DNA of 45,657 nt from Actinomycetes bacterium (GTDB lineage Bacteria; Actinomycetota; Actinomycetes; Actinomycetales; Dermatophilaceae): the NCBI GenBank assembly GCA_021783215.1, contig JAJXUB010000007.1:1-45657 (forward strand), read 5' to 3'. The stretch's first letter is position 1, and every line of letters begins with the position of its first letter. A model generated the notes under the pieces. It had not been told where the DNA came from, ran no database searches, and was given only the letters and a program-made list of their open reading frames with translations. Below, piece after piece: positions 1-45,657 of this stretch. Made by a program: the position numbers and the translations under genes.

Positions 1-28
1 GTTCAACCAGGTCGCCACCTCGGTGTAG
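1..28 (+). CDS. 3' tail of a probable Flp-type pilin (cut by window edge)
   Basis: Reading from base 2, eight codons (FNQVATSV) end in TAG at 26-28. Flp/Fap pilins are short proteins ending in a loosely conserved hydrophobic-polar tail, and a pilin gene is commonly the first gene of a tad locus such as the one that starts 330 bp downstream. Only eight residues are visible, so this rests on position and tail character; any other short gene could end this way. Confidence 0.3.
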
Positions 29-354
29 CGGGTCCCCGCCGCGTGAGGCTGGGCGCCCGGCTGCCATGGTGTGGGACCGGCGAGGTGCCTTCGTCGCATT
101 GACCAAGCCGTCCGCATAGAGCCTGAGTTGGGGTAGCATCCTGCGTGCCGGTTGGGTCTTTTGAGTCACGACCGGTGCGCCGAGCCGGTGCGTTGGTCGT
201 CATGTGGGCGCGGCGGGTTCGGCACGCACGGCGACGGTTGGCGGTTGATGTCCGAGGAGCTGGTTGGACGCGGTAGCTTGACGAGCGGGTTGTCTCGCCT
301 GGCAGGGCGGTAGCCGACGACGCCCCTCGGATCGGTGACAGGGGAAGCTGGACT
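29..354. other. Non-coding leader upstream of the tad operon
   Basis: I see no credible gene in these 326 bp; the open frames have shadow-like Arg/Pro composition. The stretch holds a GGGCGCCC palindrome (51-58), a copy of CCGGTGCG repeated closely around 174-193 between ACGACC and GGTCGT arms, and a Shine-Dalgarno-like GGGGAAG about 8 nt before the tadE start. A promoter for the pilus operon is expected here, but I cannot place convincing -35 and -10 boxes. Confidence 0.4.
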
Positions 355-846
355 ATGGGGACTCAACGCTCCTCGCGCCGCGAGCGCGGCGCAGCGGCGG
401 TCGAGATGGCCATAATTCTCCCGCTGCTCCTTCTGGTTCTCGGCGGGATAGTTGACTGGGGACGGTTCATGTTCACGCAGGGCATCGCGACGAATGCGGC
501 CCGTGAGGCCGCGCGGGCACTGTCGGTCGGCTATGTCGTCGGGAACGTGAGCACTCCCGGTTCGGCTGCGGGACGGCTAGCCGCTAGTTCCTTCGGCGCG
601 CAGGGAACCCTCTCAGCCACCTACGAGTCCCTGGCCGCAGGAGCCAAGCTCGGTGTACCTCTGACGGAGACACAGTCGGCATGCACCTCCGCGTCGGGCG
701 TGGGCGATGCGGCGAGGGTGACGGTCGTTGTCAACGACTTCAGGTGGATCCTCCTGGGACCTGCTATGACGTTCTTCGGAGGCACGATCAGTGCGAAGCC
801 GAATGCCCAAGCGGTTGCAACGTGTACCGGAACGGGACCGGGATGA
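355..846 (+). CDS. tadE: TadE-like minor pseudopilin
   Basis: 163 aa. A basic head (residues 1-11, RSSRRERG) is followed by [20 protein letters not shown], the TadE signature: a prepilin-like cleavage region, a Glu near position +5, and one membrane helix (about 16-34). The rest is an extracytoplasmic domain. TadE-family proteins are processed by the prepilin peptidase and are needed for Flp pilus assembly. The start ATG follows GGGGAAG. The stop overlaps the next start by four bases (ATGA at 843-846), so translation is probably coupled. No prepilin peptidase (TadV) gene is in the window. Confidence 0.85.
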
Positions 847-2147
847 AGACAAAGTTCAGGTCGGAGCGCGGAGCCGTCGCAACGATCGTTGCGGCACTGG
901 TCTCCCTCGGCGTTGTCATGGGTTTCCTGGCACTATCCGTCGACGTCGGCCAGATGATGATGCAGAAACGACAGCTGCAGAACGGCGCCGATGCCACTGC
1001 GATGTATCTCGCGCGAAACTGCGCCAACGGCAGCTGCGATGTGACGACCAGCTCATCGACGTCGACGAGCCTGAACGACGCCAACTCATCGAGCGCGTCC
1101 AACGCCCTGCAGACCCGGTGCTTCTACCAGGTAACCACGTCCTCGGTCTCCGACTCGAACTGCCCGCCAACAGCGACGACGACGGGTACCTTCGCCGACT
1201 GTGGTCCATTCCCTCCGACGGTCAGCTCGGTGCTCCCGTTCGTCCAGGTCGCGACGAGGGCAAAATCGGCTGCTGCCGGGGGGCTGCGCAACTGGATTGC
1301 CCCCATCATCGGCCAAAGTGCCGACACGTCGGTCGGCGCGTGCGGGCGGGCCGCCTGGGGGGTAGCGGGATCCTATTCGGGCACGGTGCCGTTCGCAATC
1401 TCGACCTGCGAATGGCAGAGCTACACGGGGAGCGACTCCGAGAAAGGTCTGCCGGCAACGGTGGTTGCGCCACCCAATGGCACATCACCAGGCTACGGCG
1501 GGCCCGGACAGCCTGCCTGGCCTGCGCCCTATGCCGGGTGGCCGAACCAGCCGGGCCACGAGCTCTACGTGATGAGCCATGATACCGGCGGCGACAACTG
1601 CTCCTTCAAGGGGAAGGACACCAACGGCGGTTTCGGCTGGCTCACCACGGGTTCCTCATGTGACGTGACGATCTCATCGGTCAACAACGTCGACTACTGG
1701 GCGTTGATCCAGACGGGGAACAGTGTCCCGAGCACGTGCACGTCGGTGCTCCCGACATTCCTCGAGACGGTCATCGACATTCCGGTCTTCGACTGCCTGG
1801 TCGTGAACAACTCGGGCACCCCCACCGGCGGGATCGGCTCGTACAACTGTGACGCCGGTACGACGTCCGGCGGCGGCAGCAAGACGTACTACCACCTCGC
1901 GGGGTACGCGAAGTTCTACTTGAGCGGCTATCACTTCTCCAGCATGTCGGGTGGCAGCGCCGTTCCCCCCAACACGCCGCCCTGCAGCAGCGCGTCCCCG
2001 CAGCTGAACGCGCCGTGGACGGGGGAGAGTGGGCGATGCCTTTCGGGATGGTTCGTCAGCGGGACCCTTCAGGCCCCGACCATCGTTCCGCCCAGCTCGA
2101 TCGGCGGTGGAAACTTCGGCGCCGTGGCAGTCCTACCAGCCGGCTGA
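843..2147 (+). CDS. tadG: TadG-like pilus assembly protein (Flp operon, membrane anchored)
   Basis: 434 aa from the ATG that overlaps the tadE stop; a longer upstream frame exists but would run inside tadE. After a basic stretch ([10 protein letters not shown]) comes [48 protein letters not shown], the TadG/TadE_N signature: one membrane helix followed by the 'DVGxxxxxRxxLQNxADAxA' motif. The remainder is a Ser/Thr/Gly-rich extracytoplasmic domain with many Cys residues, likely disulfide-stabilised outside the membrane. The family is thought to join the pilus machinery or its envelope anchor; an exact role is not established. Confidence 0.8.
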
Positions 2148-2232
2148 GCCGAGACGACCGCTATCGCTGAGCACACAGGAACGACCACCAGTCCTGACCT
2201 TCGCCCCCAACCCGTAAGGACATCGCACCCGC

Positions 2233-3018
2233 ATGGGCCGCCGCATTCTCGCCATCCTGGCCGCATTCGTTCTCGCTCTCGTGGGCGCCGTCCTTGTCCT
2301 GCTGTACGCCAGGGGGGCCGACCAGCGGGCGCTCGAGGGAGCGCAGCCGACCACCGTCTACGTCAGCCAGTCGGCCGTCCCGGCGGGCAGGTCCCTTAGG
2401 GACGCGCTCGCCCAGAACCTCATCTCCAAGACCCAGCTCGCCGCCAAGGCAGTCCCTGCGGGGGCCTTGACGACGGTTGACCAGGCGAACGAGGCGCGCG
2501 TCGCTGTCGCCGACATCCCACCCGGGACCTACCTGCTCCAGAGCCAGTTCGGGTCCTCGGTCATGACCCAGCGAACGGTCCCGGTCCCGCCTGGGATGCT
2601 CGCGATCTCCGTAAGCCTCACCGACCCACAGCGGGTCGGCACCTTCGTCACGCCGGGCAGCTACATCACGATCTTCGAGACGTATGCCGAGAAGAAGTTC
2701 GGCACCGACCCTGCCACCAAGCAGTTCAACGACCTTGGTCTCAAGGCGACGTCCGTGCTCCTCTCGCACGTCCAGGTGATCGGCATGGGGAGCTCGACCC
2801 AGCTGCCGACGGCCAGCCCGACCAGTGGCACCGCCCAGAACGGCCAGACCCAGGGGAACCAGCTGCTCGTGACCGTGGCCGTCGCGCCGCAGGACTCCGT
2901 GCGGCTCGTGCACGCGATCAACCAGTACATCCTGTATGCCGGGCTCGAGGGTCAGAACACGAAGGTGCCACCAGGGATGTCCATCGATGACGCCACCGTG
3001 AACAAAGGAACGCAGTGA
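2233..3018 (+). CDS. cpaB: CpaB/RcpC-like Flp pilus assembly protein (SAF domain)
   Basis: 261 aa. One N-terminal membrane helix (about 5-24) anchors an extracytoplasmic part with an SAF domain at about 40-105 (TVYVSQSAVPAGRSL, then VADIPPGTYL) and an RcpC-like C-terminal region. In other Tad systems CpaB/RcpC influences pilus stability at the outer envelope; in a monoderm it presumably acts in the wall. A purine-rich AAGGA lies about 12 nt before the ATG, a long spacing. The stop overlaps the GTG start of the next gene (GTGA at 3015-3018). Confidence 0.82.
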   Translation: MGRRILAILAAFVLALVGAVLVLLYARGADQRALEGAQPTTVYVSQSAVPAGRSLRDALAQNLISKTQLAAKAVPAGALTTVDQANEARVAVADIPPGTYLLQSQFGSSVMTQRTVPVPPGMLAISVSLTDPQRVGTFVTPGSYITIFETYAEKKFGTDPATKQFNDLGLKATSVLLSHVQVIGMGSSTQLPTASPTSGTAQNGQTQGNQLLVTVAVAPQDSVRLVHAINQYILYAGLEGQNTKVPPGMSIDDATVNKGTQ

Positions 3019-4193
3019 ACGTCCTCTGGGACGCCGCCGCGGACGCCTCGGAGCGATATCGGTTCGCGCTGGGGGATGACTTCGAGCAGCTGACGGCCCC
3101 TGCCATCGTCGCTCGGGCTCTTCATGAGAACCCGGGCATCGGACAGGTTGTCATCGGGCCCGACGTCGACCTTGTCCTGGCCTGCGATCTTGCCGACAGC
3201 GCGCGACTTGACCGACCCGGGTTGGGCGTGATCCTCCTGCGACACCGGCTCGACGTCACGGCCATGAGCCAGGCGCTGCGGGCTGGGATCCGGGAGGTCA
3301 TCGCCGCCGATGACCAGACGGCGCTGGCCGATGCCGTGCGCCGCAGCCGCGAGCTGACCGCGCGCCTGGCAGGCCATGCCACCGGGCAGCAGGGAAGCAA
3401 CGACGGGAAGGTCGTCACGGTCTTCTCCGCCAAAGGAGGTGTCGGCAAGACGACGTTGTCGACGAACCTCGCCTGTTACCTCGCGAGCATCGGGCAGCGG
3501 ACCCTCCTCATCGACCTCGACCTGTCGTTCGGGGACGTGGCCATCAGCCTCCAGCTGTTGCCGACCAGATCGGTCCACGACGCCGTCGCCATGCTTGGGC
3601 ACCTCGACGAGCAGGGCGTCAAGGCCCTCGTGACCCATCACGCTGACAGCGGCCTGGACGTCATCTGCGCCCCTTCGGACCCGGCCGACGCCGACCGCAC
3701 TCCAGCGTCCGTCGTCACGGAGCTGCTCCGGGTGGCGCGCCTCCACTACGACTACGTCGTCCTCGACACACCCCCGGCCTTCACCGAGCACGTGCTCGCC
3801 GCGTGCGACCTCAGCAACCTGCTCATCCTCATCGCAACGCTCGACATCCCCGCGGTCAAGAACCTCAAGATCGCCCTCGACACCCTGGATGTCCTCGGCA
3901 GTCCCCGCGACTCGCGTGTCATCGTGCTCAACCGCTCGGACGCGAAGGCCGGCCTGCGCTCGGAGGACGTCGTGTCCGCCATCAAGGCGCCCATCGCCCT
4001 CAACATCCCCGCCAGCGCCGCGGTCCCGGCAAGCATCAACCGTGGGGTTCCCATCATCCTGGACGACCCGCGTCAACCGGTCAGCGCCGCGATGCGCGAG
4101 CTCGCGGACATCCACGTTCGGCAGCGCTTCGGCGCCCACGTGGACCCACCCGATGCTCGGCGGGCGTTCGGCCTGCTTCGGCGGACGAAGTGA
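3015..4193 (+). CDS. cpaE: CpaE-like pilus localization ATPase (MinD/ParA fold)
   Basis: 392 aa, GTG start overlapping the cpaB stop. An N-terminal receiver-like region (about 1-120) lacks an obvious phospho-acceptor Asp. The C-terminal half is a MinD/ParA ATPase with deviant Walker A KGGVGKTT at 140-147, the LLIDLDLSFGD switch, and Walker B-like VLDTPPAFTE. CpaE/TadZ proteins place the secretion complex at a pole and recruit TadA. Position between cpaB and tadA is the normal order. Confidence 0.85.
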   Translation: MNVLWDAAADASERYRFALGDDFEQLTAPAIVARALHENPGIGQVVIGPDVDLVLACDLADSARLDRPGLGVILLRHRLDVTAMSQALRAGIREVIAADDQTALADAVRRSRELTARLAGHATGQQGSNDGKVVTVFSAKGGVGKTTLSTNLACYLASIGQRTLLIDLDLSFGDVAISLQLLPTRSVHDAVAMLGHLDEQGVKALVTHHADSGLDVICAPSDPADADRTPASVVTELLRVARLHYDYVVLDTPPAFTEHVLAACDLSNLLILIATLDIPAVKNLKIALDTLDVLGSPRDSRVIVLNRSDAKAGLRSEDVVSAIKAPIALNIPASAAVPASINRGVPIILDDPRQPVSAAMRELADIHVRQRFGAHVDPPDARRAFGLLRRTK

Positions 4194-4218
4194 GCCGGCG
4201 GATGGACAGGAGCACCAC

Positions 4219-5589
4219 ATGAGCAGCCTTGCCGACCGGCTCGAGAACGTCCGCCGCTCCGCGGCACCCCAGTCCGCGGGGCAGGCCGCGGCCTCCGGGC
4301 AGGACGCGCCCGTCGACGACCCACTCGGCGCGGTGAAGGAGCGGGTCCATCAGGAGCTGCTGGACATCCTGGGCCCACGGCTCTACGACCCGCATCTGAG
4401 GGAGGCGGACCTGGCCGCCCAGGTGCGCCAGACGCTCCAGGACGTCATCGAGGCCGAGCAGACTCCGCTCTCCCTCGGCGACCGGACGAGGATCTCTCAA
4501 GAGGTGTCCGACGAGATCCTCGGCCACGGCCCGATAGAGCCGCTCCTGCGGGACCCGGAAGTCAGCGAGATCATGGTCAACGGGCCGGACCACATCTTCG
4601 TCGAGCGCGCGGGCAAGATCTACCCAGTCGACGCGCGGTTCTCGAACGATACTCACCTGCGGCGAGTCATTGACAAGATCGTCGCTCGGGTCGGGCGTCG
4701 GGTCGACGAGTCGAGCCCGCTCGTCGACGCCCGGCTTCCGGACGGCTCGCGCGTCAACGCGGTCATCGCCCCAGTGGCCCTCGACGGCGCGATCCTGACG
4801 ATCCGCAAGTTCTCCGCCGAGCCCTTCACGGACCGGGACCTCATCGCCTTCGGGACGATGTCGCCGACTGTGCGGGACTTCCTCGACGCCTGCGTCAAAG
4901 GCCGACGCAACATCGTCATCAGCGGCGGCACTGGTTCGGGCAAGACGACGACGCTCAACGTCATGTCGGCCTTCCTGCCCGGGGACGAGCGGATCGTCAC
5001 CATCGAGGACGCCGCCGAGCTTCAGCTCAAGCAACAGCACGTGCTTCGCCTCGAGGCACGGCCGGCCAACATCGAGGGCAAGGGCGCCATCGTCATCCGT
5101 GACCTCGTCCGCAACTCCTTGCGCATGCGGCCTGACCGCATCGTCGTCGGCGAGGTGCGAGACGGCGCGGCCCTCGACATGCTGCAGGCGATGAACACCG
5201 GTCACGACGGCTCGATCACGACCGTCCACGCGAACAGCCCGCGGGATGCGCTCTCCCGGCTCGAGACGATGGTCCTCATGGCAGGTATCGACCTGCCCGT
5301 GCGCGCCATACGCGACCAGGTGAGCAGCGCGATCGACCTCGTCATCCAGCAGGCGCGTCTGAAGGACGGCTCCCGCCGGATCATCCAGATCTCCGAGGTT
5401 GTCGGGATGGAGGGGGACGTCATCACGATGCAGGACCTCTTCACGTTCGACTACTCCGCCGGTCGGGACCAGGAGGGCCGCTACCTCGGTCAGCTCGTCG
5501 CCACCGGCATACGCCCCCACTTCATGCAGGACCTCGCGGACCTCGGCGTCGAGCTGCCCCCGGGCCTTTTCGCGTACGGGGCTCGATGA
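4219..5589 (+). CDS. tadA: TadA/CpaF secretion ATPase
   Basis: 456 aa from the ATG at 4219; the frame stays open further upstream, but that part lies inside cpaE. Type II/IV secretion ATPase of the CpaF family: N-terminal domain with GPIEPLLRDPEVSEIMVNGP, Walker A GGTGSGKTTT around 236, Asp box ERIVTIEDAAEL, Walker B RPDRIVVGEVRDGAA, and His box GHDGSITTVHANSP. It powers both pilus extension and retraction in Tad systems, acting as a cytoplasmic hexamer on the TadB/TadC platform. The stop overlaps the next ATG (ATGA, 5586-5589). Confidence 0.93.
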   Translation: MSSLADRLENVRRSAAPQSAGQAAASGQDAPVDDPLGAVKERVHQELLDILGPRLYDPHLREADLAAQVRQTLQDVIEAEQTPLSLGDRTRISQEVSDEILGHGPIEPLLRDPEVSEIMVNGPDHIFVERAGKIYPVDARFSNDTHLRRVIDKIVARVGRRVDESSPLVDARLPDGSRVNAVIAPVALDGAILTIRKFSAEPFTDRDLIAFGTMSPTVRDFLDACVKGRRNIVISGGTGSGKTTTLNVMSAFLPGDERIVTIEDAAELQLKQQHVLRLEARPANIEGKGAIVIRDLVRNSLRMRPDRIVVGEVRDGAALDMLQAMNTGHDGSITTVHANSPRDALSRLETMVLMAGIDLPVRAIRDQVSSAIDLVIQQARLKDGSRRIIQISEVVGMEGDVITMQDLFTFDYSAGRDQEGRYLGQLVATGIRPHFMQDLADLGVELPPGLFAYGAR

Positions 5590-6536
5590 TGCGCGTCGCC
5601 CGAGCCTTCCTGGCCGCCGGCGCCCTCGTCGTCGCCGTGCCCATGGCCGGGTATGCCGCCTCCGTCGCGCTCCCCGCAACGATCAGCGGCGTGTCGGTGT
5701 CCTCCGGGACCGTCTCGGGAAATGTCATCGTCCGGGGGGGCCAGGAGACCGTCGACGTCGACGCGACCTCGGTCAAGGGCACCCTCGCCGGGCACGACGT
5801 GCCGGTCAGGGTGACGCCGGCGGCACGGGAGACACGGACGACCTTCCTCGTCATCGACACGAGCAGCTCGATGTCCGTCGCCGACCTGGCGACGGTGAAG
5901 ACCGCGGTCCAGGGCTTCCTCGCGGCAGCCCCGACGGACGTCTCCATCGGGGTCGTCTCCTTCAGCGACACGCCGACCCTGGACCTCCCGCCGACGAAGG
6001 ACCGCAACGCGGTCCAACGGGTCGTCGACGCCCTCCATCCCCTTGCCAACACGGCGCTCTTCGCGGCGGTCGAGCTCGTCGTCCACCAGCTCGGCAACTC
6101 CGGTGACCGCAGCTTCGTCCTGCTCAGCGACGGCGGTGAGACCGTCGTGCCGCTGCCCCGCCAGGCGACCGAGCTGACCAGCGTCGTCGCTGATGTCCGA
6201 GCGCACAACGTCCGCGGCGAGGTCATCCGCTTCAAGACGGACGAGAGCAACGACGGGGTCCTCAGCAGCCTCGCCTCGGCAGGTGGTGGGTCGGTGTCGC
6301 AGGCGACGGATGCGCAAGCCGTCTCGAGTGCCTTCACCGCCGCCGCCAAGGCACTCGACTCCCAGGCGGCATGGTCGATCCAGCCGACGGTGGCGCTCGT
6401 CGGTCGTCAGCCGCTTGTCCTGACCGGGATGGCAAGTGGTCACCCGTTCACGGCCGAGACGACGATCGACTTCGGGACCGGCTTCACGCCGGCGCCAACG
6501 GCTTCCTCGTCGGTTGAGTCATCCTCACCGTATTGA
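5586..6536 (+). CDS. Secreted VWA-domain protein, apparently the N-terminal part of a VWA-TadB fusion
   Basis: 316 aa. A signal peptide or N-terminal anchor (about 1-25) leads into a von Willebrand factor A domain with an intact MIDAS: D91-TSS-S95, the later Thr in LANTALF and the Asp in LLSDGGE. After about residue 270 comes a Ser/Thr/Pro linker. The frame ends at TGA 6534-6536. Downstream the same frame reopens at once and encodes a Gly/Ser linker, a membrane helix and TadB, without a canonical start codon until 6693. The simplest reading is a single 674-aa protein carrying one nonsense codon, through mutation or sequence error. VWA domains bind ligands through a metal ion, which suggests an adhesive or assembly role outside the membrane. 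Confidence 0.78.
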   Translation: MMRVARAFLAAGALVVAVPMAGYAASVALPATISGVSVSSGTVSGNVIVRGGQETVDVDATSVKGTLAGHDVPVRVTPAARETRTTFLVIDTSSSMSVADLATVKTAVQGFLAAAPTDVSIGVVSFSDTPTLDLPPTKDRNAVQRVVDALHPLANTALFAAVELVVHQLGNSGDRSFVLLSDGGETVVPLPRQATELTSVVADVRAHNVRGEVIRFKTDESNDGVLSSLASAGGGSVSQATDAQAVSSAFTAAAKALDSQAAWSIQPTVALVGRQPLVLTGMASGHPFTAETTIDFGTGFTPAPTASSSVESSSPY

Positions 6537-6692
6537 TCCCCCCGGGGGGGTGCAGGAACCTTCGGCGCCGGCTCGTCGAGCGGCGGCCCAGCGGCGCTGT
6601 CCCTGTCGAGCCTGCTGCATGGCAGCGGACGTGCGCTCGCCCTCGGCATCGTCGCCCTGTTCCTGGCCGCCTTCCTCGCCACCGTCGGGGTC

Positions 6693-7610
6693 GTGGCCCC
6701 GCTGTTCCGGAGCCGGCGCAGGGAGCGGGTCGAGGCGATCCAGCAGTATGCGGCCGGGATCGTGCCGACCGTCGGCGCCGTCGCGACGAAGGCCCAACCC
6801 TCTGCGGTGAGCCAGCAGCTGATCCAGCTCGGGGACCGCGTCATGGAGGGGCGCGAGTCGACGACCCGGACCATGGACCTCATCGAGCGCGCGGACCTGC
6901 CGTGGCGTGCGGGGGAGTGGTTCGTCCTGCGGGTCCTGGCCGACGTCATCGGTGGGGCACTCGGGCTCCTCGTCTTCCGCAACGGCGCGTGGTGGCTCGG
7001 GCTGCTCGCTGGGGCGCTTCTCGGCGTCCTGTTCCCGGCGGTCGCGCTCCGCTACCTCGCCCGGCGTCGAGCGACCCGGTTCGAGCTCCTCCTGCCCGAC
7101 GTTCTCATGTTGGTCGCGACGTCGCTGTCCAGCGGCTTCTCGCTGCAGCAGGCGTTGGACGCCGTTGCCCGGGATGCCGCCGAGCCGGCCGCGAAGGAGT
7201 TCTCCCGGGCGCTCGCGGAGACGCGCATCGGCTCGGACATCGCAGAGGCTCTCGAGCGGATGTCCGTCCGGATGGACAGCGAGAACCTCCGGTGGACGAC
7301 GATGGCCATCCGGATCCAGCGTGAGGTCGGCGGAAACCTCGCCGAGACGTTGAGGACGACGGCCAAGACGCTGCGCGAGCGCGAGTCCCTGAAGCGCCAG
7401 GTGCGGGCGTTCTCGGCAGAGGGGCGCCTGTCGGCATACATCCTCATCGCCTTGCCGATCGGTGTCTTCCTCTACAGCTGCCTCGTCAACTACGACTACG
7501 TCTCGCTCCTGTGGACCAACCCACTCGGCATCCTCATGCTTGTCGCCGGCGCTGTCGCCATGGTGGCGGGCGTCTTCTGGATGCGTAAAGTCGTCCAGAT
7601 CGAGGTCTGA
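6693..7610 (+). CDS. tadB: TadB-like pilus platform protein (type II secretion F family)
   Basis: 305 aa from the first canonical start (GTG 6693) after the upstream TGA. The protein-like frame extends back to 6537 and adds a Gly/Ser linker plus a membrane helix (LALGIVALFLAAFLATVGVV), which a GTG 6693 start would cut in half, so this start is doubtful. The body shows two membrane segments, the cytoplasmic T2SSF domain (LLPDVLMLVATSLSSGFSLQQALD) and two C-terminal helices. TadB is one of two inner-membrane platform proteins driven by TadA. It is in the same frame as the VWA ORF. Confidence 0.8.
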   Translation: MAPLFRSRRRERVEAIQQYAAGIVPTVGAVATKAQPSAVSQQLIQLGDRVMEGRESTTRTMDLIERADLPWRAGEWFVLRVLADVIGGALGLLVFRNGAWWLGLLAGALLGVLFPAVALRYLARRRATRFELLLPDVLMLVATSLSSGFSLQQALDAVARDAAEPAAKEFSRALAETRIGSDIAEALERMSVRMDSENLRWTTMAIRIQREVGGNLAETLRTTAKTLRERESLKRQVRAFSAEGRLSAYILIALPIGVFLYSCLVNYDYVSLLWTNPLGILMLVAGAVAMVAGVFWMRKVVQIEV

Positions 7611-7612
7611 CC

Positions 7613-8530
7613 ATGCTGCTCCTTATCGGCCTTGTCCTCGTCATCGTGGCCCTAGCCTTCCTCGTTCTCACTACCGCCCTCGGCGCCGGGCAGACCACCG
7701 GGGTCGCGAGGTCTCTCGAGCTCATCGAGAACAGGCCGGTGACGGCTCGTGAGGTGGCCCGGCACGACCTCGCAGGACGCGACCGGATCCTCGCGCCGAT
7801 CCTCGAGTCAACGCGCGGACTCGGCCGCCGGCTCACCCCGAGCGGCGCGATGGCCCGGATGACGCTCTCGCTGGACAGGGCGGGCAACCCTCCGGCCTGG
7901 ACCGTCGAGCGGATCCTCGGCGCCAAGGGGGCGCTGCTCTTCGTCGGGGTCCTCGTCGGGATCCTCGTCGCAGGGTTGTCCGTCCGCGGGCTCCTCTACG
8001 CCGCCGTCGGTGCGGCGTTGCTCTTCTGGCTGCCCGACCTTCTCGTCTACAACGCCGGCCTCCGACGGCAGGATGAGCTGCGGAAGGGTCTCGCCGACGC
8101 CCTCGACATGCTTACGGTGTGCGTCGAGGCGGGGCAGGGTTTCGATGCGGCGCTCCTGCAGGTCGCCCGCGCTGCCAAGGGCCCGATCTCCGGCGAGTTC
8201 GCCCGCGCCCTGTCGGAGATCCAGATCGGGCGCACGCGCGGCGAGGCGTTCTCAGCGTTGGGCGACCGGGCCACGGCGCCGGAGGTGAAGAACTTCGTCT
8301 CGGCCCTCGTCCAGGCCGACCGGCTCGGGCTGCCTGTCGGGGCTGTCCTGCGGGAGCAGGCAAACAACATGCGCCTCGTTCGGCGTCAGCGCGCCGAGGA
8401 GAAGGCCCAGAAGGTCACCGTGAAGATCCTCTTCCCCCTCCTCCTGTGCATCTTCCCGGCCCTCTTCATCGTCGTCATCGGTCCAGGCGCGATCCGGATG
8501 ATCCAGGTCTTCTCGCACCTCGGCCGCTGA
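7613..8530 (+). CDS. tadC: TadC-like pilus platform protein (type II secretion F family)
   Basis: 305 aa, two bases after the tadB stop. An N-terminal helix (about 1-23) is followed by two internal helices near 100-145, a T2SSF domain (DALDMLTVCVEAGQGFDAALLQVA) and a C-terminal helix (ILFPLLLCIFPALFIVVIG). It forms the membrane platform together with TadB. It is the last + strand gene of the pilus operon; a response-regulator gene faces it 27 bp on, with only a short hairpin (8551-8563) between. Confidence 0.87.
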   Translation: MLLLIGLVLVIVALAFLVLTTALGAGQTTGVARSLELIENRPVTAREVARHDLAGRDRILAPILESTRGLGRRLTPSGAMARMTLSLDRAGNPPAWTVERILGAKGALLFVGVLVGILVAGLSVRGLLYAAVGAALLFWLPDLLVYNAGLRRQDELRKGLADALDMLTVCVEAGQGFDAALLQVARAAKGPISGEFARALSEIQIGRTRGEAFSALGDRATAPEVKNFVSALVQADRLGLPVGAVLREQANNMRLVRRQRAEEKAQKVTVKILFPLLLCIFPALFIVVIGPGAIRMIQVFSHLGR

Positions 8531-8557
8531 GGCGGCGACATCTGGCAACGCGCTGAG

Positions 8558-9193
8558 TCAGCGGTTCTCCCCGGTCGTTGAGACGAGCCCGAGCCGAACG
8601 GCGGAGATGACCGCGCCGGCGCGGTTGCGGGCGCCGAGCTTGTCGTAGAGCTTGGCGATGTGCGTCTTGACGGTCGACTCGCTCATGATGAGCCGGCTCG
8701 CGACACCCGCCACGCTGAGGCCCTCAACGAGGAGCAGGAGGACGTCCTTCTCGCGGGGCGTCAGGAGGGGGGCGCTGTGCTGCCGGCGGACCGCGGCGGC
8801 CAGGCCCTCGGCGACGAAGGAGCGGGGATGTGCCGCGGCGTTCCTCACCGCCATGACGACCTCGTCCGCGGGTGCGGTCTTCAGGACCAGTGCGGATGCG
8901 CCGGCGTCCAGCGCGCCTAGAAGCGTTGCGTCGTCGTCGTGCATGGTCAGGACGACGATGCCGACGCGCGCGTCGTTGGCTCGCAGGTCACGGACCAGGT
9001 CGATGCCGTTCCCGTCGGGAAGCGACACGTCGACGACGGCGACGTCGAAGACTGCCGTCGCGACCAGCATCGTCGCCGCGTGAAGCGTCCCCGCCTGACC
9101 GACGACGCTGAGGTCCGGCTCGGCATCGACCATGCGTGCCAGGGCCTGCCGCACGAACGTGTGGTCCTCGACGAGGATCACACTCACACCCAT
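8558..9193 (-). CDS. NarL/LuxR-family response regulator
   Basis: 211 aa. The receiver domain has the acidic pair E9-D10, phospho-acceptor D55 (VAVVDVSLPDG) and a conserved Lys in LVLKTA. A LuxR-type HTH occupies about 145-205 (LTPREKDVLLLLVEGLSVAGVASRL, then ESTVKTHIAKLYDKLGARNR). The ATG has a good GAGGAGG site 7 nt away, and it overlaps the kinase gene's 3' end by ten bases, so the two are co-translated. It probably binds DNA as a phosphorylated dimer. Targets are unknown; the convergent tad operon and the nearby thioredoxin gene are the closest candidates. Confidence 0.9.
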   Translation of the reverse strand: MGVSVILVEDHTFVRQALARMVDAEPDLSVVGQAGTLHAATMLVATAVFDVAVVDVSLPDGNGIDLVRDLRANDARVGIVVLTMHDDDATLLGALDAGASALVLKTAPADEVVMAVRNAAAHPRSFVAEGLAAAVRRQHSAPLLTPREKDVLLLLVEGLSVAGVASRLIMSESTVKTHIAKLYDKLGARNRAGAVISAVRLGLVSTTGENR

Positions 9194-10782
9194 TGGACGG
9201 CCTCCTCGTGGGTCGTTGCGGCTTGGTCCGGATCTCCCAGCGAGAGCGAGACCAGCGGTGCGGCCCCTTCGGTGGTGGTGACGGTGATGTGGGCACCGTG
9301 CCGGACGAGGGGGTCTTGGGTGAAATCCTCCTCGCGAAGGCGCGTGTGACCGTCGTGGCGCATGGAGACCACTGCGCTCGGAGGAGAGAGTCGGACGTCC
9401 ATGCTCAGCGAGGTCGCATCGGTGGCGGACCGCACGTCATCGAAGACCCGTTGGGCAAGTCGGTAGATCTGAAGCTCCACGTCGGCGGGGAAGCGGTAGC
9501 CGGACTCGTGCAGCGCCAGGGTGGTGTGCAGGTTGGTCGATCCGGCCAGCACCTGCAGTGCCGTACCCAGCAGCGTGCCGAGGGACCGGCCGGGCCGCTC
9601 GATCATGCGGAGATCGGCGATGTGCAGGCGGACGTCACGGACGGTGCTCCGGATGGCGTCCCGGAGGGCGTCCAGCTCGGCGACGGCCCCAGAGCCGCTG
9701 TGTGCGACCTCCTGGCGTACGACATCGGCGTGGTACGCCAGCGCGGCCAGGTCCTGGGCAACCCCGTCGTGCATCTCCCGGGCGAGACGCGAGCGCTCCT
9801 CGAGGGCGGCCCTCTCGCGCAGTCCGGCGAACAGGATGGACGCCTCCAACAAGGGGCTCGCGGCGCGGACGGCCCGCTCCGCCTGGATGAGCTCTTCCTT
9901 GGCATATGGCGTCGGGCGGTCCGCCGCGAGGACCCCAAGGACGGTGTCATCGGAGCTGCGGAGCGGGACGGTCAGGAGTGCCCGGGGGCGGCCGTTCTCC
10001 TGGATGGTGATGCTGCGCGGAGCCACGTCCTGCCATGCCCGCTCCAGCGCCGAGTCCTCATCGCCCGCGGGGCCCCAAGGCAGCCGGGTGACGCCGTGCA
10101 TCGCGATGGGTACGGGCCGGTCGGGTGACCCGACGACGATGACGCAGCGCTCGCAGGCAACCACGGAGGCGAGGGTGTCGAGGAGCTCGTCGCCGAGGGC
10201 CGGCGCGTCGAAGCCTGTGCGCGACTCGTCGGCGATCTCCGTCAGGCGGTGCAGGAGGGCCGTCGCCTCTCGCGCCGCATGGTTCTCCATGAGCTCGTCG
10301 TCCAAGGAGAGATGCCGCGACCACGCGCCGAGGAGAACGAGGACGGTGGCGGCGAGAATCCAGGCGAGCTCGCCCTGGTGGTCGACGGCCGTTCGCGGGT
10401 CAAGCACGACCGTCGCCCCCTCGGCGAGCGCCGCGGTCCCGACGACGTAGGCGACGGCACGCCGCCCGAGGACAAGCCCCCCGTGGTAGGCGGAAACCAG
10501 GACGAGGGGGGCGGTGGAGGGGTACAGCAGGGCGTAGGCCACCCCGCTCACGCCGGCGGACGTCATGAGCATCGCGAGGCCGTCCGCCCGCGCTCGCTGG
10601 CTGCTCGACTCGCGCAGCCGCCAGGTGGTGGCGAGGTCAAGCCCCGTCACGAGCGCGACCCACGGGAGGGCGGGGAGGACCCTGCCGTTGACCAAGGCCC
10701 ACAGGAGGGCGATTGCCGCGAAACCGAGCCTGATGGCAGGTCGCAGCAGGCGATCTTGCCGCTGAGAACTGCCCGCCCGCAT
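9184..10782 (-). CDS. Sensor histidine kinase (HisKA_3 type) with degenerate ATPase domain
   Basis: 533 aa from the ATG at 10782; a longer frame exists but its first 62 residues are Arg-rich and unlike protein. It has several N-terminal membrane helices, a GAF-like domain (ELLDTLASVVACERCVIVVG), then the dimerisation/phosphorylation helix RSRLAREMHDGVAQDLAALA with its His. The C-terminal ATP-binding domain is weak: where NarL-type kinases have an Asn in NALRHA there is DDVRSATDA, and the DxGxG loop is reduced to RHDGHTR with no second Gly box. The kinase may need a partner or may work mainly as phosphatase. A TACATT hexamer 7 nt before the ATG suggests a leaderless transcript. Confidence 0.82.
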   Translation of the reverse strand: MRAGSSQRQDRLLRPAIRLGFAAIALLWALVNGRVLPALPWVALVTGLDLATTWRLRESSSQRARADGLAMLMTSAGVSGVAYALLYPSTAPLVLVSAYHGGLVLGRRAVAYVVGTAALAEGATVVLDPRTAVDHQGELAWILAATVLVLLGAWSRHLSLDDELMENHAAREATALLHRLTEIADESRTGFDAPALGDELLDTLASVVACERCVIVVGSPDRPVPIAMHGVTRLPWGPAGDEDSALERAWQDVAPRSITIQENGRPRALLTVPLRSSDDTVLGVLAADRPTPYAKEELIQAERAVRAASPLLEASILFAGLRERAALEERSRLAREMHDGVAQDLAALAYHADVVRQEVAHSGSGAVAELDALRDAIRSTVRDVRLHIADLRMIERPGRSLGTLLGTALQVLAGSTNLHTTLALHESGYRFPADVELQIYRLAQRVFDDVRSATDATSLSMDVRLSPPSAVVSMRHDGHTRLREEDFTQDPLVRHGAHITVTTTEGAAPLVSLSLGDPDQAATTHEEAVQWV

Positions 10783-10933
10783 GAGCGCCAATGTAACGGG
10801 TAACCGGCGCCCAAGGTCGCCTTTGCCGAGAAGGCGACTGCCGCGGCGGCAGAGCCGACGGTGTCGGTCGGCGATGGGTCGCCGCCCGATGGACCGGGTC
10901 CGTGGACGCGCCCGACGGGCGAACCGCGGGAAT

Positions 10934-10949
10934 ATACCCCTAGGGGTAT
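10934..10949. promoter_or_regulatory. Perfect 16-bp palindrome, CsoR/CstR-type operator candidate
   Basis: ATACCCCTAGGGGTAT is a perfect inverted repeat 69 bp upstream of the thioredoxin-rhodanese ATG, in the divergent region with the histidine kinase. AT flanks around C4/G4 tracts are the form bound by CsoR-family repressors, which sense Cu(I) or, in CstR, persulfides. A near copy lies at 12946-12961. No csoR/cstR gene is in the window, so the regulator is inferred. Confidence 0.6.
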
Positions 10950-11018
10950 CAGTTAGGATGGTCGGCATACTGAGTCAGTACGCCGAGAACCGGTTACCCG
11001 ACCTTGGAAGGACGCCTC

Positions 11019-11717
11019 ATGGCCATCACGAACCTTACCGACGCAAGCTTCGAGCAGGCCGTGCGCGACAACGACATCGTGCTCGTCGACTTCTGGGCGG
11101 CGTGGTGCGGGCCGTGTCGCCAGTTCGCTCCGGTGTTCGAGGCTGCGTCCGAGAAGCACCCCGACATCGTCTTCGGCAAGCTCGACACGGAGGCCGAGCG
11201 CGGTATCGCCGCCGCGGCTCAGGTGACGTCCATCCCGACCCTCATGGCGTTCCGCGAGGGCGTCCTCGTCTTCTCCCAGCCCGGGGCACTCCCGGCCTCG
11301 GCTCTCGAGCAGGTCATCGACGGCGTCAAGGGCCTGAACATGGAGGAGGTCCACGCCGAGGTGGCCCGCCAGCAGGCCCTCTTGAGCAAGCCGCGGGAGG
11401 TCCAGCTGGAGGAGTTCGTCGAGCGCGTCGCCGAGGGCGCGACGGTCATCGACGTTCGCGAGCCGATGGAGTACCGCGCCGGGCACGTTCCAGGTGCCGA
11501 GCTCATGCCGATGCGCAGCGTCCCCGAGAAGGTGGGCGACCTACCGACCGACCGCCCGGTCTACGTCATCTGCGAGTCCGGAAACCGAAGCCTCCAGGCG
11601 ACGGACTACCTGCGCGGTCAGGGGCTAGAGGCCTACTCCGTGGCCGGTGGGACGGGCGTGTGGGGCCGTGCGGGTCATGAGCTCGTCACCGGCCCGTATG
11701 CCACGGCCGCCGTCTAG
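11019..11717 (+). CDS. Thioredoxin-rhodanese fusion protein
   Basis: 232 aa. The N-terminal thioredoxin domain (1-105) has the active site WAAWC30-GPC33 and cis-Pro in TSIPTLM (P73). A single-domain rhodanese follows at about 125-225 with active-site loop C185-ESGNR. I chose ATG 11019 because GGAAGGA (11006-11012) sits just ahead; a TTG 15 bp upstream is the alternative. There is no signal peptide, so it is cytoplasmic. Thioredoxin can reduce the persulfide carried by a rhodanese Cys, so the fusion may move or release sulfane sulfur. The palindrome at 10934 is the likely control site. Confidence 0.9.
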   Translation: MAITNLTDASFEQAVRDNDIVLVDFWAAWCGPCRQFAPVFEAASEKHPDIVFGKLDTEAERGIAAAAQVTSIPTLMAFREGVLVFSQPGALPASALEQVIDGVKGLNMEEVHAEVARQQALLSKPREVQLEEFVERVAEGATVIDVREPMEYRAGHVPGAELMPMRSVPEKVGDLPTDRPVYVICESGNRSLQATDYLRGQGLEAYSVAGGTGVWGRAGHELVTGPYATAAV

Positions 11718-11733
11718 CGCGAGGTAGAGCGCT

Positions 11734-11759
11734 GCCCGCTGCTCAGTGGACCAGCGGGC
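11734..11759. terminator. Hairpin between convergent genes
   Basis: GCCCGCT (11734-11740) and AGCGGGC (11753-11759) form a perfect 7-bp stem with a 12-nt loop. It sits between the ends of the thioredoxin-rhodanese gene (+) and the rhodanese lipoprotein gene (-), covering the latter's stop codon. It lacks a T tract, so termination is plausible, not certain. Confidence 0.35.
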
Positions 11760-12156
11760 GACCGGCCGCGGTCCAGGCGCCGACCCCGCCGGCGAGGTCG
11801 TAGACCGAGGTGAAACCGAGGCGCCTCATCGTCTCGACGGCGACGCCGGACCGACGACCACTGTGGCAGTAGACGGCATACGACGCGGCCTTGTCCAAGG
11901 TGGTGACCCGCTGCTCGAAGTCGGATGCCTCGACGTCCAGGTTCCTCGCGCCGGCCAGGTGACCGCTGGAGAACTCCGCCGGCGTGCGGACGTCGATGAT
12001 CGTCGTCCCGGGCGAAGACATCGCCGTGGCGAACGCGTCGACGCTCAGGGACGCTCCGTTGCGCGGCGAGCCCGCGGGCTGCCCCGACGAACAGGCAGCG
12101 AGAGCCGCCAAGGCCGCGACGGGGGCGAGTCGGAGGATGGTGCGGCGGGTGGTCAT
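11743..12156 (-). CDS. Rhodanese-domain lipoprotein
   Basis: 137 aa. A twin-Arg/hydrophobic leader (MTTRRTILRLAPVAALAALAAC) ends in a lipobox LAAC with C22 as the lipidated residue, so the mature protein sits on the outer face of the membrane. A single rhodanese domain (about 36-137) keeps the active Cys C97 in YCHSGRRSG. The ATG overlaps the stop of the deacetylase gene (ATGA), so the two are one operon. Together with the cytoplasmic thioredoxin-rhodanese it would give sulfane-sulfur handling on both sides of the membrane. A longer upstream frame lies inside the deacetylase gene and is rejected. Confidence 0.88.
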   Translation of the reverse strand: MTTRRTILRLAPVAALAALAACSSGQPAGSPRNGASLSVDAFATAMSSPGTTIIDVRTPAEFSSGHLAGARNLDVEASDFEQRVTTLDKAASYAVYCHSGRRSGVAVETMRRLGFTSVYDLAGGVGAWTAAGRPLVH

Positions 12157-12896
12157 GCGCCCTCCTCGGGCGTCGATGGGTGGTTGAGCCAGCGGAGCAG
12201 CTCGACGTCGCCTTGCAGCTCCAGGCGACGCCACAGGACGCTGCCCGGAACTGCCTGGCTCGGGTGGCACGCGATGGCCACTCGTTGCCTTGTCCGGTCG
12301 ACGACGACGGAGATGTCGACGGCATCCTCGGGTTCGCCGTGGAAGGGGACGCCGGTCTCGATGCGAAGCTGCGCCGCGACGGACCCGCTGAGGGTCCAGG
12401 CGAGGACCCCTACGTTCAGGGCGGCGCCGACGCGAACGGCAGAGGCGGTCGCGGCGATGTGGTCGGGATGTCCCGTGACGCCCGAATCGTCAAAGACGAG
12501 AAGGCCGTCGGCGCCGGCATCTCGTGCGGCACCCGCGACCTCCTCGTCCAGCTGCGCCGTATCGACGGCACGCAGCGCGCCGTCCGGGTGCCTCATCAGG
12601 CTCGTGCTCCGCGCGCCCAGCGCACTGGCCGCCTTCTGAAGCTCGTCGGCGCGGATCGTCGCGAGGCTGGCGCTCGCTCCCAGTGTCGACGCCTCGCCCT
12701 GGGTGAAGCACAGGACGTCGACCTGGGAGCCGCGGCGGACGAACGCGTCGATGATGGCCCCCAGCCCGAACGACTCGTCGTCGGGGTGGGCCACGACGAC
12801 GAGCACGGTATGCCAGTCCGGCAACCCGGCCAATGGCTCGCGCCGGGTCGCTCCCGGCGAACCCGAAGGCCGTTCCGGCTTCAGCGTCGGTGTCAT
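12153..12896 (-). CDS. PIG-L family deacetylase (LmbE-like, MshB/Mca-type fold)
   Basis: 247 aa from the ATG with GAGGAG upstream. The metal-binding motifs are visible: A36-HPDDE41 and H143-PDH146. PIG-L enzymes remove acyl groups from GlcNAc-type sugars; in actinobacteria this includes MshB (mycothiol synthesis) and Mca (cleavage of mycothiol conjugates). At 247 aa this one is shorter than typical MshB or Mca (roughly 290-300). Being translationally coupled to a rhodanese lipoprotein, a role in low-molecular-weight thiol metabolism is a reasonable inference. The operator-like palindrome at 12946 lies 50 bp upstream. Confidence 0.85.
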   Translation of the reverse strand: MTPTLKPERPSGSPGATRREPLAGLPDWHTVLVVVAHPDDESFGLGAIIDAFVRRGSQVDVLCFTQGEASTLGASASLATIRADELQKAASALGARSTSLMRHPDGALRAVDTAQLDEEVAGAARDAGADGLLVFDDSGVTGHPDHIAATASAVRVGAALNVGVLAWTLSGSVAAQLRIETGVPFHGEPEDAVDISVVVDRTRQRVAIACHPSQAVPGSVLWRRLELQGDVELLRWLNHPSTPEEGA

Positions 12897-12945
12897 GAGC
12901 GCTCCTCGGCAGGACGGGGGTCGACTGGTCCTCCTACGGCCGATG

Positions 12946-12961
12946 ATACCCCAGGGGGTAT
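12946..12961. promoter_or_regulatory. Second CsoR/CstR-type operator candidate
   Basis: ATACCCCAGGGGGTAT differs from the palindrome at 10934 at two central positions and is symmetric except for one pair. It lies between the PIG-L deacetylase (-) and DUF3311 (+) starts, so it could control one or both. The recurrence 2 kb from the first copy, on the other side of the thiol genes, argues for a shared regulator. Confidence 0.58.
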
Positions 12962-12988
12962 ACGGCCCTGGCGGCCGACGCACGTGGC

Positions 12989-13006
12989 TATGATGTGCGT
13001 CACATC
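12989..13006 (+). promoter_or_regulatory. Promoter -10 with overlapping inverted repeat for DUF3311-mctP
   Basis: A good -10 box, TATGAT (12989-12994), overlaps the inverted repeat GATGTG-CGT-CACATC (12992-13006). A dimeric regulator bound there would cover the -10 and transcription start. The half sites resemble TGTG/CACA but the spacing is too short for a normal CRP/GlxR site. No clear -35 box is seen. Confidence 0.4.
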
Positions 13007-13108
13007 GGTGCCGACCCAGCAACGGCCTCACGCCATCTGTGCTGGTCAACGGGATGGTGTCGAGCCGCGCAAGCCCGTGGTTGAAGGGCTCTGGACAAGG
13101 AGGTCAGC

Positions 13109-13498
13109 GTGTCTGCAGCAACGGGAGCAACGAGTGTGGACGGTGCGGGTCGAGGCCGCGGCAGTCGTGCCAACGGCCTTGACGACGACACCGTCCCCCC
13201 GGCGAACAAGGGCCTGCTGGTCCTCGCAGGGATCCTGTTGGCGATTCCCCTCGTGGCCCTCATGTGGGTGAGCAGCTACAACAGGGTCAGCCCGCACCTG
13301 TGGGGCTTCCCGTTCTTCATCTGGTACCAGTTCCTCTGGGTGTTCCTGTGCTCGGGGCTGACCTACGCGGCATACCTCATCGTGCTCAAGGCGCGGCCAC
13401 ACCGGCCGATGACGGACGGATCCCCGGCCGGAGCGGTCGGTGACCGCACGGACGTCGAGACGTTCGACGGTGGCATCGACGCGGAGGGGGAGCGATGA
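13109..13498 (+). CDS. DUF3311 membrane protein, partner of MctP-type permease
   Basis: 129 aa, GTG start behind a strong AAGGAGGT site (13097-13104). A charged N-terminal tail (1-33) precedes two membrane helices, LLVLAGILLAIPLVALMWV and FFIWYQFLWVFLCSGLTYAAYLIV, separated by the short SSYNRVSPHLWGFP loop typical of DUF3311. A polar tail follows. Such small two-helix proteins are regularly encoded directly before monocarboxylate/solute:sodium symporters and probably act as accessory subunits, like DUF485 MctB beside MctC. The stop overlaps the permease ATG (ATGA, 13495-13498). Confidence 0.85.
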   Translation: MSAATGATSVDGAGRGRGSRANGLDDDTVPPANKGLLVLAGILLAIPLVALMWVSSYNRVSPHLWGFPFFIWYQFLWVFLCSGLTYAAYLIVLKARPHRPMTDGSPAGAVGDRTDVETFDGGIDAEGER

Positions 13499-15171
13499 CC
13501 AGCCTCGCCACCGCGGCCACGACCACGGGAGTCAACTACACCGCGCTGACGGTCCTCGTCGTGCTCTTCTGCGCCGTCACGATCATGGGCTTCTGGGCAA
13601 CAAGATGGCGCCGGCCAACGAGCATGGCATCCCTCGACGAGTGGGGGCTCGGTGGCCGCAGCTTCGGGACGTGGATCACGTGGTTCCTGCTCGGCGGCGA
13701 CCTCTACACGGCTTACACGTTCGTCGCCGTGCCGGCGGCGATGTTCAGCGTCGGCGCCGTCGGCGGGTTCTTCGCCGTCCCGTACACGATCATCCTGTAC
13801 CCCATCATCTTCGTGTTCATGGGCCGCCTCTGGTCGGTGAGCCACCGGCACGGCTACGTGACGACGGCTGACTTCGTCAAGGGGCGCTACGGCAGCCGCG
13901 GCCTGAGCCTCGCCATCGCCCTGACCGGGTTCCTCGCGACGATGCCCTACATCGCCCTCCAGCTCGTCGGCATCCAGGCCGTCCTCGAGGTCGTCGGTCT
14001 CGGCGGCGGCGGCAGCTGGCTGGCCAGGGACCTGCCCCTGTTCATCGCCTTCGCGCTCCTTGCCGCGTACACGTACTCCAGCGGCCTGCGCGCCCCGGCC
14101 GTCATCGCGTTCGTCAAGGACACCCTCATCTACCTCGTCATCCTCATCGCGATCATCTACCTGCCGAGCAAGTTCGGTGGTTGGAGCCACATCTTCAGTG
14201 CCGCGCAGGCGAAGATGGCCACGCCCAACGCCCTCGACCACAAGCCGACGGGGGCGTTCATCCCGCCCGCGACGCAGACGTGGGCGTATGCAACGCTCGG
14301 CCTCGGCTCGGCGCTCGCCCTCTTCATGTACCCCCACTCGGTGACGGCGAGCCTGTCGGCCAAGAGCCGCAACACGCTCCGTCGCAATGCCGCGATCCTG
14401 CCGGCCTACTCCTTCCTCCTCGGCCTTCTCGCCCTGCTCGGCTGGGTCGCCATCGCGGCCCACACCAAGCCGATCGGCCTCGACGGCAAGCCCAACGCGC
14501 AGCTGGTGATCCCGAAGCTGTTCGAGGACTCCTTCCCCTCCTGGTTCGCCGGCGTCGCGTTCGCCGCCATCGCCATCGGCGCCCTCGTGCCAGCGGCCAT
14601 CATGTCGATCGCGGCGGCGAACACGTTCACTCGCAACATCTACAAGGAGTGGCTCAAGCCCGACGCGACCCCGGCACAGGAGGCGAAGGTCTCCAAGCTC
14701 GCCTCGCTCGTCGTCAAGGCGTTCGCGCTCGTGTTCGTCCTCTCTCTCGACAAGCAGAACGCCATCAACTTCCAGCTGCTCGGCGGGATCTGGATCCTTC
14801 AGACGTTCCCGGCCATTGTCTTCAGCCTCTATACGCGGTGGTTCCACAAGTGGGCGCTCCTCGTCGGCTGGTTCGTCGGGATGGTCTACGGCACCTACAC
14901 CGCCTACGGTGTCGCCAACGGCCGTGCGGGGATCAACCACTTCGGCGGGTCGCTCTCGACGATGCCGGTCATCGGGAAGCTCGGCTACATCGCGATGTCC
15001 GCCTTCGTCATCAACGCCCTCATCGCCGTGGTCCTGACGCTGGTCCTCAACGCCCTCAAGGTCCACAACGGTGCCGACGAGACACTCAAGGGCGACTACT
15101 TCGCCGATGCCGGCGATCCCCGGGTCAGGCCTCTCGACATGCCCATCCACCTGGAGGCCACCAACCCGTGA
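13495..15171 (+). CDS. mctP: Solute:sodium symporter, monocarboxylate uptake permease (MctP-like)
   Basis: 558 aa with about 13 predicted membrane helices. SSS-family hallmarks include the early DEWGLGGRSFGTWITWFLLGGDLYTAYTF stretch and the long GALVPAAIMSIAAANTFTRNIYKEW segment, where Na+ site residues lie in this family. MctP/ActP relatives import short monocarboxylates (acetate, propionate, pyruvate, lactate) driven by an ion gradient. Coupling to a DUF3311 gene supports this. The exact substrate cannot be read from the sequence. Confidence 0.85.
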   Translation: MTSLATAATTTGVNYTALTVLVVLFCAVTIMGFWATRWRRPTSMASLDEWGLGGRSFGTWITWFLLGGDLYTAYTFVAVPAAMFSVGAVGGFFAVPYTIILYPIIFVFMGRLWSVSHRHGYVTTADFVKGRYGSRGLSLAIALTGFLATMPYIALQLVGIQAVLEVVGLGGGGSWLARDLPLFIAFALLAAYTYSSGLRAPAVIAFVKDTLIYLVILIAIIYLPSKFGGWSHIFSAAQAKMATPNALDHKPTGAFIPPATQTWAYATLGLGSALALFMYPHSVTASLSAKSRNTLRRNAAILPAYSFLLGLLALLGWVAIAAHTKPIGLDGKPNAQLVIPKLFEDSFPSWFAGVAFAAIAIGALVPAAIMSIAAANTFTRNIYKEWLKPDATPAQEAKVSKLASLVVKAFALVFVLSLDKQNAINFQLLGGIWILQTFPAIVFSLYTRWFHKWALLVGWFVGMVYGTYTAYGVANGRAGINHFGGSLSTMPVIGKLGYIAMSAFVINALIAVVLTLVLNALKVHNGADETLKGDYFADAGDPRVRPLDMPIHLEATNP

Positions 15172-15208
15172 CCGGCACGCCTGAGCTCCCGACGGAGGAC
15201 GACCGTGC

Positions 15209-15235
15209 GGGGCCCGCGGCTCGGACGCGGTCCCT
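15209..15235. terminator. Hairpin between convergent genes
   Basis: GGGCCCGCG (15210-15218) and CGCGGTCCC (15226-15234) pair over nine positions with one mismatch and a 7-nt loop. It lies between the mctP stop (+) and the end of the small membrane-protein gene (-), so it could terminate both. No T run follows. Confidence 0.38.
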
Positions 15236-15242
15236 CGGTGGT

Positions 15243-15548
15243 TCAGGTCGAGGTCTTGTTCCGGCCGGTCACTAGGGCGGTGACTGCCCCGAGGATGACG
15301 GCGCCGCCGATCATCGTGGTGCCGAGGGCGAGGGCGTCGGCGTTCGCGCGGGCGTCCTCGCAGGCGCTGATCTCGGTGATGGGGTAGCCGGCCAGCGTGA
15401 GCGTGTAAGAGTCGGCGGGATGCCAGGGTGAACCACAGTCCACGGTCGCCAGCGTCGTGTCGTGGAGTCCCTGGTAGATGCCGAACAGAGCAACGAGTGC
15501 ACCGACGGCGAGGGTGACGGCGGTGATGATGCGTGCCGTGTGGGTCAT
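15243..15548 (-). CDS. Small two-helix membrane protein, unknown function
   Basis: 101 aa. It has two membrane segments (about 7-27 and 76-94) separated by an external-looking loop with two Cys residues (VDCGSPW and SACEDARA) that could form a disulfide. I do not recognise a family. The composition and helix pattern make a real gene likely. CATGAT lies six bases before the ATG (15555-15560), a leaderless-promoter arrangement seen for several genes here. Confidence 0.7.
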   Translation of the reverse strand: MTHTARIITAVTLAVGALVALFGIYQGLHDTTLATVDCGSPWHPADSYTLTLAGYPITEISACEDARANADALALGTTMIGGAVILGAVTALVTGRNKTST

Positions 15549-16010
15549 GGGTCGATCATGGCACCCGCGCCCGGACCGGCGTCGGCGGTTGTGACCTTCG
15601 TCGACGGGAAGGCGGCACTAGGCGGGCACGGCTGCCCGTGAGGCCGTCCCCGAGAAGGACGGAAGACCCGACTCCTTCAGCCGCGGCCTGGTCCCTGCAC
15701 GCGCCGTAGCATGCACCTGTCAGGTTGCTATGAATGGGCCAAACCCGTTCCGCGACGGCGTCGTTCGGACTAGCGTCACCTTTGTCGAGGTCGTTGGTTC
15801 CGACTCTCCTCCCAGTGGACTCGACGGGTCGCCTGCATCGACAGGGCGGTGCTGCGGCCATGACGCCCGGCCCGCACCTCAGCGTGGCCGGGCGTCCTGT
15901 CGCCCGGTGCGCCACGACCCCTCGGCCTGCGCCCAGGCTCAGCCGATCTCAGCAAGCCGTGCACTCAGGGCAATTATGCGCTCAGTGCAAACTTTCGGTA
16001 TCGTGCGGAC
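15549..16010. other. Intergenic region without a convincing gene
   Basis: 462 bp between the divergent small membrane-protein and TetR genes. Open frames on both strands have Arg/Pro/Ser-rich shadow composition and no ribosome sites. Visible structure: an imperfect hairpin at 15707-15730 (TAGCA...ACCT-GTC-AGGT...TGCTA) and the TetR-type inverted repeat and promoter at 15960-16004. A small RNA or a decayed gene cannot be excluded. Confidence 0.5.
15960..16004 (+). promoter_or_regulatory. tetR promoter with probable autoregulatory operator
   Basis: GCACTCAG (15961-15968) and CTCAGTGC (15981-15988) are inverted with one mismatch and a 12-bp spacer; the outer six bases TGCACT/AGTGCA are perfect. 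A -10-like TATCGT (15999-16004) ends six bases before the GTG start, so the transcript is probably leaderless. TetR repressors commonly bind such repeats in their own promoters and so control the adjacent exporter. Confidence 0.5.
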
Positions 16011-16640
16011 GTGACGTTCCAGAGCGTGGCCGGACGGCGAGCAGCCAACAAGGCGCGCACCCGGTCCGCGCTCTGTGAGGCTCTCTTCGCCCTCATCGAA
16101 GAGACGCCCCTCGAGCTCGTCACGGCGGAGCAGGTCGCCGACGCCGCCGGAGTATCACGGCGCACCTTCTTCAACTACTTCCCAAGCGTCGAGGCGATCC
16201 TTGCCCACGGCTCGGAGGAGATCCTTGACGAGGTCCGTGCGGCGCTCGCGGGACGGCCGACGGCCGAACCACTGACCGAGAGCATCGTCGCGGTCGTCGA
16301 GGACATCTTCACCGTCGACCGCCTCGACGAGAGTGTGCGGGTGTGGCGGGCCATCGAGCTGTCGCCCGCCGCGGCGAGGTACGCCCTCGCGGTGACCTCC
16401 GACCAGGTGGTCGCTCTCGCGGAGAGCTGGGCGCGTGAGCGGCTCGCGCCCCCGGACCGCCCCCTCGATGCACTGACGGTCAGCGTCCTGACATCCGCCG
16501 CGATGTCCGCCTTCGAAGCGGCTCGCCTCGACTGGCTGAGTCGCCACAACGGGCGGGTCAACGCACGCAGCCGGCGCGACTTCATCGAGACCGTTCGGCG
16601 GGCCGTGGCCCTCGTCGCCCCCGCCATCGACAGCACCTAA
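16011..16640 (+). CDS. TetR-family transcriptional regulator
   Basis: 209 aa. The N-terminal HTH (about 10-60) shows the typical TetR run: TRSALCEALFALIEETPLELVTAEQVADAAGVSRRTFFNYFPSVEAIL. The C-terminal ligand domain is not assignable to a known effector. The GTG start is the first in frame and fits the leaderless promoter. The gene is followed 28 bp on by an MMPL exporter, so it most likely represses itself and that exporter. Confidence 0.9.
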   Translation: MTFQSVAGRRAANKARTRSALCEALFALIEETPLELVTAEQVADAAGVSRRTFFNYFPSVEAILAHGSEEILDEVRAALAGRPTAEPLTESIVAVVEDIFTVDRLDESVRVWRAIELSPAAARYALAVTSDQVVALAESWARERLAPPDRPLDALTVSVLTSAAMSAFEAARLDWLSRHNGRVNARSRRDFIETVRRAVALVAPAIDST

Positions 16641-16668
16641 CCCATCAGCAACCGAAGGACACCGCTTC

Positions 16669-19266
16669 ATGGCTCACTACCTCTACCGGCTCGGCCGGTT
16701 CTCCGCCCGCCGCGCAGGGGCCGTCATCGCCGTATGGGTGGTCATCCTCGCCGTCGTCGTGGCCGGGGCCCTGTCGCTGGGTAAGCCCTTCTCGAGCAAG
16801 CTGACCATTCCCGGGACGGAGTTCCAGAGCGTCCTTGACGACCTCGGTCGCTCGTTGCCCTCCGCGGCCGGCGGTGCGGCTCCGGTCGTCCTGCGGACGG
16901 CCGACGGCACGCGGTTCACCACCGACCAGAAGACCCGGGTGGCCGCGCTGGTCGCCGCCTGGACGAAGATCCCCGGCGTCGCGGGCGCAACCGACCCCTT
17001 CGTGCTCGAGGCCCAGCGTCAGCAGGGTGCCAGACAGGTCAGTGCCGGGCAACAGCAGCTCGCCGCTGCGTCGGCCGCCATCGCCGAGAACGGGAAGCGG
17101 CTCGCGGCCGGTGTCGCGCAGCTCGATGCGGCGCGTCAGGCGCTGGCGGCCAACGCGCCTCGGCTGACGGCGGCGCAGCTCGCAGCACAGACGAGGACCC
17201 TCGAGGAGCAGGCCGCACGGCTCGCCGCCGGGCAGAGGGAGCTGGCCGCTGCCACGGCGAGCGAAACGGCGCAAGCCGCTCAGTTCCGTCAGGCGCAGCG
17301 GCGCATGGCACTGATGGACGGGATGCGGATGGTCAACGGCGCCGGAAGCGTCGCCCTTGCGAGCGTGGAGCTGTCCCGCCCTAGCAACGAGACGTCGACG
17401 GCGACGAAGGACGCGATCCAGGCAGCCGCGAAGGGCCTCGCCTCGTCCGGGATCGTCGTCGACTTCTCCAAGGACATCACGATGACGATCCAGGTCGCCG
17501 GCCCGAGCGAGATCGCCGGCGTGGTCCTCGCCGCGGTCATCCTCCTCGTGATGCTCGGGTCGCTCCTGGCGGCGGGGCTGCCGATCCTTACGGCGCTCAT
17601 CGGTGTCGGGATCGGGGTTCTCGGCACGACAACGGTGACGCACTGGGTCACGATGAGCGACGTCACCCCCGTTCTCGCCCTCATGCTCGGGCTCGCGGTG
17701 GGAATCGACTACTCGCTCTTCCTCGTCCACCGGCACCGCACCCAGCTCGCCCGGGGCGCCGAGGTGGTCGAATCGATCGGCCTTGCCACGGGAACCGCGG
17801 GGTCGGCTGTGCTGTTCGCCGGGCTCACCGTCGTCATCGCCCTCGGCGCCCTGACCCTGACGGGGATCCCCTTCCTGGGGATCATGGGGTTCGCGGCGGC
17901 GGCCACGGTGGCCGTCGCCGTCCTCCTCGCTCTCACCCTGACCCCTGCCCTCCTCCGGGTCATCGGCAAGCGGGTCCTGTCACCGCGGTCGCGACGTGCG
18001 CTTCTCGCTCGCCAGAAGGCCGACGAGAACGAGGCCGAGCTGGAGGACGCTCAGGAGCGCGCAGCCGAGGCCGACCGGCGGCCCGCCACGCACAGCCGCG
18101 GGTGGGGCGCCCTCGTGACCCGCCATCCGGTCCTGACCCTCGTCGCCGTGACGGTGGTGCTCGGCTGCCTGGCGATCCCCGCGGCGAGCCTCAGGCTCGG
18201 GCTGCCGGATGGCGGCTACGAGCCTGCCTCCTCGAGCGCCTACAAGGCCTACACGACGATCGCCGACGAGTTCGGCCCGGGACAGAACGCGGCCGTGGTC
18301 GCCGTCGCCAAGGTGCCAGCGACCACGGCGGCCACGCTGACGCCGTCCACCGCGACCAACCTTGAGCTCGATGTCGCCGAGCGGCTCAAGGCGACGAGGG
18401 ACGTCGCCTACGTCGTGCCGATCGGAGCCAGCCCGGACAGGCGGACGATGGCCTTCCAGCTCGTGCCCAAGACCGGGCCCTCCGACGACGCGACAGTCCA
18501 GCTGATCACGGACCTTCGTCTCGAACGGCAGACAGTCATGAGGGACAACGGGCTGTCGTCCCTGGGCTACGCCGGACAGACGGTGGCGAACATCGACATA
18601 TCCCAGCGGCTCGCCTCGGCGCTTCCCCTCTACCTGGCGGTCGTCGTCGGCATTTCACTCATCCTCCTGTTGCTCGTCTTCCGGTCCGTCGTCGTGCCCC
18701 TCCTCGCGACGGGAGGCTTCCTCCTCTCCGTCGCCGCTGCCCTCGGGAGCGTCGTCGCGGTCTACCAGTGGGGCTGGTTGGGCTCGGTCTTCGGCGTCGA
18801 GCACGCCGGGCTCATTCTCAGCTTCCTGCCCACCCTGGTCGTCGGGATCCTCTTCGGGCTCGCGATGGACTACCAGATGTTCATCGTCTCCGGCATGCGC
18901 GAGGCCTGGTCGCACGGGCACACCGGCCACACGGCGGTCCGCGTCGGGTTCGCCCAAGGGGCCCGCGTCGTCACCGCGGCCGCCCTCATCATGGCCTCGG
19001 TGTTCTTCAGCTTCATCCACGCCGGGATGACGATGATCCGGCCCATCGGGTTCGCCCTCGCTGTGGGCATCCTCATCGATGCCTTCGTCGTGCGGATGAC
19101 CGCGATGCCGGCGCTTCTGCACCTCTTCGCGGACCGCACCTGGTATCTGCCGCGTTGGCTTGACCGGATCGTGCCGAACCTCGACGTCGAGGGGACAACA
19201 CTCGAGAAGGAGCATGCTCTGCCGCCCCTGGAGACCGAGCCCGCGCGCGTCGCGTCCCGCACCTAG
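16669..19266 (+). CDS. MMPL/RND-family membrane exporter
   Basis: 865 aa, ATG behind GAAGGA. It has the duplicated RND plan: helix 1 near 15-37, a large external loop, a bundle of helices (about 280-430), a second loop, and a final bundle (about 650-820). Hallmarks are GLAVGIDYSLFLVHRHRTQL and LFGLAMDYQMFIVSGMREA, whose Asp-Tyr pairs belong to the proton relay of MmpL proteins. The first external loop holds an Ala/Gln/Arg-rich, probably coiled-coil stretch (about 110-210). Family members export lipids, siderophores or drugs; the TetR neighbour favours an inducible efflux role. Confidence 0.9.
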   Translation: MAHYLYRLGRFSARRAGAVIAVWVVILAVVVAGALSLGKPFSSKLTIPGTEFQSVLDDLGRSLPSAAGGAAPVVLRTADGTRFTTDQKTRVAALVAAWTKIPGVAGATDPFVLEAQRQQGARQVSAGQQQLAAASAAIAENGKRLAAGVAQLDAARQALAANAPRLTAAQLAAQTRTLEEQAARLAAGQRELAAATASETAQAAQFRQAQRRMALMDGMRMVNGAGSVALASVELSRPSNETSTATKDAIQAAAKGLASSGIVVDFSKDITMTIQVAGPSEIAGVVLAAVILLVMLGSLLAAGLPILTALIGVGIGVLGTTTVTHWVTMSDVTPVLALMLGLAVGIDYSLFLVHRHRTQLARGAEVVESIGLATGTAGSAVLFAGLTVVIALGALTLTGIPFLGIMGFAAAATVAVAVLLALTLTPALLRVIGKRVLSPRSRRALLARQKADENEAELEDAQERAAEADRRPATHSRGWGALVTRHPVLTLVAVTVVLGCLAIPAASLRLGLPDGGYEPASSSAYKAYTTIADEFGPGQNAAVVAVAKVPATTAATLTPSTATNLELDVAERLKATRDVAYVVPIGASPDRRTMAFQLVPKTGPSDDATVQLITDLRLERQTVMRDNGLSSLGYAGQTVANIDISQRLASALPLYLAVVVGISLILLLLVFRSVVVPLLATGGFLLSVAAALGSVVAVYQWGWLGSVFGVEHAGLILSFLPTLVVGILFGLAMDYQMFIVSGMREAWSHGHTGHTAVRVGFAQGARVVTAAALIMASVFFSFIHAGMTMIRPIGFALAVGILIDAFVVRMTAMPALLHLFADRTWYLPRWLDRIVPNLDVEGTTLEKEHALPPLETEPARVASRT

Positions 19267-19334
19267 GGGGGCCGGTGCCGGACGGCGGCTCCGGCTGGTC
19301 CACATGTACGGGCTGGCTGCCCGACAATGGGCAC

Positions 19335-19790
19335 ATGAGCAGCGACAGAGTCAGCGTCACCCGGGTCATCCGCGCCACCCCGGAGCGGATCTTCGAGCTT
19401 CTCGACGACCCGCAGCGGCATCCCGAGATCGACGGCTCCGGGACGGTGAAGGCGTCGCGCGGCGGCAGCCGGCGCCTCGCCCTCGGTGACGCGTTCGGCA
19501 TGTCGATGCACTGGGGTGTCGCCTATGGGACACGGAACGAGGTCGTCGCCCTCGAACCGGACCGGACCATCGCGTGGCGCACGCTCGGGCCGTGGCCGCT
19601 GACGCTCGTCGCGACCGGACGGACGTGGAGGTACGACCTTGAACCGGTCGAGGGCGGCACCCGCGTCACCGAGACGTGGGACATCTCGACGGAGGCGGCG
19701 CTGGCTCGGCCCGTCGTGCGACGCCTCGCCGACCTCACCAGGCACAACATGGAGCGGACGCTGGAACGCATCGCCTCCGTGGTCGAGTAG
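19335..19790 (+). CDS. SRPBCC-fold protein (polyketide cyclase/dehydrase-like)
   Basis: 151 aa from ATG 19335; an in-frame start 60 bp upstream would add an unconserved-looking Gly/Trp-rich head. The pattern is typical of the START/SRPBCC superfamily: VSVTRVIRATPERIFELLDDPQRHPEID at the start, WRYDLEPVEGGTRVTETWD in the middle, and a C-terminal helix TRHNMERTLERIASVVE. These proteins bind small hydrophobic ligands in a helix-grip fold; no catalytic role can be stated. GACAAT lies six bases before the ATG, consistent with a leaderless message. Confidence 0.82.
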   Translation: MSSDRVSVTRVIRATPERIFELLDDPQRHPEIDGSGTVKASRGGSRRLALGDAFGMSMHWGVAYGTRNEVVALEPDRTIAWRTLGPWPLTLVATGRTWRYDLEPVEGGTRVTETWDISTEAALARPVVRRLADLTRHNMERTLERIASVVE

Positions 19791-19807
19791 CTCGGCGCGG
19801 CGGTGGC

Positions 19808-20200
19808 TCAGTCCAGGTTCTGCAGCCGCACCTGGCCGCGGGAGACGAGCCGCTCCTCGTCGTCGCGGGTCTCGACGAGCCACACCTGCTGGGTGCGGCC
19901 GCGGTGGACCGGTGTCGCCGTGGAGGTCAGGCGTCCCTCGCTGACGGCACGGTAGAAGTCGGTCGTGTTGTTGACACCGACAACGCGGCGGCCCTCACCG
20001 AGCCACAAGGCCGCACAGAGGCTGGCGAGGGTCTCGACGACGCTGCAGTGGACCCCACCGTGGACGATGCCGTAGGGCTGGTGCAGCGATGGCTTGCCTT
20101 CCCACGTCGCCGTGGCACCGTCGCGGCCGGCCTCGGTGATCACGAGCCCGAGGCTCGCCGTGAACGTGCCGAGAATGTTGGTCACGTCATCCACGTTCAT
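19808..20200 (-). CDS. PaaI-type hotdog-fold thioesterase
   Basis: 130 aa from the ATG with AAAGGA upstream; the frame is open for another 100 codons but these have shadow composition. The hotdog thioesterase core is clear: PSLHQPYGIVHGGVHCSVVETLASLCA, with the HGG element of the PaaI/YbgC/EntH group, then VVGVNNTTDFYRAVSEGRLTSTATPVHRGRTQQVWLVE. It hydrolyses an acyl-CoA or aryl-CoA ester, identity unknown. It is downstream of, and co-oriented with, the Nramp-like gene (67 bp gap) and may be a separate unit. Confidence 0.87.
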   Translation of the reverse strand: MNVDDVTNILGTFTASLGLVITEAGRDGATATWEGKPSLHQPYGIVHGGVHCSVVETLASLCAALWLGEGRRVVGVNNTTDFYRAVSEGRLTSTATPVHRGRTQQVWLVETRDDEERLVSRGQVRLQNLD

Positions 20201-20267
20201 CACTCGTCCTTTCGATGGGGGCACGGCGTCCCGCAGGGTACCGGAGGACCGGGCCCCGGCGACCAGG

Positions 20268-21533
20268 TCATCCGCCGACGGTGAGGGCGAGCATCGCGAT
20301 GATGCACGCCGCAACAAGAACGATGACGACCCAGTAGCTCGCCGCGACGGCCCTCGGCGCGACGAACGCGCCCATGAGGTTCCGGTCGCGGGCGATCCCG
20401 GACATGTAGGCGAGCAGGGGCAGCAGCAGGACGGCGTTGAGGACCTGGGTGCCGACGAGGATCGGGACGAGCGAGACACCCGGGAGGAGGACGAGCCCGG
20501 CACCGACGACGGTGACGACGGCGAACGACCCGTAGAACAGGGGCGCCTCGCGCCACGTGTCGTCGAGCGCCGCCGGGCGCCCCGAGATGTCGGAGACGGC
20601 GTAGGCCGTCGACAGGGGCAGAATCGAGGCGGCGAGAAGGGCTGCGCCGACCAGGCCGACGCCGAACAGCGCGCCGGCGAGGCGCCCGGCGAGTGGCTCG
20701 AGGGCCGCGGCGGCGCTCGAGGCGTCGGTGATGGACACGCCCCGGGCGTGCAGCCGTGCCGCGCAGGCGACGACGACGAAGAACCCGATGACGCCCGTCA
20801 GAACGGCGCCGGTGACGACGTCGATGCGGAGGAGGCGCAGGTGGTGGGGGGAGAGCTTCTTGTCGACGGCATACGACTGGATGAACGCGAGGCCCCAGGG
20901 AGCCAAGGTGGTGCCAAGCGTCGCCGTGCAGATGTAGATCGCATCCCGGGTCATCGGCAGGTTCGGGACGACGAGCCCGCGGGCCGCGGCGCCCCAGTCG
21001 GGCTGGGCGAGGATGCCGGCCCCGACGTATGCGAGGAAGACGGCTGACAGGGCGAGGAGGACGCGCTCGATGCCGCGGAACCCGCCGCGCAGGACGAGGA
21101 CGGAGACGAGGACCGCCGTCACGGGGACCGAGACATACCGCGGGATGTGGAAGATCTGGCAGCCGGCCGCGATGCCGGCGAACTCCGCCGCCGACGTGCC
21201 GACGTTGGCGAGGAAGAGCGCCGCGATGGACGTGACCCCAGCGCGGGCACCGTAGCGCTGCCGGATGAGGCCGGCGAGGCCCTGGCCCGTGACGACGCCG
21301 ATCCGGGCGCCCAGGTCCTGGAAGAGGATGAGGGCGACGGTTGAGACGGTGAGGACCCACAGCAACGTGTAGCCGTAGCTCGCTCCGAGGACGGAGTACG
21401 TCGTGATGCCGGCGGGGTCGTCGTCCGACAGGCCGGCGATGAGGCCGGGACCGACGACGGCGCCGAGCGCCGCGAGCTGCATGAGCACGAGGCGACGCCG
21501 ACCGATGCCGACCCGGTCCACCCCGGCGCTCAC
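20268..21533 (-). CDS. Nramp-like divalent metal transporter (non-canonical binding site)
   Basis: 421 aa from GTG 21533, which overlaps the CBS gene stop (GTGA) and has GGAAGGG upstream; ATG 21551 is the alternative (427 aa). About eleven membrane helices. Helix 1 carries SDDDPAGITTYSVLGASYGY: the canonical Nramp DPGN is absent (D39-PAG42), and helix 6 (CTATLGTTLAPWGLAF) lacks the usual MPH metal-coordinating Met. Related proteins without these residues include Nramp-related magnesium transporters, so Mg2+ or Mn2+ is more likely than Fe2+. It is coupled to a soluble PRC/MgtE_N/CBS protein. Confidence 0.85.
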   Translation of the reverse strand: MSAGVDRVGIGRRRLVLMQLAALGAVVGPGLIAGLSDDDPAGITTYSVLGASYGYTLLWVLTVSTVALILFQDLGARIGVVTGQGLAGLIRQRYGARAGVTSIAALFLANVGTSAAEFAGIAAGCQIFHIPRYVSVPVTAVLVSVLVLRGGFRGIERVLLALSAVFLAYVGAGILAQPDWGAAARGLVVPNLPMTRDAIYICTATLGTTLAPWGLAFIQSYAVDKKLSPHHLRLLRIDVVTGAVLTGVIGFFVVVACAARLHARGVSITDASSAAAALEPLAGRLAGALFGVGLVGAALLAASILPLSTAYAVSDISGRPAALDDTWREAPLFYGSFAVVTVVGAGLVLLPGVSLVPILVGTQVLNAVLLLPLLAYMSGIARDRNLMGAFVAPRAVAASYWVVIVLVAACIIAMLALTVGG

Positions 21534-22864
21534 GAGACCGAGCCCTTCCATCGCTGCTGCCACGGCCAGCGGGGATGGGAGACGAGGGCGTCGATGACGT
21601 CGTCGGCTTGGACGCGCCCGATGGGGCGATGCTCGTCGTCGACGACGATGACGGACATGCCGCGGTTGTCCGTGATGACCTCGACGAGCTCGTCGAGGTC
21701 GGCGTCGGGGGAGAGGGTGACCGGGAAGGGCGGACCGACGAGCTCGCCGACGATGCGCTCGAGCGGCTCCCCGAGGAGCTCGGTGGCGCTCACCTCGTCG
21801 ACCAGACGCCCGTGCGCGTCGACGACCGCGACACCGGTCGGGAAGACGGGGAAGCCGTCCGCTCCACGCAGTGCCGCGATGGCGGCGCCGACCGTCTCGT
21901 CCTCGTGGACGGCGACGACCTCCGTCGTCATGACACCGCCGGTCGTGTCCTCCTCGTAGGCCAGCAGTCGCCGCAGCTCGTCGGCCGCCTCGGACGGCAT
22001 CGACGTGAGGATCTCCGCACGCTCCGGCTCGTCGAGGTCGCGCAGGGCCTCCGCGGCCTCGTCGCGCTCCATCTCGGCCAGCAGCTCGGCGGCCTGTTCG
22101 GCGGGGGCGTCCCGGAGCAGCCCGGCCAGCTCCTCGGGCTGCATCTCCTCCAGGGCGTCGGCGGCCGTGTCCGTGTCGAGGGTCTCGAGGAGGGCGCGGC
22201 GTTCCGCGCGGCCGAGGTCCTCGAGGAGGTCCGCGAGCTCGGCCGCGCGGAGGCGCTTGAGGCCGGCATGCGTCGCGGTGAGATGCACGCGACCGGTCGT
22301 CACGTCGAAAGGCTGGACGCTCGTCCAGTCGACGACCTGCGCCGGCGACGGACGGCGCCCTCGAACGCCGGGGAGGGACCGGCGGAGGAAGGTCAGCCAG
22401 GAGACGTCCACGCCGACGAGGTGCCACCACGTCGAGATGCGGGCGAGATAAAGGTCGCTCGCGCGGACGACGCGAACCCCGTCGATGTCGAGCAGCTGGT
22501 GGTCGAGGATGTCCCCCTTGAGCTGGACCTCGCCCGGCCGCCGGGTCACGTCCGTGAGGTCGAAGCGAGTGCCGAGAAGGCTGAGGGCGCTCTGGTCGAG
22601 GCCTTGGACGTCCTCGGCGTGCAGCCATGACCGACGCTGGCCGATCCGGACGACGAACCCCGCGACGCGCGGGTAGCCCGGCTCGGTTCGCACGACGACG
22701 TCGTCGAGCCGGCCGAGGAACCGGCCCTCGGTGTCCTGGACCGGGCGGCCGACGAGTCCGGCGACCGAGACAAGGGACCCGGCGAACACCTGGCGGGCAC
22801 GAGCGCGTCCCGCGGACGCGGCGGGCGTGGCCCGAGCGACGCGGAGGCGAGCCATCCGGCTCAC
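21530..22864 (-). CDS. Soluble PRC-barrel / MgtE_N / CBS-domain protein
   Basis: 444 aa. GTG 22864 overlaps the upstream stop (GTGA); ATG 22855 is possible. Domain order: two PRC-barrel-like repeats (about 30-150), an MgtE_N superhelix (about 195-310, repeated ELAGLL/AAELL/ADELRR helices), and a CBS pair (about 320-430: TTGGVMTTEVVAVHEDETV and ITDNRGMSVIVVDDEHRPIG). There is no MgtE membrane domain. In MgtE the N and CBS domains sense cytosolic Mg2+ and close the channel; here they are a separate polypeptide, coupled to the Nramp-like transporter, and probably gate it. Confidence 0.88.
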   Translation of the reverse strand: MSRMARLRVARATPAASAGRARARQVFAGSLVSVAGLVGRPVQDTEGRFLGRLDDVVVRTEPGYPRVAGFVVRIGQRRSWLHAEDVQGLDQSALSLLGTRFDLTDVTRRPGEVQLKGDILDHQLLDIDGVRVVRASDLYLARISTWWHLVGVDVSWLTFLRRSLPGVRGRRPSPAQVVDWTSVQPFDVTTGRVHLTATHAGLKRLRAAELADLLEDLGRAERRALLETLDTDTAADALEEMQPEELAGLLRDAPAEQAAELLAEMERDEAAEALRDLDEPERAEILTSMPSEAADELRRLLAYEEDTTGGVMTTEVVAVHEDETVGAAIAALRGADGFPVFPTGVAVVDAHGRLVDEVSATELLGEPLERIVGELVGPPFPVTLSPDADLDELVEVITDNRGMSVIVVDDEHRPIGRVQADDVIDALVSHPRWPWQQRWKGSVS

Positions 22865-23238
22865 CCGCTCTTCGGTCGTCGGCGGGGGGCCCGCGCAGGT
22901 CTGGAGCTCTTAGGAGGCAGCGAACCGGCATACGCGACATCGCCCTGCGCCCGTTCGGCCAGGCGTGCGTCCGCCGCGACGACGCCGGGTACCGCCCTGA
23001 CCCACCCCTGAATGGCGCGGCCGCCCAGGACGGTGCGGTCGACGCCGGGCTGCTCGGTGAGCTCCTCGGCGTCGGCTGGGTCGACCCGGGCGTGCAGCGC
23101 ACACTGGCCGCTCGGCGCGCCGGCCATGTGGCCGCCGACGAGGCCGGCGAGGCTGCCGAACGTCCGCATCGGCGTGACGGCGTCGACGTCCTGGAGCGCC
23201 TCGCGGAGGCGGTTCGCCAGAACCTCGTCGTGTGCCAT
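22861..23238 (-). CDS. TfoX/Sxy N-terminal-domain-like protein
   Basis: 125 aa. The pattern MAHDEVLANRLREALQDVDAVTPMRTFGSLAGLVGGHMAG, then LHARVDPADAEEL, GGRAIQGWVRA and GSLPPKS, matches the small stand-alone TfoX_N proteins common in actinobacteria. There is no TfoX_C domain. Function is unknown; a link to competence is shown only for the full-length proteobacterial proteins. It is the first gene of the metal-transporter operon. CATACT six bases before the ATG suggests a leaderless start. Confidence 0.72.
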   Translation of the reverse strand: MAHDEVLANRLREALQDVDAVTPMRTFGSLAGLVGGHMAGAPSGQCALHARVDPADAEELTEQPGVDRTVLGGRAIQGWVRAVPGVVAADARLAERAQGDVAYAGSLPPKSSRPARAPRRRPKSG

Positions 23239-23304
23239 GGGACCAGTATGCCGACACGCCCGACCGCCCCGCCCCGGACGACGGCGGCTGGCAAGATGTC
23301 AGCC

Positions 23305-24423
23305 ATGGCGGACCCCCGGTTCGACCCGTTGTCCGAGCTGCGTGAGGGCGGCGAGGAGGAGTTCGACGTCTTCACGTGGGGGACGGTGTTCCTCGACATC
23401 ATCTTCAGCGGCCTCGAGCGGCTGCCCGCCCCCGGTGCGGAGGAGTGGGCGGGGGGCATGGCCTCGTGCCCGGGTGGCGTCGCCAACCTCGCGGTCGCAG
23501 CCCGCCGGCTCGGGCTGCGGACAGCGCTGGCGGCGGCATTCGGGGACGACGACTACGGAGACTTCTGCTGGCGGACGCTCGCCGAACAGGAGCATGTCGA
23601 CCTGACGAGGTCGCGGCGGTTCGAGGGGTGGCACAGCCCGGTCACCGTCTCGATGTCCGTGCACAACGACCGGAGCATGGTGACGCACGAGCATCCAGCC
23701 CCGATGTCGCCCGACGCGCTCATCGGACGCCCACCCAGGGCCAAGGCCGTCATCGTCGACCTGGCCGCCTGCCGGGCGTTCGGCTCGGACGACCCGACGT
23801 GGGTCGAGCTGGCCCGCGCGGACGGGTCGCTGGTCTTCGCCGACCTCGGCTGGGACCCCTCAGGCAGCTGGCCGGCCTCCGTCCTCGACCACCTCGGCCA
23901 CTGCCACGCGTTCACGCCGAACGCGGCGGAGGCCATGGCCTACACACGGACGGCGACGCCGCAGGAGGCGCTCTACGCCATCGCCGACCTCGTTCCTCTC
24001 GCCGTCGTGACGAACGGGCCCGAGGGAGCCCTCGCCATCGACTCGGGGACGGGGGAGGAGTGCCGTATGCCGGCGCTGCGCGTCCAGGAGCTCGACCCGA
24101 CCGGTGCCGGCGACGTCTTTGCCGCGGCGCTCGTCCTCGGGACGCTCAAGGGATGGCCGCTGCACGACCGGCTCGCGTTCTCGACGCTGTGTTCCGGCCT
24201 GGCGATGCAGCAGTATGGCGGCTCGCTGGCGGCGCCCGGCTGGGGGGACATCGCCGACTGGTGGACGTGTCTGCGGGAGAGCAACGCCAAGGACGCCTAC
24301 TCGGTGTCGGTCAGACGCCGATACTCCTTCCTCGAGGGCATCGTCACAGATGTCCCGGCGGAGGCGTGCCGGCGTGCAACGGCGACCATCGCGCGGCTCG
24401 CGGACACCCCTGGTTTCGCGTGA
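23305..24423 (+). CDS. PfkB-family carbohydrate/nucleoside kinase
   Basis: 372 aa from ATG 23305; ATG 23296 would add three residues. The ribokinase fold is evident: the N-terminal motif GGMASCPGGVANLAVAARRLGLRTALAAAFGDDDYG and the C-terminal DPTGAGDVFAAALVLG, whose GAGD holds the catalytic Asp and anion hole. Substrate is not identifiable; members phosphorylate ribose, fructose, adenosine or similar sugars. The next gene begins 22 bp on in the same direction. Confidence 0.86.
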   Translation: MADPRFDPLSELREGGEEEFDVFTWGTVFLDIIFSGLERLPAPGAEEWAGGMASCPGGVANLAVAARRLGLRTALAAAFGDDDYGDFCWRTLAEQEHVDLTRSRRFEGWHSPVTVSMSVHNDRSMVTHEHPAPMSPDALIGRPPRAKAVIVDLAACRAFGSDDPTWVELARADGSLVFADLGWDPSGSWPASVLDHLGHCHAFTPNAAEAMAYTRTATPQEALYAIADLVPLAVVTNGPEGALAIDSGTGEECRMPALRVQELDPTGAGDVFAAALVLGTLKGWPLHDRLAFSTLCSGLAMQQYGGSLAAPGWGDIADWWTCLRESNAKDAYSVSVRRRYSFLEGIVTDVPAEACRRATATIARLADTPGFA

Positions 24424-24444
24424 CGGCGTGAAAGGCTGGCATCC

Positions 24445-25290
24445 ATGGCGGAGGTCGAACGGGTGTGGGTCGACGGGCGGCTGCTCGGGCCGGCGGAGCC
24501 GGCGGTGTCTGCCCTCGACCATGGGATCAGCGTCGGCGACGGGGCGTTCGAGGCGCTGAAGGTCGTCGACGGCGTGGCCTTCGCCATGGGCCGGCACCTC
24601 GTCCGGTTCCGTCGGACGCTGACGGGGCTGGGGCTCTCCGGGTTCTCCGAGGACCGCCTCCGCGAGGGGATCGAGACCGTGCTCGGCGGGTCGCCGATCC
24701 CGTTCGGGCGGTTGCGCTACGTCGTCACGGCGGGTCGGGGGCCACTCGGGTCCGCACGGCTCGACGCGCCGTTGACCTACATCGTCGCGGCTGCCACGGT
24801 CGAGCACCCGGACGCCTCCGGGTCCCTCGTCACCGCCCCGTGGACGCGCAACGAACGAGCGGCGACCGCGGGACTCAAGACGACGTCCTACGCCGACAAC
24901 GTCATCGCCCTGGCCTACGCGACCGACCGCGGCGCCGTCGAGGCGGTGTTCGCCAACACGCGCGACGAGCTGTGCGAGTGCACGGGCAGCAACGTGTTCG
25001 TCGTCCGTGACGGCGTCGCCATCACCCCGCCGCTGGCATCCGGCGCGCTCGCGGGCGTGACCCGCGAGCTGACGCTCGAGTGGGCGCGCGAGGCGGGGGT
25101 ACCGGTCCGCGAGGAACCGGTGCCCATGTCGCACGCGCGGGACGCCGACGAGGTCTTCATCACGAGTACGACGAAGGACGTCCTGCCCATCCACGCGTGG
25201 GACGACCGTTCGTATGCCGCGCCCGGCCCGCTCACCGCGCGGCTCGTCTCCCTCTTCGCGGAACGCGCCGCCTCGTCCATGGACCCGTGA
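24445..25290 (+). CDS. pabC: Class IV aminotransferase-fold enzyme, probable aminodeoxychorismate lyase
   Basis: 281 aa. The fold-type IV PLP pattern is clear: VWVDGRLLGPAEPAVSALDHGISVGDGAFEALKV at the start, TAGLKTTSYADNVIALAYATDRGAVEAVF around the catalytic Lys (LKT), and ELCECTGSNVFVVRDGVAIT for the phosphate/cofactor site. This set fits 4-amino-4-deoxychorismate lyase, which makes p-aminobenzoate for folate. A D-amino-acid or branched-chain aminotransferase is less likely but not excluded. GAAAGG lies nine bases before the ATG. Confidence 0.8.
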   Translation: MAEVERVWVDGRLLGPAEPAVSALDHGISVGDGAFEALKVVDGVAFAMGRHLVRFRRTLTGLGLSGFSEDRLREGIETVLGGSPIPFGRLRYVVTAGRGPLGSARLDAPLTYIVAAATVEHPDASGSLVTAPWTRNERAATAGLKTTSYADNVIALAYATDRGAVEAVFANTRDELCECTGSNVFVVRDGVAITPPLASGALAGVTRELTLEWAREAGVPVREEPVPMSHARDADEVFITSTTKDVLPIHAWDDRSYAAPGPLTARLVSLFAERAASSMDP

Positions 25291-25304
25291 CGTCGCCTAC
25301 ATGC

Positions 25305-25326
25305 CGAGCCTGGGGAGGAAGGCTCG
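25305..25326 (+). terminator. Hairpin after the aminodeoxychorismate lyase gene
   Basis: CGAGCCT (25305-25311) and AGGCTCG (25320-25326) form a perfect 7-bp stem with an 8-nt loop, 15 bp after the stop and upstream of the tRNA gene. There is no T tract, as is usual for actinobacterial hairpins. Confidence 0.42.
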
Positions 25327-25378
25327 ACGTCCGCTCTCCGCTGTGAGGTAGCCTTGACCGGCCTTGACGGGCTCATCC

Positions 25379-25452
25379 GGACGTATAGCTCAGTTGGTTA
25401 GAGCGTTCGCTTCACACGCGAAAGGTCAGGGGTTCAAGTCCCTTTACGTCCA
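25379..25452 (+). tRNA. tRNA-Val (anticodon CAC)
   Basis: A full cloverleaf can be drawn: acceptor GGACGTA pairs with TACGTCC, D stem GCTC/GAGC, anticodon stem TTCGC/GCGAA around loop TTCACAC (anticodon CAC, reads GTG), a 5-nt variable loop, T stem AGGGG/CCCTT around TTCAAGT, and discriminator A at 25452. The terminal CCA is not encoded (next bases are CCC), which is normal for actinobacteria. It stands alone, on + strand. Confidence 0.96.
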
Positions 25453-25453
25453 C

Positions 25454-25523
25454 CCCCCTCCCGTCGTGCGTCTGCGTAGTCGCTGCCTATGGCCAGCGAT
25501 TACGCAGACGCACGACGAGGGGG
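25454..25523. repeat. Very long near-perfect hairpin between convergent tRNA-Val and GH1 gene
   Basis: Arms at 25462-25478 and 25501-25517 are perfect 17-bp inverted repeats (CGTCGTGCGTCTGCGTA). One G-T pair and six inner pairs (TCGCTG/CAGCGA) extend this to 24 stacked pairs around an 8-nt loop. Outside, CCCCCT (25454-25459) can pair with AGGGGG (25518-25523) past a CC bulge. It could be a two-way terminator; the length and perfection also fit a dispersed palindromic repeat. Confidence 0.85.
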
Positions 25524-25537
25524 AGCGGGGGGCGAGC

Positions 25538-26893
25538 TCACGCGCGCGAGCGGACCTGGGCGATGGTGTCGCGGTACCAGGCATACGAGTCCTTGGGCGT
25601 GCGCGCCTGGGTCGTGTAGTCCACGTGGACGATGCCAAAACGCTGGAGGTAGCCCTCCGCCCACTCGAAGTTGTCGAGCAGGCTCCACAGGAAGTAGCCC
25701 GCGACGTCGATGCCCTCGGCGCGTGCCGCCACGACGGCCCGAAGGTGGGCGTCGAGGTAGTCGATGCGCTGCTGGTCGTGGACGAGTCCGTCGATGCCGG
25801 GCCCGACGGCATACGCGGCGCCGTTCTCCGTGATGTGGACGGGTGGAAGGCCGTCCCCGAAGCGGTCCCGGAGCCACCGGAGGATCTCGAGGAGGCCCTG
25901 AGGGTAGACCGGCCAGTCGAAGTCGGTCCGCTTCGGCGTCGCGAACGGGACCAGCCGGGCGGGGATCCCGTCAATCTCCGCGGGGTGGCCGGCATCGGGA
26001 GCGGCGAGCGCCGTCGGGAAGTAGTAGTTCATCCCGAACAGGTCGAGCGGCGCGTGGATGACACGCAGGTCCTCCTCGACCGGTCCGGGCATCCGCTCCG
26101 CGTAGCCCTCGGGATAGCTCCCTGCCAGGATCGGTTCGACGAAGAGCTCGTTGTGGAACGCCGCGTAGGCCGCCGCGGCTGCCCGGTCGGCGTCGGAGCC
26201 GGTCGTCGGATGCGCCGGCGTGAGGTTGCACGCCGACCCGACGGACCTGGCACCGGCGGCCCGGAGCCGCTCGACCGCCAGGCCGTGGCCGAGCAACAGG
26301 TGGTGGGCGACGGGGAGCGCGTCGGCCCCAAGCGTCCGCCCCGGTGCGTGGATGCCCCGGGCATAGCCGAGGTCCATGACGACCTGTGGCTCGTTGACCG
26401 GGAACCAGATGGCGACCCGATCGGCGAGCCGCTCGGCGACGGCCGTCGTATAGTCGCCGAACCGCAAGGCCGTCTCACGGTCGAGCCACCCGCCGCGTGC
26501 CTCCAGGGCGGACGGCAGGTCCCAGTGGAAGAGCGTGGCCGCCGGCTTGATCCCCTTGGCGCACAACGCATCGACGAGACGGTCATAGAAGCCGAGACCC
26601 TCGGGGTTGATCGCGCCGGCGCCGTCCGGCTGCACTCGCGGCCACGCGATGGAGAACCGGTAGGCGTCGATGCCGAGCCCCGCCATGAGGTCGACGTCCG
26701 CCGCCCACCGGTGGTAGTGGTCGTCGGCGACCGCCCCGCTGCTCCCGTCGCGGATCGCACCAGGCCGCTCGCAGAAGTCGTCCCACACGCTGCGTCCCCG
26801 GCCCCCCTCCGAGACCGCGCCCTCGATCTGGTAGCTCGCCGTCGAGGTCCCGAAGACGAAGTCGGCGGGCAGGTCCAGCGGTTCCGTCGTCAC
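25538..26893 (-). CDS. GH1 family beta-glucosidase
   Basis: 451 aa, the normal GH1 length. It starts at GTG 26893; a longer frame adds 32 shadow-like residues. The start [18 protein letters not shown] is the GH1 N-terminal signature. The acid/base Glu is E168 (FPVNEP) and the nucleophile is E356 (HITENG). No signal peptide, so it hydrolyses imported beta-glucosides or related disaccharides in the cytoplasm. TACGCT seven bases before the GTG points to a leaderless message. No sugar transporter or LacI gene is adjacent. Confidence 0.93.
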
Positions 26894-27026
26894 ACGCTTC
26901 AGCGTAGGGGGGCCGAACTCGGTCGTGGGGCTCCGGCTCGGACGGATAGGCTCGACACGGCCTGTCCCGTATGCCGGCCACCGGTACACCGGACCTCACC
27001 GTCACCTCCTTAAGGAGCAGAGCGCC

Positions 27027-29009
27027 ATGTCGGCCGAGATCACCGTCCAAGTCGCCGGAACCGAGCGATCGGTGCCCGCGGGGACGACCTGCGCCGACCT
27101 CTTCGGCGGCGACCGCGCCGTCGTCGTCGCTCGGGTCAACGGGGTCCTCGTCGATCTGGTCCGGGCGCTCGCCGACGGCGACGCCGTCGAGCCGGTCCGC
27201 GTCGACGAAGCCGACGGACTGAACGTCCTGCGCCACTCGTGCGCGCACGTGCTCGCCCAGGCGGTCCAGGAGGTCAACCCGGCCGCCCGTCTCGGCATCG
27301 GCCCACCCATCCGGGACGGCTTCTACTACGACTTCGACGTCGAGACACCGTTCACCCCGGAGGACCTCAAGTCCCTTGAGAAGGTCATGCAGCGGATCAT
27401 CAACGAGGGCCAGACCTTCGTCCGCCGTGAAGTCACCGACCCGCAGGCGCTCGACGAGCTCAAGGACGAGCCGTACAAGTGCGAGCTCGTCGGCCTGAAG
27501 TCCACGGCCGCGGACGCCGCCGAGGGGGCGTCGATGGAGGTCGGCGAGGGCGGCCTGACGATCTACGACAACCTCCGCCGCGACGGGTCCCGGGCGTGGG
27601 GTGACCTGTGTCGTGGTCCGCACGTGCCGACGACGAAGGTCATCGGCAACGCGTACAAGCTCATGCGGAGCGCAGCGGCATACTGGCGTGGCTCGGAGAA
27701 GAACCCCCAGCTCCAGCGGATCTACGGCACCGCCTGGCCGAGCAAGGACGAGCTCAAGGCGTACCTCGAGGGCCTCGCCGAGGCCGAGCGCCGGGACCAC
27801 CGCAGGCTCGGGATCGAGCTCGACCTCTACTCCTTCCCCGACGAGCTCGGCTCCGGCCTGCCCGTCTTCCACCCCAAGGGCGGCGTCCTCAAGCGCGTCA
27901 TGGAGGACTACGCCCGGCAACGGCACATCGACGAGGGCTTCCTCTACGTCGGCACCCCGCACATCACCAAGGAGGGGCTCTTCCACACCTCCGGGCATCT
28001 GCCGTACTACGCGGACACGATGTTCCCGCCGATGACGATGGAGGGCAGCGACTACTACCTCAAGGCGATGAACTGCCCGATGCACAACCTCATCTACAAG
28101 TCGAGAGGGCGTTCCTACCGCGACCTGCCGATGAGGCTGTTCGAGTTCGGGCACGTCTACCGCTACGAGAAGTCGGGTGTCATCCACGGGCTGACACGTG
28201 TCCGCGGCCTCGAGATGGACGACTCCCACTCGTACGTCACCAAGGAGCAGGCGCCCGACGAGATCCGCCACCTGCTGGGGTTCATCCTCGGGCTCCTCAA
28301 GGACTTCGGCCTGTCCGACTTCTATCTCGAGCTGTCGACGCGGGCGACAGAGGGGGAGAAGAAGGACAAGTTCATCGGGTCCGACGAGCAGTGGGAGGAG
28401 GCCACCCGGATCCTCCGCGAGACCGCCGAGGAGTCCGGGCTCGAGCTCGTCCCCGATCCCGGCGGTGCCGCGTTCTACGGGCCCAAGATCTCCGTGCAGG
28501 CCAAGGACGCCATCGGCCGTACCTGGCAGATGTCGACGATCCAGTACGACTTCAACCAGCCGCACGGCTTCGGCCTGGAGTACCAGGCAGCCGACGGCAC
28601 CCGGCAGGAGCCGGTCATGATCCACTCGGCGAAGTTCGGCTCCATCGAGCGGTTCATCGGGGTCCTCGTCGAGCACTACGCCGGCGCGTTCCCTCCCTGG
28701 CTGTCGCCGGTCCAGGTCGTCGGGATCCCCGTGGCCGAGGAGTTCCAGGGCTACCTCGGCGGGGTACTGGACCGTATGCGGGAGCGCGGCATACGGGTCG
28801 AGCTCGACGCGTCCGACGACCGGTTCCCCAAGAAGATCCGCACGGCGAGCAAGTCGAAGGTCCCGTTCGTCCTCATCGCCGGCGAGGAGGACCGGTCCAA
28901 GGGATCCGTGTCCTTCCGCTACCGCGACGGCACGCAGGAGAACGGCGTCCCCGTCGAGGAGGCCATCGCGAAGGTGCTGCAGGCCATCGAGTCCCGCGTC
29001 CAGGTCTGA
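27027..29009 (+). CDS. thrS: Threonyl-tRNA synthetase
   Basis: 660 aa from the ATG behind AAGGAG (27012-27017). Domains in order: TGS (about 1-65), the SAD second editing-type domain with [13 protein letters not shown] (His, Cys motifs), the class II catalytic core with [14 protein letters not shown] (zinc-binding Cys), [13 protein letters not shown] and [18 protein letters not shown] (motif 3), and the C-terminal anticodon-binding domain. It charges tRNA-Thr. It opens the conserved thrS-HIT-pgsA-patA-pimA order. A possible -10 (TAGGCT, 26947-26952) implies a leader of about 65 nt. Confidence 0.97.
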
Positions 29010-29128
29010 GCACCACCCGTCTCGGGGTAGCGCAGGACCCTGCCGAGGTCGGGCGTCACCTCGAACCGAGGTGCGGAAAACGCGCGCGGCGTCTGGCGTT
29101 CCCGGACGAACACGGCTTGGCTTGGTGT

Positions 29129-29869
29129 GTGCAGACCTCCCGTGGCGCCATCGCCTTCGTCGTCCGCTCCCTGGCCCTCGCCGTGCCGGCGCTCGTCGGG
29201 TGGCTGCTTCACCGGTTCGGGGGCTCGCTGACCCAGTCCGTCGACGTCCTCGTCTTCGTGCTCATCGTCATCGCCGTCGCCGCGATGGGGGACCGGGTCG
29301 GCGGGGTGCTCGCCGCCCTGTCGTCGGCGCTCTGGTTCGAGTTCTTCCTCGTCCCGCCCGTGCTGAGCTTCTCCATCGACAAGCGGGACGACATGGTCCT
29401 CGCCGTTCTCATGGTCGTCGTCGGCATCGGCGTGACGGAGCTCGCCGTGTGGGGTATCCGCCAGGATGCCGAGCTGGGTCGACAGATCGGCATCGTCAAC
29501 GGCCTCGCCGAGGTCGCGAGCAGCTCCGCCGCCGGAGTGCCGCCGTCCGACCTCGAGGTCCGGATCTCCCACGGGATCACGGCTGTCCTCGGCGCGGAGC
29601 GTTGCACCTTCGTTCCGGGGCCGGTCCCGTCGTTCGGCGCGATCCTCGGCCGGGACGGTGAGGTCAGCGTGGGTGGCAGCCCGAGTGACGTGGCCCGCAA
29701 CGGGCTCCCCGTCGACCAGCCCCTCATGATCCCCGTGTTCCGCCACGGCGAGCCCGTCGGGAGCTTCCGCGTCGTCTCCGCCACCCGGCGGATCCGCCCC
29801 TCCCGTGAGAACCTGCGCGCGGCGATCCTCCTGGCGGACCAGCTCGGCAACCTCCCGCTCGCCTCGTAG
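29129..29869 (+). CDS. DUF4118 (KdpD-like) membrane protein without kinase domain
   Basis: 246 aa from GTG 29129 (TTG 29117 possible; no clear ribosome site for either). Four membrane helices at about 8-110 include the DUF4118 core VGGVLAALSSALWFEFFLVPP found in KdpD sensors. A soluble C-terminal half (about 130-246) looks GAF-like. No histidine-kinase region follows, so this is a sensor-like protein lacking an output domain. It sits between thrS and the HIT gene, where this neighbourhood usually has nothing. It may work with a partner kinase elsewhere. Confidence 0.75.
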   Translation: MQTSRGAIAFVVRSLALAVPALVGWLLHRFGGSLTQSVDVLVFVLIVIAVAAMGDRVGGVLAALSSALWFEFFLVPPVLSFSIDKRDDMVLAVLMVVVGIGVTELAVWGIRQDAELGRQIGIVNGLAEVASSSAAGVPPSDLEVRISHGITAVLGAERCTFVPGPVPSFGAILGRDGEVSVGGSPSDVARNGLPVDQPLMIPVFRHGEPVGSFRVVSATRRIRPSRENLRAAILLADQLGNLPLAS

Positions 29870-29872
29870 GAT
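29867..29872 (+). promoter_or_regulatory. -10 box for leaderless HIT gene
   Basis: TAGGAT ends seven bases before the ATG at 29880 and overlaps the stop codon of the preceding gene, the typical geometry of a leaderless actinobacterial promoter. The PIM block may therefore be transcribed independently of thrS. Confidence 0.45.
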
Positions 29873-29879
29873 CGCGCGT

Positions 29880-30458
29880 ATGCCGTCCGTCGACCCGTCG
29901 CCGACCCCACCCGAGCCGGCGCCGGCGCTCGAGGCCGCGCGGGACCTGGCCGGAGACAGCGACGGCTTCGAGCGCCTGTGGACGCCGCACCGGATGGCAT
30001 ACATCGTCGGCGCGCGTCCGAGTCCCGAACCGGGAGAAGGGTGCCCGTTCTGCGCAGCCCCGGCGCGCAGCGACTCCGACGGGCTCATCGTCCACCGAGG
30101 CGAGCGCTGCTACGTCGTCATGAACCTCTTCCCGTACAACCCCGGGCATGTCCTCGTATGCCCGTACCGGCACGTCAGCAGCTATGTCGACCTCACCGAC
30201 GAGGAGACCCTCGAGTTCACCGCGCTGACGAAGGCGGCCATCGTGGCACTCGAGGCCGCCTCCGCGCCCATGGGCTACAACCTCGGCATGAACCAGGGGG
30301 GCGTGGCCGGCGCTGGCGTGGCGGCTCACCTCCACCAGCACGTCGTCCCCAGGTGGGCCGGCGACGCGAACTTCCTCCCGATCGTCGGTCAGACGAAGGC
30401 CCTTCCCGCGCTGCTCGAGGACACGCGCGCCGCCCTCGTCACCGCGTGGCCACGCTGA
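29880..30458 (+). CDS. HIT-family nucleotide-binding protein (zinc-containing)
   Basis: 192 aa. The His triad is H150-LHQH154-VV. An upstream C55-PFC58 pair, with later His residues, forms the zinc site of this subgroup. HIT proteins hydrolyse or phosphorolyse dinucleoside polyphosphates or nucleotidylated compounds (Ap4A phosphorylase activity is known for the mycobacterial relative). It lies directly upstream of pgsA, as in mycobacteria. The ATG choice fits TAGGAT and excludes 25 residues that overlap the previous gene. Confidence 0.92.
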   Translation: MPSVDPSPTPPEPAPALEAARDLAGDSDGFERLWTPHRMAYIVGARPSPEPGEGCPFCAAPARSDSDGLIVHRGERCYVVMNLFPYNPGHVLVCPYRHVSSYVDLTDEETLEFTALTKAAIVALEAASAPMGYNLGMNQGGVAGAGVAAHLHQHVVPRWAGDANFLPIVGQTKALPALLEDTRAALVTAWPR

Positions 30459-30548
30459 GGCCGCGGGACCAACCCACCGCGTCCGCCGACGCCGCCATGC
30501 GGCCTGGCGCGCAACCGGCGCCGCTGCGGTCAGTAGTCTGGCCGCACC

Positions 30549-31169
30549 ATGCTGAACCGATTCGCGCGAGCCTTCGTCACCCGGCTCTTCTCCCCGCTGG
30601 CCCGGTTGTTCGTCAAGCTCGGGATCAGCCCTGACGTCGTCACCATCGTCGGCACGCTCGGGGTGTCCTCGGGCGCCCTGGTCTTCTACCCCCGACACCA
30701 GTTCTTCGTCGGGACCCTCGTCGTCACGGCCTTCGTCTTCTCCGACACCCTCGACGGGATGATGGCCCGGATGTCGGGGCGCTCGAGCGCGTGGGGGGCC
30801 TACCTCGACTCGACGCTCGACCGCGTCGGAGACGCGGCCGTGTTCGGTGGGCTCGTCCTCTGGTACTCCGCGGACGGGAGGTCGCCGACGATGGCCGCCC
30901 TCGCCCTCGCCTGCCTCATCCTCGGCAGCGTGGTCTCGTACGCCCGGGCCCGTGCCGAGGGCCTCGGGTTCGTGGCCAACGTCGGCATCGCCGAGCGTGC
31001 CGACCGGCTCGTCGCCGTGCTGGCGGCGACCGGCCTTGTCGGGCTGGGTCTGCCGGAGGTCGTCCTCGGCGTTGTCCTCGTCATCCTGGCTCTCGCCAGC
31101 CTGATCACCATCGTCCAGCGGATGATGCTCGTCCGCCGCCAGGCATTCACCCCGACCCCGGAGCACTGA
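30549..31169 (+). CDS. pgsA: CDP-alcohol phosphatidyltransferase, phosphatidylinositol-phosphate synthase
   Basis: 206 aa, about six membrane helices. The CDP-alcohol motif is complete: D66-xx-D69-G70-xx-A73-R74-x8-G83-xxx-D87-xxx-D91, in which the Asp residues bind metal and D91 is the base. In actinobacteria this enzyme joins CDP-diacylglycerol and inositol-1-phosphate to give PI-phosphate, the PIM precursor. patA and pimA directly downstream support PI synthesis over phosphatidylglycerol-phosphate synthesis. TAGTCT (30534-30539) lies nine bases before the ATG. Confidence 0.92.
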   Translation: MLNRFARAFVTRLFSPLARLFVKLGISPDVVTIVGTLGVSSGALVFYPRHQFFVGTLVVTAFVFSDTLDGMMARMSGRSSAWGAYLDSTLDRVGDAAVFGGLVLWYSADGRSPTMAALALACLILGSVVSYARARAEGLGFVANVGIAERADRLVAVLAATGLVGLGLPEVVLGVVLVILALASLITIVQRMMLVRRQAFTPTPEH

Positions 31170-31170
31170 C

Positions 31171-32115
31171 ATGAGCGCCATCGCCGATCGCCTTGTCATG
31201 CGCGGATACCGGGCCGGGTGGTTCGTCGCCCGTGTCCTGCCGGAGCGGACCGCACACCGAGTGGCCCGCGGGATCGGTGACCGTTCGTATGCCCGCAACG
31301 GTCTCTCGGTCCGCAGGCTCCGGGCCAACTACGCCCGTGTCCGGCCCGAGCTGGGCGCCGGGGAGCTGGAGGACCTCGTCCACGCCGGGATGCGCTCGCA
31401 TGTCCGCTACTGGTGTGACGCGTTCCGCCTGCCGACGATGGACAACGACGCGATCGCGGCACGCGTGCGGGTGGAGGGGGACGCGGCGCCGCGCGCCCAG
31501 CTTGCGGCCGGCCGTCCCGTCGTCGCGTTCCTCGGGCACATCGGCAACTGGGACATCGCCGGCGCGTGGGCAACCTTCGCGATGAAGCCTGTCACGACCG
31601 TTGCCGAGCGCCTCAAGCCCGAGGAGCTGTTCCGCGACTTCCTCGCCTTCCGGGAGTCCCTCGGAATGACGATCTTTCCCCTGACGAGCGGCGAGGACGT
31701 CTTCGCCAAGCTTGTCGACGCGACCGAGGGGCCGGTCATCGTGCCGCTGCTCGCCGACCGGGACCTGACCAGGCGCGGAGTTGTCGTGCAGCTGTGCGGG
31801 CACGAGGCGAGTGCGGCGGCGGGTCCGGCGGCGTTGGCGCTCCGGACGGGCGCAGCGCTCTACCCCGTCTCCATCATCTACGAGCCGTGCGCCGAGCTGC
31901 CCTCGGGATGGCGGACGGTCATCACCTTCCACGACCGGGTCGCGGAGCCGGAGGTGGGCACCCAGGAGGAGCGCGTCGCGGCGATGACCCAGGCGTGCGT
32001 CGACGCGTTGGGACGGACCATCGCGACGCACACCGAGGACTGGCACATGTTCCAGAAGGTCTTCCTCGACCCCGGGGAACGGCCGTCGGGGGCCTCTGCG
32101 GGATCTGCTCAGTGA
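31171..32115 (+). CDS. patA: Phosphatidylinositol mannoside acyltransferase (LpxL/HtrB fold)
   Basis: 314 aa, one base after the pgsA stop. The catalytic motif G122-H123-IGNWD128 (HX4D) is intact, as is the downstream LLADRD glycerolipid-binding block. PatA transfers palmitate from acyl-CoA to the mannose of PIM1/PIM2 at the inner membrane face. The stop overlaps the pimA GTG (GTGA, 32112-32115). Gene order pgsA-patA-pimA equals the mycobacterial PIM cluster. Confidence 0.92.
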   Translation: MSAIADRLVMRGYRAGWFVARVLPERTAHRVARGIGDRSYARNGLSVRRLRANYARVRPELGAGELEDLVHAGMRSHVRYWCDAFRLPTMDNDAIAARVRVEGDAAPRAQLAAGRPVVAFLGHIGNWDIAGAWATFAMKPVTTVAERLKPEELFRDFLAFRESLGMTIFPLTSGEDVFAKLVDATEGPVIVPLLADRDLTRRGVVVQLCGHEASAAAGPAALALRTGAALYPVSIIYEPCAELPSGWRTVITFHDRVAEPEVGTQEERVAAMTQACVDALGRTIATHTEDWHMFQKVFLDPGERPSGASAGSAQ

Positions 32116-33281
32116 AGATCGGCATCGTCTGCCCGTACTCCTTCGACGTCCCCGGAGGCGTCCAGTTCCACGTCCGCGACCTCGCCGAGCACTTCATCGC
32201 CGAAGGGCACACGGTCTCTGTGCTGGCGCCTGGGGATGAGGACGGGCGCCACCCGCACTACCTCGTCCCCTGTGGCAGAGCGGTTCCGGTGCGCTACAAC
32301 GGTTCCGTCGCCCGGGTGAACATCGGACCCGTCACGGCGACGCGGACGAGCCGGTGGCTCGATGACGGCGACTTCGACATCGTCCACCTTCACGAACCCG
32401 TGACGCCGAGCGTCTCTCTCCTCGCGCTCCGGGCGACCGACCGCCCCGTCGTCGCGACCTTCCACACGAGCCTGCTCCGCTCGCGCGCCATGCAGGCGGC
32501 CAGCCCGTTGCTGCAGCCCTTGATCGAGCGCATCCTCGGCCGCATCGCCGTGTCGGAGGCGGCACGGTCCACCGTGACCTCCCACCTCGGCGGGGACGCC
32601 GTCGTCATCCCCAACGGCGTGCGGACCCGGTTCTTCCGCGACGCCGAGGCCAGAGCCGAGTGGCAAGGCGCCCCCGAGGCGCCGACGCTGGCCTTCCTCG
32701 GCAGGATCGACGAGCCGCGCAAGGGGCTGCACGTGCTCGCCGAGGCAATGACCCAGATCCTCGCCGCTCACCCCGGCACGCGTCTGCTCGTCGCCGGACC
32801 GGGAGACGTGGAGGCGGCCAGGGATCGGCTGTCTCCCGCCGTCCGGGCAGCGACGACGTTCCTCGGCCTCGTCTCCGAGGAAGAGAAGTCGGCGCTCCTG
32901 ACGTCCGTCTCGGCATACGTCGCACCGCACACGGGCGGGGAGAGCTTCGGGATCGTGCTCGTCGAGGCGATGGCGGCCGGGGCCCCTGTCGTCGCCAGCG
33001 ACCTGACCGCGTTCATCGGTGTCCTCGGGACGCCACCGGCCGGTGTCGTCTTCCCCGTGGCGGATGCCGGAGCGCTGGCGGAGGCTGTTGTCCGCCTCCT
33101 CGACGACGGGCGCCTGAGCGACCGCCTGCGCCTGGCGGGACCACGCCGTGCGGCAGCCTTCGACTGGGACACGGTGGCGACGCAGATCATGGCCGTGTAC
33201 GAGACGGTCCTGCACGCCGCCGACAGCGCTCAGGCGGACAGCGTGTGGAGCCGCTTCTTCCGAGGGGGGCGGTCGACGTGA
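32112..33281 (+). CDS. pimA: Phosphatidylinositol alpha-mannosyltransferase
   Basis: 389 aa, GT4-type glycosyltransferase (GT-B fold), GTG start. N-terminal KIGIVCPYSFDVPGGVQFHVRDLAE carries the GG loop; the C-terminal half shows LAFLGRIDEPRKGLHVLAEA and the EX7E-like ESFGIVLVEAMAAG donor site. PimA moves the first mannose from GDP-Man to PI, the committed step to PIMs and lipoglycans. Both neighbours overlap it by four bases. Length and motifs match mycobacterial PimA. Confidence 0.94.
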   Translation: MKIGIVCPYSFDVPGGVQFHVRDLAEHFIAEGHTVSVLAPGDEDGRHPHYLVPCGRAVPVRYNGSVARVNIGPVTATRTSRWLDDGDFDIVHLHEPVTPSVSLLALRATDRPVVATFHTSLLRSRAMQAASPLLQPLIERILGRIAVSEAARSTVTSHLGGDAVVIPNGVRTRFFRDAEARAEWQGAPEAPTLAFLGRIDEPRKGLHVLAEAMTQILAAHPGTRLLVAGPGDVEAARDRLSPAVRAATTFLGLVSEEEKSALLTSVSAYVAPHTGGESFGIVLVEAMAAGAPVVASDLTAFIGVLGTPPAGVVFPVADAGALAEAVVRLLDDGRLSDRLRLAGPRRAAAFDWDTVATQIMAVYETVLHAADSAQADSVWSRFFRGGRST

Positions 33282-33853
33282 GTGGCCTCGCCTGGGTCGT
33301 TCTTCTCGTCGTCGTCCTCGCCGTGGGGTGGTACCTCACGTACAGCGCGGCCCGGCTCGACCGCCTCCATGCACGCGCCGAGGGTGCGCTCACGGCCCTG
33401 GACGCGCAGCTGGTCCGCCGTGCCGAGGCGACCCTCGAGCTGGCCAACTCCGGCGAGCTCGATGCGGCGAGCTCCCTCATCCTCGCTGCTGCGGCATCGG
33501 AGAGCCTCGAACGGCAGACGGAGCATCTGGTCGACGGGGATCTGCTCGACGGCGTCCACTTCGGCGGACGGGAGTCCGTCGAGTCCGACCTCACCGCGGC
33601 CCTCACGACGGCGTTGACGCCTGACGTCGTCGCCCAGGTGCGGGCCGCCGGCCAGATCGGCGCGGCGGACCTCGAGCGGATCGAGGCCGCCGCCATCCGG
33701 GTTCAGCTCGCCCGCCGGTTCCACAACAACGCCGTCACGGATGTCCGGCGGGTGCGCGAGAAGGGGGTCGTCCGGCTCTTCCGCCTCGCCGGGCACGCGC
33801 CCCTGCCCGAGACCGTCGAGTTCGACGACACCGTCCCCGGCGTACGGCGGTGA
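33278..33853 (+). CDS. LemA-like single-helix membrane protein
   Basis: 191 aa, GTG start overlapping the pimA stop. One N-terminal helix (about 4-20) is followed by a helical cytoplasmic or external domain: AARLDRLHARAEGALTALDAQLVRRAEATLELA, then LARRFHNNAVTDVRRVREKGVVRLFRLAGHAPLP. This layout, including the RRFHNNAV segment, recalls LemA-family proteins, though the match is weak. The role is unknown. Mycobacteria have a Nudix gene in this position, so the slot downstream of pimA is variable. Confidence 0.7.
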   Translation: MSGLAWVVLLVVVLAVGWYLTYSAARLDRLHARAEGALTALDAQLVRRAEATLELANSGELDAASSLILAAAASESLERQTEHLVDGDLLDGVHFGGRESVESDLTAALTTALTPDVVAQVRAAGQIGAADLERIEAAAIRVQLARRFHNNAVTDVRRVREKGVVRLFRLAGHAPLPETVEFDDTVPGVRR

Positions 33854-33856
33854 GCG

Positions 33857-33922
33857 GTTCGAGGTGACCGGGGGCCCGATCCCGGTAGCGGATTACCTCG
33901 AACGGAGGCAGGTACCTAGAAT
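33857..33922 (+). promoter_or_regulatory. pdxS promoter overlapped by a nested inverted repeat
   Basis: GTTCGAGGT (33857-33865) and ACCTCGAAC (33895-33903) are a perfect 9-bp inverted repeat. Inside it ACCGGG (33867-33872) and CCCGGT (33881-33886) form a second stem. The outer right arm overlaps the expected -35 region of a strong -10, TAGAAT (33917-33922). The structure could be an operator, a terminator for the PIM operon, or both. Confidence 0.55.
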
Positions 33923-33961
33923 CGTGGGGCGTTCCCTCCCCAAGACAAGGACCCGATCATC

Positions 33962-34869
<908 letters not shown>

Positions 34870-34873
<4 letters not shown>

Positions 34874-35472
34874 GGCGCCCGACCGTCGGAGTCCTCGCCG
34901 TCCAGGGCGACGTCCCAGAACACCTCGCCGCTCTCGAGTCCGTCGGCGCGCGCGCGGTCAGGGTCCGTCGTCCGACCGAGCTCGACACGGTCGACGCCCT
35001 CGTCCTGCCCGGCGGCGAGTCGACGACGATCGACCGGCTCGTGCGCACCTTCGGCCTCTACGACCCGATCAGGGCCCGTCTCCGGGCCGGTATGCCGGCG
35101 TACGGCTCGTGTGCGGGGATGATCCTGCTCGCCGACCGGATCGTCGACGGCCGCCCCGACCAACAGACCCTCGGCGGTCTTGACGTCACCGTCCGCCGCA
35201 ACGCCTTCGGCCGCCAGGTCGACAGCTACGAGGAGGACCTGACGATCGCCGGAACCGAGGGTCGGATCCGGGCCGTCTTCATCCGCGCCCCGTGGGTCGA
35301 GGACGTCGGCCCGGGCGTGGAGGTCCTCGCCCGGACCGGGCACGGTCCGGGCGCCGGTAGGATCGTCGCCGTCCGCGAAGGGCCTGTCCTGGCGACGTCC
35401 TTCCACCCGGAGCTGACCGGAGACCACCGCGTGCATCGGCTCTTCATCGAGATCGTGAGGGAAGGTTCATGA
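34870..35472 (+). CDS. pdxT: Pyridoxal 5'-phosphate synthase, glutaminase subunit
   Basis: 200 aa from GTG 34870 (GTGA overlap with pdxS); GTG 34867 one codon earlier is also possible. Class I glutaminase motifs: [12 protein letters not shown] (oxyanion Gly and GGEST 48-52), nucleophile C81 in [12 protein letters not shown], and the SFHPELTGD His-Glu pair. It hydrolyses glutamine and channels ammonia to PdxS. The stop overlaps the yebC ATG (ATGA). Confidence 0.95.
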
Positions 35473-36227
35473 GCGGCCACTCGAAATGGGCCACGACGAA
35501 GCACCAGAAGGCGGCCAAGGACGCCAAGCGGAGCAAGCTGTTCGCCAAGCTCATCAAGAACATCGAGGTCGCCGCCCGGATGGGCGGCGGTGACCCCGGG
35601 GGCAACCCGACCCTCTACGACGCCATCCAGAAGGCGAAGAAGTCCTCGGTCCCCAACGACAACATCGACCGCGCCGTCAAGCGCGGCTCCGGCGCCGAGG
35701 GGGGCGCCGCGGCCTACGAGACGATCATGTACGAGGGCTACGCGCCCGGCGGCGTCGCCATCCTCATCGAGTGTCTGACGGACAACCGCAACCGTGCGGC
35801 CGCCGAGGTCCGGACCGCGCTCGCCCGCAACGGAGGGAACCTCGCCGACCCCGGCTCTGTCGCCTACCTCTTCAACCGCAAGGGTGTCGTCATCGTCCCC
35901 AAGGAGGGTGGGGTCACCGAGGACGCCGTCCTCGAGGTCGTCCTCGACGCGGGCGCCGAGGAGGTCAACGACAACGGCGACAGCTTCGAGATCATCAGCG
36001 AGGCGTCCGACTTCGTCGGCGTGCGCACCGCCCTCCAGAGCGCCGGGATCGACTACGACTCGGCGGAGGCGTCCTTCGTCCCGAGCATGCAGGTCCCGCT
36101 CGACCTCGAGGGCGCCCGCCGGATGATCCGCGTCATCGACGCCCTCGAGGACTCCGACGACGTCCAGAACGTCTTCGCCAACGGTGACATCCCCGACGAC
36201 GTCCTCGCCGAGCTCGACGAGGAGTGA
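35469..36227 (+). CDS. yebC: YebC/PmpR family protein
   Basis: 252 aa, usual family length. N-terminal [29 protein letters not shown] is the family signature, followed by [35 protein letters not shown]. YebC proteins have been reported as DNA-binding regulators; more recent work on members ties them to ribosomes stalled at proline stretches. In actinobacteria the gene regularly lies between pdxT and ruvC, as here. The assignment is sure, the role less so. Confidence 0.95.
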
Positions 36228-36276
36228 GCCCGCCGGTGCGGGCGTGTTGCTGCGGTATGCCGGTCCCTCGCGCCGG

Positions 36277-36302
36277 TAGGTTTGCTCCCGAACACCTGTT
36301 CG
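36277..36302 (+). promoter_or_regulatory. ruvCAB promoter with LexA/SOS box
   Basis: CGAACACCTGTTCG (36289-36302) has perfect GAAC-N4-GTTC symmetry, the LexA box of Gram-positive bacteria, extended by one pair on each side. A -10-like TAGGTT (36277-36282) lies just ahead, so LexA would sit on the transcription start and block it. The ruvC GTG begins 13 bp later. Confidence 0.75.
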
Positions 36303-36315
36303 GACGGAGGCGGGA

Positions 36316-36861
36316 GTGTCGGGCGTGCGCGTACTCGGGGTCGACCCTGGCCTGACCCGATGCGGTCTCGGCGTCGTCGAGGGCACCCCCGGCCGGGTCT
36401 TGATGGTCGCCGTCGGCGTCGTGCGGACCCCGTCGGGCGCGGCGACGGGGGACCGGCTCGCCTTCCTCCAGGACCGCCTCGACGAGTGGCTCGACCGCTA
36501 CGAGCCCGATGTCATCGCCGTCGAGCGCGTCTTCGCCGACGTCAACGTCGCCACCGTCATGACGACGGCTCAGGCGACGGCGATCCCGCTCCTCGCCGGT
36601 GCCCGCCGTGGACTGCCGGTCGCCCTGCACACGCCGACCGAGGTGAAGGCGAGCGTGACCGGGACGGGGCGCGCCGACAAGGCCCAGGTGACGGCGATGG
36701 TGACCCGGATCCTTCGTCTGACCGAGCCACCGCGACCGGCGGACGCGGCCGACGCCCTCGCGCTGGCCATCTGCCACCTGTGGCGCGGGCCGACGATGGA
36801 TCGCCTCGCCTCCGGGGCCGCGTCCGAGCGGGCCCGGCTCGCCGCCCGGAGGCTCGCATGA
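36316..36861 (+). CDS. ruvC: Holliday junction resolvase RuvC
   Basis: 181 aa, GTG start behind GGAGGCGGGA. RNase H-fold nuclease with catalytic D10 in [16 protein letters not shown] in [19 protein letters not shown], and the C-terminal Asp pair in [17 protein letters not shown]. It cuts four-way junctions as a dimer. It is first of ruvC-ruvA-ruvB and the stop overlaps ruvA by four bases. Confidence 0.95.
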
Positions 36862-37460
36862 TCGCCTCCGTCAACGGGACGACCCGATCCGTCGGGCTCG
36901 ACCGAGTCGTCGTCGAGGTCGGTGGCGTCGGCCTCCTGCTCCACGCGACGCCTGCGACCGCCTCCGGATGCCGGGTCGGGAGGCCGGCCGAGCTCGCCAC
37001 AAGCCTCGTCGTCCGCGAGGACTCGCTGACGCTCTTCGGGTTCGCCACCGACGACGAACGCGACCTCTTCGAGACGGTCCAGACGGTCAGCGGCATCGGA
37101 CCGCGCCTGGCCCTGGCGATGCTCGCCGTCCTCAGCCCCGACCAGATCCGCGCTGCGGTCACCTCGGCCGACCACGCGACCCTGACCAAGATCCCTGGGG
37201 TCGGCAGGAAGTCCGCCGAACGGATCGTCCTCGAGCTCAGGGACAAGCTCGGCTTGCCGAGCGCCACGACCGGGCGGCCGGCGCCCGGCCCGTCTACCGC
37301 GGCGCCGCCCTGGCGCGAGCAGGTCATCGAGGCGCTCGTCGGGCTCGGCTGGAGCGCCAAGCAGGCCGGCGACGCCGTCGACCGGGTTGCGCCCGCCCCC
37401 GGCGAGGCCGTCGACATCGCGACCGTCCTGCGCAACGCGCTGCGGACCTTGGGCCGGTGA
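36858..37460 (+). CDS. ruvA: Holliday junction branch-migration protein RuvA
   Basis: 200 aa from ATG 36858 overlapping the ruvC stop. OB-fold N-terminal domain (MIASVNGTT...VVVEVGGVG), two helix-hairpin-helix motifs ([15 protein letters not shown] and [17 protein letters not shown]), a Pro/Thr linker and a C-terminal RuvB-contact domain ([18 protein letters not shown]). Tetramers hold the junction open for the RuvB motor. Confidence 0.95.
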
Positions 37461-37464
37461 GATA

Positions 37465-38574
37465 GTGCCCCCGGGGGACTGGAGCTGCGACCTTCGGGAG
37501 TCCGACGACTCCTACGACGCGACGGCGCGCGTGGTCGACCCGTCCGGTTCGGAGGACGAGCGCGCGGTCGAGGCGGCGCTGCGACCGAAGCGGCTCGCCG
37601 ACTACGTCGGTCAGCGGAAGGTCCGCGACCAGCTCGGCCTCGTCCTCGAGGCTGCCCGCCGCCGTGGGGCGCCTCCTGACCACATCCTCCTGTCCGGGCC
37701 ACCCGGGCTCGGCAAGACGACGTTGGCCATGATCGTCGCCGCCGAGGTCGAGAAGCCGATCCGGGTGACCTCGGGCCCCGCCATCCAGCACGCCGGCGAC
37801 CTTGCGGCCATCCTGTCCTCGCTCATGGAGGGCGAGGTCCTCTTCCTCGACGAGATCCACCGGATGGCCCGCGGAGCCGAGGAGATGCTCTACCTCGCCA
37901 TGGAGGACTTCCGAGTCGACGTCGTCGTCGGCAAGGGCCCCGGCGCCACGGCGATCCCCCTGGAGCTGCCGCCGTTCACCGTGGTCGGCGCGACGACGCG
38001 CTCCGGCCTCCTACCGGCCCCCCTGCGGGACCGCTTCGGCTTCACCGGCCACCTCGACTTCTACTCCGCAGAAGACCTGGCGCGCATCGTCCGCCGGTCG
38101 TCGGGCCTGCTCGGGATCGAGGCGGCCGACGAGGGGATCCGCGAGATCGCCTCGAGGTCACGGGGGACACCCCGGATCGCCAACCGGCTTCTCCGGCGCG
38201 TTCGGGACTGGGCGCAGGTCCACGGTGACGACATCGTCGACCTCCGGGCCGCCCAGGCGGCGTTGACCCTGTTCGACGTCGACGAGGCCGGCCTCGACCG
38301 GCTCGACCGGGCGGTCATCGAGGCGCTCTGCCGCCGGTTCGGGGGCGGGCCGGTCGGGCTCTCCACCCTCGCCGTCGCCGTCGGGGAGGAGGCGGACACC
38401 CTCGAGGCGGTCGCGGAGCCCTACCTCGTCCGTGAAGGCTTCATCGTCCGCACGCCGAGGGGTCGCGCCGCGAGCGCACGCGCGTGGTCGCATCTGGGGC
38501 TCACCCCGCCGACGTCGACCGGGCAACCGGTGCTCCCGCTGGAGGACTCGGGGCCCACGCGCTTCGGGGACTGA
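37465..38574 (+). CDS. ruvB: Holliday junction branch-migration motor RuvB
   Basis: 369 aa from GTG 37465, chosen because GGTGAG at the ruvA stop is close; the longer frame lies inside ruvA. AAA+ ATPase: [11 protein letters not shown], Walker [14 protein letters not shown], Walker [10 protein letters not shown], sensor 1 VGATTRSG and arginine-finger region PLRDRFGF, then a C-terminal winged helix. The acidic head before RPKRL is common in actinobacteria. It pumps DNA through RuvA. Confidence 0.95.
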
Positions 38575-38636
38575 CGGCATACGAGACCGGGAGGCGCCGC
38601 CCGCCAGGCGCGTTCGGTAGTTCGGTCCACCGTCGG

Positions 38637-38667
38637 TAGACTGGCTCGGTGGCCCGGCGTGCCGGGC
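38637..38667 (+). promoter_or_regulatory. yajC-secDF promoter and 5' leader hairpin
   Basis: TTCGGT (38613-38618) and TAGACT (38637-38642) are spaced 18 bp and may be the promoter. The leader then holds GCCCGG-CGTG-CCGGGC (38652-38667), a 6-bp GC hairpin with a 4-nt loop, 33 bases before the yajC ATG. The hairpin could also end ruvB transcripts. Confidence 0.4.
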
Positions 38668-38700
38668 TGCTTCCACGTTCGACCACCACAGGACCGCCCG

Positions 38701-38961
38701 ATGACCACTGGATCCACCTACGGCTTGCTGCTGTTGGCCCTCCCCGTCGTGCTCCTCGTCATCCTCATGGTCGCCCAGCGACGGAACCAGCGAGCTGCTC
38801 GCGACGTGCAGGCGTCCGTCGTCGTCGGCGACCGCATCATGACGACCTCCGGCCTCCAGGGGACGGTGGCGTCGCTCGACGACACGACGATGGGCCTCGA
38901 GGTGGCGCCCGGGGTCATCCTCACGTTCGACCGACGTGCCATCGGAATGAAGGTGTCCTGA
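38701..38961 (+). CDS. yajC: Preprotein translocase subunit YajC
   Basis: 86 aa from ATG 38701. One N-terminal helix (YGLLLLALPVVLLVILMVAQ) is followed by RRNQRAARDVQASVVVGDRIMTTSGLQGTVASLDD, the YajC signature. It joins the SecD-SecF complex that assists export. The secD gene follows after two bases. Confidence 0.93.
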   Translation: MTTGSTYGLLLLALPVVLLVILMVAQRRNQRAARDVQASVVVGDRIMTTSGLQGTVASLDDTTMGLEVAPGVILTFDRRAIGMKVS

Positions 38962-38963
38962 TC

Positions 38964-40739
38964 ATGGCCAGTGGGACCGTCCGGACGGAGCGTCGCACCC
39001 TCGCAACGCTGCTCGTCATCGTCCTGGGACTTGTCGGATGGCTCCTGGCGGGCCACCAGTGGGGCAGCGCGCAGCTTTCGCCGCGTCTCGGCCTTGACCT
39101 CAAGGGCGGCACGCAGATGATCCTCACCCCCAAGCTCGTCGGCGGACAGACGGTCAACAGCAACCAGGTCAGCCAGGCCCGCGACATCATCGTCGAGCGC
39201 GTCAACGCCAACGGCGTCAGCGGCGCCCAGGTGACGACCGAGGGCACCGACAACATCGTCGTCTCGATCCCCGGCACGCCGACGCAGGAGACCCTCGACG
39301 CCATCCAGAAGTCGTCGCAGATGCAGTTCCGGGGAGTCCTGAAAGCCGCATCGGGAACCCCCCTCGTCCTTCCCACGCCGACCGGCACCGCGACGAGCGG
39401 CTCGACGGGCACAGCCTCCGGCACGGCGACCTCCGCTCCGGGGGCCACCTCCTCGCCGTCGTCCGGCGCGAAGTCGGTCGTTCCCGGCTCGCTCCGGGCC
39501 GCGACGACCCCGGTCGCCACGACGAGCACGACGACCGCCAACGGGACCGCGACGACGCCGACCTCGGGGGCGACGCCAACCGACCCCAACAGCGCGGCGT
39601 GGATCACGCCAGCGCTGACCACGCAGTTCACCGACCTCAACTGCGGCGCGCGCGGCGCCCTGGCCAACCTGGTCGACGACCCGAAGAAGCCGCTCGTCAC
39701 ATGCTCGACGGACGGCGCGGAGAAGTACATCCTCGGTCCCGTCATCGTCGGCGGCGCCAGCATCACGGACGCGTCGGCCGGCTACGTGACGAACCAGAGC
39801 GGCACGCAGACGACCCAGGTCGCCATCAACCTGACGTTCGGGGGAGCGGGCGCCAAGGCATACGGCGCAGCCAGTGAACGCATGGTCCTGCTCCCCGACC
39901 CGTTCAACCGGATGGCGGCGACGCTCGATGGCAAGGTCATCGTCGCGCCCCGGTTCGACTCGGCGATCCCCGACGGCCGCGCCCAGATCACCGGCTCGTT
40001 CACCATCGAGCAGGCCCGCCTCCTCGCGCAGGAGCTGAAGTTCGGCGCCCTCCCGATCTCCTTCACCCTCCAGACGCAGAACACGATCGCCCCGACCCTC
40101 GGCTCCGACCAGCTACGCCTCGGCCTCCTCGCCGGCCTCATCGGCCTCCTGCTCGTCGTCGTCTACTCCCTCTTCCAGTACCGCGCCCTCGGCCTCGTCA
40201 CCGTCACCTCGCTGATCCTCGCCGGGTTGCTCACGTACCTGTCGGTGACCCTCCTGGGATGGGGCTACAACTATCGGCTCGACATGGCCGGCGTCACCGG
40301 GATCATCGTCGCCATCGGCGTCACCGCGGACTCCTTCATCGTCTACTTCGAGCGCGTCCGTGACGAGGTCCGGGAGGGACGTGCCCTTCGCAGCGCGGTC
40401 GAGAGCGGCTGGGCGCGCGCCCGCCGGACCATCCTCGCGGCCGATACCGTCAACTTCCTCGCCGCTGCCGTCCTCTACACCCTTGCCTCGGCCGACGTCC
40501 GCGGCTTCGCCTTCACCCTCGGCCTGACGACGATCCTCGACCTCGTCATCGTCTTCCTCTTCACCCACCCGACGGTCGCGCTCCTGTCCGGCACGAGGTT
40601 CTTCGGCGGAGGGCACCGCTGGTCCGGGCTGGACCCCGAACGGCTCGGCGCGAAGGCGTTCCGCTACGTCGGCCGCGGCCGAGTGGACATGGCCCCGGCA
40701 CGACGACCGGTCGCCGACAACGAGGGGGCGGTCCTGTGA
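38964..40739 (+). CDS. secD: Protein translocase subunit SecD
   Basis: 591 aa. Helix 1 at about 13-30, the P1 head with GLDLKGGTQMIL, a second external part with FNRMAATLDGKVIVAPRFDSAIPDGRAQITGSF, then five helices with the RND-type GVTADSFIVYFERVRDE. A Ser/Thr/Ala/Pro-rich low-complexity insert (about 130-215) splits the P1 domain, as in many actinobacteria, but is long here. SecD uses the proton gradient with SecF to pull exported proteins across. The stop overlaps the secF GTG. Confidence 0.95.
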   Translation: MASGTVRTERRTLATLLVIVLGLVGWLLAGHQWGSAQLSPRLGLDLKGGTQMILTPKLVGGQTVNSNQVSQARDIIVERVNANGVSGAQVTTEGTDNIVVSIPGTPTQETLDAIQKSSQMQFRGVLKAASGTPLVLPTPTGTATSGSTGTASGTATSAPGATSSPSSGAKSVVPGSLRAATTPVATTSTTTANGTATTPTSGATPTDPNSAAWITPALTTQFTDLNCGARGALANLVDDPKKPLVTCSTDGAEKYILGPVIVGGASITDASAGYVTNQSGTQTTQVAINLTFGGAGAKAYGAASERMVLLPDPFNRMAATLDGKVIVAPRFDSAIPDGRAQITGSFTIEQARLLAQELKFGALPISFTLQTQNTIAPTLGSDQLRLGLLAGLIGLLLVVVYSLFQYRALGLVTVTSLILAGLLTYLSVTLLGWGYNYRLDMAGVTGIIVAIGVTADSFIVYFERVRDEVREGRALRSAVESGWARARRTILAADTVNFLAAAVLYTLASADVRGFAFTLGLTTILDLVIVFLFTHPTVALLSGTRFFGGGHRWSGLDPERLGAKAFRYVGRGRVDMAPARRPVADNEGAVL

Positions 40740-41935
40740 CGAGCTTCGCGCAGTTCGGCAACGACCTCTACACGGGCAAGCGGTCGATCGACTTCGTCGG
40801 CCGCCGCCGCACCTGGTACGCCATCTCGGGGGTCCTCATCCTCCTCGCCCTCCTCGGCCTCGGGGTGCGACACCTCAACCTCGGACTCGAGTTCCGCGGC
40901 GGGTCCGAGTTCCGCGTCTCCAACATCGTCGTCCCGAGCGGCTACGAGGCGACGGCCCGGACGGCGGTCGCCTCCGCCTCGCCCGGTCACCCGGCCGAGG
41001 TCACCAGGCTCGGCAGCGGAACGACGGGCACGGTCAGGGTCCAGACCGCCAAGCTCGAGCCGACCCAGATCAGCGCCGTGCGCCAGTCCCTCGCCAAGGC
41101 CTTCTCGACGACAGAGAATGACGTCTCGGCGACCTTCGTCGGCCCCTCGTGGGGTGCGTCCGTCAGCAAGAAGGCCCTCAAGGCCCTCATCATCTTCCTC
41201 GTCCTCGTCTCCGCGACGATGGCGCTGTACTTCCGGACGTGGAAGATGGCCGTCGCCGGGGTCGTGGCCCTCCTCCATGACCTCCTCATCACGGTCGGGG
41301 TCTACGCCCTGACCGGCTTCCAGGTCACTCCGGCGTCGATGATCGGCTTTCTGACGATCCTCGGGTACTCGCTCTACGACACCGTCGTCGTGTTCGACAA
41401 GGTCCGCGAGAACACGACGGACGCGTTCGCCAACGGGCGGCTGTCCTACCCGCAGGCGACGAACCTCGCCGTCAACCAGACCCTCGTCCGGTCGATCAAC
41501 ACCACTGTCGTCGCGCTGCTTCCGATCGCGGCGATCCTCGTCGTCGGATTCACCATCCTCGGCCCGGGGACGCTGCTCGACCTCGCGCTCGCCCTGTTCG
41601 TCGGCATCGCCGTCGGCGCCTACTCCTCGATCTTCATCGCGACGCCGCTGCTCGTGACGATGCGGATGCGAGAACCCGCGGTGAAGGAGCTCGGCCTGAG
41701 GGCCCAGCGGTCCCAGGCGCGGGAGTCGCGGCTCGTCCCCGCCGACGCCGTCGCGGGCGCGACGAACGCCGGACGTGCCGGTCCGGTGCCCACCACGCCT
41801 GTCGCGACGGCCGAGGACACCGACGCTGCGGCCGAGCCCGCCGAGGCGACGCTCACCGGCCGCGCGGTCCACCGGTACGCCCAGACGGCCGGGCCACGCA
41901 ACCAGCCGCGGCGGACCCCCAAGTCGCGTCGCTGA
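40736..41935 (+). CDS. secF: Protein translocase subunit SecF
   Basis: 399 aa, GTG start. Helix 1 (TWYAISGVLILLALLGLGV), external domain with GLEFRGGSEFRV, and five further helices with TILGYSLYDTVVVFDKVREN, which carries the proton-relay Asp of the SecDF pair. A cytoplasmic Ala/Thr/Pro-rich tail (about 325-399) ends basic. It works with SecD and YajC. No apt gene follows, although this is its common location. Confidence 0.95.
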   Translation: MTSFAQFGNDLYTGKRSIDFVGRRRTWYAISGVLILLALLGLGVRHLNLGLEFRGGSEFRVSNIVVPSGYEATARTAVASASPGHPAEVTRLGSGTTGTVRVQTAKLEPTQISAVRQSLAKAFSTTENDVSATFVGPSWGASVSKKALKALIIFLVLVSATMALYFRTWKMAVAGVVALLHDLLITVGVYALTGFQVTPASMIGFLTILGYSLYDTVVVFDKVRENTTDAFANGRLSYPQATNLAVNQTLVRSINTTVVALLPIAAILVVGFTILGPGTLLDLALALFVGIAVGAYSSIFIATPLLVTMRMREPAVKELGLRAQRSQARESRLVPADAVAGATNAGRAGPVPTTPVATAEDTDAAAEPAEATLTGRAVHRYAQTAGPRNQPRRTPKSRR

Positions 41936-41964
41936 CGCCGCAGGAAGCACCGAGCACGCGGAAC

Positions 41965-41970
41965 TAGACT
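41965..41970 (+). promoter_or_regulatory. -10 box for leaderless rel
   Basis: TAGACT ends six bases before the rel ATG at 41977. No ribosome site is present in the six-base gap, so transcription probably begins at the start codon itself. Confidence 0.5.
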
Positions 41971-41976
41971 CCGTTC

Positions 41977-44295
41977 ATGGCGGAGTCGACGAGGGCAGGC
42001 GGCGGGTCGAGCCGCGCCCGTGCCCGCGCGCGACTGGCGTGGATCGGCGGCGGTCCACGGCCGACGGCGACGAACCCGGCCCTCGAGCCGATGCTCGCCA
42101 TCGTCCACGCGACGCACCCCAAGGCCGACCTCTCCGTGCTCACGCGCGCGTATGCGACGGCCGCGGCGGCCCACGAGGGGCAGCTGCGCAAGAGCGGGGA
42201 TCCCTACATCACCCACCCCCTCGCCGTCGCGACCATCCTCGCCGAGCTCGGGATGCCCCCGACGACGCTCGCCGCTGCCCTTCTTCATGACACGGTGGAG
42301 GACACGGCATACGGGATGGACCGGCTGGAGAGGGAGTTCGGGCCGGAGATCGCCAAGCTCGTCGACGGCGTCACGAAGCTGGACCGGCTGACCTACGGGG
42401 ACGCCGCAGCGGCGGAGACGGTTCGCAAGATGATCGTCGCGATGGCCAAGGACATCCGCGTCCTGCTCATCAAGCTCGCCGACCGGCTCCACAACGCGCG
42501 GACGTGGCGCTATGTGTCGAAGGAGTCGGCGCAGCGCAAGGCGACCGAGACCCTCGAGATCTACGCGCCGCTCGCGCATCGGCTGGGGATGAACACGATC
42601 AAGTGGGAGCTGGAGGACCTGGCCTTCCAGACGCTCTACCCCAAGGTCTACGACGAGATCGTGCGCCTCGTCGCCGAGCGCACCCCGGCCCGGGAGGAGG
42701 CGCTCGCGAAGATCAGCGAGCAGGTCCTCGCGGACCTCACGGCGGCCCGGATCAAGGCCGTCGTCACGGGCCGGCCGAAGCACTACTACTCCGTCTACCA
42801 GAAGATGATCGTCGGCAAGCGGGACTTCGACGACATCCACGACCTCATCGCCGTCCGAGTCCTCGTCGACACCGTCCGTGACTGCTACGCCGCGCTCGGT
42901 GCGCTCCACGCTCGGTGGCTGCCGGTGCCGGGCCGGTTCAAGGACTACATCGCCAAGCCGAAGTTCAACACGTACCAGAGCCTCCACACAACCGTCGTTG
43001 GCCCGGAAGGCCGCGTCGTCGAGATCCAGATCCGCACGCATGCCATGCACCGCAAGGCGGAGTACGGCGTCGCCGCGCACTGGAAGTACAAGGAGGACAC
43101 CCGCGCCGGCCACAAGGAGGCCCGTCCCCTCGCCGTCACCGAGACCGAGAGCACGGAGATGACCTGGCTGCGCCAGCTCATGGACCTCCAGCGGGAGGCC
43201 TCGGACCCGGAGGAGTTCCTCGAGTCACTCCGGTTCGAGATCATCGAGGACGCCGTTTACGTCAACACCCCACGCGGCAAGGTCATCGACCTGCCCTCCG
43301 GGTCGACGCCCGTGGACTTCGCGTATGCCGTCCATACCGAGGTCGGCCACCGCACCGTCGGGGCAAAGGTCAACGGCCGGCTCGTCCCCCTCGACAGCCG
43401 GCTCGAGAACGGAGACATCTGCGAGATCCTCACGAGCAAGGCGGACGGTGCCGGCCCGTCGCGCGACTGGCTCGCCTTCGTCGCGTCGGCGCGCGCGCGG
43501 AACAAGATCCGCCAGTGGTTCTCCAAGGAGAGGCGCGAGGAGGCCATCGAGACCGGAAAGACGGAGATCGCCCGCGCCATGCGTAAGCAGCGCCTGCCGC
43601 TCCAGCGCCTCATGTCCGTCGAGGTTCTCACCGGGGTCGCGACGGACCTCCGCTATGCCGACATCGACGGTCTCTACGCGGCCGTCGGCGAGGGCCACGT
43701 CTCTGCCCAGCATGTCGTCGCCCTCGTCCTCGCCTCCATGGGTGGTGAGGACGGCGCCAACGAGGACATCGCCGAGGCGGCGACGCCGAACCTCGGGCGT
43801 CCGCGGCGCTCCGGAACCGACCCGGGCGTCGTCGTCAAAGGCATGTCGGACGTCTGGGTCAAGCTCGCCCAGTGCTGCACGCCCGTTCCCGGGGACGAGA
43901 TCCTCGGGTTCGTCACCCGAGGGAACGGGGTCTCGGTCCATCGGCGTGACTGTACGAACGCCGAGAACCTCCTCGCCCAGAAGGAACGTCTCGTCGAGGT
44001 CGAGTGGGCGCCGACGACGTCGAGCCTCTTCCTCGTCCAGCTGCAGGTCGAGGCGCTCGACCGGAGCCGGCTCCTCTCTGACGTCACGCGGGTGCTGTCG
44101 GACAACGGGGTCAATATCCTCTCGGCGAGCGTGCAGACCTCGAGCGACCGCACGGCCTACCTGCGGTTCACCTTCGAGATGGCCGACCCGACCCACCTCG
44201 ACCACGTCATGCGGGCCGTGCGAAAGGTCGACGCCGTGTTCGACGTCTACCGCTCGACGGGTCGCCGCGGCGAGGAGGAGCCGACCATCGCGTGA
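41977..44295 (+). CDS. relA: Bifunctional (p)ppGpp synthetase/hydrolase (RelA/SpoT homologue)
   Basis: 772 aa, full Rsh layout. The hydrolase HD domain is intact (H66, H104-D105 in LLHDTVED, and later [12 protein letters not shown]); the synthetase domain holds [13 protein letters not shown] and [21 protein letters not shown]; then TGS ([32 protein letters not shown]), a zinc-finger/helical part with [15 protein letters not shown], and a C-terminal ACT domain. It makes and breaks the stringent-response alarmone according to ribosome state. Both active sites look functional, as expected for the sole Rsh of an actinomycete. The next gene is convergent. Confidence 0.96.
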
Positions 44296-44318
44296 GAGGA
44301 CGCGCCGCGTGGGGTCGC

Positions 44319-45657
44319 TCAGCCGAACTCGGACAGGCCTGCCGTGGCCTGGGCGAGCCACGCCTCCTGCGCCTCGATCTTCGCTGCGAGGTCGGCGGCC
44401 TTCCTCGTGTTGCCGGCCGCCTCGGCCTTGGCGAGGTCCGCACGCACCTGGGCCAGGGAGGCCTCGAGCTGGGTCACCATCGAGCTGGCACGGGCGGCCG
44501 CCTCGGGGTTCGTGGCCTTCCACCTGCGCTCCTCGGCGTCGCGGACCCCCTGCTCGATGCGGCGGATGGCCTTCTCCGTCCGGTCGATGTCCGCACGAGG
44601 GACCTTGCCGGCCTTGTCCCACTTGTCCTGGATGGCCCGTAGCTGGGCCTTGGCGGCCTCGAGGTCGGTGACGGGGAGGATCTTCTCCGCCTCGGCGATG
44701 AGCTCGTCCTTGACGGCGAGGTTCGCGCGGAACTCCTCGTCCTCCTTGGCCGCGACGGCATCCTTGGCCTCGAAGAACGCGTCTTGTGCGGCGCGGAACC
44801 GAGCCCACAGCGCCTCGTCGTCGGAACGTGCCGCGCGACCGGCCAGGCGCCACTGGTCCATGAGCTGCTTGTAGGCCCGCGCCGTCGCGTTCCAGTCGGT
44901 GCTGGTCGAGAGCGACTCGGCCTCGGCGACGAGGCGCTCCTTGGACCGTTTGGCGTCGCTACGGGTGTCCTCGAGCTTGGCGAAATGGACGCGTCGCAGC
45001 TTGTCGAAGCTGCTCCGGGCATGGGAGAAGCGCCGCCACAGCTCGGATTCGACGTGCTTGTCGAGGCGAGCCGCGCCCCGCTGGTGGGCCCTCCACTCGT
45101 CGAGGAGGACCCGCATCCGCTCGGTCGACTGGCGCCACTGGATCGACGCCTCGGGGGTGGCGGCGATCCGCTCCGCCTCGGTGACGAGCGCCTCGCGTTC
45201 GGCCGTCGCCGCCGCGCGGGCCGCGGCGCGTTCGGCGGCCTCGGCCTCCCGGCGACGCGCAACGAGGGCCTCGATGTCGGTGACCTTGCCGCGGAGCGCG
45301 GCGAGGTCACCGACGACCGGTGGCTGCGCCGCCTGCTCGCGGAGAGGGCCCAGAAGCTCGGTCGCCTCCTTGGCCGTGACCGTGGCGGAGGTCAGCCTCT
45401 GGTGGAGGAGGTCAACCTGGGCATACAGGTCGTCGTACTTGCGAGCGAAGAGCTGGAGGGCGTCGTCGGCCGAGGCACCCGGGTAGGAGCCGACGGCACG
45501 TTCCACGTCCCCGTCGGTGACGTAGACGGTGCCGTCGTCGTCGACCCGGCCGAACCGCGCGGAGGCGGACGGCGCCGCCGCTGCCGGCACCCGGGCCGCG
45601 GCCGCCGGAGCCGGGCGGCGCGCGGCGAGGACGGCGGGGGAGGGGATGAGGCCGGGC
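44319..45657 (-). CDS. DUF349 repeat protein (5' end beyond window)
   Basis: The frame is open to the right edge. A GTG at 45590 would give 423 aa, but the upstream codons encode the Ala/Pro/Arg-rich head usual for this family, so the true start lies outside. After ARFGRVDDDGTVYVTDGDVERAVGSYPG comes a long Ala/Glu/Arg-rich helical rod with at least three DUF349 repeats (patterns such as LLDEWRA, LMDQWRLAGRA, IQDKWDKAGKVPR). The protein is probably coiled-coil. Function is unknown; it neighbours rel in many Micrococcales. Confidence 0.88.
   Translation of the reverse strand, partial: PGLIPSPAVLAARRPAPAAAARVPAAAAPSASARFGRVDDDGTVYVTDGDVERAVGSYPGASADDALQLFARKYDDLYAQVDLLHQRLTSATVTAKEATELLGPLREQAAQPPVVGDLAALRGKVTDIEALVARRREAEAAERAAARAAATAEREALVTEAERIAATPEASIQWRQSTERMRVLLDEWRAHQRGAARLDKHVESELWRRFSHARSSFDKLRRVHFAKLEDTRSDAKRSKERLVAEAESLSTSTDWNATARAYKQLMDQWRLAGRAARSDDEALWARFRAAQDAFFEAKDAVAAKEDEEFRANLAVKDELIAEAEKILPVTDLEAAKAQLRAIQDKWDKAGKVPRADIDRTEKAIRRIEQGVRDAEERRWKATNPEAAARASSMVTQLEASLAQVRADLAKAEAAGNTRKAADLAAKIEAQEAWLAQATAGLSEFG

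Follow-up and report, generated by a model that had tools for sequence, protein, structure and literature searches.

What is a long, nearly perfect hairpin doing between a tRNA-Val gene and a converging glycosyl hydrolase gene, and does it belong to that locus in particular? A sequence-only reading had offered three answers: a two-way terminator, a dispersed palindromic (REP-like) element next to a tRNA, or a small structured RNA. In the window (the whole 45,657-nt stretch of DNA analysed here) tRNA-Val(CAC) occupies 25379..25454 on the + strand, ending just 5' of the hairpin and outside it. The converging neighbour on the - strand is a glycosyl hydrolase family 1 (GH1) gene (25538..26989), whose nearest named homologue is from Janibacter (59%).

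The left arm of the palindrome (25456..25485, + strand) starts 2 nt past the end of the tRNA gene and consists of an outer CCCTCC followed by CGTCGTGCGTCTGCGTAGTCGCTG; the right arm (25494..25523, + strand) is 90% complementary to it over 30 nt, with a spacer of 8 nt. A pair-by-pair check of the + strand gives 17 Watson-Crick pairs, one G-T pair and six more, the uninterrupted 24-bp stem with 8-nt loop that had been read from the letters. The 6-bp outer stem proposed at the same time is real as pairing but shorter than claimed, with five pairs (one being T-G) behind a C-A mismatch. On the - strand the G-T pair turns into an A-C mismatch. The minimum free energy (MFE) of the RNA at 25440-25540 is -75.1 kcal/mol, compared with -39.05 +/- 3.96 for 200 dinucleotide shuffles (z = -9.1), none of which was as low. 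Of the 23 inverted-repeat pairs listed for the window (with arms >=14 nt and a distance <=60), no other combines arms >18 nt with >=90% complementarity. An Rfam scan found tRNA (25379-25452) as the sole family, which lends no support to a small structured RNA.

Within the arms, TGCGTCTGCG (25467..25476, + strand) and its inverted copy (25503..25512, - strand) are common to other copies in the same genome and in related genera. They bound a 46-nt core (25467..25512, no strand assigned), the basis of the genome-wide counts, which lies 25 nt from the GH1 stop codon. The variable middle (25477..25502, no strand assigned) is made up of a genome-specific mid-stem ‘dialect’ and the centre CCTATGGC.

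The window is also rich in a different motif. There are 20 occurrences of the octamer GGCATACG/CGTATGCC in it (e.g. 42303-42313), 59 in about 80 kb of loci from the same genome (also L100-L112) and 18 in 80 named bacterial loci, nearly all of them actinobacterial loci, that total 862 kb; near-matches to CGTATGCCGTG number 12 in the window (0.74 expected). The octamer is possibly a Chi-, uptake- or segregation-type motif.

Copies in the same genome and in relatives

A unique and unconserved core would have told against the sequence-only reading, but the core is repeated in its own genome (G000) and in relatives, as the idea of a dispersed REP-like element had it. In G000, a palindrome of ~46 nt is present in 15 full copies and a sixteenth that has decayed; its arms (TGCGTCTGCG...CGCAGACGCA) are near-invariant and its middle is variable and mostly self-complementary. 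A DNA search of this genome returned 25 matches on both strands. Fourteen places match the pattern TGCGTCTGCG-N12-40-CGCAGACGCA exactly, and their paired arms account for 28 of the 35 TGCGTCTGCG 10-mers in the genome. A covariance model built from 12 equal-length copies (the three of 15 with length changes were excluded) gave 33 rows at E<=1, corresponding to 16 places on both strands and one partial match. Because the search model was derived from the conserved arms themselves, arm conservation across the matches is partly built in. In the G000 alignment the middle varies yet stays paired, with both-side changes at 12 of 27 pairs (26 cells), a count that none of 500 shuffles matched.

The neighbouring genes in G000 are ordinary and mostly metabolic; Pfam assigns a family to 25 of 29 flanking proteins and none to four. 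One copy (L103 1342-1387, contig C179) is placed unlike the rest, between divergent genes and upstream of a family 4 glycosyl hydrolase. A tRNA scan of 13 other copy-bearing stretches of G000 rules out a tRNA-linked element: two hold a tRNA, ~2 kb from the palindrome, and the tRNA-Val beside the present copy is incidental.

In the family, 18 of 119 genomes (G000 included) have matches at E<=0.001, nine of them with 7 or more rows, and 101 have none, members of carrier genera among them. The exact pattern is found in 16 of 396 genomes drawn from the order, where only G000 and five genomes of genus g18 have more than one copy and non-family genomes have one each, and in four of 396 drawn from the phylum, where one genome (G748) has three. 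Copy number is 16 places in G000 and up to about 20 in relatives. On a gatA+groES tree of 30 genomes, the 11 multi-copy genomes all fall within one branch of 17 rows; G022, recorded under the genus of G089, is separate from G089 on this tree. Searches of plasmids gave one chance-level match (E 0.5), and those of viral contigs and of 80 named loci (0.86 Mb) gave none. As far as searched, the element is confined to one branch of one actinobacterial family. In a limited literature collection, searches on Actinobacteria and on Intrasporangiaceae/Dermatophilaceae turned up no report of a matching repeat by title and abstract.

Eighty copies were compared, 64 of them from other genomes and chosen as the higher-scoring among the matches listed; one, from G068, looks like an unrelated palindrome and was kept. 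Most of the 64 have arms of the form TTGCGTC[T/C]GCG. Each genome has its own mid-stem dialect, with a mean identity of 0.55-0.88 within and 0.22-0.58 between genomes; the G017 values are lowered by one copy (L215) that is one base out of register. The arm dialect (T or C) is mostly uniform within a genome, at sites shared with other genomes too, and some copies in G007 combine arm halves of two types.

Placement at gene ends

With genes called by a codon-usage gene finder and partly checked by Pfam (the 29 flanking proteins from G000), 66 of the 80 copies are intergenic and 14 lie in ORFs. The intergenic copies are found between convergent (29), co-directional (32) and divergent (5) genes, and the median distance from core to nearest stop codon is 12 nt. 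A 3' end lies <=40 nt from the core in 55 of the 66, compared with a mean of 17.1 under random placement, and the five divergent copies compare with a mean of 22.7; 0/5000 random placements were as extreme.

The short distance to stop codons and the many convergent sites speak for a host bidirectional terminator, or for an mRNA 3'-end or processing hairpin (e.g. an RNase III site), with a conserved sequence copied by selection at gene ends. So do the stability of the hairpins (genome means of the MFE over 70 nt are about -39 to -51 kcal/mol) and compensatory change, significant in G000 by the shuffles above and in G089, where mid-stem pairing within copies is better than with swapped halves (0/2000; G000, 34/2000). 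However, pairing is no better than with swapped halves in G007, G086 and G017 (589, 660 and 686 of 2000), so what is conserved is less an unbroken hairpin than the arms themselves. A U-tract is lacking: the longest T-run in the 15 nt past the core is 0-2 on 88 of 90 strands and 3 on two. Copies also occur at the groES-groEL, gatA-gatB and paaB-paaC junctions, and 14 of the 80 lie in ORFs, two of which (L207 and L211) are weak, so that these copies may be intergenic. Since a strong terminator inside operons and ORFs would harm expression, such copies, the missing U-tract and the patchy presence in relatives make selection for a terminator or processing hairpin an unlikely origin of the repeats. 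An efficient intrinsic terminator is rejected as their general role, given the missing U-tract and the operon and ORF copies. What survives of the two-way terminator is its position just past stop codons and, in many cases, between converging genes, and at convergent copies the palindrome may act in this way.

Insertions, shared sites and mobility

Thirteen of the 14 in-ORF copies share one frame, encoding ASAD...SADA (12 in phase and one with its core cut one base short; binomial p 6e-6, treating copies as independent), and L113 is the one in another frame. Inside an ORF the element lengthens the protein by about twenty amino acids. Tandem pairs were also seen (G017, L212 1531-1674 and L216; G086, L205), some within one ORF, giving a protein with two ASAD...SADA inserts.

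At the end of gatA, the element lengthens the protein in four of 30 genomes (G000, G007, G392 and G089); none was found there in the remaining 26, which include five more of the genus of G392 (gatA of G012 is split and its gene end was not read). On the gatA+groES tree this pattern takes four gains or losses, at least three of them forced by well-supported branches. In G007 the element lies in an FdrA-like ORF, at a point where the stretch in G086 is shorter and different. No clean target-site duplication was found at the gatA or FdrA-like sites, the two with an empty counterpart, where the homologues have diverged.

The groES-groEL junction holds the element in five of 30 genomes (G017, G392, G452, G086 and, decayed, G089). 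In the copies of four g18 species, one of 22 arm columns varies compared with 12 of 39 flank columns (Fisher p=0.02); seven of 10 mid-stem columns and two of 16 centre columns vary. The first 12-13 pairs are intact, with partial pairing further in. Judged from these four sequences only, there seems to be constraint on the arms, even where a copy was apparently inherited. Many family genomes have a separate hairpin, CGTATGCCGTGGGC...GCCCACGGCATACG, just 3' of groES (e.g. L283, L265 and L281).

Two observations would suit a site where a host protein of the nucleoid, replication or repair binds DNA by reading both arms, the dialects following changes in the protein: in copies of four species at one junction the arms are far better conserved than the middle, and the arm dialect is mostly uniform within each genome, shared sites included. 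A strong preference for 3' ends is needless for a DNA site, however, and the in-frame protein insertions and the absence from 101 of 119 related genomes, among them members of carrier genera, also count against a binding site, which we regard as very unlikely.

The hairpin is, in our judgement, probably a copy of a REP/RPE-like, non-autonomous dispersed palindromic element, with a repeat unit of about 46-60 bp, inverted arms of ~11 bp and a genome-specific middle. Against mobility it is to be said that no mobiliser, clean target-site duplication or transposition was seen; sites common to different species (groES-groEL, four g18 species) also fit a selected host function. The RAYT/Y1 transposase domain (PF01797) was found in none of the 26 family genomes searched (G000 and 25 relatives) and in five of 14 control genomes, and Pfam, which was also given one protein of G017, identified no transposase among the 29 flanking proteins of G000. 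A special case of the mobile reading makes the element a MITE: its arms would be the terminal inverted repeats of a conventional (DDE) transposon whose autonomous form is lost or unseen. The palindrome is short, geneless and dispersed with inverted arms at both ends, as a MITE would be, but no clean target-site duplication was seen at the two sites with an empty counterpart, where the homologues compared are diverged, and no transposase was found among the G000 flanking proteins, and we think this origin improbable.

For the REP/RPE-like element, the arms would be recognition sites for a trans-acting enzyme other than RAYT/Y1, which would mobilize it. Copies would survive where they do little harm, in 3' UTRs, short operon junctions and flexible protein tails. 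Its transcript would fold into a stable hairpin, with protection of 3' ends, RNase III cleavage or a contribution to termination as possible side effects. More tentatively, and with some doubt on our part, the TTGCGTC[T/C]GCG arms could be read by a non-RAYT enzyme or host factor that co-evolves with the element, giving one dialect per genome even at sites shared with other genera, while the palindrome spreads and remodels protein tails.

These copies place REP/RPE-like palindromes, protein-coding insertions included, in a lineage of high-GC actinobacteria where no RAYT was found. Who moves palindromes that have no dedicated transposase is a question that PMC3733652 raises for CGTC REPs. Genus g18 could serve to study it: several of its species are sequenced, sites occur both filled and empty, and copy numbers are modest. 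For annotation, the element explains SADA-rich protein inserts and cautions against calling these hairpins terminators.

Comparison with known systems

TRIT is a conserved-sequence terminator family of M. tuberculosis. It too is a conserved-sequence hairpin at gene ends in a high-GC actinobacterium, and is set apart here by its description: the present element also occurs inside operons and ORFs and is without a U-tract. The name TRIT appears in PMC3526491.

REPs of the GTAG and CGTC superfamilies are dispersed short palindromes, found for the most part between ORFs that converge or run in the same direction, about 20 bp or less from a stop codon; some lie in ORFs, where dimers encode 20-30 amino acids, and related species share recB sites (PMC3733652). 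Our element is likewise short, dispersed and near stop codons, with some copies in ORFs and some sites shared. CGTC-type REPs have no dedicated transposase and REPtrons can be lost, according to the same text, and for our element, too, none was found. Unlike these REPs, it has no unpaired GTAG/CGTC tag, 8-9 bp stem-loop or CCA tail, being one long near-palindrome with paired arms. None of the 80 copies has GTAG in the 12 nt scanned next to its arms. CGTC (or a listed variant) with an 8-9 bp stem and a 4-5 nt loop is present by pattern in 21 of the 80; in six such examples, the CGTC is internal to the large palindrome, and the letters after it are GAC or TAC rather than CCA. A head-to-head CGTC REP dimer is rejected on this test of tag, stem and tail. 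Copy number differs as well, in the tens rather than the more than 100 per genome usual for REPs (PMC2817692). In the wide (untagged) sense of REP, the element was found to be dispersed, mostly intergenic, close to 3' ends and rarely divergent. Untagged REP-like families in M. tuberculosis are cited in PMC3733652, the main text of which does not contain the string ‘actinobacteri’.

Rickettsia palindromic elements (RPEs) are in-frame palindromes in unrelated protein genes that add a recurrent peptide; they are ~150 bp long and mostly intragenic, as described in PMC10969869 and PMC2996958. The present element shares the in-frame insertion into unrelated protein genes (14 of 80 copies, 13 in one phase), with empty counterparts for the FdrA-like gene and gatA, but is 46-60 bp long and mostly intergenic (66 of 80). 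We file it as a variant of the REP-like palindromes that would stand outside any named family.
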